Part shown: positions 1 through 64,000 of the stretch, piece after piece | Layout: every line of letters starts with the position of its first letter | Position numbering within the stretch: the first letter of the stretch is position 1 | From: Legionella quinlivanii | GTDB lineage: Bacteria; Pseudomonadota; Gammaproteobacteria; Legionellales; Legionellaceae | Direction: 5' to 3' | NCBI RefSeq assembly: GCF_900461555.1 | Contig: NZ_UGOX01000001.1 | Location: forward strand, 695,501 to 759,500 | DNA: 64,000 nucleotides | The notes under the pieces: model-generated | The model's database searches: none | What the model saw: the letters and a program-made list of their open reading frames with translations, nothing else | What the model was told of the DNA's origin: nothing | Program-made: the position numbers and the translations under genes

Positions 1-651
1 AGTTTTTTTGATCCGCGATTCCACTTCCTTAGCACAATTACCACGGCAGTTTTTAAATTCTCCTCGCTCGCCCTGAAGATTGATGCCAAAACTGAAAGCG
101 CTTCCACTCAGATTATTTTGTTTCCCCCAGTAGGTTTCGATTTTATCAAGCTTATATTTTTTTTTAGTAATCACTCCTTCGATAGCATTGGCGAGGTCTT
201 CATCAAGTAAATTTTCTTTGAAACTATGTTCGTAATGCTCTTTGCTCCAGCCAATAACGACCTCGATGTGTGAGTCTTCCGGTACCTTCTTAAGCATGTT
301 ATCGATAATGTCAGATGGCGTGTGCTCATTATCTTTTTCAAAGGTAGAAGACGCAATTCCGCCGGGCACATGCATCATCGAGATTTGTGTAATCTCCCCT
401 TTCTGATTACGGATAATTAAAGCCAGGGCGACACAGTCGGTCATACCGGCAGTAAAGATGCCATTTATGGGTGTTCCATCCTCTTTCGTATCTCCCCTTC
501 TAACAGTCTGCACGTTATCCGCGTTGGTTACAAATTCAAATTTTGCGTACAAATACTGTTCGGGATCGGCGTCTATCACCGCTGCTATTTGTGGACCATC
601 TTTGCCTGAAGGAGCAGACACGGTGGTGTCATCAGCAGAATCTTTACTCAT
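1..651 (-). CDS. Partial orphan protein, possible CheD/CNF-like deamidase fold
   Basis: The reading frame stays open from an ATG at 651 down to the window edge (217 codons), so the C-terminus is missing. The N-terminus is polar with no signal peptide. Around residues 66-97 the sequence reads FTAGMTDCVALALII, then ISMMHVPGG, placing a Cys (C73) after a Gly-rich turn and a His (H94) about 21 residues later at the end of the next strand. This is the spacing seen in CheD and CNF1/BLF1-type glutamine deamidases, where Cys and His are catalytic. The similarity is a motif impression only. The protein is cytosolic-looking and could be a secreted effector. What lies downstream is unknown. Confidence 0.6.
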   Translation of the reverse strand, partial: MSKDSADDTTVSAPSGKDGPQIAAVIDADPEQYLYAKFEFVTNADNVQTVRRGDTKEDGTPINGIFTAGMTDCVALALIIRNQKGEITQISMMHVPGGIASSTFEKDNEHTPSDIIDNMLKKVPEDSHIEVVIGWSKEHYEHSFKENLLDEDLANAIEGVITKKKYKLDKIETYWGKQNNLSGSAFSFGINLQGERGEFKNCRGNCAKEVESRIKKT

Positions 652-796
652 AAGCCAACTCAAATTTTATTATGATTTAATAAGTATAAGTTATAGAATT
701 AAATGTACATAAAATAAGCAAAATATTTTTTCGTACAGAAGTGGATGTTTTGTTCAGAGGTATTTAAAATGGGCTTTTTCTCTTCATCGGTGAACA

Positions 797-2074
797 ATGA
801 CTGAGCCCACCATTCGCTGTCCTTCCTGTAAAACAGACATCAAGTTAACCGAATCACTGGCAGCGCCTTTGATTGAAACCACAAAAAAGCAATTCCAGCA
901 GCAATTACTGGAAAAAGATCAGGCAATATTTGCGAAAGAAGAAGCGGTACGCCAGAAAGAGAATCTGCTGAAACAAGCTGAGCAGCAAATGCAAAAGAAA
1001 ATTGCTGATGAGCTTGAGGCTCAACTTAAAAAAGAGCGCAGCCGCATCGCTGTCGAAGAATCGCAAAAAGCTAAACTCGCAATGGGTTCCGATTTGGAAA
1101 ACAGGCTCAAAGAGATTGCTGAATTACAGGCCATTCTTAAGACCCGTGATGAAAAACTTGCTGAAGCGCAAAAGATGCAGGCGGAAGCGATTAAAAAACA
1201 GCGTGAGCTGGAAGATGCAAAACGTGAAATGGATTTAACCATTGAAAAGCGTATTAATGAGGGCCTTGAGTCGGTTAAGAATAAGGCGCGTCTTGAAGCA
1301 GAAGAAGGGCTGGTTTTTAAAATCAGGGAAAAAGAACAAACCATTTCCAGCATGCAGAAACAGATTGAAGACCTGAAGCGAAAAGCGGAGCAGGGTTCGC
1401 AGCAATTGCAGGGGGAAGTGCAGGAGCTTTATCTGGAGTCCATGCTGCAGACCAAATTTCCCTTTGATTTAATTGAACCGGTGCCCAAAGGCGAGTTTGG
1501 CGGTGATGTGCTGCAAAGGGTATTTGGAGGTAATCAGCAGGCCTGCGGGAGTATTTTATGGGAATCCAAGCGCACCAAACACTGGAGTGATGGCTGGTTA
1601 AGTAAATTGAGAGAGGACCAGCGCAGCGCGAAAGCGGAAATTTCGGTTCTGGTCAGTCAGGCCCTACCGGATGGGGTTGAAACCTTCGATTTGATTGACG
1701 GCGTTTGGGTTACTCATCCAAAAGCAGCCTTTCCCGTGGCGACAATCCTTCGTCAGTCCTTACTCGAATTGTCTCTTGCCAGAAAATCGTCTGAAGGCCA
1801 GTTAGGCAAAATGGAAATGGTTTATCAATATCTCACCGGATCTCGCTTCCGGCAGCGGATTGAAGCCATCGTTGAAGCCTTTTCCTCAATGCAGACGGAC
1901 CTGGATAAAGAGCGTAAAGCGATTATGAAACAATGGGCGAAGCGTACCGAGCAAATCGAACGGGTGATGAATGCCACCGTAGGAATGTATGGCGATTTAC
2001 AAGGTATCGCCGGAAAATCCTTGCAGGAGATTGAGGGTCTGGAGTTGAAAGCTTTGGAGTCGGATAGTCTTTAG
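797..2074 (+). CDS. DUF2130 family coiled-coil protein
   Basis: A 425-residue protein with an N-terminal CPSCK zinc-ribbon-like pair at residues 8-11. A long charged coiled coil rich in Lys, Glu, Gln and Ala follows (about 30-210). The globular C-terminal part contains GEFGGDVLQRVF and the segment ILWESKRTKHWSDGWLSKL, characteristic of DUF2130. The family has no established biochemical role; the WESK...W.DGWL region recalls nuclease-like cores, but I do not assert activity. The ATG at 797 is the only sensible start. It appears monocistronic, with a repeat element downstream. Confidence 0.88.
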   Translation: MTEPTIRCPSCKTDIKLTESLAAPLIETTKKQFQQQLLEKDQAIFAKEEAVRQKENLLKQAEQQMQKKIADELEAQLKKERSRIAVEESQKAKLAMGSDLENRLKEIAELQAILKTRDEKLAEAQKMQAEAIKKQRELEDAKREMDLTIEKRINEGLESVKNKARLEAEEGLVFKIREKEQTISSMQKQIEDLKRKAEQGSQQLQGEVQELYLESMLQTKFPFDLIEPVPKGEFGGDVLQRVFGGNQQACGSILWESKRTKHWSDGWLSKLREDQRSAKAEISVLVSQALPDGVETFDLIDGVWVTHPKAAFPVATILRQSLLELSLARKSSEGQLGKMEMVYQYLTGSRFRQRIEAIVEAFSSMQTDLDKERKAIMKQWAKRTEQIERVMNATVGMYGDLQGIAGKSLQEIEGLELKALESDSL

Positions 2075-2175
2075 CAAGGCAGGGTACATACTAAAGCCCA
2101 TTTCACACTTGAATAATTTCAAGTATTATCAAATTTGATCTGATGTAATGTCTGCGAGAATTCTGCAGTTACATG

Positions 2176-2279
2176 TTGGGCCCTTGGCCCAATGACACTT
2201 ACTTAAGATATTTAACTACGTCCCTCGGACAAGCCAAGGGACGTAGGAGTAGGCGTTAAAGCCTTAAGTTAGTGCCATT
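2176..2279. repeat. Nested inverted repeat (MITE-like element)
   Basis: Three palindromes lie within about 100 bases. TTGGGC/GCCCAA pairs at 2176-2192. An outer 17-base inverted repeat (2191-2207 with 2263-2279, two mismatches) encloses an inner 12-base stem, TACGTCCCTCGG at 2217-2228 with CCAAGGGACGTA at 2234-2245. The GTTGGGCCCTTGGCC core recurs inverted at about 6776-6790, so this belongs to a dispersed family. It carries no coding capacity and ends 46 bases before the autotransporter start, within its 5' region. Confidence 0.6.
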
Positions 2280-2325
2280 AAATGAAGATTCAGGAAAACA
2301 AGGATGTTTAAACGGAGCTTAGAAT

Positions 2326-5300
2326 TTGAACCACACACTTAAAACAAGAACCCATTTCTTCTTTTCCGGCAAACCATTAATTTCCTTATTGACTATTTTC
2401 TGCTTATCCAATCCCGCATGGGCAGTTGACTGGACAGGGTCAGTGTCAAACGACTGGTTTGATCCTTTGAACTGGGTTCCAGGAGTCCCAGCTCCAGGTG
2501 ATTCCGTAATCATAGATACAATTATTCCTAACTCGACTGAAGTCAACGGCAATTCAACGGCATTTCTGGTGTCCTTAATCGTTGGTGATACCAATGAAGG
2601 GATACTGGATATTGTAAATGGAGGTGTCGTAAGCGATTTTCTGGCGCAAATCGGTACCAATGTGGGCTCAAGCGGAACGGTGAGTGTAAATGGTTCTGGC
2701 TCACAGTGGAGTAATGCAGCTGTACTCGAGCTTGGCGGTTTTGGCACTGGCAATTTAAATATCCTGGATGGGGGGGCCGTCAATACGGCTAACTTCACCA
2801 TGGGTCTAACCGCTGGTTCTCTTGGTATATTGGCGATGGATAACGGCTTGCTGAACATCAATAGCCAATGGTTAATCGGCTTTGATGGAACCGGAGACGT
2901 AATTATTGATAATGGCAGCCAGGTCAATAGTAACACCACCACGGTTGCTTATACTTCAAATGCGGTGGGTGTGATTGATGTGGTGGGTCCGGGGTCGCAG
3001 TGGATTAATAGTGGTGATCTGATTATCGGAAAGGGCGGATTCGGCGATTTGTGTATTTGTGACGGGGGCATGGTATCCAATCTGAATGCCATACTCGGTG
3101 CGGACATGGGTTCTACAGGAGGCGTGGGTGTAGAAGGTGAGGGCTCACAATGGCATACCCAAGGCAATTTATACATAGGATTATTATCAGACGGATCGCT
3201 GTCGATTTTCTTTGGCGGTCTGGTTACCTCCCAATCAGCCGTAATTGCTGCGGGCGCGAGCTCAGTCAGTATTGCCGATGTGAATGGCGAAAATTCACTA
3301 TGGTCTAACAACGGCAGCCTGACTATCGGTGGATCCGGAAACGGCAGTCTGTTTATAAGCGGCGGCGGAACGGTGAGTAATCAGCAGGGGATTATTGCTG
3401 CCGACGCAGGAGCCGTGGGCGCGGTGATAGTGAATGGTGAGGGCTCAGTCTGGAATAATACGTCTTTGACAGTGGGACAAAACTCTGCGGGTTTTCTCAG
3501 TATTCAGGATGGAGGGCTGGTCAATGTGATGGAGAAAACTGTCCTTGGAAGCGGCTCTGCTCTGCTTGAGATTGTTGCCAATGGGGTTTTGAAGACGAAT
3601 CAGTTAGTGGGTAACAGTCTCTTCATTGCCACTCATTTCGACGGGGGTATTCTCAGAGCTAATGGAAATAATGACCAGTTTATCAGCGGTTTTCTTCCTG
3701 GACAGTTGTTCGTGAGTTGCCAGGGCTTAACAATTGATTCCAATGGTTTTAATATCGGGACCGATAATGTGTTTGATGGCTGCGGCGGCTTAACCAAAAC
3801 AGGGGCAGGCCAGTTAACCATTGGCGGCCAACAGACTTATACCGGCCCAACAAGTGTTAATCAGGGGATTTTACGAATCGATGGCAGCCTCCCCGGCGCG
3901 ATTGATGTTTTGCCTGGCGCGCGCCTGCAAGGTACAGGTTCAGTGGGTTATGCAGTCATTGGCGGAACTATTGCCCCAGGCAATTCAATTGGCACTTTGT
4001 CTGTGCTGGGCAATTACCTGCAGCTTCCTGGCTCGGTTTACGAGCTTGAAATTAACCCAGCCGGTCAATCGGATTTGATCAGTATAGGAGGAACAGCGAA
4101 TATCGCTGGCGCCGAAGTATTATTGCTTCAAAGCCCTGGGGTTTATTCCGCTGGAACGCGCTATACCATTTTAACAGCGCTTGGCGGGGTTACAGGGACC
4201 TACAATAGTCTTAATGAGCATTTACCGTTTCTGGATTTTATTCTTGCCTATGATCCGCAGCATGTTTATCTGGATATTCTGCGAAATGGTTTGCGATTCT
4301 CCAGTGCCGCCCTAACTGTCAATCAATTCAATACGGCGGAAGGGGTAGAGAGTCTTGGCGGCGGTAATCCGGTATTTGACGCAATCAGTAACCTCAGCAG
4401 TTTACAGTTCGCCCCACAGGCATTTGACAGCCTTTCTGGAGAAATCCATGTATCGACATTAGGCGCCTTTATGGAAGAAAGCCGTTATCTGCGCTATGCG
4501 GCTCTAAACCGCTTGCAACAGGCTTTCTCCGGCGTTAAAGGTTTACAGGTGGATGCTAATCAGAAACTCCAAAAGCAGTCAGGTCTCACCTGGTGGGGCC
4601 AGGGTTTTGGCGCCTGGGGTAAACTGGAAGGCAATGGGAATGCGGCGCAAACTGATCGCAGAACCCGTGGATTTTTTCTGGGAGCGGACACGACCTCTGT
4701 TTTGCCATTTCGTCTCGGAATGATTGGCGGGGTTAGTAATTCAGACATTAAAGTGTATGCACGCAACTCCTGGGTATCCAGCGACAATTATGATCTGGGA
4801 GTTTATGCGGGCAGTCGTCTGTCCTGGTTTAATTTACGAGGTGGAGCTGCCTATACCTGGCATGATATTCATACGCAACGTAATATTGTATTTCCCGGTT
4901 TTTCCAGCTCGGTTAAATCCAGTTCCAACGGCGATACGGCCCAATTGTTCGGGGAATTAGGCTATCCGCTCTCAATGAACAACATAGAGGCAGAGCCTTT
5001 TATAGGCGGGAGCTATGTGAATGTGGAAACGCGCCGCTTTTTCGAGTCAGCGAGTTCTGCCGCCTTAAATGGCCGCGGTCAGGAAAATGTTTTCTATTCA
5101 ACTCTGGGGCTTCGTGAGACCTCGAATCTGCTCGTCAATGACAAAGTTAACATCGCTCAGCGTTTAATGCTCGGATGGCAGCACGCCAATCATCATCTTG
5201 ATCCGCAGACCCTGATGGCGTTTAATAGCGGCAGCAATCCGTTTACTATTTACGGCAGCCCCATTGCCCGCAATTCGGTGTTAATTGATGCCGGATTATT

Positions 5301-5415
5301 ATTGCAACGCCCAGAAATGGATCATTTGCAGTTGAAGCTTTCCTATATTGCACAATGGGCTTCCAATGTTCAGGATAATGGCCTTTCTGGTACGCTCATC
5401 TATCGCATGTCCTGA
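2326..5415 (+). CDS. Autotransporter (type Va) with pectin-lyase-like passenger
   Basis: A 1029-residue protein starting at TTG 2326. A signal peptide ends near AWA at residue 33. The passenger (about 35-640) consists of repeated short beta units such as GDLIIG.GG.G.L and VNGEGSQW. with SNQ/GAV turns, typical of a beta-helix stalk, and contains GAGQLTIGGQQTYTGPT, the usual autotransporter-associated repeat. The C-terminal ~270 residues, beginning near WWGQGFGAWG, form the outer-membrane beta-barrel with alternating hydrophobic strands. The protein ends in YRMS rather than the usual terminal aromatic residue. Its likely role is surface display or adhesion; the substrate is unknown. A hairpin plus T-tract lies just after the stop. 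Confidence 0.9.
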   Translation: MNHTLKTRTHFFFSGKPLISLLTIFCLSNPAWAVDWTGSVSNDWFDPLNWVPGVPAPGDSVIIDTIIPNSTEVNGNSTAFLVSLIVGDTNEGILDIVNGGVVSDFLAQIGTNVGSSGTVSVNGSGSQWSNAAVLELGGFGTGNLNILDGGAVNTANFTMGLTAGSLGILAMDNGLLNINSQWLIGFDGTGDVIIDNGSQVNSNTTTVAYTSNAVGVIDVVGPGSQWINSGDLIIGKGGFGDLCICDGGMVSNLNAILGADMGSTGGVGVEGEGSQWHTQGNLYIGLLSDGSLSIFFGGLVTSQSAVIAAGASSVSIADVNGENSLWSNNGSLTIGGSGNGSLFISGGGTVSNQQGIIAADAGAVGAVIVNGEGSVWNNTSLTVGQNSAGFLSIQDGGLVNVMEKTVLGSGSALLEIVANGVLKTNQLVGNSLFIATHFDGGILRANGNNDQFISGFLPGQLFVSCQGLTIDSNGFNIGTDNVFDGCGGLTKTGAGQLTIGGQQTYTGPTSVNQGILRIDGSLPGAIDVLPGARLQGTGSVGYAVIGGTIAPGNSIGTLSVLGNYLQLPGSVYELEINPAGQSDLISIGGTANIAGAEVLLLQSPGVYSAGTRYTILTALGGVTGTYNSLNEHLPFLDFILAYDPQHVYLDILRNGLRFSSAALTVNQFNTAEGVESLGGGNPVFDAISNLSSLQFAPQAFDSLSGEIHVSTLGAFMEESRYLRYAALNRLQQAFSGVKGLQVDANQKLQKQSGLTWWGQGFGAWGKLEGNGNAAQTDRRTRGFFLGADTTSVLPFRLGMIGGVSNSDIKVYARNSWVSSDNYDLGVYAGSRLSWFNLRGGAAYTWHDIHTQRNIVFPGFSSSVKSSSNGDTAQLFGELGYPLSMNNIEAEPFIGGSYVNVETRRFFESASSAALNGRGQENVFYSTLGLRETSNLLVNDKVNIAQRLMLGWQHANHHLDPQTLMAFNSGSNPFTIYGSPIARNSVLIDAGLLLQRPEMDHLQLKLSYIAQWASNVQDNGLSGTLIYRMS

Positions 5416-5422
5416 TGCAATA

Positions 5423-5446
5423 AACCCGGTTGAGCGGGTTATTTTT
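5423..5446. terminator. Intrinsic terminator between convergent genes
   Basis: The stem AACCCG/CGGGTT with a six-base loop is followed on the plus strand by ATTTTT. It sits 7 bases after the autotransporter stop and overlaps the 3' end of the convergent chloride channel gene, so it may serve both. Confidence 0.65.
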
Positions 5447-6677
5447 CAAGGCTCATGCACAATTTGCAAACGGCAAGTGATCCGCATACTGCAAAGAGGA
5501 CGGGCATAATAAAACTGAAATCGATACGGGTAAATTCAAAGATAAGCACAATAGCAGTCAGCGGCATTTTTTGGCTTGCAGCCAGCATCGCGGTGGCGCC
5601 AATTGCAGCAAAGGACGCGGGGATTATACCTGGAAAATACAGATTCCATAAACCCCCTAAAAAACCGCCCAACAAGGCACCGGCCGCCATGGAGGGGGTT
5701 AACAAGCCCCCTTCTGCCCCGGCCCGTAAACTCGACCAGGTGGTTATAACACGCAACAGGAATAATATTGCCGAGAGCGACATCAGCGTGACGGCGCCAA
5801 ATTCGACATGAATGACGCTTTTACCGTTCCCTAAAATAGCCGGAAAGAAAATAGCCAGCACGCCGATTAAGCTAAAATTAAGAATACAAAGAATAGGTAG
5901 TTGCCAGTTGTGCTTCGCCGCTTTACGGCATTGATTCGCGATTCTACTGAACCAGTAACCCGCAAGCCCATAAACAGGTCCGGTGAGTATTGACCAGGCC
6001 ATAATTCCGGGGCTGAGCACTAACCCTGAAAGATCATATTGCGGTTGATTACCGAGACCAATCCAGGAGACGGCGACCGCAATAGTCGAACTAACCAGGG
6101 CCGGAAGCAGCACCGACCAGTTGAAGCTAAGCAACAAGACTTCTGCAATAAACAGAGCGCCGCCCAATGGAACGTTGTAAACCGCGGCCAGGCCAGCACC
6201 TGCCCCACAAGCGATCATTATTTTGGTATCTTCGCTTCTCAGCCCGCTTTTTTGCGAAATCCATCCAGCGAACAGTGCGCCTATTTCGCGAGGAGCTACT
6301 TCTCTGCCCAGCGGTGAACCAAGTGCAACGGTTATTACCTGCAGAAGAGAGTGGATGCTTGTTGCAATGACCGGCATAGGTTCGGCTTTTTTAATGGAGT
6401 TGGAGATTCCAAGCAGTGGAGTGCCAAAGCGATAGAGAAGCCCCCAGCCAATTCCGGCAATCAGGCCGCAAATGACTAAAACCAATAGCCGGCGTTCGCC
6501 CGACGCTGCCTCGACACCCTGGAGAAAGCTTTCCGGGCTGATAATATGCTGTAGACTGTAACCGTAAGCAATATGCTGTATCCAGTGCAATAGCAAGGCG
6601 ATACACATTCCACCAAGGCCTGAAAGCACTCCAATGATCATTGTTACCATAACAAGATAGGCTGTTTTTTTTATCAC
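5439..6677 (-). CDS. ClC-family chloride channel/antiporter
   Basis: A 412-residue polytopic membrane protein with about ten hydrophobic segments. Two ClC signatures are visible: GSPLGREVAPREIGAL (about 120-135, equivalent to the GREGP loop) and GAEGGLLTPSMAAGALLGG (about 325-343, equivalent to GxFxP). It lacks cytosolic CBS domains. ClC proteins move chloride, or fluoride in some clades, across the inner membrane, often coupled to protons and linked to acid stress. The start is GTG at 6677. The gene stands alone, convergent with the autotransporter. Confidence 0.9.
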   Translation of the reverse strand: MIKKTAYLVMVTMIIGVLSGLGGMCIALLLHWIQHIAYGYSLQHIISPESFLQGVEAASGERRLLVLVICGLIAGIGWGLLYRFGTPLLGISNSIKKAEPMPVIATSIHSLLQVITVALGSPLGREVAPREIGALFAGWISQKSGLRSEDTKIMIACGAGAGLAAVYNVPLGGALFIAEVLLLSFNWSVLLPALVSSTIAVAVSWIGLGNQPQYDLSGLVLSPGIMAWSILTGPVYGLAGYWFSRIANQCRKAAKHNWQLPILCILNFSLIGVLAIFFPAILGNGKSVIHVEFGAVTLMSLSAILFLLRVITTWSSLRAGAEGGLLTPSMAAGALLGGFLGGLWNLYFPGIIPASFAAIGATAMLAASQKMPLTAIVLIFEFTRIDFSFIMPVLFAVCGSLAVCKLCMSLEK

Positions 6678-6768
6678 AAGATCTGCTCGGTATTGAAAGA
6701 AATGAGTATGGCATCGAGTTGGGAAAATGAAAAGTAAAGGCTTTGGGGCACGGCCATTAAAGATTATT

Positions 6769-6795
6769 GTAGGTTAGGCCAAGGGCCCAACCTAC
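6769..6795. repeat. Dispersed palindrome
   Basis: A 27-base near-perfect palindrome, GTAGGTTAGGCC-AAG-GGCCCAACCTAC. It shares its GGCCAAGGGCCCAAC core in inverted orientation with the element at 2176-2192. It lies between the ClC gene and the aminotransferase stop codon. Confidence 0.6.
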
Positions 6796-6840
6796 AGGAA
6801 ATTGGAGAATTGCTTAAATTAATGGCAGATTGACTATAAG

Positions 6841-9276
6841 TTATTGTGTGCGAGGGCGCTGGGGAACGCTGTCATTAGTTTGTAACTTATTGAGTGCCTC
6901 TGTATATTCGGCATAGTCCATTCGTTTTTCACGTGTAAGGCAGAGAAGGCTTTCTTTTTGTGGGCAATCTTTATTAAACATTTTATCGACAACTCTCTTC
7001 CAGATTGCATCTTCTTCGCGCTGCTGGTTTTTTTTGTCTTTAACATTCTTGCTGGCAAGAAAATTATGGGATAGGAAGTTTTTAATTTTGCGAGCGGCTA
7101 TTCTTTGGCCTAATCGGGTTGCTCTCATAATTGCAGGCCGCAATTCCGACAGTATGTTTTCAAGCTGTTGATTTGCTTTTTTAACTCCACGTGCGCTGGG
7201 TTCCTTTTCCCTGCTAATGTTTTGATAACGAATTCTGATTTCGCGGGCAAATTCCTCGATACTGCTTCTTTCTTCTTCCTGGCTTGATGATAGAGAGGGT
7301 TCATTTTTAGGACTTTGCTCAGCCCAGCGATCTCTTGAAGACGGCTCAGCTAATAAACTGCTTCTTGAAAAGGTAGTTTCAATATTTTCATAACTATGAA
7401 GTAATTGTTCAATTTCATGGCGCATTTTTTTATTCTTTTCAAGTCTGACTTTAAGAATGCGCTTTTCGATTCGGTCCATCATTTCACGTAACTCATCCTG
7501 CGGGCTGCAGCAGGTAATACGCATATATCCTTTTTTACCGTCGACACCACAATAGGAAAAAGGACTAATGGACAGCAGATCTTTATATAGCAAACTATAA
7601 GCTAACTCCAAATCATTGCTGACTACCCCCTCTTTTTCCAGCGCTCTGCTTGCGCCTTTAGGAATTTTCATTCCAAATAATTCACTTAAATCCACTGGAA
7701 CATAGAAGGTGCCCTCGGTACGATACTCGGCTGAAGGCAGGGTAATCCCCATTTGTTTGGCACGCTGGGTTACATAATCGACTTTTGCCTTATAAAAATA
7801 CTTCATGAGCAGATGCTCTTTTTCATTAAGATTCGCCATCGTTTCGGCATAGGCTTTTTGTAAAGAGCGCGGCGCATGACCCACGGTGTTGATTTGCAAG
7901 GTTTTGAGTTCACGCATAAACACAGGATCAAAGGCCATTAAAACAGCTAGCCTCTCTCCTGCGGCAGAGAAGGCTTTTGTTGCTGAACGCATAATAATAA
8001 TTCGATCAAGTAACTCAGGGGCCAGCTTTGCCAGTGAAGCATTTTCCTTATCTTTGATAGCCTGAGCCTGTTCCAGCATTTCAGGAAGTCTTGGATCTTT
8101 TTCCAGAGCCGATGCGAGTTTCCTCAGGGAATGATAGACCTTGTCGCCATAGTTATCTTTGATGGATTTATCAACCAGCAGATTACTAGCGGCCTTTTCG
8201 AGATAGGCCAGTTGCGACCTCAAGGTGAGGAACCTGTACATCGTGTTGAGTGAAATGGAACCGCTCATTACCGTATCCAGGGTTTTATAGTATTCTTTTC
8301 TCAGATTGGGCAAATGTTCCTTCTGAAGCTTATGTTGTTGGAGCAGGGCACCCACCAGATTTAAAAAATTAACTTTTTCTTCCATCCCCATTTTTTCATG
8401 GGCTTCATCAAGAATAATTTTTAAATTCGGGTTTTCTTTAAGTAAGTCTTCAAGTATTTCCAGAAGACCCCTGCGCACATAATTCATTTCTGTATAGGCT
8501 TCATCAAAGATGACGCGCAAATCAGGGTATTTTTTAAGTACGACCGCAATTTTTTTCATCTCTTCTGCGTCAATCACTGTACCCATCGGGTTATTGGGAT
8601 TACAAATTAAAATCGCTTTGGGCTGGATATGATCTTCTTTGGCCGCTTCATAAGCTTCAATAATACTGGCCTCAATCGCCTCGGCAGTCAGTTTGTATCC
8701 AGGGAGCTTGAACACATCGATAGGATGAAGTTTATGCCCGGGATTTGAAGCATAGAGTGAATAATGAGGAAAAGGAGTTATCATCCGGAAGGGCACGTTA
8801 TCATTTAATTGATTCAGCACTTCAAATACTAAATGCAGGCCTCCGGCTCCACCGACAGTAAACAGAATATCCTGAGGTGAGATTGGGGCATCATACCAAT
8901 TGGACATAGCGGCGGCCATCATTTTTCGATTCGCCTCATCTCCCTGGGGATCACCGTAATCCAGTGCACCCTTGCCGGAAGTATTTTCTAACTCACGTCT
9001 TTCTTTTTTAGCCGTTTCCTCTATATTAGAGAAGTACTTTTTCAAAACGGCGGCAACGGAAGCGGGATAAGTCGGTCTTCCCATGCCTGCCTTGATTAGG
9101 TAGGGTTTGTTTTGTAGATTCAGGTAGCCAGTTTTGCCGGTTGGTTTTAACATCCCGGCCGCAATTTCTTTTGGGGAAAGACCTTGCTCGATAAGCGATT
9201 CGATGTGGTTTACCCAAGTTGCTTGTGTCATTACCTGATCAGCATTATTTGCATTTTGGCCTACGGGGTCTCTCAT
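6841..9276 (-). CDS. Fold-type I PLP aminotransferase with large insert and C-terminal extension
   Basis: About 811 residues from ATG 9276, chosen over an upstream TTG because GGAGC sits 5 bases before it. Aminotransferase class I/II hallmarks are NPNNPMGT, VIFDEAYTEM and SATKAFSAAGERL; the Lys of the last should form the Schiff base with PLP. The family is normally near 400 residues. Here about 170 mostly helical residues are inserted between the DEAY motif and the Lys, and about 190 extra charged helical residues follow the catalytic domain. The N-terminus reads like a helical lead-in (SPKEIAAGMLKPTG). The substrate cannot be deduced. The gene is divergent from the hybrid kinase at 9358 with about 80 bases between them. 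Confidence 0.85.
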   Translation of the reverse strand: MRDPVGQNANNADQVMTQATWVNHIESLIEQGLSPKEIAAGMLKPTGKTGYLNLQNKPYLIKAGMGRPTYPASVAAVLKKYFSNIEETAKKERRELENTSGKGALDYGDPQGDEANRKMMAAAMSNWYDAPISPQDILFTVGGAGGLHLVFEVLNQLNDNVPFRMITPFPHYSLYASNPGHKLHPIDVFKLPGYKLTAEAIEASIIEAYEAAKEDHIQPKAILICNPNNPMGTVIDAEEMKKIAVVLKKYPDLRVIFDEAYTEMNYVRRGLLEILEDLLKENPNLKIILDEAHEKMGMEEKVNFLNLVGALLQQHKLQKEHLPNLRKEYYKTLDTVMSGSISLNTMYRFLTLRSQLAYLEKAASNLLVDKSIKDNYGDKVYHSLRKLASALEKDPRLPEMLEQAQAIKDKENASLAKLAPELLDRIIIMRSATKAFSAAGERLAVLMAFDPVFMRELKTLQINTVGHAPRSLQKAYAETMANLNEKEHLLMKYFYKAKVDYVTQRAKQMGITLPSAEYRTEGTFYVPVDLSELFGMKIPKGASRALEKEGVVSNDLELAYSLLYKDLLSISPFSYCGVDGKKGYMRITCCSPQDELREMMDRIEKRILKVRLEKNKKMRHEIEQLLHSYENIETTFSRSSLLAEPSSRDRWAEQSPKNEPSLSSSQEEERSSIEEFAREIRIRYQNISREKEPSARGVKKANQQLENILSELRPAIMRATRLGQRIAARKIKNFLSHNFLASKNVKDKKNQQREEDAIWKRVVDKMFNKDCPQKESLLCLTREKRMDYAEYTEALNKLQTNDSVPQRPRTQ

Positions 9277-9357
9277 GTTTGCTCCAAAATAAATAGTGCG
9301 CAAAATAAATATAGTTTGCTAAAATTTTAATTATACATTTCTTAGTCTAGCATTCCA

Positions 9358-11370
9358 ATGGGTGAAAAAAAGGACAAGATTCATCTCACTATTAATGAAG
9401 TCGGAGATTTCCTGGCAAAATTCTCTGAACATAGTGATCAGGTGTATTGGATTAGCAGCCCGGATTTCAAGAAAATTCAATACATTAGCCCATCGTTTGA
9501 GCGCATCTGGGGGCGTTCTCGCGAGCAATTATACAATAATCCATCGATATGGATGGATTTTCTTCATCCTGATGATGCAATGGATCATAATCCTATTTCC
9601 GAAATGGCTGAAAAAGTGAGCCGCCTGGGCGAGCGAGCCCGTTATTCGGAACATTATCGGATTATTCGTCCCGATGGTGAAATACGCTGGATTATTGATA
9701 ATGGATTTCCATTATTTGATGAGCAGGGGATTTGCTATGGCGTCACCGGAGTGGCCACGGACGTTACGGAAGATAATAAACGGGCAGAAGCATTGCGTGA
9801 GGCAAAAGAATTGGCAGAAGCCGCCAACATTGCCAAAGACGAGTTTCTCGCCAATATGAGCCATGACATTCGCACGCCTATTACCGGCATAATCAGCATG
9901 TCCAACCTGCTTGAGGAAAATGCCAATACACAGGAAGAGATGCAATATTCTCGCTGGATACACGAAAGCGGTACCCAGTTGCTTGCATTACTTAACGGCG
10001 TTCTGGAAATTGTTTCTTCTGGGAACATTCAGGAAAAAGATTTGCATTATGAGCATTTCAGCCTGAGAAAACTAATAAAAGATATTGTCCAGCTGGAACA
10101 ACCTTCTGTGTTAATGCGAAAGCTTGAGTTTCTGGTTGATATCAAGCCAGATGTTCCCGATTGGTTTATCAGTGATCGCATCAAAATTCATCGCATTTTG
10201 CTGAATTTGCTTGGAAACGCCATTAAATTCACCCAGGAAGGCCATGTTGGAGTAAGCATTCAAAAGCTTTCAGAGGAAGAGAATAAGGTGACTTTGGAGT
10301 TTTCGGTATTTGATTCAGGTTTAGGTATTAGCGAAGAGGCGCAAGCCAAGGTGTTTGATCGGTTTTTTAAAGTAAACCCATCCAATAAAGCACAATATCA
10401 GGGGCATGGGGTTGGTTTGCATATTGTGAAAACCTATGTGGAGTTGCTAGGAGGGGAAATTAATTTAAGCAGTACTATTGGAAAGGGAACCCGATTTTAC
10501 TTCCGACTTCCGATGGTGTTGGCTGAGCCTGACATAAGTTATGATGAAACGTATCAGGATGACGAAAAATTAAATTCCGAACATGAAATATCCAACCATG
10601 AGGCGCGCTTATTGTTAGTTGAGGATAATCCGGTCGCATTAAAAACTGTGGAAATTATGGCGCAAAAATCCGGATGCCATTATCAGATTGCCACCTCCGG
10701 AGAAGAAGCATTGCAGCTTTTGCAACAACAACCCTTTGATTTAATCATCAGCGATCTGGGTTTGCCAGGGATTTCGGGACATGAGATGTTAAATAGATTG
10801 CGTGAGCTTGAGCAGCAGGAGGGCCGAGCGCCTATTCCTTTTGTGGGCCTGACTGCGCAGTCTTTATCATCCAGGGATACCCTGGAGCTTCCTGCTGGAA
10901 TGAATAAATTAATCAGCAAACCGGTGACTCTCCCGGCATTTCAAGCTCTTTTGAAAGAATTCATTGCAGAAGACAAATTCGTTCACCACGTCAGCGATAA
11001 CAAGGAGCTCCATTATTTTGCCTTGTCAGGCCATACGTTATTCGATGAAACTATTGGCATTGCTAATCTGGGTGATTTTACCACTTTACGCGAAATGCTC
11101 AGTTTATTGCTAGAAAAAGAATTACCTGCCATTGGAGAAGAATTAGCCAAAGCACATTCTGAACGAGATTGGCAGAAAGTAGCCAAACTGGCTCACAAAC
11201 TGAAGAGCAGTGCAATGTATTGCGGGAATATACGTTTGCAATGGGCTTGTCAGTGTTTGGAGGAGTATCAATTGTCAGGCCATACTGCATTACTGGAGCA
11301 GCTTTTCCAGCAGTTGCTAACGGTTATAAATGATACGGCACAAACGATTAAAGAGAGATTGAAGCAATAG
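9358..11370 (+). CDS. Hybrid sensor histidine kinase (PAS-HisKA-HATPase-REC-HPt)
   Basis: A 670-residue soluble kinase. Domains in order: PAS/PAC (about 15-145, with YSEHYRIIRPDGEIRWI); HisKA with phospho-acceptor MSHDIRTPITG (about 168-178); HATPase_c with N-box LLGNAIKFTQEG, DSGLGI and GHGVGL; REC with DLGLPG as phospho-Asp site and ISKP; and a C-terminal HPt with AHKLKSSAMYCG carrying the relay His. No transmembrane segment is seen, so it likely senses a cytosolic signal. It is an ArcB-like four-step phosphorelay with no response regulator adjacent; the final partner is unknown. A GC-rich hairpin (11389-11409) follows the stop. Confidence 0.93.
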   Translation: MGEKKDKIHLTINEVGDFLAKFSEHSDQVYWISSPDFKKIQYISPSFERIWGRSREQLYNNPSIWMDFLHPDDAMDHNPISEMAEKVSRLGERARYSEHYRIIRPDGEIRWIIDNGFPLFDEQGICYGVTGVATDVTEDNKRAEALREAKELAEAANIAKDEFLANMSHDIRTPITGIISMSNLLEENANTQEEMQYSRWIHESGTQLLALLNGVLEIVSSGNIQEKDLHYEHFSLRKLIKDIVQLEQPSVLMRKLEFLVDIKPDVPDWFISDRIKIHRILLNLLGNAIKFTQEGHVGVSIQKLSEEENKVTLEFSVFDSGLGISEEAQAKVFDRFFKVNPSNKAQYQGHGVGLHIVKTYVELLGGEINLSSTIGKGTRFYFRLPMVLAEPDISYDETYQDDEKLNSEHEISNHEARLLLVEDNPVALKTVEIMAQKSGCHYQIATSGEEALQLLQQQPFDLIISDLGLPGISGHEMLNRLRELEQQEGRAPIPFVGLTAQSLSSRDTLELPAGMNKLISKPVTLPAFQALLKEFIAEDKFVHHVSDNKELHYFALSGHTLFDETIGIANLGDFTTLREMLSLLLEKELPAIGEELAKAHSERDWQKVAKLAHKLKSSAMYCGNIRLQWACQCLEEYQLSGHTALLEQLFQQLLTVINDTAQTIKERLKQ

Positions 11371-11448
11371 GGTACATATTAGGATTGCGCCCGCCCTAAT
11401 TCAGCGGGCTAAAGTCATCTGTCCAAACATAGTTTATTCAGGGGATCT

Positions 11449-12237
11449 TTAAGCACAAAATTTTAAAACTAATTCATTGACCCTTTGCGCTTGTTCCAGA
11501 GGGCTGGAATGAGCACCATGGACCTTCATGAATGCTGCATTGGGTAACATTTTCGCCAGAGCTTCGCTCTCTCCCGGTAAGGTGATGATATCTTCTTCTG
11601 CGGCAATGACCAGACTGGGAACATGGAGTTCTCCCAGCCAGGCGGTGGAGTCAAATGTAGCAAGTGCTCTGAGCTGGCGTTGCTGATCCTCAATGGTTTG
11701 AGGAATGGGACTATTTTTAAGCACCTCTTTAAATAATAAAATATTGTGTTCATTGCTCAGGTAGGCATTGGAAAGAAACCAGGGCATGGCCAAATCCATA
11801 AACAAATCAAAGGATACCCCTTCTTTGCGGCAACGCAGTAAACTCTCCAGCGTTCTGATGGTCCGTTGATTGAAACGTGAAACGGTATTTAATAGGATTA
11901 GTTTACCGATTCGATCGAGATAGTTTCGGGCAACAATCTGTGCAATTGCGCCACCCATTGACTGGCCCAGAATATGCGGCTTTAGCAACCCAAGAGCTTC
12001 AATCAATGCAATCACATCGGCTGCCATGGTTTCTAAAGTAAAGGGCTCTCCCTTATCAGTTGTTTCACCAATTCCGCGATTATCAAAAATGACGACCTGA
12101 AATTGATTTGCCAGTTGCGGCAACATAAGATTCCAGAAATTGTGATCGCCGGTGTACCCGGCAATCAATACCAGCGGTTGACCTTGTCCATGAATTTCAT
12201 AGTAGGTTCTAATGTGACTTCCTTGCAGTACCGGCAT
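11449..12237 (-). CDS. Alpha/beta hydrolase
   Basis: 262 residues with the alpha/beta hydrolase core. The oxyanion region is YEIHGQGQPLVLIAGYTG, the nucleophile elbow is GQSMGG (Ser near residue 93), a late acidic residue lies in AAEEDIIT and the catalytic His in VHGAHSS. The length and DNRGIGET segment match small esterase/lipase or 3-oxoadipate enol-lactonase-like enzymes. The substrate is unknown. No signal peptide is visible, so it is probably cytosolic. It is a single gene. Confidence 0.9.
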   Translation of the reverse strand: MPVLQGSHIRTYYEIHGQGQPLVLIAGYTGDHNFWNLMLPQLANQFQVVIFDNRGIGETTDKGEPFTLETMAADVIALIEALGLLKPHILGQSMGGAIAQIVARNYLDRIGKLILLNTVSRFNQRTIRTLESLLRCRKEGVSFDLFMDLAMPWFLSNAYLSNEHNILLFKEVLKNSPIPQTIEDQQRQLRALATFDSTAWLGELHVPSLVIAAEEDIITLPGESEALAKMLPNAAFMKVHGAHSSPLEQAQRVNELVLKFCA

Positions 12238-12489
12238 GATGACGTCCTTAGCATTTCATTTTACCAAAGCTTAATGAAAATCAGGCAGGCAGTCAAAGTT
12301 AATTAACTCCAGAAGAATTTAGTCTGCAGGCAGGTATCCCGTTGCTGTTTAAAATCTGTTGGCAATGCGTATTCACATCCAAGAGACGTAAATATCAGCT
12401 AATTCGAGCGAATCCAGGACTCTAAGACTGGAATAAAAATGAATCCTCCCTGATAATGACTCTCTACCGCACTTGGAACTATTCAAGTT

Positions 12490-12873
12490 ATGAATTTATT
12501 TAATAAGTTGATCGATTTGGAACTGGATGCCATGCAGTTTGGTTTTCGTTGGGAAAATGCCCGGCAGATTCTGGCACAAGTTGAAAGCGAGTGCGTAGAA
12601 GTCAATCAGTTGCTGGATCAGGACCTTGCAGAAAATGATTTACTGCAATATGAGATTGGCGATCTGCTCCATGCGGTGTTATCGCTTTGCGTATATTGCG
12701 GTTATGATCCTGAATTAACCCTGGAAAAGAGTTTGAACAAATTTGAGCAGCGCTTTTCAGTAGTCAAGCAATTAGCTAAAAGTCAGAATTTAAATAATCT
12801 TGACCATTTATCATTTGAACAGTTGATGGCCTTGTGGAAAGAGGCAAAAACACTGGCAGACAAAAAGAGTTAA
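12490..12873 (+). CDS. MazG-like nucleotide pyrophosphohydrolase
   Basis: 127 residues, a single MazG-type domain. Metal-binding pattern: ESECVE at residues 32-37 followed by EIGDLLH at 55-61, matching the ExxE...ExxD arrangement. FLANK-type helices follow (DPELTLEKSLNKFEQRF). MazG proteins hydrolyse (d)NTPs to monophosphate and pyrophosphate; the C-terminal half of full-length MazG resembles this short form. No neighbour suggests a toxin-antitoxin context. It is preceded by about 250 bases in which I see no gene. Confidence 0.82.
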   Translation: MNLFNKLIDLELDAMQFGFRWENARQILAQVESECVEVNQLLDQDLAENDLLQYEIGDLLHAVLSLCVYCGYDPELTLEKSLNKFEQRFSVVKQLAKSQNLNNLDHLSFEQLMALWKEAKTLADKKS

Positions 12874-13011
12874 AAACCGCCTGACAAGCCCCTGATGCAG
12901 TCATTCCCGTTTTTAAATACTCGGGTTTTTACAATACATATTTGCTGATTTGAGCTACAAATTTTAACTGGTTTGGGTAAAATTGCATCAAACTATGTTG
13001 AATTATTGATC

Positions 13012-14098
13012 ATGAAAACTGGACCCACTATAAAAAATCGAGGCGCTTTGTCTAACCCGGAAGGACGTTTTACAAAAACAAGTCATGAATACTATGATGA
13101 TGGATGGAACAGGGAGGAAGAAGCGCTGCCGCCGCTTGAAACTTTTTTATATCCTGAATCAGCAAAAACAATTATTAGCCGCAATGAATCCCCTGACATT
13201 GGCTTTGAACAGTCGATTAACCCATACAAGGGCTGCGAGCACGGATGTATTTACTGCTATGCCAGACCTAGCCATGCTTATATGGATTTATCTCCTGGTC
13301 TTGATTTTGAGACCAAAATTTTCTACAAACCGGATGCTGCCGAATTATTGCGAAAGGAAATCAATAAGGCAAATTACCAGTGTAAACCCATCGTGATTGG
13401 GGCAAACACTGATCCTTATCAACCAGTTGAAGGAAAACTGAAAATAACCCGCAGCTTGTTAGAGGTTTTGCTTGAGCATCAGCATCCAGTGGTGGTAATT
13501 ACTAAAAACTCGCTGCTGGAGAGGGATTTCGATCTGCTAACAGCAATGGCGAAGAGCAACCTGGCTAAAGTGGCGGTCAGTATTACTTCATTATCCACAG
13601 ATCTGAAGCGCATTATGGAGCCAAGAACCTCGGCACCTTCTGCGAGATTAAGGCTGGGTGCAGGGGCTGGCTCAAAATAATATCCCAGTGCAGGTGATGC
13701 TCGCGCCAGTAATACCTATGATCAATGATATGGAGCTGGAGGGGGTACTCGAAGCGGTCAGCAGGGCCGGAGCGCGTAATGCTGCTTATGTATTGCTTCG
13801 ATTACCCCACGAAGTGAAGGATTTGTTTAAGGAATGGCTGGGCAAGCATTTTCCAGAGCGAGCCGCGCATATTATGAGCTTAATTCGTCAAATGCGCGGC
13901 GGTAAAGAATATGATTCGACATTTGGCACCCGTATGCGTGGAGAGGGAGAATTTGCCAATTTGTTAAAGATGCGATTCCAGTTGGCTTGCAAGCGTTTTG
14001 GCTTAAATACTGAAAGGCAGATTGCTTTAAATACCAGTCAATTCCGCAAAATAGAGCAGGGGCCAAAGCAATTGAATTTATGGGAGGAGTTTAGATAA
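13012..14098 (+). pseudogene. Radical SAM protein of the PA0069/SplB-like family, +1 frameshift
   Basis: The first segment, from ATG 13012, begins MKTGPTIKNRGALSNPEGRF and carries the CxxxCxxC cluster motif YKGCEHGCIYCYAR plus GANTDPYQP. It stays open to 13680. Homology-like sequence continues one frame later from about 13658 (QGLAQNNIPVQVMLAPVIP). Removing one G from the GGG run at 13656-13658 restores an uninterrupted ~361-codon protein. The gene is therefore interrupted by a single inserted base, or this is a sequencing error; the downstream half shows no decay, so the change would be recent. Function in the family is uncertain. Confidence 0.85.
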
Positions 14099-14212
14099 CC
14101 GGTTTTCTTTTTTAAGAATTATTGTGTGAATTTAGTTTAAATTATATCATTAAGCTGCGTGCAGGTAAGCGCGCAAAATGGATGATTAATTTGTTAGCAT
14201 AGGAAGTGCTTT

Positions 14213-14380
14213 ATGAAGACACACTCAACAAGAGCCAGAACGCTGGCTTTCGCCTTGTTACAAGCCTTTTCAAAAGCGGGTAATCTTGTTCTCAAAGCGA
14301 TAGCAACTTTCGCATCAGACAGCCGTTCCAGGAACTCTTATTATAATAAAAAAAGTAAGTTGCTTCGGCCAAAACGCTGA
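14213..14380 (+). CDS. Small basic protein, hypothetical (55 aa)
   Basis: A short frame from ATG 14213 to TGA 14378-14380, preceded by AGGAAG 6 bases upstream. The product starts MKTHSTRARTLAFALLQAF, is strongly basic (about 14 Lys/Arg/His) with one hydrophobic stretch, and ends in LLRPKR. Composition and a good Shine-Dalgarno favour translation; the palindrome AGCCAGAACGCTGGCT inside it could instead mark a structured RNA. I do not recognise a family. Confidence 0.4.
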   Translation: MKTHSTRARTLAFALLQAFSKAGNLVLKAIATFASDSRSRNSYYNKKSKLLRPKR

Positions 14381-14436
14381 AGGAAAAATCCATAATTCCG
14401 CGTTTGCGGATAGTTGTCAACTGTATATTAAACTGT

Positions 14437-14606
14437 CTTCCCCGCGAAGGCGGGGATCCCTCTCTGAGCGAGCTATAATGCCAATTGAGGAATGGATTCC
14501 CGCCTTCGCGGGAATGACTAAATTCCTTAACTTAATGCCAGTAAGGGCTAGGGTGAGGGTTGATTTTAAACCCCTCTCTCTAACTCTCTCCCCTGAGGGG
14601 AGAGAG
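14437..14606. repeat. Cluster of dispersed palindromic repeats
   Basis: Two inverted copies of a GC-rich palindrome, CCCCGCGAAGGCGGGG at about 14439-14454 and TTCCCGCCTTCGCGGGAA at about 14498-14514, pair with each other as well as folding alone. They are followed by a second repeat type, AGGGTGAGGGTTGAT...CTCTCTCCCCTGAGGGGAGAGAG (to about 14606). The latter recurs inverted at 37385-37492. Similar GC palindromes occur at 28239, 32546 and 60622. No gene is seen between 14381 and 14666. Confidence 0.8.
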
Positions 14607-14666
14607 GATTTTGAAGTTGACGCTTATGGGCGTTTCTGTAACCACACTGTCGTAGGGATATAAGCT

Positions 14667-16073
14667 GTGAACGATGAATTTCTTGAAAATACCACCTTTG
14701 AAGAATTATCCATAGGACAGCAGGCAATGCTAAGCCGCAAGCTCACTCCAGAGGATATCGCCTTATTCGCAGCGGTTTCAGGCGATATCAATCCTGCTCA
14801 TATGGATCCCGGATTTGCTCAAAACGATATATTTCATGGAATTGTCGGTCACGGTATGTGGACTGGCGGTTTGATTTCGGCTTTATTAGGCACTGCTTTG
14901 CCCGGCCCTGGTACTATTTACCTTGGCCAGGATCTTAAGTTTAAAAATCCGGTACATCTCGGAGATACGGTCCTAATAACAATTACTGTGATTGACAAGG
15001 AGAAAAATAAGCCCATTGTCGTCTTTAATTGTTTAGGAAAAAATCAAAAGGGAGATATCGTAATTGAGGGGCAGGCACGGGTATTGGCTCCGACAAAAAA
15101 ATTGAAGGTTGCCAAAACACGTTTGCCGGATATCGAAATTCATAACCATGACCGATTTGAACCAATCATCAAATCCTGCAAAACGATTGGACCCATTAAT
15201 ACTGTGGTTGTTCATCCGGTTAAAGCGAACAGCATAGAAGCAATTGCTGATGCCGAACGGGCGGGATTGATCAGGCCTCTGTTGGTTGGTCCTGTCGCTA
15301 AAATCAGGGCGGCAGGCAGTGAAGCCAATATTGATATGTCTCAATGGGAAATTATTGATTGCCCTCATAGTGATGCCGCGGCAGTCAGAGCCGCGTCGCT
15401 TGCGGCGGAGGGAAAAGTTGATGCGATCATGAAAGGTTCTTTAGCAACTCATGAGTTGCTTGGCGCAATAGTGCCTTCTTCTGCCAATCTGCGAACCAAA
15501 TACCGTATTAGCCATGCCTATGTAATGGACGTTCCTTCTTATCATAAACCATTGGTTATCACAGACGCTGCGATTAATATTTCGCCTACGGTATCAGAAA
15601 AAGCGGATATCTGCCAAAATGCCATCAATTTATGGCGGGTGCTTTATGGAATGGATAAAAAGCCCAAGGTAGCGATACTGGCAGCTACCGAGTTTATTAA
15701 TGTGAAGATGCAGGCCACCGTGGATGCGGCACTATTATGTAAGATGTCAGAAAGAGAACAAATTACTCAGGCTATTTTGGATGGTCCTCTGGCGTTTGAT
15801 AATGCGATTAACAAACAGGCCGCTATTGAAAAAAATATTATCTCGGAAGTGGCAGGGGATGCGGATATTCTGGTAGTTCCTGATATTGAATCAGGAAATC
15901 TGCTTTCCAAACAGCTCACTTTTTTTGGACATGCCGATGCCGCAGGACTTGTATTAGGCGCCAGAGTTCCAATCATTTTGACTAGCCGTGCTGACTCAAT
16001 TCGTACACGACTGCTGTCCTGTGCACTGGCTGTAAAAATGGCTGCTGCTCGAAAAGAAGGTCTGATTAAATGA
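14667..16073 (+). CDS. Bifunctional MaoC-like enoyl-CoA hydratase / phosphate acyltransferase
   Basis: 468 residues starting at GTG 14667. The N-terminal ~150 residues are a hot-dog MaoC-like domain: DINPAHMDPGFA holds the hydratase Asp/His and GIVGHGMW follows. Residues ~170-468 are a phosphate acetyl/butyryl-transferase domain (MKGSLATHELLGA, SGNLLSKQLTFFGHADAAG). The predicted reaction is acyl-CoA + Pi to acyl-phosphate + CoA, with a hydratase fused. It overlaps ackA by 4 bases (ATGA), so acyl phosphate can pass to the kinase and generate ATP. This fusion is a known family, often annotated as a bifunctional enoyl-CoA hydratase/phosphate acetyltransferase. Confidence 0.93.
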   Translation: MNDEFLENTTFEELSIGQQAMLSRKLTPEDIALFAAVSGDINPAHMDPGFAQNDIFHGIVGHGMWTGGLISALLGTALPGPGTIYLGQDLKFKNPVHLGDTVLITITVIDKEKNKPIVVFNCLGKNQKGDIVIEGQARVLAPTKKLKVAKTRLPDIEIHNHDRFEPIIKSCKTIGPINTVVVHPVKANSIEAIADAERAGLIRPLLVGPVAKIRAAGSEANIDMSQWEIIDCPHSDAAAVRAASLAAEGKVDAIMKGSLATHELLGAIVPSSANLRTKYRISHAYVMDVPSYHKPLVITDAAINISPTVSEKADICQNAINLWRVLYGMDKKPKVAILAATEFINVKMQATVDAALLCKMSEREQITQAILDGPLAFDNAINKQAAIEKNIISEVAGDADILVVPDIESGNLLSKQLTFFGHADAAGLVLGARVPIILTSRADSIRTRLLSCALAVKMAAARKEGLIK

Positions 16074-17194
16074 ACCTGGCAATAAACAGCATTCTCGTAT
16101 TAAATGTCGGTTCTTCAAGCGTCAAATTTCAATTGTTTGTGGCTGATGAAAGCCTTGAATTGCTGGCCAGTGGCAAGGTTTTTAATATTGGCGGCAAGCC
16201 TGTGTTTGCAGCTCGGGTTGATGAAGGACCGGCAGAAAGTTTAAGTCTTGCAAAGAACATGGATCAGCGGCTAGCTGTGGAATACATTTTTAACTGGATA
16301 GAGCATCATGAATGCCAATGGAAAATTCTTACGGTAGCACATCGTATTGTTCATGGCGGTGAGCGTTATAAACATTCAGTTCTTATTACCCCTGATGCTA
16401 TTGATTATTTGAAAACGCTTTGTCCTTTGGCTCCTTTGCATCAGCCTTACAACATTGCCGGGGTGGAATATATTTACCAGCTTGGCAAGAGTGTTATACA
16501 AATTGCCTGTTTTGATACTGCCTTTCATGCCGGGCATGAGCCATTGTTTACTGAATATGCCCTGCCTGAAACCATTCGCCAGGCAGGAGTAAGGCGTTAT
16601 GGATTTCATGGTCTTTCCTATGAATGGATCAGCTATTATCTCGATAAGCATCATAGTGCTCTGAATAAAGACTTGATTATCGCCGCTCATTTGGGGAACG
16701 GAGCTAGTCTTTGTGCCATGTCCGGAGGCCGCAGTGTAGATACGACAATGGGACTGACCGCCCTTGATGGTTTGCCGATGGGTACGCGCTGCGGCAGTAT
16801 CGATCCGGGCGTTATTCCTTATTTAGTCAGGCAGTTTGGTTTCAGTATTGAGGAAGTGGAGTCGCTATTATACAGAGAGTCTGGCTTGAAAGGATTATCC
16901 GGTTGGACGAATGATGTTCAGTTGCTTGAGAAAAGCGAAGATAAAAAAGCGCAGTTCGCAATGGATTTCTTTTGCCTGAAAGTGGCGCAATATATGGCGA
17001 TGATGGCTATCTCTTTGGGAGGCGTGGATCATATTATATTTACAGGAGGCATTGGTGAAAATTCGATGGCGGTCCGAAAAAAAATTATGGATGCTATTCA
17101 TTTTTTGCCTGTACGTTCTGTGCTGGTCATTGCCGCCAATGAAGAGAAAATGATGGCTTTACACAGCCTGGCCATTTTGAACAAGGAGTCTTGA
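16070..17194 (+). CDS. ackA: Acetate (short-chain acyl) kinase
   Basis: 374 residues, an ASKHA-fold kinase. Motifs: LNVGSSSVKFQLF at the N-terminus, RIVHGGE, FDTAFH, RRYGFHGLSYEW, HLGNGASLCA, DTTMGLTALDGLPMGTRCG and FTGGIGENS. It converts acyl phosphate + ADP to carboxylate + ATP. It is slightly shorter than E. coli AckA (400 residues). Its position between the Pta fusion and fabI suggests a role in short-chain acyl metabolism rather than only overflow acetate. Start and stop codons overlap those of the gene before it. Confidence 0.95.
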   Translation: MNLAINSILVLNVGSSSVKFQLFVADESLELLASGKVFNIGGKPVFAARVDEGPAESLSLAKNMDQRLAVEYIFNWIEHHECQWKILTVAHRIVHGGERYKHSVLITPDAIDYLKTLCPLAPLHQPYNIAGVEYIYQLGKSVIQIACFDTAFHAGHEPLFTEYALPETIRQAGVRRYGFHGLSYEWISYYLDKHHSALNKDLIIAAHLGNGASLCAMSGGRSVDTTMGLTALDGLPMGTRCGSIDPGVIPYLVRQFGFSIEEVESLLYRESGLKGLSGWTNDVQLLEKSEDKKAQFAMDFFCLKVAQYMAMMAISLGGVDHIIFTGGIGENSMAVRKKIMDAIHFLPVRSVLVIAANEEKMMALHSLAILNKES

Positions 17195-17196
17195 AA

Positions 17197-17949
17197 ATGG
17201 GTTTAAAAGGATTAATTGTCGGCATAGCCAATGAATCATCAATTGCCTGGGGATGTGCAAAAGTATTGCATCAGGCTGGAGCAGAGCTGGCTCTGACTTA
17301 TCAGAATGAAAAAGCGCGAAAATATGTACAGCCTTTGGCTGAAAAAGTTAAGGCCCCCATTTTTATGCCTCTTGATGTCTGTAACAAAGAGGAAGCCACC
17401 GCTCTTTTTGAAACAATTCATAAACAATGGGGAAAGCTGGATTTTCTGATTCATTCCATCGCCTTTGCCCCAAAATCAGATTTGCAGGGCCGAGTGCTGG
17501 ATTGCTCCAAAGAGGGTTTTTTATTGGCGATGGACATTTCCTGTCACTCACTGATCCGTCTTTCCAAAGCGGTGGAGCCTCTAATGAGTCATGGCGGTTC
17601 GATAATTACCATGAGTTATTATGGTTCCGAAAAAGTAATTAAAAATTACAATCTGATGGGGCCGGTGAAAGCGGCTTTAGAGGCGACCGTGCGTTATTTG
17701 GCTATTGATCTCGGCCAGGAAAAAATCAGGATTAATGCCATTTCTCCTGGTCCGATAATGACCCGTGCAGCCTCTGGTCTGGAGCATTTTGATCAGCTTA
17801 TGGAAAAAGCAGCAAAAGAGGCACCGCTGAATCAATTAGTCACTATCGAGTCAGTAGGGGAGATGGCTGCGTTCCTGGTATCAGATAAAGCGGCTCATAT
17901 CACCGGACAGGTTCTCTATGTCGATGGAGGCTATAACATTTGCGGCTAG
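17197..17949 (+). CDS. fabI: Enoyl-[acyl-carrier-protein] reductase (NADH), FabI type
   Basis: About 250 residues of an atypical short-chain dehydrogenase. The FabI cofactor motif is LIVGIANESSIAWG, SIAFAP follows, and the catalytic YxxxxxxK appears as YNLMGPVKAALE. The C-terminus has ITGQVLYVDGGYNI. It reduces trans-2-enoyl-ACP in fatty-acid synthesis. ATG 17197 is preferred over TTG 17191 because GGAG lies 8 bases upstream. It is the third gene of the operon with the MaoC-Pta fusion and ackA. Because housekeeping fabI is normally elsewhere, this could be a second copy with specialised use. Confidence 0.92.
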   Translation: MGLKGLIVGIANESSIAWGCAKVLHQAGAELALTYQNEKARKYVQPLAEKVKAPIFMPLDVCNKEEATALFETIHKQWGKLDFLIHSIAFAPKSDLQGRVLDCSKEGFLLAMDISCHSLIRLSKAVEPLMSHGGSIITMSYYGSEKVIKNYNLMGPVKAALEATVRYLAIDLGQEKIRINAISPGPIMTRAASGLEHFDQLMEKAAKEAPLNQLVTIESVGEMAAFLVSDKAAHITGQVLYVDGGYNICG

Positions 17950-17968
17950 TTAATACCTCAGAGTGAGG

Positions 17969-19507
17969 TTAAGTGGGGTTATTTTTTTTAGTTAGCTGCT
18001 CGGTTACCTCTTCTTCGGTTTTTTTGCGATCGCCTTCTTTAAAGAGTGAAAAATAATTCTTCACGACTACTCCAGGGCTTGTGATTAAATTGGAGGAGTC
18101 CTTCTGGCCAATACTCATTACCAGGCTTGCAGCCTCTATTGCGGATAGTTTGCCATTCATAAAATCCTGGATGGCTGCATACTGTTCAGAGGCGCGCTTT
18201 GGGAGTTTATAAGGTTTTCCGTCGATGGTTATTTCATAACGGCTATTCCGAACTCCCCAGCCCCTTTGACTTATGGTCGTGGTAATGAGGATTTGCATTA
18301 ATGCTGCCAGAAATACTTCGGCTCTGGCTTCCAATAATTTATTTTTAAGTGAGTTATTCTGAATTTCCGGTGCGATTACACTGGCCAGTCGATAGGCATT
18401 GTTCAATGATATTTTGTTTTCAGCGTTGAGATTAGACCCAAGGCAGAAAGAAAACATGCTGTCGCAGAGGGTGATAAAATGTTCTGCCAGGCAAGAAACC
18501 GTTTTTTCCCATAGAGCGTTGGAACTTTTCAGTTCCTGGATAAGATGTTTAACACCATCCTCTTTTTCAGACTGTAAAGTCTGATAGAGGGCATCAATAA
18601 TCAAATGATAATAAAGATTTTCCAGGGAGCGGGTTTCTTTAGGGAATGGATTAGGGATGCCCGCCGCTGCTGACATTTGTGTTCGACTCAATAATTCCAG
18701 AATAAGTCTGGATTTATCCAGTAATTTTGTTTTTTCTACGAACCCATTTAAAAAATCAGTTGAATGCGCAAGCGCTGTCAGCTCCATTATCAAATTGGAA
18801 AAATGAGGCAAGTCTCTTTGACGTATTTCTTTACGCCGCTGTTCCTGCTGATTAATCGATTCAAGAACCTGCCGATAATTGATCCTTTTCTGCGAGCTAA
18901 ATAACTCAAGATCACGGGGTTCATACTCTGCTACACATTGCTCATCAGGTTTTGTGTCCAATGCGGATAGTCTTAGGTCAATTGCTTTTTCTAAAGAGAC
19001 GCTATCTTTAAGCAGGGCTGTGAGATCAAGACCATCAAATGCTTCTTTTATCAGGGATTGTATATTGAAGAATTTCTGAAAAGGACCAGGCTTAAGCGCG
19101 GCAATTAATCGCTCAGGCGTTTGAAGCTCTGAACTGATAGTGTAAACGATAGCATCCGTATATAATTTTTCTTTGTCGGACAGATTTTCAATTTGGGAGT
19201 CAGTAAAGAGCATACTTAGATTGCTTTTCAAGCTATCATTATTCAATTCCACTTTGAATCCAGCGTTTCTCACCGCATCGACCTGAATATTCCCATTTTG
19301 ATCCAGAGTATCCCATAGACTTAATGTGGATAAAGAAACAAAACCATCCAGAAATTCGGCATCCTCATATCCCGATTTGACGCCAGGCGATTTGACGCGG
19401 CCATTGCGAAACACCGCAATATCTAAAGCTTCTTCATCCCTGAGCAGTTTTTTTAAAGCCATTAAAGCTTCCATAAGAAGCTTATTTTTACTCAACTGTA
19501 GCTCCAT
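17969..19507 (-). CDS. Orphan protein, Dot/Icm effector-like
   Basis: 512 residues with no family I recognise. The N-terminus (MELQLSKNKLLMEALMALKKLL) and most of the body are predicted helical, hydrophilic and cytosolic, with no signal peptide or membrane segment. The last 20 residues, ending EEEVTEQLTKKNNPT, form a Glu-rich tail like the E-block translocation signal of Legionella Dot/Icm substrates. A palindrome, ACCTCA/TGAGGT (17955-17969), lies between its stop and fabI. The effector call is inference from composition. Confidence 0.75.
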   Translation of the reverse strand: MELQLSKNKLLMEALMALKKLLRDEEALDIAVFRNGRVKSPGVKSGYEDAEFLDGFVSLSTLSLWDTLDQNGNIQVDAVRNAGFKVELNNDSLKSNLSMLFTDSQIENLSDKEKLYTDAIVYTISSELQTPERLIAALKPGPFQKFFNIQSLIKEAFDGLDLTALLKDSVSLEKAIDLRLSALDTKPDEQCVAEYEPRDLELFSSQKRINYRQVLESINQQEQRRKEIRQRDLPHFSNLIMELTALAHSTDFLNGFVEKTKLLDKSRLILELLSRTQMSAAAGIPNPFPKETRSLENLYYHLIIDALYQTLQSEKEDGVKHLIQELKSSNALWEKTVSCLAEHFITLCDSMFSFCLGSNLNAENKISLNNAYRLASVIAPEIQNNSLKNKLLEARAEVFLAALMQILITTTISQRGWGVRNSRYEITIDGKPYKLPKRASEQYAAIQDFMNGKLSAIEAASLVMSIGQKDSSNLITSPGVVVKNYFSLFKEGDRKKTEEEVTEQLTKKNNPT

Positions 19508-19656
19508 ACCCCGGTTTCCTTTTTAAGGATATACAAATTAATATAACATAAAGGTTAATATTTTTCCTCTTTGAGTCTGTTTTGTTCTTTTGTTGAGGTG
19601 CTGTTGATAAATTTCTCACATGCCGGGTTTGTAAAACTGACAAACTATACACACAG

Positions 19657-19679
19657 TTACCCACAGATTTTGTGGATAA
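19657..19679. promoter_or_regulatory. Inverted pair of DnaA-box-like 9-mers
   Basis: TTACCCACA-GATTT-TGTGGATAA: two 9-mers in inverted orientation 5 bases apart, one matching the DnaA consensus TTATCCACA exactly and the other with one change. An almost identical pair occurs at 35347-35369. It lies in the divergent spacer between the orphan gene ending at 19507 and thpR. Confidence 0.45.
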
Positions 19680-19732
19680 CATAGAAATAAAAAGTGTTTT
19701 ATCGTAAATTAGAAATAACTTCGATTATTAGA

Positions 19733-20305
19733 ATGATTATGGAGTCGTTTCGGGCTTTTTTTGGCATGGAGATTAGTGGTCAGGCTCAGGAAGAACTGGC
19801 CCTATTGATTAGTGAGTTAAAAGCGCATCCATCCGCTTCCTCAGTAAAATGGACATTGAAAGAAAATTTGCATGTGACTTTGCAGTTTGTGCAAAAAATG
19901 AATTGCAAGGATATACCGTTACTAGCGAAGACTTTAACAGCTGAGTTTAGCTGTGAACCATTTCCAGTACAATTTGGAGACTTTCTTTATTTTCCCAATC
20001 TTGCTCACCCCAAGGTGATATCGCTTAAAGTAGAGCCGAATGAAACGCTCGCCAGGTTATCCCGAATCATCGGAGAGGTATTAAACCACTTGGGTTATGC
20101 CACTGAGCGGCGGCCTTATACAGCGCATGTGACTTTAGGTCGAATTCGGGATAACGCATGGAATAGACAGTTCGGGGAACAAGTATCTTTGCCAGTTTTT
20201 ACCCCGATGAATGTCAGTGAGGTCACTCTTTTTGAAAGCCAATCCATCAGCGAAGGGGTGCGTTATATCCCGGTGATGAAATGGCCTTTACTAAAAGGAG
20301 GTTAA
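19733..20305 (+). CDS. thpR: RNA 2',3'-cyclic phosphodiesterase (LigT/ThpR)
   Basis: About 190 residues of the 2H phosphoesterase superfamily, with both histidine motifs present: LHVTLQF (about residue 45) and AHVTLGR (about residue 128). It hydrolyses 2',3'-cyclic phosphates at RNA ends or ligates tRNA halves in vitro. An upstream in-frame codon exists at 19694, but the conserved sequence MESFRAFFGMEI begins at ATG 19739 (or ATG 19733), and no convincing ribosome-binding site decides between them. Confidence 0.9.
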   Translation: MIMESFRAFFGMEISGQAQEELALLISELKAHPSASSVKWTLKENLHVTLQFVQKMNCKDIPLLAKTLTAEFSCEPFPVQFGDFLYFPNLAHPKVISLKVEPNETLARLSRIIGEVLNHLGYATERRPYTAHVTLGRIRDNAWNRQFGEQVSLPVFTPMNVSEVTLFESQSISEGVRYIPVMKWPLLKGG

Positions 20306-20455
20306 AATTCTGAGAGTGTTCAAGCTTCATTTCTTCGCTAACGATCGCAAAGACTTATCGTTATTCGCACAAAATTCATCTCCCCATAAGTGGAAATCTA
20401 TAGTTGAGTTGGTGCTAATGTCTGATTAGAGTTATTTCTCCTAAACTACTTAAAA

Positions 20456-21199
20456 TCAGCCCATTTTTTTCAATAACTCCCCTAATTCAATCGGCATTGG
20501 AAAAACAATAGTCGAGGTATTGCCGCCTGCGAGAGCAGATAAAGTTTGAAGATAACGAAGTTGCATGGCCTGAGGTTGTTCTGATAAAACTCTCGCTGCC
20601 TGCAATAATTTTTCAGAGGCCTGAAGTTCTCCTTCTGCATGAATGACTTTAGCACGTCTATCTCGTTCAGCTTCTGCCTGTTTGGCAATCGCTCTAATCA
20701 TGCTTTCATCCAAATCAACATGCTTAATTTCCACATTGGAGACTTTGATTCCCCAGCCATCGGTTTGGCTATCCAGGATTTTTTGAATATCACTGTTTAA
20801 TTGTTCACGTTCAGCCAGCATCTCATCCAACTCATGCTGCCCCAGGACTGAACGCAGCGTGGTCTGGGCCAACTGACTGGTCGCTTCAAAATAATTTTCC
20901 ACCTGTATAATCGCTTTTTCCGGTTCGACAACGCGAAAATAAAGCACGGCATTGACGCGCACCGACACATTGTCACGAGATATCACATCCTGGCTGGGAA
21001 CGTCCATTACAACTGTACGCAAATCCACGCGCACCATTTGCTGCACGCCAGGAAGTACAAGAATAAGCCCAGGCCCTTTGACGCTCCAGAAACGTCCCAG
21101 CTGAAAGATAACGCCGCGCTCATATTCCCGCAGGACACGAAAACTTGAAATAATGATAATAATAATGAATGCAATCAAAAAACCTAAAAATGAGCTCAT
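20456..21199 (-). CDS. SPFH/stomatin-like (slipin) membrane protein
   Basis: 247 residues with one N-terminal transmembrane helix ([17 protein letters not shown]) followed by the band-7 domain ([37 protein letters not shown]) and a helical region with [19 protein letters not shown]. Slipins form oligomeric inner-membrane rings. Its ATG lies just after the nfeD stop, with GGGAG inside the upstream gene, so the two are co-translated. The family commonly pairs with NfeD proteases, which cleave the stomatin C-terminus. Confidence 0.93.
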
Positions 21200-21201
21200 G
21201 A

Positions 21202-22536
21202 TTAATTTTCTCCCTGATGACTGATCTTTTCCTTTAAATCTATTTCTTCCACTTCCAGATTTAATCCCTCTGCTTTAATGACTCTAACCGGTTTATCGGC
21301 AGTGATTGGCTTCAAAGAACTAACGCTCCATATTTCACCCCGTATAATGGCTTGGCCTTTTAAATTAATATCATTGAGAGCTCGACCTTCAGCGTTGAGA
21401 AGTATAGACAGTCCATTCTGAACGGTTTTGCGGCGCGACTGGATAGCCATTCCCAACAAGGTAAACATGGCAATAATATTGGCCGCAGCCATGGACCAGA
21501 TGGCTGAGCGGGCAATCTGATAGGATTGGTGCTCGGTATCAATGAGCAAAATTGAGCCGGCGATAAAGGCGATTGTTCCTCCGATCCCAAGGATTCCAAA
21601 GCTTGAGGTAAACACTTCGGTGATGATAAAACCAATACCAATAACCATCAAAGCCAGTCCGGCGTAATTAACTGGCAGCAATTGCAGACCATAGAGGGCA
21701 ATAATCATTGAAATAGAACCTATAACCCCTGGCAAAACAAATCCAGGGTTTACCAGCTCAAAAAAAATGCCGTATATTCCTAGCAGTAACAGCAGATAGG
21801 CAATGGTTGGTTCGGTGATAATCAATAACAACTTCATACGCCAGTCGGGATTCACTGCGGCGATTTCAGGATGTTTTGTATCAATCTGGATGGTTAACCC
21901 TCCCTGACTGACGGTTTTTCCATTGAGTTTTTCCAGTAAATCGTTCGGGGTATCCGCAATAATGTCAATTACCCCTTTTTTCAGCGCCTCCTTGGCGGTC
22001 AGAGTAGAGGCGGCAATGACTGCTTGCTCGGCAAACAGAGGATTTCTTCCTCGCAATTGCGCTAATGAGCGTATATAGGCTACGCTGTCATTAGTAACTT
22101 TTTTATCCATTACCCCGGACTTCTCATCGCTGCTTAAATTGACCGGACTTGCGGCTCCGAGATTGGTTCCTGGTGCCATTGCTGCAATCGTGCTCGCATA
22201 AAGCAAAAAGGTACCCGCACTGGCAGCGCGGGCGCCTTTTGGATAAACATAAGTGACCACAGGTACTCTGGAGGCGAGAATGTCTTGAATGATGAGACGG
22301 GTTGATTTGTCGAGCCCGCCCGGAGTATCAAGAATAATCAGAATTAAACTGGCGTTTTGTGCGGCAGTGATCCCACGACTCAAATAATCCGCAGTAGCAG
22401 GCCCTATGCTGCCCTTAACGGTAAATTGAATGATTTTCCCAGCTTGAGCAAAGCCACAGACTGATATCAGAATCAAAGCGATTAGATAATTTATTGCACA
22501 GCGTCTCATGCCCGTGATCGCTCTGTAAAAGTCCAT
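21202..22536 (-). CDS. NfeD-type membrane serine protease (ClpP class)
   Basis: 444 residues. A signal/anchor lies near [19 protein letters not shown]; the true start could be this ATG (22509) rather than 22536. The N-terminal periplasmic ClpP-like protease domain has [10 protein letters not shown], the nucleophile in [11 protein letters not shown] and a candidate general-base Lys in TAKEALKKG. Four to five transmembrane helices follow (about 225-360), then a C-terminal OB-fold ([13 protein letters not shown]...[13 protein letters not shown]). It is the long NfeD form, operonic with the slipin it probably processes. Proposed role: membrane quality control. Confidence 0.92.
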
Positions 22537-22604
22537 TCTTAAAGAATAGCAGCAGAATGGAGAGTAGGTTACAAGAGCGATGCCTGGAAGTTTTATGGAG
22601 TACT

Positions 22605-23498
22605 CTAAAAAGAAGAAGTGCGCTGATGCAGCTGCCCATTTAAGTGAAGGAGTTCCAATGCGGTAGAACCGATTTGCTGTAAGGCGGTTTTGGCATGATC
22701 AAAGTGCTGGTTAATTTGTTCAAGCAATCCTTTCTGGGGATAAAGCTGTGCGTAGGTAATTTTATCATTAGCCAAATCAGAGGCTCGGCCTTTACCGAGA
22801 TGTTCTATTGAAGCGTAGGCATCCAGGTAGTCATCCTGCATTTGAAACACCAGACCCAGATGGTTGCCATAAAGACGCAGATTTCTGATTTCTTCATGGC
22901 TGGGGCTTCCCGCAGCCAATGCCATATTAATGCAGGAGAGAATGAGTTTGCCTGTCTTCAACTGGTGAATTTTTTTCAAAGTATGTTCATCAATGCTGCT
23001 GTTGCTCAACTCAGACAGATCCAGACTTTGCCCGCTCACCATACCGGTAGGACCGCTGGCGCGTACTAATTCTCTGGTGATTTCAATGACCTTGGCAGGC
23101 GCAAGGATATCGGTCAGTTTGCTTAGCAGGATTTCAATTGCAAGTGCTTGCATGCCGTCGCCGACCAGAATAGCCGTTGCTTCATCAAAGGCGCGGTGAC
23201 AGCTTGGTTTTCCTCGGCGCATGTCGTCATTATCCATTGCGGGCAAGTCATCGTGAACCAGCGAGTAGCAATGGGTCAATTCAACTGCTGCCGCGATATA
23301 GTCGAGTGCTGCCAGTGGTGCCCGAACCATTTCACCGCAAAGATAAACCAGAACCGGCCTTAGCCGCTTACCACCAGGAAACAAGGAATAAGCAATGGCT
23401 TCTTTTAACCGGGAAGCAGGTATGTCGAGTTCAGACAGCAGTTGCAATAAGACCATCTCGTGGCGGTCGATAAGGGCATTTACTTTCTCATTATTCAT
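22605..23498 (-). CDS. ispA: Polyprenyl (farnesyl) diphosphate synthase
   Basis: About 297 residues of a trans-isoprenyl diphosphate synthase. The first Asp-rich motif is [19 protein letters not shown] and the second is [22 protein letters not shown] is near the N-terminus. It condenses IPP with DMAPP/GPP to farnesyl diphosphate in the cytosol. ATG 23498 is preferred over GTG 23510 because GGTGAG lies about 7 bases upstream. It overlaps xseB by 8 bases, the usual xseB-ispA order, but dxs does not follow here. Confidence 0.93.
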
Positions 23499-23709
23499 TG
23501 GAAGGCTCACCGGTTTCCATTGTATTCATCCGCAACATTTCAATTTTCTGCTCAGCCTGGGTTAGTACTTCCTGGCATTTACGAGCCAGTTGAATACCTT
23601 TCTCATATTGCTTTAGCGAGTCTTCCAGCATCAAATCCCCACGTTCAAGCTGCCGGACGATTTCTTCAAGTTCCTGCATGGATTTTTCAAAATGAATGGT
23701 TTCAGACAT
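23491..23709 (-). CDS. xseB: Exodeoxyribonuclease VII small subunit
   Basis: 72 residues from ATG 23709, which restores the typical short length; an upstream in-frame extension to 23766 is not family-like. Motif content: [19 protein letters not shown] and [22 protein letters not shown], the helical hairpin of XseB. It partners XseA in degrading single-stranded DNA. GGAAA lies upstream as a weak ribosome-binding site. xseA is not in this window. Confidence 0.94.
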
Positions 23710-23842
23710 AAGGGTTTCCAGAGGGGCAGAACGTTGCGAGTGTACTGCCTGTTCACAAAGTTGCAATATTATATCTGAAATTGCAGAGTAGAGCCTATTT
23801 TATTTTTTGATAGGTGGACCAAAACTTAAGCTGTCTCAAAGC

Positions 23843-24898
23843 TCAGGTATGATATTTGAGCCACAATGGCAGTATCTTGTTAAGATAAACCATAAATTTC
23901 CAAAGCCCCACCTGCGCCTCCACGCTGCCGTAAGGATCAGCTTTTAATTCAGGATAAGCGATACCCAGACCAAATAATCCCGGACCAATAATACCAAGAT
24001 GAGGATTGTATTGGACCTGATCGTAATCACCGATAATCAGGTTTTTCCGCGTTTCAAAGCCCACGGCATAGATTACCTGCTGACATTGAGGAAGATAGCG
24101 CGCAAGGTTATGCTCATTGATAATATATCGGGAGAGACTGGCTGGAAGTGTTCCATCAATATTCTCACGCGCCCAAGTCGCTGTTTGACCTTTTAAACCG
24201 GTATTGTCAAATAAAATCCAGTCACCCATATTAATGGCATATCGGCAGGGGGAGCGGTAGAAATTGATAATTTTTTCCACGCCAAGCTCAACCAGATGCC
24301 GCAGAATAATAATGGCTGAGTGAGAGGAACCAAACACTCCATAGCAATAATCTTTTCTTATTGTCTGGGCTAACTTATGCTTATCGATAGCTATTTCAAA
24401 AGGAAGTACATCCACACCAGGATAATTTAGAGAAGAGGGCAGAGCGCCGGTTGCTAAAATGACATTTGCAGCTTTATATTCATTTTTTTCAGTGGTCAAA
24501 GTCCATTGCCGCCCTGATAAATTGATCTGCTGCACTGATTCCTGACGGGACGTGGTGGATTGACGTAAATGATCACTTACCCATTGTAAGGGTTTGACGA
24601 TATATTCAAGCTTGCAAGTCTCCTCGGGAGGCAATCTCAGTAACTCAAACTCTTCTGCGGCTTCATCGAATTTAAAAGATTGGGCATTCTTTAAAAAATC
24701 CACAAAAAGCGATACGCGTGTATTACTGGATACCTCACTCCAGTATTGCCCCAGATCACCCACTTTAAAGGCAGGATCAATCCAGAGAATTTCACTCGCC
24801 GGTATACCCTGGTCGATGAGTTTTCCTACTGCGGCAATTCCTGCGGGCCCCGCACCTGTGACTGCCCATTGAAAAACTTCTGCACTCATTGTCGACAT
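23843..24898 (-). CDS. Flavin-dependent NAD(P)-binding oxidoreductase
   Basis: 351 residues. An FAD dinucleotide-binding motif lies at the N-terminus (VTGAGPAGIAAVGKL) and a second Rossmann signature at FGSSHSAIIILRHL for NAD(P)H. An ATG-type motif precedes it (VILATGALPS). It resembles the Lys/Orn N-hydroxylase and flavin-monooxygenase superfamily but is shorter than true siderophore hydroxylases. No siderophore genes adjoin. The start MSTMSAEVF (24898) or the second ATG (24889) are both possible. The substrate is unknown. Confidence 0.85.
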   Translation of the reverse strand: MSTMSAEVFQWAVTGAGPAGIAAVGKLIDQGIPASEILWIDPAFKVGDLGQYWSEVSSNTRVSLFVDFLKNAQSFKFDEAAEEFELLRLPPEETCKLEYIVKPLQWVSDHLRQSTTSRQESVQQINLSGRQWTLTTEKNEYKAANVILATGALPSSLNYPGVDVLPFEIAIDKHKLAQTIRKDYCYGVFGSSHSAIIILRHLVELGVEKIINFYRSPCRYAINMGDWILFDNTGLKGQTATWARENIDGTLPASLSRYIINEHNLARYLPQCQQVIYAVGFETRKNLIIGDYDQVQYNPHLGIIGPGLFGLGIAYPELKADPYGSVEAQVGLWKFMVYLNKILPLWLKYHT

Positions 24899-24967
24899 AG
24901 CCTCGGTTAGATTTTCAGGATAAGATTACCCAGTTTGTTACATTATGAAAAAAGAAGCAAAGAATAA

Positions 24968-26314
24968 ATGAAAGTTAAAATCCGTTACAGTTGCAGTCAA
25001 TGCGCAGCCAGTTTTTCCCAATGGTCGGGCCAGTGTACACAGTGTGGTGCCTGGAATTCAGTGATTGAGGAAAGTATCGGTCCGGTGAAGAATCTGCGCG
25101 TTGGTAATTATGCCAATCAGAAGTCAATCGTCACCTCTGTTGAAGATGTGATTATCAATCATGAAGTACGTATGGACTGCGGTTTATCGGAGCTCAATCG
25201 CGTTCTTGGCGGAGGATTGGTGGATGGTTCGGTAGTGTTAATTGGGGGTGATCCCGGTATCGGGAAATCGACTCTTCTGCTTCAGACACTGGCGAATCTT
25301 TCAAAAGAGCAATCAGTCCTCTATGTTACGGGTGAAGAATCATTACAACAGGTCGCCATGCGCGCAAAGCGCCTGCAGTTGCCTCTGGATGGTCTTCGCT
25401 TGCTGGCTGAAACCCATGTGGAAACTATTATAAGCCATACACAGACTGAAAAACCTCGCGTAGTGGTCATTGATTCGATACAAACTATCTTTACCGACAG
25501 TATTTCTTCCGCACCTGGTGGCGTGGGACAGGTCCGTGAATCGGCTGCACAGCTTGTTCGTTTTGCAAAAAGCTCACAAACTGCGGTATTTCTTGTGGGT
25601 CACGTCACCAAAGAGGGCGCACTGGCAGGTCCTCGCGTTTTGGAACACATGGTGGATAGTGTCTTGTATTTTGAAGGCCAGAGTGATAGCCGATTTCGCG
25701 TAATTCGCGCGATAAAAAATCGTTTTGGAGCTGTGAATGAGCTAGGTGTTTTTGCGATGACCGATCGCGGGCTAAAAGAAGTTGCCAATCCTTCGGCAAT
25801 TTTTCTGTCTCGTCAACCGGAGCCGACACCCGGCAGCGCAGTAATGGTCACCTGGGAGGGATCTCGTCCTATGTTAGTTGAGGTGCAGGCTTTGGTTGAC
25901 GAAGCGCATGGACAGCAGCCAAAACGGGTTACGGCTGGTCTTGAGCATAATCGTCTGGCTATTTTATTAGCCGTTTTACATCGTCATGGCGGAGTAGCTA
26001 CTTTTGATCAGGATGTGTTTATTAATGTGGTAGGCGGTGTGAAAGTGACTGAAACCGGCAGTGATCTGGCTTTGCTGGCGGCCGTGGTTTCAAGTTTAAG
26101 AAACCAGGTCTTTGATCGTGAAACAATAATTTTTGGCGAGATCGGTCTGGCAGGCGAAATCCGTCCAGTGCAAAGCGGGCAGGAGCGTCTGAGAGAAGCT
26201 GCCAAGCATGGCTTTAAACGGGCCATTGTTCCTTTTGCCAATGCACCGAAACAGACCATGGGGCTCGATGTAGAACCTGTCAAACATTTGCAGGACGTAT
26301 TGCAAAAGATGTAA
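24968..26314 (+). CDS. radA: DNA repair protein RadA
   Basis: 448 residues. The N-terminal C4 zinc finger is CSQCAASFSQWSGQCTQCGAW. The RecA-like ATPase has Walker A GGDPGIGKST and Walker B VVVIDSI. The RadA-specific KNRFG motif is present as IKNRFGAVNELGVF, followed by a Lon-like C-terminal domain (TETGSDLALLAAVVSS). It is a branch-migration helicase acting in homologous recombination and transformation. It is monocistronic and divergent from the flavin oxidoreductase. Confidence 0.97.
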   Translation: MKVKIRYSCSQCAASFSQWSGQCTQCGAWNSVIEESIGPVKNLRVGNYANQKSIVTSVEDVIINHEVRMDCGLSELNRVLGGGLVDGSVVLIGGDPGIGKSTLLLQTLANLSKEQSVLYVTGEESLQQVAMRAKRLQLPLDGLRLLAETHVETIISHTQTEKPRVVVIDSIQTIFTDSISSAPGGVGQVRESAAQLVRFAKSSQTAVFLVGHVTKEGALAGPRVLEHMVDSVLYFEGQSDSRFRVIRAIKNRFGAVNELGVFAMTDRGLKEVANPSAIFLSRQPEPTPGSAVMVTWEGSRPMLVEVQALVDEAHGQQPKRVTAGLEHNRLAILLAVLHRHGGVATFDQDVFINVVGGVKVTETGSDLALLAAVVSSLRNQVFDRETIIFGEIGLAGEIRPVQSGQERLREAAKHGFKRAIVPFANAPKQTMGLDVEPVKHLQDVLQKM

Positions 26315-26400
26315 GTCAGGCTGACATGGGCTTTTAGTAATTTGCAAATAGAGAGTCTTTATACTAATAATTCGTTATGTGTATTATTTGGACAATTAAT

Positions 26401-28188
26401 ATGCCTCCACGCAGTGTCCTTACCCCTTTCGCATTTCTGAATCCTTATAAAGACCTGACCCCTAAACAAAATGACAAGGTAAATGAGCTGGTGATGGATC
26501 TTGAAAATACGCATCCTCTCATTGCCATTAATAATTTAAGCCAGGAAGAACCAAAAGTTGTAATGAATGTGCTGCTGCGGGTGGACATTCTGGCATTATG
26601 GAGTTCATTTCGCGAGCAAAATGAAGATCCAGAAGAGATATTTGATAAGCTGGGGCAATTTGGCCCTGATTTCAGCCGTTTTCTTTTTCTTGAACTTTGG
26701 AGCAATGAGCGAGCCTGGGCTAGAGCATCCGATGAGCATTATCTGCAAATGGCAACTAATTTTAGTACGATTCCTTTTTCTATCGAAGAGGTACAGTATT
26801 TTTTACGCCACATTAATCCCTATGATTATGTGAAACTTTGTGCTGCAAGTCTTGAATTTCATGGGCTATCTATGAAAGCGATGATTAAGGAGCCAGCACT
26901 CGAAAAGCGATTTCAAAAGTTTATTGATTTTAAATCGTATCCGCCGATGCTAAAAGAGCAAAAGAGCAGTTATTCCAACCCCTTAACCCAACTGAGTAAT
27001 TTTATTTCCGTCAATCATCGGAATTTTAACCAGGGTACTTTGATTTTAGGAGATAAAAAAGGCTTCGTGAATAAGGGCGGAGAATGCTACGGTATTACCG
27101 GACTGTGGTTAATAACGGATAAATTCGTTAAGCAATTTCGGGAATTAACTGCTAACCAAAGTGACTACAGCAATATGCCTATGGTTAGACGAATTGCGGC
27201 TTTACAGCGAGCCCAATGGAGATTGCGGCCTGATGATTTGCCTGAAGCCAATTTTAAAGCAGGCAACTCGACGCAGAAATCCATAGCTCATACGATTGTC
27301 AGGGATATCCTTGCCAATCCGCAAAAAGATCGCATGCAATTCTTTTATTATGGAGAGGAGGTCGCTCATACAATGGGTTTACGTATTCAGCACAAAGATA
27401 AATCCATCGTTTTAAAATATTTTGATGCGAATTATGGTACCCGTAGAATTGAGTTTTCCAATAATGCCGCAGGCATAGAAAAAGCGGAAAAATTTTTAAG
27501 AAAGTATCTGAACAAATCGGGAGCGGAAATGCTCTCTTATTTGCATACGTCCCAAAAGGAATTGGCAGAGCAAATTGAGTCTGCTATTGCTTCTCATGCT
27601 ATAGAGCAGGAAGAGGGGATTATAGCCTTACAGAAAAAAGCGTTGCGCACAGTTCCTCTGGCTGATACGCTGCCGGATTTCGGACCGTCAGTTTCAGCAA
27701 CTCCTGATAAAAAGTCTGCGACGCCGATTGATGAAAGAATGGAAGCCCCAGTAAAAAGCCGCAATTACAACAGTAGCATTTGGGAAAACATAAAAAACCA
27801 CAGCGCCAGAATTTCAAGGCTGGATACCGATTTGACGCATATCAAAGAAGGTCCGCTTTTTGCTGATCTGTTAAAGCAGGCGGACAAATTATTCAATGAA
27901 AAAGAGAGTAATTTCCCGAAACAACAAAAGGATCGATTGTTCACAGTTCTGGCTGGCCTGTGCAATGCAGTCAACATTGAACAATTTAAATCGGAACTCG
28001 CTCAATGTAAAACATCAGGATTCAAGACAGGGAAGTCTGTTTCTGAGGGAGCACAGAAGATGGCAGACTCAGCTTCTCCCAAGAAACATGGTTTTTTTAA
28101 AAGCGATGCTGAATCCTCCTGCAAACGATTGGACGATTTGCTTGACGCGGTTGACGCAATGGTAAAACAGGCGGCGCCGGTTATTTGA
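26401..28188 (+). CDS. Candidate YopT/C58-like cysteine protease effector
   Basis: About 595 residues from ATG 26401 (MPPRSVLTPF); a longer in-frame start at 26377 exists. No signal peptide. Numbered from 26377, the mid-region contains GGECYGITGLWL (Cys237), then VAHTMGL (His331) and KYFDANYGTRRIEF (Asp350). This Cys / His / Asp order with FDxNxG matches the papain-fold C58 peptidases such as YopT and AvrPphB. The N-terminal ~200 residues are helical; the C-terminal ~170 are charged and helical, ending KQAAPVI. A Dot/Icm effector role is inferred from the genus-level context. Confidence 0.72.
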   Translation: MPPRSVLTPFAFLNPYKDLTPKQNDKVNELVMDLENTHPLIAINNLSQEEPKVVMNVLLRVDILALWSSFREQNEDPEEIFDKLGQFGPDFSRFLFLELWSNERAWARASDEHYLQMATNFSTIPFSIEEVQYFLRHINPYDYVKLCAASLEFHGLSMKAMIKEPALEKRFQKFIDFKSYPPMLKEQKSSYSNPLTQLSNFISVNHRNFNQGTLILGDKKGFVNKGGECYGITGLWLITDKFVKQFRELTANQSDYSNMPMVRRIAALQRAQWRLRPDDLPEANFKAGNSTQKSIAHTIVRDILANPQKDRMQFFYYGEEVAHTMGLRIQHKDKSIVLKYFDANYGTRRIEFSNNAAGIEKAEKFLRKYLNKSGAEMLSYLHTSQKELAEQIESAIASHAIEQEEGIIALQKKALRTVPLADTLPDFGPSVSATPDKKSATPIDERMEAPVKSRNYNSSIWENIKNHSARISRLDTDLTHIKEGPLFADLLKQADKLFNEKESNFPKQQKDRLFTVLAGLCNAVNIEQFKSELAQCKTSGFKTGKSVSEGAQKMADSASPKKHGFFKSDAESSCKRLDDLLDAVDAMVKQAAPVI

Positions 28189-28238
28189 TTATGCTTACAG
28201 AATGGCATCTCATGGTGCGCACTGCTGCCTCGTCTCTA

Positions 28239-28393
28239 CGTCCCCCGCTTTATGCGGGGGATCCAGAAGTTTAGTAGATTCACTGGATTCCCCGCATAAA
28301 GCGGGGAACGTAGGCTTGAGATAAGCGAGGACATAGGCTTGAGATAAGCGAGGACGCAGGCTTGAGAGTAAGCGGGGAACGCAGGCCTGAGAG
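28239..28393. repeat. Palindromic repeat followed by tandem ~24-base units
   Basis: Two inverted GC palindromes, CCCCCGCTTTATGCGGGGG (about 28242-28260) and TTCCCCGCATAAAGCGGGGAA (about 28288-28308), belong to the same dispersed family as at 14437. They run into at least three tandem units of the form AGGCTTGAGATAAGCGAGGAC between 28312 and 28393, the last ones diverged. No gene is seen here; the element separates two convergent genes. Confidence 0.75.
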
Positions 28394-28415
28394 TTTTAAA
28401 GATACAGCCATGCTC

Positions 28416-29630
28416 TTAATGTTGCTCAAAATAATCGGAGGGCACGCCATAGATGGAGCAGGCTAAGGCTTTGTCTGATTTTCTTTCCCAATCCGGCTTA
28501 ACCAGTACGTCCAGAGCATTCTGATAGCCCGTATTCATTCGATGATCAATAGCGGAGCGAATAAAGTTGTAATCTTTGAATGAATGCGCAAAGGCCGTTC
28601 CGCGATAGATGATATGCACCACACTGAAATGTTTGCTATGCCCCAGTTCGAGAATTTTCTGTACTTCGGGATCCTGCATCGCTTCCGGGGTTAATTTATC
28701 ACTAAGATACTGAATAGCTGCCTGTAAATTCTGACGACTGGTGTACACGTTGGTCAAACGTCGGGAATGACTGGCATAGCGGATATCTTTTTGACGCTCT
28801 TCCATTTCATCCATTGTTCGGGGCAAATTGCCTTGCAAACTGAAACAGTCCACTACAAAGCAAAGTGTATCCTGTTCGGGCAGGGCGTCCAATACGGTTA
28901 CCAGGGGAGTGTTGGCATAAATTCCGCCATCCCAATAGTAATTATCTCCTATTTTAACAGCTGGAAAGCCGGGGGGTAAGGCACCGCTGGCCATGACATG
29001 GTCGACTGTTATTTCCGTCTTTTGATTGTTAAAAAACTCCATTTCACCAGAGGCAATATCCACAGCTCCAAGGCATAAGGTTATTTTTTTATTATTAATA
29101 CGATCAAAATCAATTAATTCCTCCAGCGTTTCACGTAAGTACGAGGTGTCATAATAACTTAAATTATCCGGCGTATTATTGGAAAAAGCATGCGGGGGTA
29201 ATGGACGAGGCTTAAAAAAACCATCCAGGCCGAAAAATACAGTATGCAATGCGCCCATACGGTTATGGAAATGGTGCAGGTAATCAGGCATCTCATGCGC
29301 AAAAAAAGAATCAGTCCAAAGGTTTGGAACAATTTTGTTCCAGAATGCCATTAATTTTTCAAGCTGCTTTTCCGGGGGATTGCCGGCAATGATGGCACTG
29401 TTAATAGCACCAATCGATACGCCCGCCAGAAAATTGGGCTGGTAACCCTTTTCATGGATTGCCCGAAAGGCTCCTACCTGATAAGCGCCTAATGCGCCGC
29501 CACCCTGAAATACACAGGCTATTCGATCATAATGCTGCCGTGCATCGGTTAAATGGGATGGTTTATTAATTCGACATAAAGGACCTTTATGGTGGCAACT
29601 TGCGTCCTCACATTTATCTTTGTGGCCCAT
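28416..29630 (-). CDS. Patatin-like phospholipase with DUF3734-type C-terminus
   Basis: 404 residues. The patatin catalytic dyad is visible: oxyanion loop FQGGGALGAYQVG (about 41-53), nucleophile GVSIGAINS (Ser72) and Asp in YYWDGGIYANTPL. The C-terminal third (RYASHSRRLTNVY, then HSFKDYNFIRS) matches the DUF3734 extension found with many bacterial patatins. Predicted lipid acyl hydrolase; no signal peptide, with a Cys/His-rich start (CEDASCHHK). GGGAG precedes ATG 29630. Legionella carries many patatin paralogues; which one this is I cannot say. Confidence 0.92.
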   Translation of the reverse strand: MGHKDKCEDASCHHKGPLCRINKPSHLTDARQHYDRIACVFQGGGALGAYQVGAFRAIHEKGYQPNFLAGVSIGAINSAIIAGNPPEKQLEKLMAFWNKIVPNLWTDSFFAHEMPDYLHHFHNRMGALHTVFFGLDGFFKPRPLPPHAFSNNTPDNLSYYDTSYLRETLEELIDFDRINNKKITLCLGAVDIASGEMEFFNNQKTEITVDHVMASGALPPGFPAVKIGDNYYWDGGIYANTPLVTVLDALPEQDTLCFVVDCFSLQGNLPRTMDEMEERQKDIRYASHSRRLTNVYTSRQNLQAAIQYLSDKLTPEAMQDPEVQKILELGHSKHFSVVHIIYRGTAFAHSFKDYNFIRSAIDHRMNTGYQNALDVLVKPDWERKSDKALACSIYGVPSDYFEQH

Positions 29631-29661
29631 CGTACTACTCCCGCAATCCTCGTAAAAGCTT

Positions 29662-29685
29662 GAGATCTCCTGACCAGGAGATCTC
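29662..29685. terminator. 10-bp perfect hairpin in intergenic spacer
   Basis: GAGATCTCCT-GACC-AGGAGATCTC, a perfect stem with a tetraloop, lies between the stop of the small secreted protein gene (29736) and the patatin start (29630). Both genes are on the minus strand. It could terminate the first gene, although only a weak AAGCTTTT tract follows, or act in the patatin leader. Confidence 0.4.
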
Positions 29686-29735
29686 TCCCTGAAAGTTAGC
29701 TATCTCATTAGCATCACGCCCTGATTCAGCTTAAA

Positions 29736-30284
29736 CTATTTACCTTCTTTTCCTGAACAAGTCGCAGCGATTTTGTAAATTTCTTTATAATACTCGTCAT
29801 CAGTCATTTTTTCTGAGTTTTTACTTAAATCAACCAACTTGGGATCTGCGCAATCACAATAGGATGTCGCAATTTTCTTGTCGTTCTCATCCATTTTCGG
29901 ATAAACCAGCAGCCAGCGATTGTGACAGCTGTCATCGATATCTTTACTGGTCACTTTGTCCAGGCCTACATTTTCTTCTACATTGTCCATTGCATCTTGC
30001 AGTATGGTCCGCGACATACACACTTGAGCGGCTTTATTAATCGCTTCCTGGGTGTCAAGAGGTTGTTGGGTTTCCGCACATTTACAATATTTTTCACCAA
30101 AATTTTTAAAATCCATTTTATCAGTTATTTCCGTATTGCGGCCCATCCAGGCATTAACGCAGGTTGACTGGAACGTGGGCGCCTCGGTTTTCGCATCTGT
30201 TTTGGTGTCTTCGCTAAAACCAATGGCCGGCAAACAACTTACAACTACAACTGTTAATAGTGACTTCATGGATCGAAAGGTCAT
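29736..30284 (-). CDS. Secreted Cys-rich protein with two repeated units
   Basis: 182 residues. A signal peptide ends near GFS (residue 24). The mature part contains two related halves, each with the pattern C...W...(F/K)...YC(K/D)CA...C: first C42...YCKCAETQ...C, then DDSCHNRW...SYCDCADP...C. Four Cys per half suggests disulphides in the periplasm or after export. ATG 30284 is supported by CGGAGC 6 bases upstream. I do not recognise a named family; similar small periplasmic proteins are common in Legionella. Confidence 0.82.
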   Translation of the reverse strand: MTFRSMKSLLTVVVVSCLPAIGFSEDTKTDAKTEAPTFQSTCVNAWMGRNTEITDKMDFKNFGEKYCKCAETQQPLDTQEAINKAAQVCMSRTILQDAMDNVEENVGLDKVTSKDIDDSCHNRWLLVYPKMDENDKKIATSYCDCADPKLVDLSKNSEKMTDDEYYKEIYKIAATCSGKEGK

Positions 30285-30462
30285 GGCATGCTCCGTTGAG
30301 TGAAGTTATCATTTTCTAGCTTAGTATATAGATAGAAACTTGGCTAATTTATTTATTGAAAACAAGGAATAATGTTATTCCCAAGTTACTCGACTGTCTC
30401 TGATGCATCCACGCGAATTGATTATTTGTCTATATGAGCAGGACTACACCTCACGTTGTCCG

Positions 30463-30523
30463 GCAGGCCGAAATCTATTTCAGACAAAGCACTGTGCCAA
30501 ACCACAAATAGATTTTTGCCTGC
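30463..30523. other. Long imperfect hairpin, possible small RNA or repeat
   Basis: GCAGGC-CG-AAATCTATTT at 30463-30480 pairs with AAATAGATTT-TT-GCCTGC at 30506-30523, leaving a 25-base loop. This is a 6 + 10 base-pair stem with one 2x2 internal loop. It lies in the 350-base divergent spacer 30285-30635, where no gene is visible. The function is unknown. Confidence 0.4.
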
Positions 30524-30635
30524 GCTGAAATGACACTGCTTCTGTGCTTAATACATAAGCTTAAGCTTTTCTTAAGTCTTTGTGTGTAAAATATTGAACC
30601 ATTGTGATTTAAATATAAATTTTTCTGAGAGTTTT

Positions 30636-32033
30636 ATGCCAAATTCAGAAAGTAGACCTTTACTGCCTGACAATCCCAATGCCTCCATCGAGCAGTATCC
30701 AACTGTGGAAAAATTCAAAACTGGCATTCGTTTAGTGGCCTCTATTCCTGAAGGGGCCGCGAATTGGGTTTCGACTTTTGGTCTGGTGGCTATTTATTAC
30801 CACCCGGGTTCCTGGTTAATTGCACCAATGGCCTTGGGAGCGGGTATTTCACTTAGCAATGAGGTGGTCGAAGCGCTTGCTAAACGATATCCCGAAAATA
30901 AATTCCTGAAATCACTGCATAAAGGCACGTTCTTTATGGATTATGCAGTAGGTGGATTTCTGGGGGACTTCGGCTTTGCCTGGACCATGATAACCACCGT
31001 GGCTATGGATGTTGGGGGAGTGCGTTTATATAGCGACAGCTTTGGCAAGATTATTGCGCCGGCCTTGGCTCTGATCCCCACGCTGATTTCAACCCGCCAG
31101 GAATATTATCGCGTTCAGGGTGAAAGGAATGAGCGTAGTTTTTCCAGGCACGCTGCCAGTTTTTGGCGCGGCGGAACCGCTTTCACAGGGGTGCTTGATG
31201 TACTCATTCAGCAAGGACAATTGGCTTTAAACTCATTTATTCCCACTACAATAATCCTTTTCACTGCAATTACAGGCCTATGTGAGTCACTGGCAAGAGA
31301 GGGCTATCCTGTATTAAGTGATAGTTTAATCTTTCTATTGGCCGTGCTTTGTGTTAATCCTTCGCTAGCTGCTGCTCTCTTTCATTTTCCTTTGGATATC
31401 TATGCCGCAGCTCATGATGATGAGGTTACTAATGATTTATTTGATTGGGATTTGGGTGGAAGCTCTTTCTTAATGGGTTTACTGTCTGCAGTGGCACTTA
31501 TCGATTTTCAGTTGCAATTAGCACAGCGCCGTCAAAAAGAACCTTCAGTACGGATTGAAGAAATTGATGCAGAGAATGATATCGAAAGCCAGGAATTGCT
31601 TACATTTTCTATGTCTGATTTCTCGGATGAAGATGAAAATACTGATAGTGACATGTTTGAACAGCAGAGCGACGCTCTCGAAGATCAATCAGATGAATAT
31701 TCCTATGATGCGGATGATGATATCAGTCAATACAGTGAAGAAGAGCAAATGACTTCAGAGCCACTTCTCGAAGATGAAAGCATTGAGGATATAAGTCTTG
31801 AAGGATTGAGTATTTTTGATGACAATACTGCTTCACCTTTGCATCAAAAAGAGTATAATGAATCAATAAGGATAGATTATAAGCAGATAAAGGATGTGTC
31901 AGAGGTCAATGTTTCTTTGCAGGGCAAGAATCGTTATCCGTTTTTTGCCAGACATAGCTTGGGAACATCCAGTGTTGTAAAGCAAGAACATAGCGACGAT
32001 TTAAATCATCGTAGCGGATATGAGTCTAGCTAA
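30636..32033 (+). CDS. Multi-pass membrane protein with long acidic tail
   Basis: About 465 residues from ATG 30636 (MPNSESRPLLPDNPN), preferred over 30582 because TGAGAG precedes it. Six to seven hydrophobic segments span residues ~45-315. Residues ~325-420 form a very acidic, Ser-rich stretch (DEDENTDSDMFEQQSDALED-type composition), followed by a polar C-terminus. No transporter family is recognised. The polar N-terminus, membrane core and acidic tail resemble host-membrane-targeted Legionella effectors, but it could equally be an inner-membrane protein. Confidence 0.75.
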   Translation: MPNSESRPLLPDNPNASIEQYPTVEKFKTGIRLVASIPEGAANWVSTFGLVAIYYHPGSWLIAPMALGAGISLSNEVVEALAKRYPENKFLKSLHKGTFFMDYAVGGFLGDFGFAWTMITTVAMDVGGVRLYSDSFGKIIAPALALIPTLISTRQEYYRVQGERNERSFSRHAASFWRGGTAFTGVLDVLIQQGQLALNSFIPTTIILFTAITGLCESLAREGYPVLSDSLIFLLAVLCVNPSLAAALFHFPLDIYAAAHDDEVTNDLFDWDLGGSSFLMGLLSAVALIDFQLQLAQRRQKEPSVRIEEIDAENDIESQELLTFSMSDFSDEDENTDSDMFEQQSDALEDQSDEYSYDADDDISQYSEEEQMTSEPLLEDESIEDISLEGLSIFDDNTASPLHQKEYNESIRIDYKQIKDVSEVNVSLQGKNRYPFFARHSLGTSSVVKQEHSDDLNHRSGYESS

Positions 32034-32047
32034 TTTAAGAGGTTATC

Positions 32048-32530
32048 ATGAAAAAGTTGTTGGGTACTGTTTGTTTGGTAGTCAGTAGTTATGCAATGGC
32101 CTCAACTCAGACCAATTACATGTTTTTCCAGAGCGACTCACAGGCGCAGCTGGTAAAAAATGCTGACAGTTCGTATACTCTGACCTTGCAAAATCCTCCA
32201 AATTATCTGAGCTACTTTTCAGATCGGCCAGTGCGTTCAACAGGTCTGGTAAGTTTATCTGAGTTTCTGAAGCTATGGACCGATAATTCAATTAAAGATA
32301 ATTTTAAAGAGGTGCCGCCGAATGTCGCCTTCGCCATGATGCCAGCGTCTGGAAAGCAGCAGAATTTTGTAGCAGTGGTTTCTTCTCCGCATTACAAGAA
32401 CAATGAAGTGAGCTACAAGCTGGCGATCATAGACAAGCAGACTATTCAGACCGGTAAAATGACCCATGTGGATGCTTTCTTTGATAATATTCCCTGGAAT
32501 CCAGGTGGATTTGGTCATTCAAAAGAGTAA
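32048..32530 (+). CDS. Periplasmic hypothetical protein
   Basis: 160 residues with a clear signal peptide (MKKLLGTVCLVVSSYAMAS). The mature domain is beta-rich (SSYTLTLQNPPNYLSYFSDRP, FVAVVSSPHYKNNEVSYKLAII), with no cysteine pairs and no known motif. It begins 15 bases after the acidic-tail membrane protein and probably shares its transcript. A small exported protein of unknown role. Confidence 0.8.
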   Translation: MKKLLGTVCLVVSSYAMASTQTNYMFFQSDSQAQLVKNADSSYTLTLQNPPNYLSYFSDRPVRSTGLVSLSEFLKLWTDNSIKDNFKEVPPNVAFAMMPASGKQQNFVAVVSSPHYKNNEVSYKLAIIDKQTIQTGKMTHVDAFFDNIPWNPGGFGHSKE

Positions 32531-32545
32531 TATTATTATCTGTGA

Positions 32546-32566
32546 TTCCCCGCGGAATGCGGGGAA
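32546..32566. terminator. GC palindrome between convergent genes
   Basis: TTCCCCGC-GGAAT-GCGGGGAA, an 8-bp perfect stem of the same dispersed family as at 28239. It sits between the stop codons of the periplasmic protein and maf, where it could act as a bidirectional terminator although no T-tract follows. Confidence 0.45.
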
Positions 32567-32578
32567 GCCGGGTAGAAG

Positions 32579-33184
32579 CTAATCCAGTTCTACAATCCCC
32601 AAATCAATCAGCGCATTAGTCAATGCTATTAAAGGGAGACCCTGAATCGTACTATCGCTGCCGATGACTTCACTAAACAGCCATTTGGCCCTTCCCTCAT
32701 AATGATAAGCGCCGCAGCTTTGATAGGGTTTATCCTGTTTAAGATAATTTTCAATCGCCTGTTCACTTAAGTTTTTTATTGTCAGCAAAGCGCTATCCTG
32801 AGCCTCCCAGATAATTTTTCCAGCGAAAGCAATGCAACAGGCTGAAATTTGACTGTGCTGTTTCCCTCTTAACATTTTAAGGTGGATTACCGCGGTTTCA
32901 TGGCCTCCCGGTTTATCCAGAATCTGCTCATCCAATACACAGAGCTGATCTGCGGCAATCACATAAGAGGATGGGTTCGCCTGGCTGACGGACAGCGCTT
33001 TACAGCGAGCTAATTGGCGCGCCAGCTCAATAAATTCCTGAGAGGGGAATGACTGTTTGATTTCCTCTTCATCGCAGTTGGATGGAATTACCCGGAAATC
33101 AAGACCCAGTGAGCGCAGCAGTTCCTGACGCGCTCTTGAACCAGATGCCAGAATAATCGGTTTCTGATGGGGGAAATTATACAT
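32579..33184 (-). CDS. Maf-type nucleoside triphosphate pyrophosphatase
   Basis: 201 residues with the Maf N-terminal signature LASGSRARQELLRSLGLDF, the catalytic-base region VIAADQLCV (usual A-D-Q/T) and the C-terminal GSDSTIQGLPLIAL. It hydrolyses non-canonical or methylated nucleotides (YceF-like subfamily). Its ATG overlaps the ZIP transporter stop by 8 bases, so the pair is translationally coupled. Confidence 0.92.
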   Translation of the reverse strand: MYNFPHQKPIILASGSRARQELLRSLGLDFRVIPSNCDEEEIKQSFPSQEFIELARQLARCKALSVSQANPSSYVIAADQLCVLDEQILDKPGGHETAVIHLKMLRGKQHSQISACCIAFAGKIIWEAQDSALLTIKNLSEQAIENYLKQDKPYQSCGAYHYEGRAKWLFSEVIGSDSTIQGLPLIALTNALIDLGIVELD

Positions 33185-33938
33185 AAACCGCTACCGAAGC
33201 CATCAATAGAAAACCAATGATCACAAAACTGAAATCACGAAGATTACAGCAGCGCTCCACCATTACACAGCGCTCCAGTCCGTGCAAGGTTCCCAGATAA
33301 AGAAACGTACCGGCTGAGGCTGAGATCAGGATGGAATCAAAAAGTGAATTGGTCTCAAGTCCTCTTCCAAAATACCAGCCGAGAAAAATACCCAGCGGCG
33401 TCATTAGGCTAAAGGACAAAAAAAAGAGCAGGCTTTTGGTATGACTGAGGCTGCTTTTGTTAAGTTGTACAGCGATTGCAAAACTTTCGGCCCATTTATG
33501 GGTAATGATGGCTAAGAAAAGCATAATCACTACTGAATTACTGTGGCTTAAGCCCAGCGCTGTGCCTAACATCAGCGAATGAACCGACAACATCGCCCAG
33601 GCTAATATAGCAAAAGCCGGATGGCGGTGATTATGATGCTGGTACAGTTCCTTGCCTAAATGCTCAAACCACAAAAACACCAGGAAAACCAGCCCGGTAA
33701 TGATAAAAGCAAAAGGGTAATGATAACCTCGTTCCATAAATGCATGATTTGCTTCAGGCAGCATATGCATTAATGCAGCACCGAGAAAGACACCGGTAGC
33801 CAGTGTTTCTCCGATAGGAAAATCCAGATGTTCTTCGTTTTCAATCCGTTTCTTGAAAGGTAACCAACCTGCTAATAAAATAACCGCAACAATGGCAACG
33901 GCAAATATCAGCTTTAATGTAGCTGCAGTGACAATCAT
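33177..33938 (-). CDS. ZIP-family metal transporter
   Basis: 253 residues, eight predicted transmembrane helices. Metal-site motifs of ZIP helices IV-V are present: SVHSLMLGTALGL and THKWAESFAIAV (His and Glu ligands). A His-rich loop (HHNHRHP) lies between helices III and IV. Predicted import of zinc or another divalent metal into the cytosol. It is followed by maf with overlapping codons, and the CDF exporter gene lies directly upstream on the same strand. Confidence 0.9.
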   Translation of the reverse strand: MIVTAATLKLIFAVAIVAVILLAGWLPFKKRIENEEHLDFPIGETLATGVFLGAALMHMLPEANHAFMERGYHYPFAFIITGLVFLVFLWFEHLGKELYQHHNHRHPAFAILAWAMLSVHSLMLGTALGLSHSNSVVIMLFLAIITHKWAESFAIAVQLNKSSLSHTKSLLFFLSFSLMTPLGIFLGWYFGRGLETNSLFDSILISASAGTFLYLGTLHGLERCVMVERCCNLRDFSFVIIGFLLMASVAVYV

Positions 33939-34031
33939 GGATTTCCTTGGGTGGGATACTGTTTAATAATATGCCTGGGCCTGAAAGATGCAGGAATGAT
34001 ATTTTTCCATACTCTATTTGGCAAGTGTTTT

Positions 34032-35180
34032 CTAGCCAATTCGACAAGCCTCATTTTCAATACTCTGGTTCAGATTCAGGATAGTAACGCGTTTAATTTG
34101 AGGATAATCTGCGAGATCACGGATAATGGTTTCCTGAAGCGATGAAGAGATTGATGAGGATTTAATCTGTAAATCAAGATAGATATAGCCGTCAAGATAA
34201 TGAATGGTGCATCTCTCCAGTTCATGGAATTGCTGCTGCCAGGGAGTAATTAACATTTCCTGCAATTTTTTTCGGCTGGGAAGATGCAAGGACGGGCAAG
34301 TGACCTCATCATCTTCCGGATCCACATGAACAATAACATCTTTCACTTTTTCCAGTTTATTCACTAATGCCTGATGGACATGTTGCGCAATATAATGCCC
34401 TTCAGAGACTGATATAAACGGAGAGACAAGGATATGCACATCAATTAGGATATCGCCTCCCATGAATCGGCTGCGCAACTGATGAATTTTATCCACACCA
34501 TCCACTTGCTGAATAATCGTTTCAATTGCCTGCAGGGTCTCGGCGTCAACCGCGGTGTCAACCAGCTCTTTCACACTGTTCCAACCGTATTCAAGTCCCA
34601 TTTTGATAATCATTAATCCCACAATAATGGCAGCGATGGCATCAAAATAAATAAACCCTGAAAGGCTGGCTACCAAGCCTAATGCTACCACGACGGAAGA
34701 GGCGGCGTCTGAACGATGATGCCAGGCATTGGCTATAATCAGCTCTGATTTAATGCGCTTGCCCACATGACGGGTGTAATGAAAGAGGAGTTCATTCAAC
34801 AAAATAGAAATTAAGGCAACTGGCAGGGCAAGCCAGCCAGGACGGGTGTGGCTGGCGTTCATCAGCTCGTCAATAGAATCCCAGGCAATGCCGCTTCCTG
34901 CAAGTACCAGCAGCAGCGACAACAGTAAAGTGGCGGCAGTTTCAATACGCTGATGTCCATAAGGATGACTGTCATCCGCATCCAGACTGCCATATCGGGA
35001 AGCAAAGAGAACCAGACCGTCGGTAAATAAGTCTGAAAAAGAGTGTACGCCATCTGCAACCAGCGCATGGGAATGCCAGATAAAACCGGTGATTAATTTA
35101 ATTAAACCCAGCATTGCGTTGACTAATGCGCCAAGAAGGGTAACGCGTTTGGCCTGCTTATAACGTTCTGATTGAACCAT
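34032..35180 (-). CDS. Cation diffusion facilitator (CDF) metal efflux protein
   Basis: 382 residues. Six-helix CDF core with metal-site sequences HALVADGVHSFSDL (helix II) and NAWHHRSDAASS (helix V), plus SHPYGHQRIE. A cytoplasmic ferredoxin-like domain follows (DIHVLV-type, with HVDPEDDE). About 80 further residues form what looks like a second ferredoxin-like domain (CTIHYLDGYIYLDLQI), longer than FieF (300 residues). Exports Zn, Fe or Mn. Together with the ZIP gene just downstream it makes an import/export metal pair. Confidence 0.92.
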   Translation of the reverse strand: MVQSERYKQAKRVTLLGALVNAMLGLIKLITGFIWHSHALVADGVHSFSDLFTDGLVLFASRYGSLDADDSHPYGHQRIETAATLLLSLLLVLAGSGIAWDSIDELMNASHTRPGWLALPVALISILLNELLFHYTRHVGKRIKSELIIANAWHHRSDAASSVVVALGLVASLSGFIYFDAIAAIIVGLMIIKMGLEYGWNSVKELVDTAVDAETLQAIETIIQQVDGVDKIHQLRSRFMGGDILIDVHILVSPFISVSEGHYIAQHVHQALVNKLEKVKDVIVHVDPEDDEVTCPSLHLPSRKKLQEMLITPWQQQFHELERCTIHYLDGYIYLDLQIKSSSISSSLQETIIRDLADYPQIKRVTILNLNQSIENEACRIG

Positions 35181-35346
35181 GCTGCTTTTTCATGTGCAAA
35201 GCTGCCAATTTTAGCATGATTTAATTACTGTAAACACAAGCCTAATAAAAAATTAACTCGCTGCCATGGATAATGCAGCCTGTCAGATTTAAAGCAATAG
35301 CTCACAGGCCTTTGTTTTGAAGGCGTTTTACAGGGTATGCACAAGC

Positions 35347-35369
35347 TTATCCACAGATTCTGTGGATAA
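35347..35369. promoter_or_regulatory. Perfect inverted pair of DnaA boxes
   Basis: TTATCCACA-GATTC-TGTGGATAA: two exact consensus DnaA boxes facing each other, 5 bases apart, a 23-base near-palindrome. The same arrangement occurs at 19657-19679. It lies in the 528-base spacer between the CDF gene and phhA. Confidence 0.5.
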
Positions 35370-35419
35370 GCGGTCGAATGAATCCCCGCTTTGCGGATCT
35401 TGTAAAGGCTTAAAGGGTT

Positions 35420-35640
35420 AAAGCCCGGGAACACCTGACTCGAACAGGGGTTGGTGCCGTTGGAGGTGGTGGTGCCACCTGGTGTGATGGTTATCGTACA
35501 ACTGTTGTTTCCGCCAGGGTACTGCCACAGTTTGTTGAGCTTGTGGTTCCCGCGGATGTAAGTAAGATGGAATACTCTATGTTGTAAAGCGGATCGAGGG
35601 TAAGAAGAATTAATAGCCAGACCAGTATTTGTACGATTAA
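35420..35640 (-). pseudogene. Frameshifted fragment of a secreted Ser/Thr-rich protein
   Basis: No intact gene, but the minus strand encodes YSILLTSAGTTSSTNCGSTLA in one frame and continues directly in another as GGNNSCTITITPGGTTTSNG. Joined, they give the CGSTLA-G-SCTITITPG pattern common in Legionella surface and secreted repeat proteins. Neither end has a start or a full domain. A decayed remnant of a larger gene is the simplest reading. Confidence 0.55.
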
Positions 35641-35708
35641 TTTTTATTTGCACAATCCAGCAAATCGCTATAATTTAGTCATCAGAATGAAATATCCACG
35701 AGGTAATT

Positions 35709-36527
35709 ATGGAGTTTGTCAGCCGCTATGTTTCTCACAAGCCTGATTCAGAGGGCATGGTCAATTATTCCCCTGAGGAACATCGAATCTGGCAATTGCT
35801 TTATGAGCGGCAAATGCCGATTTTGGTTAATCGGGCTTGCGATGAATTTTTAAACGGCCTCGAACGCCTTGGTCTGTCTGCCGATGGAATTCCTCAGTTA
35901 CCGCATATTAGCCGCAAACTGCTTGAGTTAACTGGTTGGCAGGTGGAACCGGTTGCAGCGCTTATTTCAGCAAGAGAGTTTTTCGAGTTGCTGGCTCAGA
36001 GGAAATTTCCCGCTGCCACCTTTATCCGCTGCGAGGAAGAGTTAAATTATGTTCAGGAGCCGGATATTTTTCATGAACTCTTTGGCCATTGTCCCATGCT
36101 TACTAATCCGGTCTACGCCGATTTTGTGTGTAACTATGCCCAGCGGGTGCTGGGTTTTTCTGAGGATGAATGGCCTTTGCTGCAGCGCTTGTTCTGGTTC
36201 ACCGTTGAATTTGGATTAATAAATAATCGCCAGGGTCTGCGGGCATATGGCGGCGGTATTCTCTCTTCAATCAGCGAAACCGCTTACAGTGTGGAAAGCG
36301 AAATTCCGATGCGGGCGATGTTCAATCCCATTACTGCGTTTAGAACGCCATACCGTATTGATCAGTTACAAAAAGTTTATTTTGTTATTGATAGTTATGA
36401 GCAGCTTTACGAGCTGGTGACTCAGGATATTTCCAAATTGATTAACAGGGCGCGGGAACTTGGTGAGTATCCTCCTTTTTTCTCGGTGGATCCGAATAAT
36501 CCCAGCATTCATATTCTGGCCTGTTAA
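35709..36527 (+). CDS. phhA: Phenylalanine-4-hydroxylase
   Basis: 272 residues, the usual bacterial length. Catalytic iron-site motif: EPDIFHELFGHCPML (two His ligands), with the Glu ligand in a later segment (FWFTVEFGLI). The YGGGILSS segment is typical. It converts phenylalanine to tyrosine using tetrahydropterin, Fe(II) and O2. In Legionella the pathway feeds homogentisate/pyomelanin formation. It lies directly before the letA-type regulator, on the same strand. Confidence 0.96.
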   Translation: MEFVSRYVSHKPDSEGMVNYSPEEHRIWQLLYERQMPILVNRACDEFLNGLERLGLSADGIPQLPHISRKLLELTGWQVEPVAALISAREFFELLAQRKFPAATFIRCEEELNYVQEPDIFHELFGHCPMLTNPVYADFVCNYAQRVLGFSEDEWPLLQRLFWFTVEFGLINNRQGLRAYGGGILSSISETAYSVESEIPMRAMFNPITAFRTPYRIDQLQKVYFVIDSYEQLYELVTQDISKLINRARELGEYPPFFSVDPNNPSIHILAC

Positions 36528-36675
36528 ATTCCGCTACACTATATAGTATGCGTCATGAGTTGTGCACAGGGAATTGAAATGGCTTATTGACTGGCTATCA
36601 TTGTAATGACAGAGCAGTCTTGCTAATATCAGTGGACCTTTTGTGTTCATTGGCGTAGTGGTCAAGGAGCATCGT

Positions 36676-37338
36676 TTGATTAAAGTACTCATTGTGGATG
36701 ACCATGTGTTCGTTAGAATGGGTATTCGCCGTTTGTTGGAAGATTTACCTGACATGAGTGTCGTTGCTGAAGCAGAAAGCGGCGAACAGGCGTTAACACA
36801 GGTCAAGTTGCATAAACCGGATGTGATTTTGCTCGATATGAAAATGCCCGGCATTGATGGCTGGGAAGTAACCCGTCGTTTAAAAAAATCCAATCCGCAG
36901 GTCAAAATTATTGCGGTGACGGCATTATGCGCTGAACCTTTGCCCTCACGTGTTTTACAATTGGGTGCAATGGGATATGTTACAAAAGAATCCAGTGCTG
37001 AAGAAATGGCTGCCGCAATTCGCAAAGTGGCCAAGGGTGAAAAATATTTAAGTACTGAAATTGCTCAGAAAATGGCAATCAGCAGCCTCGAGGCCGATCA
37101 GGAATCTCCTTTTGATCAGCTTTCTGAACGTGAAATGCAAGTCATGTTTATGATCACCAGCGGCATGACCGTTCAGGATATTGCGGATCGCTTGTTTTTA
37201 AGTACCAAGACTATCAATGGTTATCGTTACCGCATGTTTGACAAGCTGGGTATTAAAAATGATGTCGAGCTGACCTTCCTGGCCATGAAACATCGTATTA
37301 TTGAAAAGCCCACCGACGCACTGCATGATGAGTCCTGA
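36676..37338 (+). CDS. letA: LetA/GacA/UvrY-type response regulator
   Basis: About 220 residues. An upstream in-frame start at 36643 adds 11 atypical residues; TTG 36676 is chosen because AAGGAG sits 6 bases before it and the product then begins with IKVLIVDDH as in the family. REC domain with DDH at the start, phospho-Asp in ILLDMKMPG, T in VTAL and K in VTKES. A LuxR/FixJ HTH closes it (LSEREMQVMFMI, SGMTVQDIADRLFLS). It responds to LetS and activates RsmY/RsmZ-type RNAs that titrate CsrA, controlling the switch to transmissive phase. uvrC follows, as in E. coli uvrY-uvrC. Confidence 0.94.
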   Translation: MIKVLIVDDHVFVRMGIRRLLEDLPDMSVVAEAESGEQALTQVKLHKPDVILLDMKMPGIDGWEVTRRLKKSNPQVKIIAVTALCAEPLPSRVLQLGAMGYVTKESSAEEMAAAIRKVAKGEKYLSTEIAQKMAISSLEADQESPFDQLSEREMQVMFMITSGMTVQDIADRLFLSTKTINGYRYRMFDKLGIKNDVELTFLAMKHRIIEKPTDALHDES

Positions 37339-37384
37339 GCAGGTTTTGAGATAGTCCTTTTTTCAGCCCGAAGAGAGTTTAAAT

Positions 37385-37492
37385 CAACCCTCACCCTGGC
37401 CCTCTCCCGGCTTGGGAGAGGGGAATTTCTTTTTAAATGGAATCTTCTTTAAAGTCCTCTCTCCCTGAGGGAGAGAGTTAGAGAGAGGGGAT
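37385..37492. repeat. Dispersed palindromic repeat between letA and uvrC
   Basis: CAACCCTCACCCTGGCCCTCTCCC-GGCTT-GGGAG type sequence at 37385-37423, plus CTCTCTCC-CTGA-GGGAGAGAG at about 37458-37478 and GTTAGAGAGAGG. This is the inverse-oriented counterpart of the repeat at about 14537-14606. It inserts a structured spacer between two genes usually co-transcribed. Confidence 0.75.
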
Positions 37493-37543
37493 TTCAATCG
37501 AGTTCAAAAAATTGTCAGGCTTTTACAGTATAATTTTAATTCT

Positions 37544-39409
37544 ATGAGTAATCACGAAGTCACTACCGATTTTTCAGCTTTTTTATCAAAGCTTACCAGC
37601 GAGCCTGGTGTTTATCGCATGCTGGATGGCGAGGGTACTGTGCTGTATGTTGGCAAGGCATCCAATCTTAAAAAAAGAGTCAGCAGCTATTTCAATAAAC
37701 AATCAATCGGCACCAAAACACAATCACTGGTCAATCAAATCACTGCTATTGATGTCACAGTAACCAGCAGCGAAACAGAAGCCTTGCTGCTTGAAAGCAG
37801 CCTCATTAAAACACTGCGGCCTCGATATAACGTATTGATGCGTGATGATAAAACTTATCCCTATATTCAGGTTAGCTCCGGAAGTGCGTATCCACGTATA
37901 GAAATGTTTCGCAGTAAGCGAAAGCCGCAGAAGGGTCAGGTATTCGGACCTTATCCCAGTGCGGGATCGGTGCGGGAAACACTTGGGGTGATTCAGAAAG
38001 TGTTTAAGATCCGCAATTGCCGCGACAGTTATTTCAATGCACGTTCAAGACCCTGTCTGCAATATCAGATTAAACGGTGCAGTGCACCCTGTACTGCCTA
38101 TATCTCTCCTGAAGAGTACCAGCAATCAATTAATGATGCGCTGCGGTTTTTGCAAGGTAAATGCGGGCAAATTCTTGATGAGCTGGCTAAACGGATGGAA
38201 AGTGCAGTTGAGCGCCTGGCTTTTGAGGAAGCGGCAGTTTTGCGCGACCAGATAAAAAGTTTACGCCTGGTCCAGGAACAGCAGGGGATCATTCAGTTGC
38301 GCGGCGATGCCGATGTCATAGTCATGGATGTTCAGCCTGGCTTCGCCTGTATCCAATGTCTGACAATCCGCGATGGTCAGGTAATTGCCAGTCAAAGTTT
38401 TTTTCCCAGCATGCCCAGAAAACACATTGCTCTGGAAGAATATGAACCCAATGATTTGCGTCAGCAAGTATTTGAAGCCTTTGTTTCTTATTATTACCTG
38501 GAAACGCCAGAACGAATTCCTTCTCTCATTATACTGGATGATGCTCTGACAGATGAGCCGGTCATTGAACTGATGTTGGGCGAACTCAGAAAAAAAGAAG
38601 TCCGTATTAACTCAAAACCGCGAGGTATAAAAGCGAGATGGCTTGAACTGGCCAGCAAAAATCTGCGGCTGGCAGTGGCTGAGCATATTGCTTCCACCAC
38701 CACACTGGAAAAACGCTACAGCTCTCTTAAGGAGTTACTTGCCCTGCCATCGGCGATAAATCGAATGGAGTGCTTTGATATCAGCCATACGCAAGGGGAT
38801 TCCACCGTGGCATCCTGCGTGGTATTTAATCAGGAGGGCCCCTGGAAAAGTGAATACAGACGCTTCAATATTCAGGGTATCACGCCAGGAGATGATTATG
38901 CGGCGATGGAGCAGGCGATTTCCCGACGTTTCAAACGTCTGGCGGCAATGCAGAATTTGCCGGATGTACTGATAATCGACGGTGGAAAAGGGCAGGTGGC
39001 AGTGGCGTCGAAAGTATTATCCTCATTAGACATTCAGTCGGTTTTTTTACTGGGGATTGCAAAAGGTCCGGAACGAAAGGCTGGCTGGGAGCGTTTGATT
39101 CTCGTGTCTCAGGATAGAGAAATCACTTTACCCATCGATTCTCCAGCTCTCCATCTTTTGCAGCATATTCGCGATGAGGCCCATCGGTTTGCGATCACTT
39201 CTCATCGTAAAAAGCGTTTGCAAACCGGACTGGACTCTTCCTTATTGACTATTGAGGGGGTAGGGTCAAAGCGGCGTCAGGCTCTTATGAACCGTTTTGG
39301 CGGTCTCAGAGAGTTGGCAAAAGCGCCTTATGATGAAATTGTGAAGGTCTCTGGAATCAATGCAGAGCTCGCAATGCGAATTTTTCAACATTTCCATCCT
39401 GAGGCTTGA
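37544..39409 (+). CDS. uvrC: UvrABC system protein C
   Basis: 621 residues. N-terminal GIY-YIG nuclease domain ([27 protein letters not shown]), four-Cys region (CRDSYF...[13 protein letters not shown]), UVR motif ([16 protein letters not shown]), RNase H-like domain with MECFDISH and LIIDGGKGQ, and C-terminal HhH ([20 protein letters not shown]). It makes both incisions in nucleotide excision repair. Full length with all catalytic regions; pgsA, which often follows, is absent. Confidence 0.98.
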
Positions 39410-39605
39410 AAAAAAACGGCAATTGAGAGAATGTATAGGCTTTTGTCTGCATTGGCCGGTATTTCAGAATTAATAGCTGGAAAAATTTCCTTTTTAGCTA
39501 AACTTTTTTCACCTTCTACCGACATTAGCTTTGAAACAGATTAATAACGCAAATTTCAGCACGTTTTTTGCTTGAGAAAAGATAAATGCACGAAGGGAGC
39601 AAATT

Positions 39606-40334
39606 ATGAGAAAACTATTAGCAGTGATGACATTATTGCTATCGACTTCAGTGTCTGCCGCAAGCAATTATTATGGCGTGGGTCTATGTGCTTATTCTCA
39701 GTATCAATGCATCAAGGTGCAAAAAGGCCAAACATGGGAAACGCTGTTTCCTGACGCAGTGCAGCGTGATATTGTTCAGCGTTTGAACCGCTCCTACAAT
39801 CATTTATGGGCTGGGAAAGAAATTGTAGTCCCCAAAGATCTTAATCAGAAAACTTTGCTTGATTTCGCCCCCTTCCCGCTACAAATAGAACCCGAGGATG
39901 AAAAACAGGTGATTGTCGATCAGGACAAATTAGCCTGGGCAGCTTATGATGTAAACGGCAAGCTGGTTAAATGGGGTCCTATCTCTTCAGGCCGGGATAA
40001 ATGCTCAGACAGTAACCACTCTTGCCGCACAATGACCGGGATCTTTCATTTCTTCAGCAAAGAAAATGAGAAATGCCGTTCCAACGTGTTCCCTATCGGC
40101 AGAGGGGGAGCAAAGATGCCGTACTGTATGTATTTCCACAAAGGTTTTGCTTTACACGGTTCCGATGATATGCCTGGAGAGCGGGCCAGTCATGGATGTG
40201 TCAGGTTGTTCACGCAGGATGCGCTTTGGTTGAATCATGAATTTGTAGAGATAGCCAACCCCAAAATCAATCGATTGGGTACAAAGGTAATTGTTCGTCC
40301 AATATTGGCCACCAACAGTGGAGCAAAAAAATGA
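39606..40334 (+). CDS. enhA: EnhA-family L,D-transpeptidase
   Basis: 242 residues with a signal peptide (cleavage near VSAAS). A LysM-like segment spans about 36-76 (VQKGQTWETLFPD to AGKEIVVP). The YkuD catalytic domain has HG at 184-185 and SHGCVRLF, giving His196 and Cys198. It likely crosslinks peptidoglycan (3-3 bonds) or attaches proteins in the periplasm. ATG 39606 is preceded by AGGGAGC. It overlaps enhB by 4 bases and begins the enhABC operon known from L. pneumophila. Confidence 0.93.
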   Translation: MRKLLAVMTLLLSTSVSAASNYYGVGLCAYSQYQCIKVQKGQTWETLFPDAVQRDIVQRLNRSYNHLWAGKEIVVPKDLNQKTLLDFAPFPLQIEPEDEKQVIVDQDKLAWAAYDVNGKLVKWGPISSGRDKCSDSNHSCRTMTGIFHFFSKENEKCRSNVFPIGRGGAKMPYCMYFHKGFALHGSDDMPGERASHGCVRLFTQDALWLNHEFVEIANPKINRLGTKVIVRPILATNSGAKK

Positions 40335-40858
40335 AAACAATAAATCCCGGTAAAATTCTGTTGCTTGCGTCTGTGTTATTAGTCTCAATGCCAGCAAGCT
40401 ATGCTGAAAAGGCCGAAAAAGAAGATAACAGAAATCCTCTCGGTTGCCGCGACACCGGTTATCTGTTTGAATTAAAAACCCTGAAACTGCTTCCAGAAGA
40501 GGCGGGTGCTGCCCAGTCGATGTACTTTTTATTTAACAAGTCAAATCAGGCAGTTAGTCTGTATCAGATGCTCAACAAAGAAAGTTCGCGCAGCATGTAC
40601 CTGAATCACACGATCCGAAATGGTCAGTGGGCGGTACTATCAACGAGTGAAAAGCTGATGAAGTACATTTGCACTATTCCCCAACAGGGTTCTCGTTATG
40701 GTCAGATTGTGGATTGTGCGGATCATTTACAGGTATGTGAGTATACCAATGTAAAATATGGTTTGAATAATAAAGGAAATTACTGGCTGGTAAACGGTAA
40801 TACAAGGAGTGGCGCTCTTCGCGATGTTGTGCGTTATGGCATCATTCCGGCGCTATAA
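40331..40858 (+). CDS. enhB: Enhanced entry protein EnhB
   Basis: 175 residues with a signal peptide (MKTINPGKILLLASVLLVSMPASYAEK). The mature part contains GCRDTGYLFELKTLKLLPE and conserved-looking Cys at CTIP, DCADHLQVC. No catalytic motif. Assigned from its place between an L,D-transpeptidase and the Sel1-repeat protein, the enhABC order described in L. pneumophila. Its biochemical role is unknown. Confidence 0.88.
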   Translation: MKTINPGKILLLASVLLVSMPASYAEKAEKEDNRNPLGCRDTGYLFELKTLKLLPEEAGAAQSMYFLFNKSNQAVSLYQMLNKESSRSMYLNHTIRNGQWAVLSTSEKLMKYICTIPQQGSRYGQIVDCADHLQVCEYTNVKYGLNNKGNYWLVNGNTRSGALRDVVRYGIIPAL

Positions 40859-40902
40859 GATCGCAAATAATCGGCAAGCGATAACAAAAAGAGGGAGTCA
40901 CC

Positions 40903-43900
40903 ATGAAATCATTTATCCCGTGGTTTTGTCTGGTAGCTGCAACTGCAGCGAATACTGTACAGGCTGCTGACGGAATCGACGCTTATCGTCGCGGCAATTA
41001 TTTTCTGGCTGCCAAAAGCTTTGCGGAGGAATCAGGCAAGGATCCTGTAGTCGAGTATTACATGGGAAGAATGCGGCTTTATGGTTATGGAGAGCTGAAA
41101 AATAACACATTGGCGCTTCGTTATTTTACTGATGCGGCCCAAAAAGGGTATATGCCGGCTCAGGAGTTACTCGCTCGCTACTATCTGCAAAAAGGAAAAG
41201 ATCCGGCTCAGGCATTTCAGTGGTTTAAAAAATTGGCCGATGCCGATAACACTGCGGCGCAGATGTATTGTGCTGCAGCCTATATCTATGGGTTTGGGGT
41301 TAAACAAAACCCCGATATGGGACGCCGCTATTTCATTGAGGCGGCAAAAAACGGCAATCCGATAGCACAATTTGCCGTTGCTGCTCATTTTCTGGATAGT
41401 AGGGACAGCAGAAATAAAAAATTGGGTTTGATATGGTTAAATAAGTCTGCGGAACAGAATAATCCCAAAGCCTTGGTAAAACTTGGTGAATTATATGCTG
41501 CTGGCGGAATTGTTACACGCGACCTGGTGAAAGCCAGGCAGTTAATGGAACAGGCGGCCAATCAGAATTATACTCCGGCGATGGTATCTTTAGGGGAACT
41601 CGCTCAAAAGGAAAGCAACTTTGCCGAGGCCAAAAACTGGTTTAGCAGAGCGGCAGAGGCTAACAATATTGATGCCCAGTTTGATCTGGCCAAGTTCTAT
41701 CTAACGGCTACGAATCCGCAGCAGGATGTTGACTCTGGCTTTATGTGGATGCTAAAGGCTGCACAAAATGGTTCAATGGATGCTCAAAAGTCTTTGTCCG
41801 AAATGTATAAGAAGGGACAAGGGGTTGCGGTGGATGAAAATCTGGCTGCTCAATGGAAGCAGACAGCAGAAGCAAATGCCAGCAAAAAGATTGAGCTTGA
41901 ACCTCAAATCGCTGCCGCTCGCTGGTTAAGTAACGATACCGAAGAGCAATTTAAGGGTGTGTACCAGCTCGGCGGGATTTACAGCGCCTGGAATAATCCG
42001 CAGGCGCTAAAAGAAAATAATTATAATCCTGCACCGCAAATGGATGCGGTGACCCGTAAGCATTTGTATCAGCCCCAGTTTGTGATGGCTCAACCGGATA
42101 CCATTCCAATTAATGATTATTTTGATGTACTGGCTCCAATGCTGACTGGTGCTCATTCCAATGACTGGTCATACCCTCGCTACCCAATTGATAAGCAAAT
42201 TGCTTCGCTGATTCGTCATGACTCAATGGTCCTCAAGCATAAACAAGGTTTAGCGCCAGTGGATGATGGAGCATCCTATCTGCAAAAAGATGAGGAAGAA
42301 GATTCACCTGATTATCTGGCACAGCAAACATTGGGGTGGAAGCAACAGGCCAATATGCAAGCCGTTCTCAGTGAAATGTATAACCAGGCCATTCTTGGCA
42401 ACTCCTCTTCACAGTTTGAAATTGGTCAGTTATATCAATATGGTATCGGTGTCGTAAAAAATATTGATCAGGCGATTATTTATTATCAATTGGCAGCCGC
42501 ACAGCAGGATGTAAGGGCAGAATATAATCTTGGCGTGATTTATCTCGAAGGAAAAACCAATCCGGTTGATTATCAGAAAGGGATTGAATGGATGACCGAT
42601 GCCGCATTTAAAGGCAATGCCTATGCGCAATATGTGCTGGCTAACATCTACGAAAAAGGCCTGATCGATCCAAACGGCAATGAAATGATTAAGCCCAATC
42701 ATCAACAGGCGATGGCGATGTATTATCTCGCTTCCGCGAATCATTTTGGTGAAGCAGAATACCGCCTGGCCGATTATCTGGTGAAGGAAAAACAGTCCGG
42801 TTTAAGTCAGGCCGCTAAAAAGCATCGCAGCGATCTGATCAAACGTCTGTATGCGGGTGCTGCCAAACAAGGTGTGGCAGAAGCAATCCTGCCGCTGGCT
42901 TTCTATAACGCGATGGACAGCGATCCCAAAAAGCAGGAACAAGCGTTTGAAACAGCACGCCGGGAAGCTCGTAATGGGAATTCCGAAGCCGCTCTGTTGC
43001 TGGGCATGATGTATGATAGGGGTATTGCAGTCTCCCCTAATCAATACGAAGCCTTATACTGGTATCAGCAGGCGACTACCAATCCGGTGAGCGCGTTTAT
43101 ACTGGGAACCTATTTTACTGAAGGCAATGGCGTTGCCAAGGATACTGAAAAAGGTCGTGCGCTGTTACAGGAATCGGCCGATGCCGGATTTTCCTATGCC
43201 AGTCTGAATTTAGCTGTTCTTAAACATGATGTGGGTGAATATTTCCTGACCGAACTCGATAACGCCAGAAAGCAAGGCAACAGTAAAGCAGGTTTATTGC
43301 TCGCTGACTATTTCCTGCAGCAAGCGAATGATCCAGAAAAAATGAAGCAGGCCCGTGAAATTTATGAGTACTTTGCCGGTAAGGGTGATAAAGATGCGCA
43401 ATTAAAACTGGCGTTTCTTTATGATCGTGGTCTGGGTGGCGAGGCGAACAGCGAAGTGGCAGCGCATTGGTATACAGAAGCAGCTGAGCAGAACCAGCCA
43501 ATCGCTCAATTTTTGCTGGCTCAACTTTATCAAATGGGACGAGTCGGTAAACAGCCTGACTATGAAATGGCAAAAAAATGGTACAAGCAGGCACAAGCCC
43601 ATTCTCCCTACGCTTCGGTAGCGCTTGGTTTTATCTATGACACTGTAGATGATGACTATGTCAATGCAGCGGATAATTACAGCCGTGCCGCGGCCACCGG
43701 TGATGCCATTGGTCAGTATAACCTTGGTCTTCTCTATGAAAACGGAAAAGGGATGCCAGTTAATCCTGAAAAGGCCAGAGAGTATTTTCAACAATCAGCC
43801 GAGCAGGGGTATGGCAAGGCGATGACCCAGCTGGCCGGGCTCTACTTTAATGGAATTAATGGCATTCGTGATGAGCAACAGGCATTGCACTGGTACAAGA

Positions 43901-44517
43901 AAGCTGTCGCCGCAGGCGATAGCGGAGCAATGTACCAGCTTGGCCTGTTATCCGAGACAGGAGTGGCCACAAAACTTGATTTTCCCAATGCAGTGAGTTA
44001 TTACCAGCAAGCCTCTGATCTTGGGAATGAAAAAGCGCAAATGGCTTTGGCTAGAATGTATCAGTATGGTATCGGGGTACAGAAAGATATTCAGCATGCT
44101 GCAGACATCTACAAGGGGCTCGCGGCTAACAGTAATGCCTATGCTCAGTATCAGCTGGCTATGATGTATATTGATGGCCAGTTGGGTGAGCCCTCCCTCG
44201 CCCAAGGCAAGCCATTGTTGGTTAAAGCCAGCAGCAATGGCAGCAATCAGGCTGAAACTATGCTCCGCTGGCTAAATGCCCAGCAGGAACAAAAGCTCAG
44301 TTTTATTGAGCCCCTGCAATTGAACAAAGCCCCTGTGCTGGCCGGACAACCTGCGGAGTTGATGTATATGGATGCTCTGAATGAATGGAATCGTGGTGAT
44401 GAAACCCTGTCCCGTATGATTCTTGATCGTCTGATGACCCAATTCCCGCATTATGTTCCAGCAAAAAAGGTCTATGAGCAATTGAATCAGCAAAATAAAG
44501 CGCCTGATCTGGGCTAG
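40903..44517 (+). CDS. enhC: EnhC, Sel1-repeat periplasmic virulence protein
   Basis: 1204 residues, matching the ~1200 known for EnhC. A signal peptide ends near VQA (residue 21). The rest is more than 20 Sel1-like TPR repeats with consensus A...LG.LY..G.GV..D...A..WY..AA, in two blocks separated by a non-repeat linker (about 330-490). In L. pneumophila EnhC inhibits the lytic transglycosylase SltL, limiting release of peptidoglycan fragments sensed by the host, and promotes intracellular growth. GAGGGAG precedes the ATG. It completes the operon with enhA and enhB. Confidence 0.95.
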   Translation: MKSFIPWFCLVAATAANTVQAADGIDAYRRGNYFLAAKSFAEESGKDPVVEYYMGRMRLYGYGELKNNTLALRYFTDAAQKGYMPAQELLARYYLQKGKDPAQAFQWFKKLADADNTAAQMYCAAAYIYGFGVKQNPDMGRRYFIEAAKNGNPIAQFAVAAHFLDSRDSRNKKLGLIWLNKSAEQNNPKALVKLGELYAAGGIVTRDLVKARQLMEQAANQNYTPAMVSLGELAQKESNFAEAKNWFSRAAEANNIDAQFDLAKFYLTATNPQQDVDSGFMWMLKAAQNGSMDAQKSLSEMYKKGQGVAVDENLAAQWKQTAEANASKKIELEPQIAAARWLSNDTEEQFKGVYQLGGIYSAWNNPQALKENNYNPAPQMDAVTRKHLYQPQFVMAQPDTIPINDYFDVLAPMLTGAHSNDWSYPRYPIDKQIASLIRHDSMVLKHKQGLAPVDDGASYLQKDEEEDSPDYLAQQTLGWKQQANMQAVLSEMYNQAILGNSSSQFEIGQLYQYGIGVVKNIDQAIIYYQLAAAQQDVRAEYNLGVIYLEGKTNPVDYQKGIEWMTDAAFKGNAYAQYVLANIYEKGLIDPNGNEMIKPNHQQAMAMYYLASANHFGEAEYRLADYLVKEKQSGLSQAAKKHRSDLIKRLYAGAAKQGVAEAILPLAFYNAMDSDPKKQEQAFETARREARNGNSEAALLLGMMYDRGIAVSPNQYEALYWYQQATTNPVSAFILGTYFTEGNGVAKDTEKGRALLQESADAGFSYASLNLAVLKHDVGEYFLTELDNARKQGNSKAGLLLADYFLQQANDPEKMKQAREIYEYFAGKGDKDAQLKLAFLYDRGLGGEANSEVAAHWYTEAAEQNQPIAQFLLAQLYQMGRVGKQPDYEMAKKWYKQAQAHSPYASVALGFIYDTVDDDYVNAADNYSRAAATGDAIGQYNLGLLYENGKGMPVNPEKAREYFQQSAEQGYGKAMTQLAGLYFNGINGIRDEQQALHWYKKAVAAGDSGAMYQLGLLSETGVATKLDFPNAVSYYQQASDLGNEKAQMALARMYQYGIGVQKDIQHAADIYKGLAANSNAYAQYQLAMMYIDGQLGEPSLAQGKPLLVKASSNGSNQAETMLRWLNAQQEQKLSFIEPLQLNKAPVLAGQPAELMYMDALNEWNRGDETLSRMILDRLMTQFPHYVPAKKVYEQLNQQNKAPDLG

Positions 44518-44545
44518 TTTTGGGATAAGTAACGGAAATTTTGTC

Positions 44546-44665
44546 CGCACTAGTGTTCGGTAAAGAAGAAAATGGTTGCACGATTTATATCCAGCTTATC
44601 GGCCTCCAGTAGAGATAATGGAATATCTTGCAGGAGGCTTTCTCATTTACCGGACAGGTAGTGCG
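44546..44665. mobile_element. MITE-like element with ~19-base terminal inverted repeats
   Basis: Left end CGCACTAGTGTTCGGTAAA (44546-44564) and right end TTTACCGGACAGGTAGTGCG (44646-44665) are inverted repeats with one gap and two mismatches. Inside lies a second hairpin, GCCTCC...GGAGGC with AGATA/TATCT. No transposase fits in the 265-base spacer, so this is a non-autonomous element or IS remnant. Parent IS not identified. Confidence 0.5.
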
Positions 44666-44782
44666 CCTACGCGGGGACAGTTAATATACAATTGATGGGC
44701 TTAACTTAATAGTACCTATCAAACCGGCTGTACATCTCTTAAATTGACGCTTATGCGCACACTCCTATCAAAATGATGCGAA

Positions 44783-46282
44783 TCATAACTTTCGTTTTCT
44801 CGTTAACAAATTCTCGATCTGATGCAACAGATCGCCGCTATCCTTAAAACAAATATCAGCACTTACATAAAACAAAGGCTGGTTTTTTAACCCCAAGCGG
44901 TCTTGGGGATCTTCAACCAGGATGGGAGTTGCCCCCTTGCCTTCCAATAAGAGAACCGGATGGGTATAGAATTTAATCTTACTGGTTCTGGTTAGCTGGC
45001 ATATCGAGCTGCCGTGCCAGGGTTGGACAGGATCTCCCTGTCCTGCGGTGGTTAACAAGGCTAACTGACCGCGCTTTGCATGAATAGTCCAGCGAATAGC
45101 ATCAGGAAAACAGACGAGGACAGGATCATCATCTAAATCTCTGTCGCTTCTGATTTCAGCAATATAATGAATAGCCGCCAACCAGGCTTCCTGCAGCATT
45201 GCCTGCCGTAAATCTTCCTGCTCTTTGTCTGCTGTTTGATAAGGTTTAAAAATGCGGCGCATAATTTCCGTGTACAGCCGGTCATATTCCATGCCGTGTA
45301 TAAGCGCATAATTTTGTAAGCACTGGTAGGAAATGGTATACAACAGCGACTTGAAAAGAGGAACAAATCGGCCTTCTGCATAATCAGTTTCGGGATCAGG
45401 ATCACGTGCGATAGCATCATTTAAGGTCTGCGTCATTGCCAAGGGATTCAAAATGGGAATCATTACTTCACTGTATAACTGAATGACCTGATTTCTAATA
45501 CTATTTTTCTGTAACCACAGTGTCTTGGGCAGCGACTTTACAATGTCTTGCTGGTAGTCGGCTATCTCAACATAGTCTCCAATTTTTAATTGATCAATCC
45601 ACCAGTTTAGCCGCTGCTGATAGTGATGAATATTCTCAAGCGGCTCATTTAAAAAGCGGTTAAATCGGCTTCCGTCTGAAATCACTGTAAATTTGGCCAG
45701 ACGTGGCGGCGCCGAAGTCTGCTCCCCATAAATAAGGGTGATGGTTCTGGCTATTTCGGCCAGGCTCAGTAAAAAATTGACTTCCGATAAATCCGGCAGT
45801 ATGCCTCGGCTTTTTAGCGGCGAGGACGACTTATAGGGAAGCGCAGGAATGACCATTTTAACCGGCTGTTTGTTTTTAATCAGTTCTTTAATCTGAGCGG
45901 CCAAAGCCAGGCGCGAGTAATTGCTTTTACGCCCTTTCAGGAACTGGCGATCAAACATCACCTCTGCAATACATTCTGCTGTTCCAATATCCCTTGCCTC
46001 ATTCAGCCCATACTCCCTGAAATAGCAAAGCACTCTTTTTTTTACAGCAGCAACTCGTTCTGTTACAAACTGTTGCGATGCGTTTAGAAGCACGGGGATT
46101 AAGCCATTAAACATCCAGTCAGGAGAAACATAGGTAGCGCGCTTTAAAAATGCTTCTGAAGTGTATAAATCTAACTCGCTATTCCCATTAATTTTATCCA
46201 TAAAATGAGCGCTGATTACGGCCTCATTTTTCTGATCCAGACCTACCTGGCAAGTCGTTTTTTGAGGGCTGGTTTTGTTCAT
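44783..46282 (-). CDS. Isocyanide synthase homologue (PvcA/DIT1 family)
   Basis: 499 residues. The core (about 140-230) matches the DIT1/PvcA family: ALPYKSSSPLKSRGILPDLSEV followed by TLIYGEQ and the SDGSRFNRF motif with YQQRL after it. These correspond to the family's P(F/Y)KSxNPxKxxGxxPDxxE and SDGxxF signatures. PvcA enzymes make an isonitrile on an aromatic amino acid using ribulose 5-phosphate. The protein is longer than PvcA (~330), with an extra N-terminal ~130 and a C-terminal domain. ATGA overlap with the upstream FMN oxidase shows co-translation. No Fe/2-oxoglutarate PvcB neighbour is present. Confidence 0.8.
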   Translation of the reverse strand: MNKTSPQKTTCQVGLDQKNEAVISAHFMDKINGNSELDLYTSEAFLKRATYVSPDWMFNGLIPVLLNASQQFVTERVAAVKKRVLCYFREYGLNEARDIGTAECIAEVMFDRQFLKGRKSNYSRLALAAQIKELIKNKQPVKMVIPALPYKSSSPLKSRGILPDLSEVNFLLSLAEIARTITLIYGEQTSAPPRLAKFTVISDGSRFNRFLNEPLENIHHYQQRLNWWIDQLKIGDYVEIADYQQDIVKSLPKTLWLQKNSIRNQVIQLYSEVMIPILNPLAMTQTLNDAIARDPDPETDYAEGRFVPLFKSLLYTISYQCLQNYALIHGMEYDRLYTEIMRRIFKPYQTADKEQEDLRQAMLQEAWLAAIHYIAEIRSDRDLDDDPVLVCFPDAIRWTIHAKRGQLALLTTAGQGDPVQPWHGSSICQLTRTSKIKFYTHPVLLLEGKGATPILVEDPQDRLGLKNQPLFYVSADICFKDSGDLLHQIENLLTRKRKL

Positions 46283-47343
46283 CCTGGCCGACCAATAAAT
46301 GGAGTATAATTTTTAATATCCTGAATCGTCCTGCATCCAGTCAATTTCATTGCCAGGGCAAATTCATCCTTTAATAATTCTAACATGTTGACCAGCTCAT
46401 TTTTGCCGCCAACCGCCATTGCCCATAATACCGGCCGGCCGATTAGTACCGCGTCTGCGCCAAGAGCCAGCGCTTTAAACACATCGGTTCCTCGCTCTAT
46501 GGCTCCATCGACAAAGACCATCGTTCGACCTGCCGCCGTGCGAACGATATCCGGCAGGGCGGTGATCGCTGATTCGGCTGTGTCCAGTTGACGTCCGCCA
46601 TGATTGGAAACAACGATTCCGGCAATGTTTCTCTGGCAGGCTTCCTCGGCATCTACAGGATTAAGAATGCCTTTAAGAATAATTGGCAGTCTGGTAATCG
46701 ATTGCAGCCATTCTATATCCTTCCACGTTAAGGAGGGATCGAGATGCTCGGTGATAAAATGATAAATCGGCTGCTTGTTGATTTCAGTTTTGAAATTACC
46801 CGTTGTCAGTGACTCTGAAAGAGAAAATTGATTTCGAAGATCACGTTCCCGTTTTCCGCCAACAGGCACTCCAACGGTTAACACAATCGCTTTATAACCA
46901 GCTTGCTCTATCCGGTGAATTAATAATTGCGTTAAGGCTCTGTCTTTAAAAATGTATAATTGGGCCCACAAATGCTCACTTCCGGCCGAACCGGCAATCT
47001 CCTCAAGCGAGCGGTTAGACATACAACTGACTATCAGATTGACCCCGCATTCCTTCGCCGCTACACTGGTGTCCGGCTCGCCTTCCTTGTCAACCAGCTG
47101 ATGAAAGGCCATAGGGGCAATCAATAAGGGAAAAGATAGCCTCGAACCAAACACAGTTACTGACAGGTCTATACTGGATACATCGCGCAGACAACAGGGA
47201 CGAATGCTGATTTCATTGAGAGCCTGTCTATTATTTGATTTGGTGATTTCATCGCAGGCGCCGCCATCGATATAATCAAACACATCAGCCCTAAGCAGGC
47301 TTTGAGCCAACCCTCTGTAATCTGCGACTTTCACTGGATTCAT
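46279..47343 (-). CDS. FMN-dependent alpha-hydroxyacid dehydrogenase/oxidase
   Basis: 354 residues of the LldD/glycolate oxidase family. Motifs: FPLLIAPMAFHQL, LWAQLYIF, LPIILKGIL (Lys contacting FMN), catalytic VSNHGGRQLD (His and Arg) and VFVDGAIERGTDVFKALALGADAVLIGRP. The usual GGAEDE reads GGACDE. It oxidises a 2-hydroxy acid to a 2-oxo acid, or acts on a peptide or carrier in biosynthetic contexts (as MftD does for mycofactocin). Overlap with the isocyanide synthase homologue points to a joint pathway rather than lactate catabolism. Confidence 0.9.
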   Translation of the reverse strand: MNPVKVADYRGLAQSLLRADVFDYIDGGACDEITKSNNRQALNEISIRPCCLRDVSSIDLSVTVFGSRLSFPLLIAPMAFHQLVDKEGEPDTSVAAKECGVNLIVSCMSNRSLEEIAGSAGSEHLWAQLYIFKDRALTQLLIHRIEQAGYKAIVLTVGVPVGGKRERDLRNQFSLSESLTTGNFKTEINKQPIYHFITEHLDPSLTWKDIEWLQSITRLPIILKGILNPVDAEEACQRNIAGIVVSNHGGRQLDTAESAITALPDIVRTAAGRTMVFVDGAIERGTDVFKALALGADAVLIGRPVLWAMAVGGKNELVNMLELLKDEFALAMKLTGCRTIQDIKNYTPFIGRPG

Positions 47344-47382
47344 TTATCTTGCCAATTAAAACAGATCCACTATCTTCGCTTT

Positions 47383-47397
47383 ATTATCGAGGATAAT
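47383..47397. promoter_or_regulatory. Palindrome upstream of the FMN oxidase gene
   Basis: ATTATC-GAG-GATAAT, a perfect 6-3-6 inverted repeat 40 bases before the oxidase start, in a 128-base gap after the DUF2063 gene. The half-site GATAAT is reminiscent of Fur sites, but the arrangement is not the full Fur box. Candidate operator only. Confidence 0.3.
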
Positions 47398-47471
47398 CAA
47401 ATGATTCAGACCGCCTTTAAATCCATAGTGTGTCAGGATGAGTGCATGAACTCATTGGCGGCTTATAAAGT

Positions 47472-48233
47472 CTACCCTGGTTTTACAAGCAATTGACTGT
47501 TCAACCAGAAATGTAATTTTTGCACGATGTAGGCTGCTGCTTCTTTTTCTTCCATTTTACTGGAAATCTGATCGCAAATTTCCATAAAGGCCGCCCCCGA
47601 CTGGATGGCTTGTATCAAAATGAATTCAAGAGGGGAAAGCTTATAATTTAATACATCAAGCTGGCGCCGCCAAATCAATACAAACTGTGGAGTTTTAAGC
47701 TTTTTAGGCTGACTCTTTCCTGGAGTTTCAATCAGCATCAGGCTATTCCAGTGCATGTCAATAACTCTACAGGAAGGATGAAGATAAAACTTCAGATTAA
47801 GCCATTCTTCTGGCGATAATTTCTGTAAATCAGCCTCACAAAGAAGATCCGCATCATGGCTGGTTATGGCATCCGATTGCGCCCATTCAAAGGCAGCAAT
47901 TTCACTCAAATAAGGTTTCCTGCTATAAGGCAGTGTTTCAAAAAGAAACTGGCTAAGATTTTGTCCGAATAAATCGAGCGAGTAATGGGACGAAGGATAA
48001 GCATGGATATAGTTCCGGCTCATATTATGAAAATTCGAGCCTCCCATTATGGCAACCAGTACAGGATAATCATCCATCAGTGCTTCTTCGAGCCGATTGT
48101 AATATCCATTCGCATAGATTGAAATGCGATCTTCAATAGAGCCGCGCGGCGGCTGACAAAGATGAGGCTTAACAACAGGTTCCAAGGTCAGCATGGAGTT
48201 TTGCAGTGATTCCGAAACTTCCTCAAATTTCAT
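47472..48233 (-). CDS. DUF2063 (BufC/HvfC-type) MNIO partner protein
   Basis: 253 residues. The N-terminal helical DUF2063 domain shows RISIYANGYYNRLEEALMDDYP, a Y.H.YPSSHYSL segment and FLFETLPY..KPYLSEIAAFEWA. The C-terminal half is a smaller winged/beta domain (FVLIWRRQLDVLNYKLSPLE), as in BufC/MbnC-like partners thought to deliver the precursor peptide to the MNIO. Overlap of 11 bases with the MNIO gene indicates a fixed complex. Part of the cluster with the Cys-repeat precursor. Confidence 0.9.
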   Translation of the reverse strand: MKFEEVSESLQNSMLTLEPVVKPHLCQPPRGSIEDRISIYANGYYNRLEEALMDDYPVLVAIMGGSNFHNMSRNYIHAYPSSHYSLDLFGQNLSQFLFETLPYSRKPYLSEIAAFEWAQSDAITSHDADLLCEADLQKLSPEEWLNLKFYLHPSCRVIDMHWNSLMLIETPGKSQPKKLKTPQFVLIWRRQLDVLNYKLSPLEFILIQAIQSGAAFMEICDQISSKMEEKEAAAYIVQKLHFWLNSQLLVKPG

Positions 48234-49086
48234 GTTCCAGCCTCGCTTTTATCGGGGATAAAGAGTTTAGCTTAATTGTCCTTGCGTAGTCTAATTCCTG
48301 CATTAGCTCCTCGAAAGGTGGAATATTATCATCGCGCTCGATGATTGTGGAAACATTTCCAAAGCGTTTCACTGCAGCGGCGTAAAGTTCCCATACTTCT
48401 GGAATGATGGGATGATCATGAGTATCAATAATATAATCCTCACAATTCAAATGACCCGCCAAATGAAATTGCTGGACCCGGTTGACAGGAATAGAATCAA
48501 TGTAGGTCAACGCATCAAAACCATGATTAAAAGCACTGACATAGATATTATTAATATCCAGCAAAATCAGGCAGTCAGCACGATTTGCAATTTCAGTAAG
48601 AAACTCCCATTCAGTCATTTCTGAGGCCTGATAACTGATATAACTGGACACATTTTCCAATAAGAGCGGTCTTTGATAAAAATCCTGCACGTATCTAACC
48701 CGTTTAACGATATGAGAAATCATTTCTTCGGTATAGGGCAGCGGCAGCAGATCATGCATATTACGCTGATGCGCCCCCGTCCAGCAGAGGTGGTCAGAAA
48801 TCCACTTGACCTGAATGCGATCAGCTAACTGTTTAACTCTTTTTAAATACTGTTCATTAAGAGGATCCACATTCCCAATAGACAAAGAAACCCCATGCAT
48901 ACTCATGGGGTAATGTTCACGAATTTTGTCCAGGTAATAAAGCGGCCGTCCTCCGTCAACCAGATAGTTTTCAGTGAGAATTTCAAAGCAATCAATGTCT
49001 GGATGCCGTTCTAAAATATATTGATAATGATCAGGACGCAAACCTAAGCCCATACCAGAGGTATGGGCTGAATTCTTGTTTTCCAT
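48223..49086 (-). CDS. DUF692 multinuclear non-heme iron oxidase (MNIO, BufB-like)
   Basis: 287 residues, full length for UPF0276/DUF692. TIM-barrel metal ligands visible in order: FEILTENYL, MHGVSLSIG, ISDHLCW, LLENVSSY, LLDINNIYVSAFNHG, QFHLAGH, IDTHDHPI and IERDDNIPPF. The His, Asp and Glu residues of these motifs hold the di/tri-iron centre in MbnB and related enzymes. MNIOs oxidatively modify precursor peptides, often at Cys (oxazolone-thioamide, thiooxazole). The gene begins 3 bases after the stop of the Cys-repeat precursor and overlaps its DUF2063 partner. Confidence 0.95.
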   Translation of the reverse strand: MENKNSAHTSGMGLGLRPDHYQYILERHPDIDCFEILTENYLVDGGRPLYYLDKIREHYPMSMHGVSLSIGNVDPLNEQYLKRVKQLADRIQVKWISDHLCWTGAHQRNMHDLLPLPYTEEMISHIVKRVRYVQDFYQRPLLLENVSSYISYQASEMTEWEFLTEIANRADCLILLDINNIYVSAFNHGFDALTYIDSIPVNRVQQFHLAGHLNCEDYIIDTHDHPIIPEVWELYAAAVKRFGNVSTIIERDDNIPPFEELMQELDYARTIKLNSLSPIKARLEHEI

Positions 49087-49089
49087 TGA

Positions 49090-49632
49090 TTAGTAGCTCT
49101 TACAGTTATTCTTATATTTACAAGAGTTTTGATATTTGCAGGAATTGTAACTTTTGCAATTGTTATAGCTTTTGCAGTTGTTGTGACTCTTGCATTTATT
49201 ATAGCTCTTACAGTTGTTATAGCTTTTGCACTTGTTGTAGCTTTTACAGTTATTATAGCTCTTGCAATTGTTGTAGCTTTTACATTTGTTATAACTTTTG
49301 CATTTATTGTAGCTTTTACATTTGTTATAGCTTTTGCATTTGTTATAACTCTTGCACTTGTCATAACTTTTACAGTTGTTGTTGCTTTTGCAATTGTTTT
49401 GACTCTTGCAGCTGCTTGAGCTTTTACAAGAGTTTTTAGATCCCCCGCCGTATCCCGAATCACCTGATCCACCATAACCGCCACTGGAACCGCTATTCTT
49501 GGAGTCTCCTCCATAACCTCCCTGACTGTTATTTGTTCCTCCATATCCTCCTGAATTATTGGGGCTAGCATATAGGCCAGATGTAAAAAGGGCTGCTGCT
49601 GCAGTGGCAATGATGAGACCTTTTTTATCCAT
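49090..49632 (-). CDS. Secreted Cys-hexad repeat protein, putative MNIO-modified RiPP precursor
   Basis: 180 residues from ATG 49632, chosen because GGAG lies 7 bases upstream; an in-frame ATG at 49644 also exists. Signal peptide MDKKGLIIATAAAALFTSG, cleavage near LYA. A Gly/Ser/Asn/Tyr-rich spacer (NNSGGYGG-type) spans about 22-65. The rest is 19 cysteines at an invariant six-residue spacing, consensus CKSYN(K/N). Unlike known bufferins (DUF2282, EGKCG motif), nearly the whole C-terminal half is the repeat. Position 3 bases before an MNIO gene strongly suggests it is the substrate. Likely exported and metal- or thiol-binding. Confidence 0.85.
   Translation of the reverse strand: MDKKGLIIATAAAALFTSGLYASPNNSGGYGGTNNSQGGYGGDSKNSGSSGGYGGSGDSGYGGGSKNSCKSSSSCKSQNNCKSNNNCKSYDKCKSYNKCKSYNKCKSYNKCKSYNKCKSYNNCKSYNNCKSYNKCKSYNNCKSYNKCKSHNNCKSYNNCKSYNSCKYQNSCKYKNNCKSY
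49093..49428 (-). repeat. 18-base coding tandem repeat (Cys-Lys-Ser array)
   Basis: About 19 in-frame units of 18 bases, each encoding a Cys-Lys-Ser-Tyr-Asn-(Lys/Asn) hexad. Variants are concentrated at both ends (CKSSSS, CKSQNN, CKSNNN first; CKYQNS, CKYKNN last) and near-identical units in the middle, the usual sign of internal expansion by slippage or unequal exchange. Confidence 0.85.
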
Positions 49633-49646
49633 TTCAATCTCCATTT

Positions 49647-49661
49647 GAGCAAATATTGCTC
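49647..49661. promoter_or_regulatory. Palindrome in the leader of the Cys-repeat gene
   Basis: GAGCAA-ATA-TTGCTC, a perfect 6-3-6 inverted repeat ending 14 bases before ATG 49632 and adjacent to its GGAG. It could be an operator or a leader hairpin that affects translation. It lies in the divergent spacer with the gene at 49823, which has a TATAAT at about 49774. Confidence 0.4.
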
Positions 49662-49822
49662 ATTTAAGAATAGATGAGCGCCCTGATATCTTCAAGTGCA
49701 CTAATTTAAAGATTATCAGGCAATCTCGTTAACTGAGGCCCCATTAGATGTATATATTATTTAAATTTAGGGTTATAATGTAACAGTGGATAAAAATTTT
49801 GAACAATTTCTAAGAGAACATC

Positions 49823-51889
49823 ATGCCCGATTTTTCTTACCAAACATTAGATAGTCAAGAAATTCCTAAAACATCTTTTGTTGCGAATGGTAAAACTTAT
49901 AATTTTCATACTGAAAATTCTGCTTTTGCAATATTTGAACCTCCCCCGGAGCAATGGGCAGATCATCCTGAGATTCAATCACCCTGGAAAATTCATTTAA
50001 ACGTTCAAAAGGAATCCTTGGCACAGGTCTGGGAACTTGTTCAACCTATGCTGATGGCGAATGACGTTCCGAGCTTTAAGGTTAGCCGTTTGAGTAAGGG
50101 CGAAGGGGTTGATGATAATTCTGCAGCGCGTGTTACTGAGGGAGCTCAGATCACGATTTATATTCAAAAAGGGAAGGAATTTGAATTTAATAACTTAATC
50201 GCTAAAATCGAGCAAAAACTCTTGGCAGAAGGAATACAACCCGGTCAATTTGCAGACAGTGACAGGAAGGTAGGCACGTTTGTTTCAGTGAGGGGTGCTG
50301 GGGTAGTAGGGGGAGAGCATCCTTATCTGAATGCAGATCAAACAGGTAACAATTACAATCCTCATGAACTACAGGATCCTTTTGTGGTTCAGGAGTCCAA
50401 GCTCCAGGCTGATTTTGCTGCCGGCCTTAACCAGTATTTGAAAAGTGATTATGTTCAGGACAGAATTAAAACCGCGATTACCCAGAATGATCCTGGAATG
50501 CTTACCCGATTATTTGATAAGCTGGCTCATCAGGAAAATATCATGGCCTATGGTAATCAACTACTTACTAATACAGAAGCTGCCATCGAAGCAGGTAATC
50601 TGCCAGGCTATCTGAGCCAGTTTTCAAGGGGGAATGCGCAAGTCCTTTTCAATCAGGATATGAGTGATTTACACCCTTCTGTGATTGAGGCAATCGGTAA
50701 GGCTAATTATGACATGCTCATTTTAAACATGGGCAGCAAGAAGGAGTTAGTGACTAAAATTATCCAGGCTACCGTTATCTTTCATACAGCGATTGTTACC
50801 GATGCGATGTATAGTAGAATTGGCATTAAAGAAGAGGAAAAACGTTCTGAAGAGCAAAACGAGGCCCTGGTAAAATTTACCAATGAAATCACAGTTCCCT
50901 CTCAGGAAGTGCAGGTCTCCCTTACCCCTGAAGCGCTTCTTCACAAAGAATTTCTTCCTGAACCCAAGCAAACAGTTGATTTAACCGAAAAAAATCAAGC
51001 TGTGGCAGAGTTGGAAAATCTATTTAGCAATCTGCAAACTGCACAAGATCTGATTAATAGTCAAATTGCCAATTTGGAAAAATGGGGCGAATCCCCCGAA
51101 AGCTCCGCTGCACAAATCCAGGCATTGAAAGGCTTGGATAGAACATTAGGCATGCAAGGAGATAAAATTCAAGAGTCTATTGAGAAATCTGGATTGCCTA
51201 AAATAACGGCAGAGGCACTAAGACAAGACCATGCAAGCTTTATACGAAAGATTGATGATTTTATTGAAAATAAATCGAGTAGTGAAGCCGAAAGAAACAT
51301 GCTGAGCGCTATCGTCTTTGATCAAAAAAGTATCAGCACAAAACAAGAAGCCATTAGTAAACTGGGGAAACTTTACAGTAATTTGGAAGTTGCAGAAAAT
51401 CAGTTGGAAATTCATATCAATAATTTTAAAAAGTGGGGCCATCTAAAAGAAAAACCCGCTATTTTAAAGGAGAAAATTAATCTTCTTGAGGGGCTTAAAG
51501 CTAATTTGGCTATACAAAAAAATGAAATTGCTGAAGAACTTAAAACCCATGTCACTAATCCAGGAAGTACTGCACAAACTATAAATGAAAGCATTGAAAG
51601 GCATAAAGAAACTATCGGGGAAAATTTTAAGAATAATCTCGACTCGGAAGTTTATAATCCAAGGGAAAAAAGACTCCTGGAAATCATATGGACTGGTATT
51701 GTCAGCCTTTTTACAGGATTTCAGGTCAAATATGAACCTAAGGAAGTCAAGGCGGCGAAACAGGACACTACGAATGCCAAAGAGGCTCTGACTGCTCTGA
51801 AAGCAGCTATCGAAAAAGAACCCCTAAATGACCAGCTAGTGAGCCAACATGAGGAAGACACTGTGCCTTTAATTTCTTCCCCAAGTTAG
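49823..51889 (+). CDS. Candidate phosphothreonine lyase effector (SpvC/OspF/HopAI1-like)
   Basis: 688 residues, no signal peptide. The N-terminal ~190 residues parallel the SpvC/OspF fold: WKIHLNV (Lys56, His58), FKVSR (Lys86), ARVTEGAQITIYI (Arg103, Tyr113), then SD....FVSVRG (Arg157) and DPF. These align in order with SpvC Lys104, His106, Lys136, Arg148, Tyr158 and Arg213; the SpvC Lys160 position is Gln115 here. Such enzymes remove phosphate from phosphothreonine of MAP kinases by beta-elimination. Residues ~390-620 form two related coiled-coil units (LENLFSNLQTAQDLI and LGKLYSNLEVAENQL). A host-directed Dot/Icm effector is inferred. Confidence 0.75.
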   Translation: MPDFSYQTLDSQEIPKTSFVANGKTYNFHTENSAFAIFEPPPEQWADHPEIQSPWKIHLNVQKESLAQVWELVQPMLMANDVPSFKVSRLSKGEGVDDNSAARVTEGAQITIYIQKGKEFEFNNLIAKIEQKLLAEGIQPGQFADSDRKVGTFVSVRGAGVVGGEHPYLNADQTGNNYNPHELQDPFVVQESKLQADFAAGLNQYLKSDYVQDRIKTAITQNDPGMLTRLFDKLAHQENIMAYGNQLLTNTEAAIEAGNLPGYLSQFSRGNAQVLFNQDMSDLHPSVIEAIGKANYDMLILNMGSKKELVTKIIQATVIFHTAIVTDAMYSRIGIKEEEKRSEEQNEALVKFTNEITVPSQEVQVSLTPEALLHKEFLPEPKQTVDLTEKNQAVAELENLFSNLQTAQDLINSQIANLEKWGESPESSAAQIQALKGLDRTLGMQGDKIQESIEKSGLPKITAEALRQDHASFIRKIDDFIENKSSSEAERNMLSAIVFDQKSISTKQEAISKLGKLYSNLEVAENQLEIHINNFKKWGHLKEKPAILKEKINLLEGLKANLAIQKNEIAEELKTHVTNPGSTAQTINESIERHKETIGENFKNNLDSEVYNPREKRLLEIIWTGIVSLFTGFQVKYEPKEVKAAKQDTTNAKEALTALKAAIEKEPLNDQLVSQHEEDTVPLISSPS

Positions 51890-51896
51890 GTAACTA

Positions 51897-53714
51897 TCAG
51901 GAGTCGCAGGTAAATGCAGAGGAAACACGCTCTGTTTCATCCAATAGCTCTTTACGCGATGCGTGAACTTCATGCATAAAAAATCTGACTTTTGAAAACC
52001 ATCCTTTGTCCCAGCCAACGTTATTCTTTGCCGTTGTTTCCAGTGCTTCCCAGTTTTTTTCACTTGGTTCACTGGCATATTGTTGCATTGCCTTCATCAC
52101 AGCCACTTTGGGCTTATGTATAACATCTGTCCTGTCGCCGCGATCAAATTTTTGTAAGTAGCTATTAATAGCAGCATTTACTTTGTGTTTAATAATGCCA
52201 ACGCCATTTTTCAAGTCACTGATTTTTTTATTGTTCTGAACAAGTCTGCCTATCAGATTTTCCAGTTCCCGGCTTTTCTTTTCAGGATTCTGAGTAGCAT
52301 CATAGACCTTTTTTGCAGAATGTACTGCTGTCCAATCCGCTGCTGTTGGGTTTGGCTTGCCACAATAAGTCTTTAGTTCTGCATATAAGTCTTTGAGCGG
52401 GGTATCATACTTTTGCTCCTGAATCACTTTTTTATTAGCGCTTAAGATATTACTGAATTTCATATGAGTTGATGTTTCGGTCAACTTGCCCGCTTCAATA
52501 TCTTTCTCCTGCTGACTTAGAATGAGGGCTATAAGGTCTTCGCGTTCTGCTTTCGCGTAAAGCATCTCAGTAGAATAATGTTTTAAGCCGATGCGTAATT
52601 CGTTTATAAACTCTTCCGCTCCATAAATACTCCGCCAGATTTTATCGAAAAAGCTGTCTTTTTGAAGCATTCTGGCTAAATACTCTTCGTCTCCCTCGAT
52701 TTTTTGTGCAATGGTTTCTGTTTTAGAAGAAGATTGATGCAGATTCATGGCCGCATTTTTAGCGTTTAGGAATTCGCTGAGCTCCTTTTTAATTCCCTTT
52801 CTCCAGTTGGAGCTTATGCCGCCCACTTTGGCATCCAGCAAAGCCAGAATTGCTGCCTGCTTCTGTGAGGGATCATCTTCAATTTTCTTGATTAACTGAG
52901 CATAATATTCCACTTCGGTTTTATGATGCTGAATTGCGTGCAGACGTTTTCTTGATCTCAGAAAATCCAGGGCAATTACTGCGTCCAGACTGGCTACTGC
53001 CTGCACACCGCTGTGTGTGTAGCAATTTTGGGGAGCATCCAGATCCTCAATATTATCCAGGAGTTTTATCAGGCAGAAGTCGACAGACTGTTCATTGAAT
53101 CCAGTAAATTTATGATATTGGGCAGCAAGAGCACGCATTTGGCTTTCCTGCTGATTCGTTCTTCCACGAATACGTTTTAATTCATTCCATTGTAAGTAAT
53201 CAGCGGTTTTCTGATTGCCGTACATGATTGCAGAAACCATTCCTGGCTCATTGCCAGTCAGCATGGAGGTTCCTGGCCTGGTAGTTACAGAAACGACTCC
53301 GCCAATTTTACTTTCTTTAGGGTGGGTCGCTGCTTTCACTACCGCATTTTTAAATCCTCGTTTATACAGGGCTTCCGCGACTTGCTGTGCTAGAGGCTGA
53401 GCTCCAAATCCTCCCTCACAAGACACCAATTTGATGGATTTAAGTAGTGACAAGTCTTTACCTTTAAATTGAGCGGCAAGTTTTTGTGACAACTGTCCTG
53501 CTGTTAAATTCCCAATATATTGTCTCGTATCATCACTGTGGGCCAGCAAAATTATTTCTTCTGGTATCTCTCTGCTTCTGACACTAAATTCAAGTAAGGC
53601 AATCTCATTTTTATTTTTATTACTATGTTTAGCCAGGTTTTCCTGAAGCTTAAGTGCTGTTTCCCGCTCTGATTCATCTCCAATATAATAAATTTCTACT
53701 TTTGCTTTACTCAT
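51897..53714 (-). CDS. Candidate caspase-like (C80/clan CD) cysteine protease, effector-like
   Basis: 605 residues, no signal peptide. The first ~170 residues look like an alpha/beta domain with IILLAHSDD (His59) and, after a strand-helix unit (GNLTAGQLSQKLAAQF), IKLVSCEGGFGAQPLA (Cys99). His after one strand and Cys after the next, with 'LVSC', matches the C80 peptidases of MARTX and TcdA/B autoprocessing domains and other clan CD proteases. The remaining ~430 residues are helical and charged. It is convergent with the gene at 49823, stops 7 bases apart. The protease assignment is inference. Confidence 0.72.
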   Translation of the reverse strand: MSKAKVEIYYIGDESERETALKLQENLAKHSNKNKNEIALLEFSVRSREIPEEIILLAHSDDTRQYIGNLTAGQLSQKLAAQFKGKDLSLLKSIKLVSCEGGFGAQPLAQQVAEALYKRGFKNAVVKAATHPKESKIGGVVSVTTRPGTSMLTGNEPGMVSAIMYGNQKTADYLQWNELKRIRGRTNQQESQMRALAAQYHKFTGFNEQSVDFCLIKLLDNIEDLDAPQNCYTHSGVQAVASLDAVIALDFLRSRKRLHAIQHHKTEVEYYAQLIKKIEDDPSQKQAAILALLDAKVGGISSNWRKGIKKELSEFLNAKNAAMNLHQSSSKTETIAQKIEGDEEYLARMLQKDSFFDKIWRSIYGAEEFINELRIGLKHYSTEMLYAKAEREDLIALILSQQEKDIEAGKLTETSTHMKFSNILSANKKVIQEQKYDTPLKDLYAELKTYCGKPNPTAADWTAVHSAKKVYDATQNPEKKSRELENLIGRLVQNNKKISDLKNGVGIIKHKVNAAINSYLQKFDRGDRTDVIHKPKVAVMKAMQQYASEPSEKNWEALETTAKNNVGWDKGWFSKVRFFMHEVHASRKELLDETERVSSAFTCDS

Positions 53715-53913
53715 ACTTCATTCTCAAAAAATTCATTTGGCCTATAATTAAAGCCGTGTTAAAGGCTATTTTGCAAGACTATTTATTTAGCCACATCAAA
53801 TTGAAATTAGAATTATACTACCATAGATATTATGAAATTATTAACAATAAATTTTTTAGGGATATTCAATTAAATTAAATTTTAAAAAAAAGAAAATTTT
53901 TAGTTAAATATGT

Positions 53914-56133
53914 TTACAACTCATTGATGCGATTTTGTAATTCAGCGAGTTTAATTTTGATTTTTTTATAAATGCAAATAACAAGTTCTGTGAATTTAGA
54001 ATAGTCGAGGTTCTCAGGTGAAAAGGCTGCAATAAAGGTTTTTTTAGTGGGGATTATTTTAAAACAGTTCATATGAATGTCAGAAACAAACCAGGGATTT
54101 ATTATATCTCCAGAGTTGATTTTGATAATCATAGTTTCCTGATTATTCTTTTCTATGATAATTTGGGCTTCTCCCTCGATCATTATCAGCAGGAATTGAT
54201 TGGTAATTGCCATGGGAATACCAGATTTTTTATCATAATAAAAAAAGCTGCTTTTTTTTAAATAAACTTGTTTATGCTGCTCCGGCAAACAAGAAAATAT
54301 ATCGAAAGACTCAACGAGGGCTTTTTGCCTGCTGCTCAGCTCATTAAATGCCTTCGGGTGTCCCGATTCCTTGTTGATTATGGGTGTGAAATTAAATTTG
54401 CAACAGGTTTGTTCTATGTGCTGTGCCACATAGTTGATAATTCTCTGGGTGAATATAAAGGCTGAATAGTTGGAATGATTGAATATTGCATCCAGAATAT
54501 TTTTTTGAATAAAGAATACCTGGCTATCAGTTTTGGCAATGGCAGTTGCCGTTCTTGGGATATTCGCTAAAATGCCAAGCTCGCCGAATACTTCTCCCGC
54601 GCCAAGGGTCGCTACTATCTTCATACTGGATTGAGCTGCAATCGTAACTTCACCCGTAATAATGATGTACATTCCATCTGCTGGAGCATGTTGCTGAAAT
54701 ATACAAGTGTTCGCTGGAAATGATTCAATCGTTGATATTAGACCAATATCATGAAATATAATCGGATCAAGACCAGAAAAGACAGTTAGTTTTTCAATAA
54801 AATCGCTAAAATATAATGGATTATAGTTGGATTTATTTCTTAAATCGGATGAGCTTTTTACGCTTTGCAAGAGCTTGTTAGCTACTTCAATTCCACTAAT
54901 AAATGCAGACTCATGGACATGGGGCGGTATTAGGTAGGAGCCACAATACCAGGTATTATTTTCCCCTTGAATTTCATTCATATACTGTCTGCTGATTTGG
55001 CTGGAATGGATCATAGACGGGTGAATATAAAACTTCTGCTGATAGATTTTATCTGCATCAATCTGTTTAAATGGATTAAGTGTCAGGAAGACATCAGGAA
55101 TCTGGGCAGGCAAATTTTTAATTTTATTGATATAAAAAGTAATCGTGGGTCTTAAAATAGTGGAGGGTTCAGGAGCATACAGGCAATTGTATCCTCCCCA
55201 ATGCGCTTTTTCTGTTGGCATAATGCTGCTATCGCTATGAATAGTGAATGTCGCTCGCTGCCAGGGGAAATTGACTAATAAATTCTTTTCATATTTTTTT
55301 GCATCTTCAAACAGACTGATGGCATGGTATGGATTAATGCTGACGATTACATGATCAAAGCTCAGAGATATAGTTTCTCCGGAGGTACTGCTTGCCCGAA
55401 TAGAAATTTTATGACCATGACGAGCTATTCCAAGAACTCGTTGATTAAGCAGGATTTGATTATTACTGTTTTTTTTTATAAACCAGTCTTTGAATACTTC
55501 AGTATAACTAAACATCCCGTCATTTAATGCCATTCGTTTTCCAGTGGGACCAATAATTCCATGAATTTGCCAAAATTGAAGTAATGGAATCAAACGATAA
55601 TTTTCAGGATTAGTATTGGAAACCTGAAAGCAGGCTGTTGCTCTTGGATAAATATATTCTTCACTAAAAATTTTGCTGTAAGATTGGTTCTTAAGATAAT
55701 TACCCAGGGAAATTTCTGAATTTGGATTGCTCAACAAAAATTCCAGACTTTCTGTACGGAAGCGGTTTATTTCTTTTATATAGAACTCCTCATCCAGAGG
55801 GCAGTTTTTTCGTATAAAGACCCTGCCGTCGATATTGGCAAATACCAGGTTATTACCTTCATCTATAATCGATAGGCTTTGATTGATAGGATGATAAGGG
55901 ATCTTGAAAAAATCGATAAATTGTTTGAAATGATGAAATTGGTCCTGGTTAAAATCAGTAACGCCGGCATCCAGAACCCAGGACTGGCCCTGGTTATCAC
56001 AGACTTTCACTCCAAAGCAATGCCCGCCCAGATGCTCGAGTTCTTCAATGATAGTCACATTGTGATTTTCATTGGCTAAAGTGAAAGCAGCGGCAATACC
56101 AGATGCGCCGCCTCCAACAATAACTACATCCAT
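53914..56133 (-). CDS. Flavin amine-oxidase-like protein fused to cyclic-nucleotide-binding domain
   Basis: 739 residues. The N-terminal ~430 are an FAD enzyme: VVIVGGGASGIAAAFTLA, then IIEELEHLGGHC, with a substrate domain and C-terminal WYCGSYLIPPHVHESAFISG closing the FAD site. Residues ~455-575 form a cNMP-binding (Crp/Fnr-type) domain with GEVFGELGILANIPRTATA, including the phosphate-binding Glu and Arg. Residues ~610-720 look like a second, degenerate copy. The gene is AT-rich compared with the core genes. Oxidoreductases with regulatory cNMP domains are rare; the substrate and whether cAMP or c-di-GMP binds are unknown. Confidence 0.85.
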   Translation of the reverse strand: MDVVIVGGGASGIAAAFTLANENHNVTIIEELEHLGGHCFGVKVCDNQGQSWVLDAGVTDFNQDQFHHFKQFIDFFKIPYHPINQSLSIIDEGNNLVFANIDGRVFIRKNCPLDEEFYIKEINRFRTESLEFLLSNPNSEISLGNYLKNQSYSKIFSEEYIYPRATACFQVSNTNPENYRLIPLLQFWQIHGIIGPTGKRMALNDGMFSYTEVFKDWFIKKNSNNQILLNQRVLGIARHGHKISIRASSTSGETISLSFDHVIVSINPYHAISLFEDAKKYEKNLLVNFPWQRATFTIHSDSSIMPTEKAHWGGYNCLYAPEPSTILRPTITFYINKIKNLPAQIPDVFLTLNPFKQIDADKIYQQKFYIHPSMIHSSQISRQYMNEIQGENNTWYCGSYLIPPHVHESAFISGIEVANKLLQSVKSSSDLRNKSNYNPLYFSDFIEKLTVFSGLDPIIFHDIGLISTIESFPANTCIFQQHAPADGMYIIITGEVTIAAQSSMKIVATLGAGEVFGELGILANIPRTATAIAKTDSQVFFIQKNILDAIFNHSNYSAFIFTQRIINYVAQHIEQTCCKFNFTPIINKESGHPKAFNELSSRQKALVESFDIFSCLPEQHKQVYLKKSSFFYYDKKSGIPMAITNQFLLIMIEGEAQIIIEKNNQETMIIKINSGDIINPWFVSDIHMNCFKIIPTKKTFIAAFSPENLDYSKFTELVICIYKKIKIKLAELQNRINEL

Positions 56134-56219
56134 ATCATTCCTTATTTGAAACGATAATACCTGATAAGTTTTCAGTTATTTAAATTAAAGCAGAGCCTGA
56201 ATTAAAATGCTGCAAACAT

Positions 56220-57542
56220 TTACCTCATATTCAAACTCATCGAAGAATGAGAGTCGGTTTTTTCTAAAGCCGCTACTAATTCATCTCTGAATTCTTTAAC
56301 TCTTGTATCATATAGCCTTGAGAAATTATTGCGATCGATATTTGCTGGCCAATAACGATTACAAAAAAATGCACCTTCTTGTGTGTATCCTCGAGCAATG
56401 CCTATACCCTTACCAAGGAAAAGCAGACCCGCCTTCATTACACTAAAGCACTGCTCACTCTGATCGAAACCGATATACTGGAGAGGAGGACGCTCATTTT
56501 TTCTGATGCTAAAATCGTGATCTCTCTTCCAAACAAAAGAGGGGGAAAAAATCATGGCCGCGTTATCCTCAACTGCGCCCTCTTCTGTAAGTGAGGGACG
56601 AAATATTTCTAATAACATATGATGAGGCATTTTCTTTTGTTCTTCCCCCACCTTATTAAATGCACTATCAAGTCTTTGACATAACTCTTCTTGCAGTGGA
56701 CTAGAGACGGGGCTGTATGCTTTAGCGTATTCGTCACAGATAGCCAAATAATTGTCATAGGCTGCTAATAAAGGCTTAATATCATAATGTTCCTGTTGTT
56801 CTTTTATTTGTTGGCTAAATTGCTCCTGATTGCCGGTTAGCTCCAAAAACATTGCCCACATGTAACTATCATAATTTTTAAAAGCTAATTTTAATGGACT
56901 GATATATTCTGGCGATGCTGGGCCATATAGGAATTTGGGATCAAATCCTTGGGGAAGTTGATCTGGATCTATAATTTGGGTATTGCTGTAATGAATAGCA
57001 TGTTGAAAGATTAAGTCCGGGTTTGCTTTTGCCAGTTTTTCTGCTTCAGCATAATCTGCATGAGCGACTCGATCCAGTAACCGATAGATATCCAATGGTG
57101 GAAACTGCTTCTTGCAATTTTCAAATTTTTCCCTGGCTTCAGGGTTATCTGTTATGTATTTTTCAAAAATAGCCAGCATACGCGTATGATTAATTTCCAG
57201 AGCATATTGCAAGGGACTTGTGTATTTAAAATAGGACTTTGATTGTACCAAATCAGGGGCAGACTCCTTGTTAGCAGTTGGGAGATTAAAACAATAATTG
57301 ACTGGCGAAAAGATTGCACCAGGATTTTCTTCTACAATTTCTTCTGCTTTATCATAGTTTCCTTCAACAACACAATTCATCAGAGCATAGGTATCCCCGA
57401 AAAAACTATTTCGTCGGAAAAAAGAAAATTTCGTGCAGGTCTTAGCCAGAGTTTGAACGGTTTTTAAATCGAGGGGAATGTTTTCTATATACCTTTCCAT
57501 TGGTAATTCAAGCAGAGGGAAGATATCGGATTGTCCGGTCAT
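56220..57542 (-). CDS. F-box/ankyrin-like effector candidate
   Basis: 440 residues from ATG 57542 (MTGQSDIFP), preferred over 57587 because AGGA lies 7 bases upstream. Residues ~8-40 (LLELPMERYIENIPLDLKT, then LAKTCTKFSFF) have the spacing of an F-box. Two ankyrin-like units follow: residues ~55-110 with YALMNCVVEGNYDKAEEI and SPLQYALEINH, and a second with DRVAHADYAEAEKL and SPLKLAFKNYDSY. F-box plus ankyrin combinations are typical of Legionella effectors that recruit host SCF ligase (AnkB type). No CaaX tail is seen (ends LNMR). Confidence 0.7.
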   Translation of the reverse strand: MTGQSDIFPLLELPMERYIENIPLDLKTVQTLAKTCTKFSFFRRNSFFGDTYALMNCVVEGNYDKAEEIVEENPGAIFSPVNYCFNLPTANKESAPDLVQSKSYFKYTSPLQYALEINHTRMLAIFEKYITDNPEAREKFENCKKQFPPLDIYRLLDRVAHADYAEAEKLAKANPDLIFQHAIHYSNTQIIDPDQLPQGFDPKFLYGPASPEYISPLKLAFKNYDSYMWAMFLELTGNQEQFSQQIKEQQEHYDIKPLLAAYDNYLAICDEYAKAYSPVSSPLQEELCQRLDSAFNKVGEEQKKMPHHMLLEIFRPSLTEEGAVEDNAAMIFSPSFVWKRDHDFSIRKNERPPLQYIGFDQSEQCFSVMKAGLLFLGKGIGIARGYTQEGAFFCNRYWPANIDRNNFSRLYDTRVKEFRDELVAALEKTDSHSSMSLNMR

Positions 57543-57662
57543 TGCATATCCTGTGTGAATTGTGATCAAAATAATCGTCAAGCCCAATAGTATAAAAGAG
57601 GAATGCGCGAGGTGGTAGTCTCATCTTTGTTTAGGAGAGTTGGTTCACAGCAACGGGGCTAA

Positions 57663-57836
57663 TTAGAGTTCTACTAAGCGATATCTTTCACGGTCCTCTT
57701 CATCCGTTTTTTCTGGAATAAAATTCAAATTTTTAATCGTTTTTCCCCCCAGAGTATACATGGTTTTTGGTGTGAAAAATAATTGCCGCTGAGCGTCCTT
57801 GAGCGAAGAGATAATGGTATTGGCGTCATAATAGTG
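57663..57836 (-). pseudogene. 3' fragment of a decayed gene
   Basis: The minus strand reads open from 57836 to a TAA at 57663-57665, encoding YDANTIISSLKDAQRQLFF and ending ERYRLVEL. Composition is protein-like, but an in-frame stop lies immediately upstream and no start exists. It looks like the C-terminal tail of a lost gene. The rest of the 447-base spacer (57588-58034) shows nothing else; an AT-rich promoter region precedes the gene at 58035. Confidence 0.45.
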
Positions 57837-58034
57837 TTAATGGCGAAATATTCACTCAGTCGAGTGAAATAATTGGGGTTTATTTTTTATAATAACAGTT
57901 TTCAACTAGTATTCATTCGATCATGTGAATATTGGGCAATTGAACGCCTTACTGGGATGCGAAAAACAACCATAGTGTATCTAATATAACCATTAAGTGA
58001 TATAATAGACATCTTTTAATTTTGGGAAGATCTT

Positions 58035-58883
58035 ATGTTTATAAAACCTGTTTCTGTATCTGATAAATGGCTGAAAGACAATACCGTGGTTAGATTATCT
58101 CTGCCGCGAGTAGAATTAAAAGAGAAAGAGTCGATGTTAGTAAGAGGATGTGTCTTTCTTCCTTTTGTATTTGAAAAAGAAGATAAATTTGACAGTATCA
58201 AATTAGCGATTCATTCAGAAGTCAGAGCAGGTTCTGGAAAAAACGGACAATTTAAATCCTCCATAGATTCTGAAGAATTTTCCGAACACAAAAAGAGCAC
58301 ACTCTGGCTTTGTACGGACGAAGAAAAAGAAGGCAGGAAAGGTGTTTTATTTAAAACAGAGGAAGAAGCAAAAGCGTTTAAGGGGCTTTATAATTCAGTA
58401 GATGCTTATTATCAGTCCGGTTTACATAAAGAGAAACCAATTGCTCCTGACAATGTGAACTACTTATTGTTAAGCAGCAGCACCCTGGATTTCTTTGACG
58501 ATGAATTACGTGCTTCCAAGCGAAAGAACATTGTTGAGGCTTGTCATAATTTAACCCCGGCTGGTTCATCCGATAAATTACGTTCCCCTGACGACTCACA
58601 TTGGGTAATGGTAACCCTTAGGGAGGGAATTAATTCACAGGCGCTTTTTCCAAACTCTTACAAAATTCAGACTCTGTTACTGCAAAATTCAGATGCAAAA
58701 AAGTTTGGCAAGCTGGATTTACCGCCTGATCTGAAAAAAGAAAAAGCAGAGTTACCTGAAAAGAAAAAATCGAATCCTTTGTTAAGCTGCCTGCCATTCT
58801 TCAAAGCCAAATCGAAAGTAAGTGAAGAAGTTCAGGATAAATCATCGGACAATGATTTAATGCAAATACAAGTGGTTCAGTAA
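58035..58883 (+). CDS. Orphan cytosolic protein, effector-like
   Basis: 282 residues with no recognised family. The N-terminal ~190 residues are mixed alpha/beta (VVRLSLPRVELKEKESMLV, SHWVMVTLREGINSQALF). The tail is Lys/Pro-rich with a short hydrophobic patch (NPLLSCLPFFKAK) and then an acidic end (SEEVQDKSSDNDL). No signal peptide. Placement among other orphan genes and the charged tail hint at an effector, but nothing specific supports it. Confidence 0.65.
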   Translation: MFIKPVSVSDKWLKDNTVVRLSLPRVELKEKESMLVRGCVFLPFVFEKEDKFDSIKLAIHSEVRAGSGKNGQFKSSIDSEEFSEHKKSTLWLCTDEEKEGRKGVLFKTEEEAKAFKGLYNSVDAYYQSGLHKEKPIAPDNVNYLLLSSSTLDFFDDELRASKRKNIVEACHNLTPAGSSDKLRSPDDSHWVMVTLREGINSQALFPNSYKIQTLLLQNSDAKKFGKLDLPPDLKKEKAELPEKKKSNPLLSCLPFFKAKSKVSEEVQDKSSDNDLMQIQVVQ

Positions 58884-59022
58884 TCCAGATCCCTCACGCT
58901 TATCGAGACTACTCTGGGTCTTGATAAGCGGTATCTTCAAATTTCTCCGGCAGAAAATCTTTGCTTGTTTCCACAAGTGTATCCAATATAATCCAATCTG
59001 TTTCCCAATAAGGATATTTACA

Positions 59023-59409
59023 ATGAAAAAATGGCTACTATTTGCTGCCACCAGTTTAATGACTACTGCTCATGCTGCAGAGCTGACCTGGTGTAATTAT
59101 AAAGATTACTTTCGTTTAAGTGATATCAGCCATCCAGGCATTACGATTATAGAGACTCATCATGATGCGGAGCTCGTTTTAACTCCAGTTGGCCCACGTA
59201 GTTTTGAAATTCAGGATGGCTCACAATGTCAAAGTGGTTTCGCCCATATTACGGTTGCATACGATAGCAATCATTGGTGTTTGTTAGACATCAAGGATGG
59301 GCCATTTATTAATCATCCAACGGTTAAGGCGTCCTGCACGGGTATTCGCTATATCGATACGATTTATGATGGAACGGGTTCTCATTCTTACACTATTAAT
59401 CTGGACTAA
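59023..59409 (+). CDS. Small exported Cys-containing protein
   Basis: 128 residues from ATG 59023, chosen over 58921 because AAGGA precedes it and a signal peptide (MKKWLLFAATSLMTTAHA) then starts the protein. The mature part is beta-rich with four Cys (TWCNYKD, QCQSG, HWCLLD, ASCTG) likely forming two disulphides. No family recognised. Probably periplasmic or secreted. Confidence 0.78.
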   Translation: MKKWLLFAATSLMTTAHAAELTWCNYKDYFRLSDISHPGITIIETHHDAELVLTPVGPRSFEIQDGSQCQSGFAHITVAYDSNHWCLLDIKDGPFINHPTVKASCTGIRYIDTIYDGTGSHSYTINLD

Positions 59410-59491
59410 ATAAAAAAACAGGAGAAATCTTCTGGTTTATTTATTCCTTTTGTTCGGTTACTCTAACTTTGTCCAAGTTCTGCGGTAACTT

Positions 59492-59582
59492 GTCGTCTTT
59501 GCGAACGAAAGTGAAGCAATCCATGTCGAAACCCGGACAAAGCCGGGAGATGGATTGCTTCGCTGACGCTCGCAAAGACGGG
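59492..59582. repeat. Dispersed inverted repeat
   Basis: Long inverted repeat: GTCTTTGCGA...GAAGCAATCCAT on the left (about 59495-59525) pairs with ATGGATTGCTTCGCTG...TCGCAAAGAC on the right (about 59550-59580), enclosing an inner hairpin, CCCGG-ACAAAG-CCGGG. It belongs to the class of 'attgcttcgct..cgctcgcaa' repeats common in Legionella intergenic DNA. Confidence 0.75.
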
Positions 59583-59662
59583 GCTTTTGTGCATAGGTCT
59601 TCACTTATGCAACAATGTCAGTTTATCCGTTGAATCCAGATTTCTATCTCAAGGAGGAACTA

Positions 59663-60559
59663 ATGCGTTGTCGTTTAATGTATTTTTTTATAACCTTTTT
59701 CTTTATTAATTCGATATCTTTTGCGCAATTACCTGCGAATTATCAAAACTTATCCGCTGAGGAAAAACAAAATCTGTTGTGGAGTAAGGTAAGTGACAGT
59801 CACGCCAGTAATCCACTGCCAAAACTTACCGAAAATAGCTTTAAGCAACTGCTTATTACCCTTAAAGGGTTTTTCAATTTGAGTCCTTCTTTTGATTACG
59901 AAAGTGATGAAGAGCCTGAAGGAAGGGCAAAAATTCTTCATTCAAATGGTTCGGTAGGAAAAGTCCGATTTATTCCGACTAACGATCATCCATTCACAGG
60001 GATTTATAAGACAGGAGCCATTGGAATAGCACGCTTATCTATGGCGATGCCTGCCAGTGATACCAGTTTTGTTCCAGGAATGGCGGTTAAATTTTTGATT
60101 GATAAGCATTCCTCCGTAAATATCCATGCCATTAATTCTTTGGAAGGCCAGGGTAGTGACTGGAACTTTTTTGCCAGGGATTTCTCAAATAAAATCGAGC
60201 ATCCTAAAGGCAAGATCCTTCGGGCCATTGAGTTAATTTTTGAATGGACACACGATCCTGCCAACGAATTGGGTCTATGGCGTTTAGCGGCATGGGATAG
60301 GGATGGGCAACCTGCGGGCATTCCGGTTTATCCTGAGCGAATTTATTTTAAACCGGCCGCTGAGGTGCAAAATATTATTCCAGCTGATTCACGCGATGAT
60401 TTCAGAGTTTCCCTGTCACAGGTTTCTATCGGTCCCCTCTATGAAGTTTATGGCTTATACCAGGGTAATGAATATCATGTAGGCAGCCTGATGTTGGAAA
60501 GCGAGCTCTTAGCCTCGGAGTACGGCGACAATCATTTGTTTTTTCAACATCAGAGATAA
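59663..60559 (+). CDS. Exported protein, possibly catalase-fold-like
   Basis: 298 residues from ATG 59663 (AGGAGG 5 bases upstream; an in-frame start at 59615 is less likely). Signal peptide MRCRLMYFFITFFFINSISFA. The central part (HPFTGIYKTGAIGIARLSMA, FVPGMAVKFLIDKHSSVNIH, SLEGQGSDWNFFARDFSN) resembles, by eye, the heme-binding beta-barrel of catalase-like proteins (TG.F..G....R.S.A......PG.A.KF). The usual catalase N-terminal His motif is not evident. Function uncertain; periplasmic or secreted. Confidence 0.72.
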   Translation: MRCRLMYFFITFFFINSISFAQLPANYQNLSAEEKQNLLWSKVSDSHASNPLPKLTENSFKQLLITLKGFFNLSPSFDYESDEEPEGRAKILHSNGSVGKVRFIPTNDHPFTGIYKTGAIGIARLSMAMPASDTSFVPGMAVKFLIDKHSSVNIHAINSLEGQGSDWNFFARDFSNKIEHPKGKILRAIELIFEWTHDPANELGLWRLAAWDRDGQPAGIPVYPERIYFKPAAEVQNIIPADSRDDFRVSLSQVSIGPLYEVYGLYQGNEYHVGSLMLESELLASEYGDNHLFFQHQR

Positions 60560-60621
60560 CACGCATTTACCCCTAAGCCAGGCAGTAGTCTAATCCTGGC
60601 TCAGTGTCAAATCATGAATAG

Positions 60622-60642
60622 ATTCCCGCCTGGCGCGGGAAT
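60622..60642. repeat. Dispersed GC palindrome
   Basis: ATTCCCGC-CTGGC-GCGGGAAT, an 8-bp perfect stem of the same family as at 14494. It sits between convergent genes and could act as a weak terminator. Confidence 0.6.
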
Positions 60643-60682
60643 GACAACATCCTGACTCGCATCAACGAAATCACTTGCTTTG

Positions 60683-61594
60683 TTATCGCGGCGAACGCAG
60701 TATTGCAAGATTATCATCTGATGCATACCCTTCTTCTGAGAACCATATAGTGGGCTTTACAGTATTGCCAGGAATAGCTTGCGATGCGGTATTTTCAATT
60801 ATAGCGGGTTTAAAAAAGGGTATAGTAACCCGGCTATGGCCAAATCCAGGTGCTTTTGAATAAAATGGAATCATCGCGTCGTCAACAGTTTCATTAGCAT
60901 AACGATGGACAGCAACCGAATCAAATTCAAATAAAACCTGATTTCGATATCGCATCATTTCTAATTTAATGGCTTCCTGCTGACTGTCTCCCAAGCATGT
61001 CTTGAGACGTTCAAAGTATTTGAAGATGCGCCATGCAGGGGTAAAAGAAAAATAGTGTTTATTTTTCTTTAATTTATTGTTTAACTCAGACAGGTCAATA
61101 TTGTCGGTTGTTAAAATCCGATGCATTAATTCTGCTGCCATGCAGGACTGTATGAACGAAGCAGCGTGGCTGCGTTGCTCATTAATCATAATGAAATGCT
61201 TACCAATGAACCTCATTTCAATATTCTGGATTGGAAACATAAAAATATTGAGTTCAATATTATAACTGCTTTTAAGTTCTCTAATCACGTAGGCCAAAAA
61301 GCTAGAGGGTTGAATCCCTTTAGGATTTAAATCCAAAGAACATAAATGAGCGTCTCCGTATTCATTCTGTCTCATCAATAATTCACGGATCACTTGTTCA
61401 AAGAGGGCTGGCCAATCTTTACGAACAGTATCTGCTTTGCCAGTAAAAATTTTCCTCAGTTTCAAATATTCCGCGGTCATCTTTTTGCTCAATAGCGTCG
61501 GATCATCAGCATTCAAAATCCCTTGCAAATGCAGTTTCCACCATAATGCGGCTGCATCAATTTGAAATTGAGAGAGTTTGGTCGATAATTGCAT
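60683..61594 (-). CDS. Orphan protein of unknown function
   Basis: 303 residues, mainly helical and hydrophilic in the N-terminal two thirds (LSQFQIDAAALWWKLHLQ, MTAEYLKLRKIF), with IELNIFMFPIQNIEMRFIG forming a beta region and a C-terminus of short strands (FGHSRVTIPFFKPAII). No signal peptide, no membrane helix and no motif I can name. Probably an accessory or effector gene of this region. Confidence 0.68.
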   Translation of the reverse strand: MQLSTKLSQFQIDAAALWWKLHLQGILNADDPTLLSKKMTAEYLKLRKIFTGKADTVRKDWPALFEQVIRELLMRQNEYGDAHLCSLDLNPKGIQPSSFLAYVIRELKSSYNIELNIFMFPIQNIEMRFIGKHFIMINEQRSHAASFIQSCMAAELMHRILTTDNIDLSELNNKLKKNKHYFSFTPAWRIFKYFERLKTCLGDSQQEAIKLEMMRYRNQVLFEFDSVAVHRYANETVDDAMIPFYSKAPGFGHSRVTIPFFKPAIIENTASQAIPGNTVKPTIWFSEEGYASDDNLAILRSPR

Positions 61595-61710
61595 AATTGA
61601 TTCATCTTAATAAAAACCGCTCATTATATATCATCTGTGGTTAAAATTAAAACTTTAAAGTTATTATTTGTGTAATTAGATTTTTAGTTGTGCGGGATGA
61701 GGCAAAGAGG

Positions 61711-61738
61711 CCTCCCTTTAAGGAAACTGTAAGGGAGG
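61711..61738. terminator. Hairpin after the outer-membrane protein gene
   Basis: CCTCCCTT at 61711-61718 pairs with AAGGGAGG at 61731-61738 across a 12-base loop, 24 bases downstream of the minus-strand beta-barrel stop codon. The following CCTCTTTG tract is only weakly T-rich. Confidence 0.4.
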
Positions 61739-61761
61739 TTAAACATCAGGTTGAAACAGCT

Positions 61762-62499
61762 TCAAATCCAGTAATTAATCGCTAAAACAACACTGTTAGA
61801 GCTCAAATCAATGCGGGCATTACCATTAGGATCGAATAAACCATAGACGCTGGGTATTTGTAATCTAAGCGGGTTTCCATAATCAACATGATGATACTCT
61901 GCTCGCAAAGACCAGTTCTCACCCAATCCCCATTCTAAACCTGCGCCGATTAACCATCCTGCATGGCTGGTATTGGTTGAATAATAATCATTTCCTTCAT
62001 TCTGGTAGGTCAATCCGAGATGTGCAAAGCTCGCGCCTGCGGTCACATAGGGTAGAAGATTGTTATTATTCCAGCTCAGAGCTCGCCCCACTCGGGCTTT
62101 AATAGAGTTTTGTCTCTGATTCTTAAAGGTGAAGCGATCGGAGACATTGGAATTAAAGGGACAGTCGCAGTTTAGTGCTTCATTTGGATGGCTGTTAAAG
62201 CGGATATCCGCTTCTATGCCCGTTACAAAATCGTTAGCGAATTGATGTATATACCCCAGTTGGAGGCCAGGGAAAAAGCTTGAAAAATGGGGGCTGGCAT
62301 TACAACGTTCATCAAGGTCAATAAAACCTGATTGTTGTGATTTTAACTGAACGCTATTAACTACCAATCCTCCGTTTGCGCCAGCATATAATCCCGTCCA
62401 GTGATTTGAAAATGGATTCTGAGCATCATTTGCATAAACTACCCCAGCCACATTCATTGCTATCATACAATTTGCAGTTATTACTATAAGTTTTTTCAT
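61762..62499 (-). CDS. Small outer-membrane beta-barrel (opacity/OmpA-like)
   Basis: 245 residues with a signal peptide ending near VYA. It begins WTGLYAGANGGLV, the typical first strand of 8-stranded porin-like/opacity proteins, and continues with alternating strands (GLQLGYIHQFANDFVTGIEADIRF, SIKARVGRALS, LLPYVTAGASFAHLGL, WLIGAGLEWGLGENWSLRAEYHHVDYG), ending VVLAINYWI. Two CxC-like Cys (CNCDCP) occur in one loop. The start overlaps the stop of the Gly-rich passenger gene by 4 bases, so both are made together. Confidence 0.9.
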   Translation of the reverse strand: MKKLIVITANCMIAMNVAGVVYANDAQNPFSNHWTGLYAGANGGLVVNSVQLKSQQSGFIDLDERCNASPHFSSFFPGLQLGYIHQFANDFVTGIEADIRFNSHPNEALNCDCPFNSNVSDRFTFKNQRQNSIKARVGRALSWNNNNLLPYVTAGASFAHLGLTYQNEGNDYYSTNTSHAGWLIGAGLEWGLGENWSLRAEYHHVDYGNPLRLQIPSVYGLFDPNGNARIDLSSNSVVLAINYWI

Positions 62500-64000
62500 G
62501 GTGCTATTACCGTTAAAGGATTAGAGAAAATGCCATTTTTTGAACCAATAATGGTGCAAGAACCGTTTCTGCCATGCATCTTAAGAAAGTTCTGAGTTGC
62601 AGTCTGTCCTATTTGGCATACTACATTGCCGGTTTTGTTGATGAGCGAATAAAGGCTTGGGCCCGCACCTGGAATGGGTAACTCTCCCAGTATAACTGGC
62701 CTGCCGCAACAAACCACCGCGGGGTTGTAAATGGGGGAGCCATTGACTGTGGCTGGTATATCAACCGCTCCGGGAGGAGTCGGTGGTGTGGGTGGAGGGG
62801 GGGGAGGAGGGGAAGGGTATCCCATAAAATTAAATTGAACAAAGGCAGGCGCTCCCACGGGGAGATAGGCTATTGAATAAATTGGCGTTTTTAAGGTATT
62901 CCCGGTGAATGTGACTGAACTGAAACTGCCTGTGATGCCAGAGGATGTAAGCAGGGTGTATTGTCCGGGCGGGGTATCGGGGGCGAGGTTAATTTCCAGA
63001 GTACCTGCAAGAGATGCGGATCCGGAAATCGCGACTAAAGAGCTGCCATTGGAGTTAATATCGATATGAACAAGACTGCCGAGCGCGCCACTACTTGCTT
63101 CATTTAAAGTTAAACTGCCGAGATGAAGTGTTCCACCTGGATCCGGAGAAATGGTTCCAGAGTTGGCAAAAACATTTCCCGTTAAAGTTCCGCTACCGCT
63201 GAGCGTGCCTCTTTGCGCGCTAAAATTACTGTTTCTGCAGACAAAGACAAGCGCCTGATCAATCAGACCATTGACTTTGAAATTGGCATTATTAATTACA
63301 ACTGTTCCTTGATAATCACTCGTTCCATAATAAGCCACCGTACCATTTCCCTTGATATTGACACTGGTTCCTCCGGCACCAAAAATCGTATCGTCAGTAA
63401 AGGCGACCTGGGTGCCAAGCGTCAGCAGATCGCCTGTGTTCTCAGCCATAAATGTAAGAGAGGAACCTGTGCGCAAGAAAATACTATTTCCTAATGCGGA
63501 TCCATCCGTTCCGTCTGAACCTCCCGGGCCGCCAGTTCCATGCGTCCCGGCCTGGGTTGAATTGTTTATGGTGTTAAAAGTGGTTGAAACTCCCGGAAGT
63601 GTCTGGATGGTAAAGTTCAGATTGCTATCCACAAAGATAGCGCCGCCAAGACCGCTGCCACCGCCTCCGCCTCCGCCACCAAAGCCTGAACCTACGCTAT
63701 TGGCGCCTAATCCGCCAGAACCTCCTCCGAGATTTCCGATGTCAATTCCGCCGATAGCATTCGAGCCATTGGAAGGACCTCCACCGCCGCCGCCAGCTCC
63801 CCCTAGAGAATTGCCGCCTGCAGCCGGGCTCATGCCTGATTGGTTGACGCCGCCGCCACCGCCTCCGCCTCCAAGTCCGCCCGAGCCGGCCTGTACCGCA
63901 TAATCGATGTCATAAGCCCCGATACCTGCACCACCGCCACCGCCACCGCCATAGCCGCCATTGCCAGCTTGTCCATCAATTCCATTGCTGGGAGCCACTG
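62496..64000 (-). CDS. Gly-rich autotransporter-like passenger without barrel (5' end cut off)
   Basis: Open to the right edge, so the start and signal peptide are missing; 501 codons are seen. Residues ~1-125 of the visible part are extremely Gly-rich (GGYGGGGGGGAG-type), followed by beta-helix sequence with autotransporter-associated repeats (NGTVAYYGTSDYQGTVVINN, SGSGTLTGNVFANSGTISP, GSGA-type). Then a proline linker (seven Pro followed by TPPTPP) and a C-terminal domain with CC, C and C residues. No translocator barrel is encoded; instead a separate barrel gene overlaps its stop. Surface exposure is likely. Confidence 0.85.
   Translation of the reverse strand, partial: VAPSNGIDGQAGNGGYGGGGGGGAGIGAYDIDYAVQAGSGGLGGGGGGGGVNQSGMSPAAGGNSLGGAGGGGGGPSNGSNAIGGIDIGNLGGGSGGLGANSVGSGFGGGGGGGGSGLGGAIFVDSNLNFTIQTLPGVSTTFNTINNSTQAGTHGTGGPGGSDGTDGSALGNSIFLRTGSSLTFMAENTGDLLTLGTQVAFTDDTIFGAGGTSVNIKGNGTVAYYGTSDYQGTVVINNANFKVNGLIDQALVFVCRNSNFSAQRGTLSGSGTLTGNVFANSGTISPDPGGTLHLGSLTLNEASSGALGSLVHIDINSNGSSLVAISGSASLAGTLEINLAPDTPPGQYTLLTSSGITGSFSSVTFTGNTLKTPIYSIAYLPVGAPAFVQFNFMGYPSPPPPPPPTPPTPPGAVDIPATVNGSPIYNPAVVCCGRPVILGELPIPGAGPSLYSLINKTGNVVCQIGQTATQNFLKMHGRNGSCTIIGSKNGIFSNPLTVIAP

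What the first reader, a model, noticed from the sequence alone, without database searches (positions are those of the whole stretch)
47472..49632. MNIO (DUF692) RiPP cluster with an unprecedented Cys-hexad repeat precursor
Seen: a signal-peptide protein with 19 cysteines at an exact 6-residue period (consensus CKSYN(K/N)) ends 3 bases before a full-length DUF692 enzyme, which overlaps a DUF2063 partner. Known: bufferin, methanobactin and related clusters have this precursor-MNIO-partner architecture, and the MNIO modifies Cys in the precursor. Known bufferin precursors carry only a few Cys in EGKCG-like sites. Inference: this is a new precursor class, possibly giving a polymer-like, many-thiooxazole or otherwise modified exported metal-binding peptide.
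Basis: partly seen in the sequence, partly recalled or inferred. Interest (0 to 1): 0.92.

Follow-up and report, generated by a model that had tools for sequence, protein, structure and literature searches.

The report
Long-array Cys-Lys MNIO copper-peptide precursor
A Legionella-type bacterium carries a three-gene cassette whose exported protein is a string of 19 near-identical six-residue cysteine units; it looks like a greatly lengthened version of a known family of copper-buffering peptides rather than a new kind of system.

Summary
A signal-peptide protein (49090-49632, minus strand) has 19 Cys, all 18 gaps exactly 6 residues, every Cys followed by Lys. Three bases later comes an MNIO enzyme of the bufferin-maturase family (NF050167, 379.5 bits, cut-off 310), overlapping a DUF2063 partner. 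'Unprecedented' and 'new class' go too far. In Legionellaceae, 18 of 19 testable loci with an MNIO at least 71% identical carry a Cys-Lys hexad array directly upstream (7-24 units, one with 6); of 68 MNIOs in the next class (58-65%), 60 have an ordinary 6-Cys BufA2 beside them. BufA2's own core is hexad-spaced, seven of ten array relatives score 33-56 bits on the BufA2 model (cut-off 60), and the order CKxxNx beats all 119 position permutations summed over 24 genes. The enzyme has the Asp reported for Cys-Lys MNIOs (PMC12668002). Best reading: a polymer-length, BufA2-related captophorin, probably bearing many 5-thiooxazoles and buffering periplasmic copper. Chemistry and function are inferred. 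Cys and Lys are under strong protein-level selection, and MNIO-linked arrays also occur in Verrucomicrobiota, Acidobacteriota and another gammaproteobacterium.

The parts
49090..49632 (-). precursor gene, 180 aa from the second ATG (184 aa from 49644); signal peptide, Gly/Ser/Asn spacer, 19-unit Cys-Lys hexad array to the C-terminus
49567..49632 (-). Sec-type signal peptide MDKKGLIIATAAAALFTSGLYA (judged by eye, no predictor run)
   Evidence: sequence; similar in relatives
49093..49428 (-). array of 19 CKSYN[KN]-type hexads, the last one cut short as CKSY (18 bp per unit; TRF periods 18, 36, 54)
   Evidence: Cys and Lys codons change only synonymously between relatives
48223..49086 (-). MNIO (DUF692) enzyme, 287 aa; bufferin maturase family BufB; ERDD at the substrate-specificity site
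47472..48233 (-). DUF2063 / PME-type-1 partner, 253 aa
49666..49694 (-). conserved promoter-like block TGAAGATA-N6-CGCTCATCTATTCTT upstream of the precursor, shared in part with hexad relatives

Best explanation
This is a captophorin/bufferin-type RiPP cassette of the Cys-Lys (BufA2) group whose hexad core has been amplified from about 5 units to 19. The MNIO and its DUF2063 partner bind the precursor in the cytosol, most likely through the signal-peptide end, and move along the disordered array oxidising Cys after Cys (expected loss of 4 H per Cys, to 5-thiooxazole). The Sec pathway then exports the product, which acts as a high-capacity Cu(I)/soft-metal sponge in the periplasm. Shown here: cassette, exact repeat, protein-level selection on Cys and Lys, MNIO class, specificity residue, relation to BufA2, co-occurrence. 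Inferred: the modification, its extent, export, copper as ligand, stationary-phase timing.
For: MNIO scores 379.5 bits on NF050167 BufB (cut-off 310), less on HvfB (280.8, cut-off 360) and MbnB (58.3, cut-off 325). Of the 20 Legionellaceae loci with an MNIO at least 71% identical, 18 have the array directly upstream, one (G080) has a degenerate one and in one (G132) the contig ends just before it. None of these 20 MNIOs has a BufA2 match above the cut-off beside it, against 60 of the 68 MNIOs of the 58-65% class (coordinates compared by hand). The 20 enzymes form one clade, SH-aLRT 97 and 99 in two quick trees. ERDD in 20 of 20; PMC12668002 reports Asp at this site in Cys-Lys MNIOs and an AlphaFold model in which it meets the substrate Lys. 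BufA2 model hits of 32.7-56.1 bits on seven of ten relatives; order-permutation control 346.8 against a maximum of 291.5 over 119 permutations. Array dN 0.038-0.080 with saturated dS; in three pairwise comparisons Cys codons show 0 amino-acid changes against 8, 7 and 5 synonymous ones, the following Lys 0 against 6, 11 and 5. 306 of 338 Cys in 25 genes are followed by Lys. In G070 both MNIO and precursor are broken. The mature product has no A, I, L, V, F, M, W, E or R, so a folded hydrophobic core is unlikely. A related MNIO operon in L. pneumophila (GIG) responds to copper and gold, with a weaker response in an rpoS mutant (PMC5413113, abstract and passages).
Against: The window's own precursor hits BufA2 at only 23 bits (cut-off 60), no better than compositional hits to EntC and GvpQ; among relatives such chance hits reach 41 bits (EntB on the G128 array, where BufA2 gives 25), and G002's precursor has no BufA2 hit. 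For the window gene 6 of 119 permutations score as well as the true order; no permutation does so in only 6 of 24 genes, and 39 of 119 do in the worst case, G135. ERDD is not exclusive: the genome's DUF2282-linked MNIO has it too. Four hexad genes lie outside a hexad-class MNIO locus: G129 (array intact, MNIO reduced to a remnant, no partner found), G134 (two genes 3.3 kb from a BufA2-class MNIO) and G135. The '20 in one clade' label rests on identity and includes the degenerate and the untestable locus. PMC12452194 says the chemistry on Buf2 is not identified (same mass loss and 305 nm band only). No accessory gene ties the cassette to metal: none of the window neighbours tested is conserved beyond one relative, and a DoxX gene, frequent in bufferin clusters, lies within 0.4 kb of the cassette in 2 of 20 genomes (G067, G081) and is not found in the window genome; regulators and metal genes were not searched for.
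Confidence: 0.72

Rival explanations
1. Partly modified hybrid: the MNIO converts only some Cys (for example the first units), and the rest act as free thiols, a metallothionein-like sponge with a modified end.
For: Terminal units differ from middle ones (CKSSSS/CKSQNN at the start, CKYQNS/CKYKNN at the end), and the end units are conserved between species while the middle varies. Array length varies: 19, 21 and 20 units in three sister species. Long substrates need iterative processing (discussed in PMC12452194).
Against: The Lys after Cys, the reported recognition feature, is kept in all 19 units, not only at one end; Cys and Lys show no amino-acid change anywhere in the aligned array.
Confidence: 0.3
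2. Multi-core precursor: the array is cut by host proteases into many short thiooxazole peptides that are the real products.
For: Near-identical units and a Lys-rich sequence; PMC12668002 leaves open whether EGKCG products are cut.
Against: None of the window neighbours tested is conserved beside the cassette beyond one relative, though the flanks of the other loci were not scanned for proteases by family; units lack a separate linker.
Confidence: 0.12
3. Unmodified Cys/Tyr/Lys-rich structural or adhesive surface protein; the MNIO neighbour is incidental.
For: Tyr-, Lys- and Cys-rich repeat; an intact array persists without MNIO or partner in G129. Of 53 loci with an in-frame run of four Cys-Lys hexads in the genome-contig scan, 47 have no MNIO in the fetched stretch, so such runs also occur for other reasons.
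Against: Tyr is not general: relatives have G/K, T/N, S or H instead, with Tyr only in some; 18 of 19 testable loci keep the array next to a clade-specific MNIO; G070 has lost both.
Confidence: 0.06
4. A DNA tandem repeat with no protein-level role.
For: 18-bp tandem array with 36- and 54-bp higher periods; number of units varies between species.
Against: dN 0.038-0.080 with saturated dS in the array; no amino-acid change at Cys or Lys; reading frame kept.
Confidence: 0.01

Closest known systems
BufA2 / Buf2 bufferins (NF050166; Cys-Lys captophorin group), incl. the 6-Cys BufA2 of Legionellaceae
   Same: Gene order precursor-MNIO-DUF2063; signal peptide; CKGxNx core with gaps 6,6,7,6; ERDD MNIO (22 of 23 BufA2-class enzymes); BufB family enzyme
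   Different: 7-24 Cys-Lys units, mostly at exact period 6 (one gene has 6), instead of 6 or 12 Cys; no C-terminal ExCxKAGG-like tail (by eye); Gly/Ser/Asn spacer; different promoter block; below the BufA2 cut-off
EGKCG captophorins (oxazolin HvfA, fontiphorin FonA, bulbicupramide MmrA)
   Same: Repeat-built precursor with many Cys, MNIO plus DUF2063, thiooxazole on each repeat (PMC12668002, PMC12538549; sections or passages seen)
   Different: Lys before Cys, 5-residue motif; HvfB-class enzyme. The window genome has such a system of its own at L003 (HvfB 365 bits, cut-off 360; GKC motifs in the precursor by eye)
Buf1 / DUF2282 bufferins and the L. pneumophila GIG operon
   Same: MNIO plus DUF2063 cassette; copper response in GIG (PMC5413113)
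   Different: 4-Cys DUF2282 precursor; present separately in the window genome at L001 (PF10048 4.7e-23)
Methanobactin MbnA/MbnB/MbnC
   Same: MNIO enzyme family
   Different: MbnB score 58 bits against a cut-off of 325; DUF2063 in place of MbnC; signal peptide present

Membership tests
Captophorin / bufferin cassette (MNIO + PME1) | MNIO gene with adjacent DUF2063 (PME1) gene | tested here: met
Captophorin / bufferin cassette (MNIO + PME1) | Cys-rich precursor with signal peptide directly before the MNIO gene | tested here: met
   (signal peptide by eye)
Captophorin / bufferin cassette (MNIO + PME1) | 5-thiooxazole formed on Cys (loss of 4 H) | not testable with these tools
   needs mass spectrometry and NMR
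Captophorin / bufferin cassette (MNIO + PME1) | copper binding or copper protection | not testable with these tools
   no assay; the related GIG operon is copper-responsive (PMC5413113)
Captophorin / bufferin cassette (MNIO + PME1) | DoxX gene nearby (frequent, not obligatory) | tested here: not met
   no DoxX match in the window genome; within 0.4 kb of the cassette in 2 of 20 genomes of the hexad class
Cys-Lys captophorin group | multiple Cys-Lys motifs in the precursor | tested here: met
   19 of 19 Cys followed by Lys
Cys-Lys captophorin group | Asp in the MNIO at the FonB-Phe250 site | tested here: met
   ERDD, 20 of 20 hexad-class MNIOs; 3BWW has ERDF; site matched by motif, not by a structure
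BufA2 equivalog NF050166 | score above the curated cut-off (60 bits) | tested here: not met
   window 23.1; of ten relatives scanned the best was 56.1
BufA2 equivalog NF050166 | common core order CKxxNx | tested here: met
   permutation control summed over 24 genes; weak for the window gene alone
BufB equivalog NF050167 | score above the curated cut-off (310 bits) | tested here: met
   379.5 bits
Buf_EGKCG / oxazolin | EGKCG (Lys-Cys) motifs | tested here: not met
   no EGKCG in the precursor; HvfB score 280.8, cut-off 360
DUF2282 (Buf1) | PF10048 match | tested here: not met
   no Pfam family at E 0.1

The most novel reading that the evidence does not exclude
A tunable polymer captophorin: by repeat expansion Legionellaceae turned a 6-Cys bufferin into a disordered chain, free of hydrophobic residues apart from Tyr, carrying up to about 24 thiooxazoles made by one iterating MNIO. 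Array length sets metal capacity, and a separate, possibly RpoS-type, promoter puts it to use in the stationary/transmissive phase, for instance against amoebal copper. Similar expansions in Verrucomicrobiota, Acidobacteriota and another gammaproteobacterium arose on their own (independence is not shown).
Probability: 0.33. Interest if true: 0.65.

Novelty: new variant of a known kind. Interest (0 to 1): 0.5.

Why it matters
It gives the captophorin field an extreme, almost perfectly periodic Cys-Lys substrate on which to ask how one MNIO processes about 20 sites, what the Lys after Cys does, and whether metal capacity evolves by changing the number of repeats. It also shows all three captophorin groups (DUF2282, EGKCG-type, Cys-Lys) in a single genome, each with its own enzyme (EGKCG type by eye), and a likely evolutionary path from a 6-Cys bufferin to arrays of up to 24 units.

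Tried and rejected
Substrate swap: G134 and G135 seemed to have lost BufA2 and kept only hexad precursors beside a BufA2-class MNIO; rejected, since both carry BufA2 elsewhere. Larger cluster with the downstream FMN-dependent dehydrogenase and PvcA-like isonitrile-synthase genes: rejected, both occur in 1 of 23 relatives' loci, and the PvcA-like gene lies elsewhere in other genomes, about 69 kb away in G002. Structure prediction of the array: tool switched off. Partner against PDB sequences: no hit up to E 1. I had first taken DoxX to be absent from the flanks; a search showed it beside the cassette in G067 and G081, and the text was mended. One search's tally (47 of 143 genomes at E up to 0.001) includes low-complexity chance hits and BufA2; I curated by eye, hexad genes in 22 genomes, one (G080) degenerate; the truncated G070 precursor was left out. 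The promoter patterns were written after looking at the sequences, so their chance expectations are too favourable; a stricter pattern matched 12 of 25 hexad and 0 of 17 BufA2 regions, a third 17 of 25 and 6 of 17. In the tree three rows (L065, L078, L079) bore the BufA2 label by MNIO class although no BufA2 gene was seen beside them; labels them apart. One search also groups the hexad clade with long-branch rows, and one search leaves the fork above it open (87), so its place among BufB enzymes is unsure.

Literature: the searches listed no paper that I recognised as describing Cys-Lys hexad arrays, judged from listings and from the seven papers opened; one search listed 10 of 55 papers, all unrelated texts. 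Table S2 of PMC12452194 (peptides with 1-18 Cys) and Dataset S2 of PMC12668002 could list members and could not be read (supplement cap 0). Seen of the papers: PMC12452194 sections 15 and 21 and passages; PMC12668002 abstract, sections 12 and 13 and passages; PMC13097082, PMC12538549, PMC8692599 and PMC3621798 passages; PMC5413113 abstract, section 14 and passages. The RpoS -10 consensus is recalled, not from a call.
Full report
What is there. On the minus strand, 49632-47472, lie three tightly packed genes: a 180-aa precursor, a 287-aa MNIO (DUF692) enzyme 3 bases later, and a 253-aa DUF2063 protein overlapping the MNIO by 11 bases. The precursor has a signal peptide (by eye), a Gly/Ser/Asn-rich spacer and 19 units of type CKSYN[KN]; all 18 Cys gaps are 6 and all 19 Cys are followed by Lys. 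None of the other 175 ORFs of at least 60 aa in the window has a run of more than two equal Cys gaps. The predicted mature protein (158 aa, cleavage by eye) has no Ala, Ile, Leu, Val, Phe, Met, Trp, Glu or Arg and a computed pI of 9.5, so it is unlikely to fold around a hydrophobic core.

Host. The genome (3.61 Mb, 2 contigs) is unnamed. So it is treated as a Legionellaceae member. It has three MNIO genes: the window's, one followed by a DUF2282 precursor (L001; PF10048 4.7e-23), and one of the HvfB class (L003; 365 bits, cut-off 360) preceded by a small precursor with GKC motifs that I read as EGKCG-type (no family hit). These correspond to the three groups of PMC12668002.

The protein is under selection as a protein. 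Between the window and its two closest relatives the array has dN 0.038-0.080 with saturated dS. Cys codons show 0 amino-acid changes against 8, 7 and 5 synonymous changes in the three comparisons, and the Lys after Cys 0 against 6, 11 and 5. Within the window gene both Cys codons and both Lys codons are used. In 25 hexad genes 306 of 338 Cys are followed by Lys.

Relatives. A scan of 143 Legionellaceae genomes with the MNIO found matches in 83. Short fragments aside there is a gap in identity: 20 enzymes at 71% or more, a broken one near 70% (G070), then 68 at 58-65%, then 51% or less. All 20 loci of the first class were read (window). In 18 of 19 testable loci a Cys-Lys hexad array directly precedes the MNIO; in G080 it is degenerate; in G132 the contig ends before it. 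These arrays have 7-24 Cys-Lys units (6 in G081) of types CKGKNG, CKGTNS, CKSSNS and CKSYNK. Of the 68 enzymes of the second class, 60 have a BufA2 match above the cut-off within about 1 kb, none of the 20 of the first class has (coordinates compared by hand). I read 24 loci of that class: 20 have BufA2 (19 upstream, one downstream of the partner), the window genome's L001 has DUF2282 instead, and three have neither. Of 25 curated hexad genes, 21 lie in the locus of a hexad-class MNIO (two genomes have two each). G129 keeps an intact array beside a 33-aa MNIO remnant, G134 has two genes 3.3 kb from a BufA2-class MNIO, and G135 has one on a 7-kb contig without an MNIO.

Relation to BufA2. BufA2's own core, for instance CKGVNSCKGQSACKTATNSCKGENSCKG in L068, has gaps 6, 6, 7, 6. 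Against the BufA2 model (cut-off 60 bits) seven of the ten relatives scanned score 32.7-56.1, two score 25 and one has no hit; the window scores 23. Compositional chance hits (EntB, EntC, GvpQ, collagen-like adhesins) reach 20-41 bits on the same proteins, so I made a control: a profile of 17 BufA2 cores scores the 24 hexad arrays with at least 6 Cys at 346.8 bits in sum; none of 119 permutations of the five non-Cys positions reaches this (maximum 291.5), and all reversed arrays score below zero. Gene by gene the test is weaker: in 6 of 24 no permutation is as good, for the window gene 6 of 119 are, for G135 39 of 119. The hexad-class MNIOs are one clade in two quick trees (SH-aLRT 97 and 99, no bootstrap). 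All 20 have ERDD where the Histophilus structure 3BWW, annotated only as DUF692, has ERDF; PMC12668002 reports Phe at this site in Lys-Cys enzymes and Asp in Cys-Lys enzymes, where a model suggests contact with the substrate Lys. The DUF2282-linked enzyme of this genome also has ERDD, so the residue is consistent but not decisive.

Beyond the family. 53 of 117 have an in-frame run; 6 of 117 have an MNIO in the fetched stretch: two Legionella and four MAGs, L108, L132 and L176 (Verrucomicrobiota) and L135 (Acidobacteriota; phyla and record titles). In these six the array precedes the MNIO, in L108 overlapping the longest possible MNIO frame. The other 47 runs have no MNIO nearby, so Cys-Lys hexad runs as such are not a mark of this system. 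A protein query over 369 genomes of the class gave matches in 51; 30 loci were read. 18 of the 30 have an MNIO: three with arrays (the window, G101 and, outside Legionellaceae, L207 with 8 Cys-Lys units), 14 with a 6-7-Cys BufA2-like gene, one with no precursor recognised. MNIO-linked arrays are therefore recurrent, not unique.

Surroundings and regulation. None of six other genes around the cassette is conserved beyond one relative in 23 loci. DoxX, frequent in bufferin clusters, matches in 9 of 20 genomes of the hexad class, within 0.4 kb of the cassette in two (G067, G081), and not in the window genome. A block resembling a promoter with a TCTATTCTTAA-like -10 lies upstream of hexad genes: 22 of 25 match CTA[TC][TCG][ACT]TTA against 0 of 17 BufA2 genes (expected 0.8 and 0.5; pattern written after inspection). 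The likeness to RpoS-type promoters is recalled knowledge. The L. pneumophila GIG operon, a related MNIO cassette, is active in stationary phase, induced by copper and gold, and weaker in an rpoS mutant (PMC5413113).

Mechanism. Most likely the MNIO and its partner modify many of the 19 Cys before export, giving a thiooxazole-rich chain that binds copper in the periplasm. Characterised captophorins lose 4 H per Cys to form 5-thiooxazole (PMC12668002); for Buf2 only mass loss and absorbance are reported (PMC12452194). Nothing here shows modification, copper binding or export.

Verdict. A real, strongly selected and striking variant of a known kind: a BufA2-related Cys-Lys captophorin precursor expanded into a long array.

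Noticed in passing
window 44783-47343 (-): FMN-dependent alpha-hydroxy-acid dehydrogenase gene overlapping a 499-aa PvcA/DIT1-like (isonitrile synthase family) gene; strong PvcA-like relatives occur in a scattered set of Legionellaceae genomes, and among the 23 loci checked the pair is beside a hexad cassette only in G006.
   Followed up: partly
window 49823-51889 (+): 688-aa protein, divergent from the cassette, with a match near its N-terminus to the VRP3/OspF phosphothreonine-lyase family (Pfam 28 bits, cut-off 25; NCBIfam OspF 48 bits, cut-off 250) and a weak RamC_N match.
   Followed up: no
window 51897-53714 (-): 605-aa protein with no family above a curated cut-off in Pfam and none listed in NCBIfam; conserved in G006.
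   Followed up: no
window 40903-44517 (+): 1204-aa protein that looks like Sel1-type repeats by eye; not scanned against families.
   Followed up: no
L049 7856-8710 and L053 624-1466: Second MNIO genes near hexad loci with EWDA/EWDT-type residues at the specificity site; a 4-Cys bufferin-like gene precedes the one in L049.
   Followed up: no
L064 (G129): Intact 16-unit array whose MNIO and partner are lost except for a 33-aa MNIO remnant.
   Followed up: partly
L053 6163-8346 and L059 5911-8100: Large (about 730 aa) proteins with a DoxX domain beside the cassette in G067 and G081; PMC5413113 describes a large DoxX-domain protein near another L. pneumophila MNIO cluster.
   Followed up: partly
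L210 and L223: Other proteins of the class with runs of 6-residue Cys period of a different motif (NPCAAK/NPCASK), without an MNIO in the locus.
   Followed up: no
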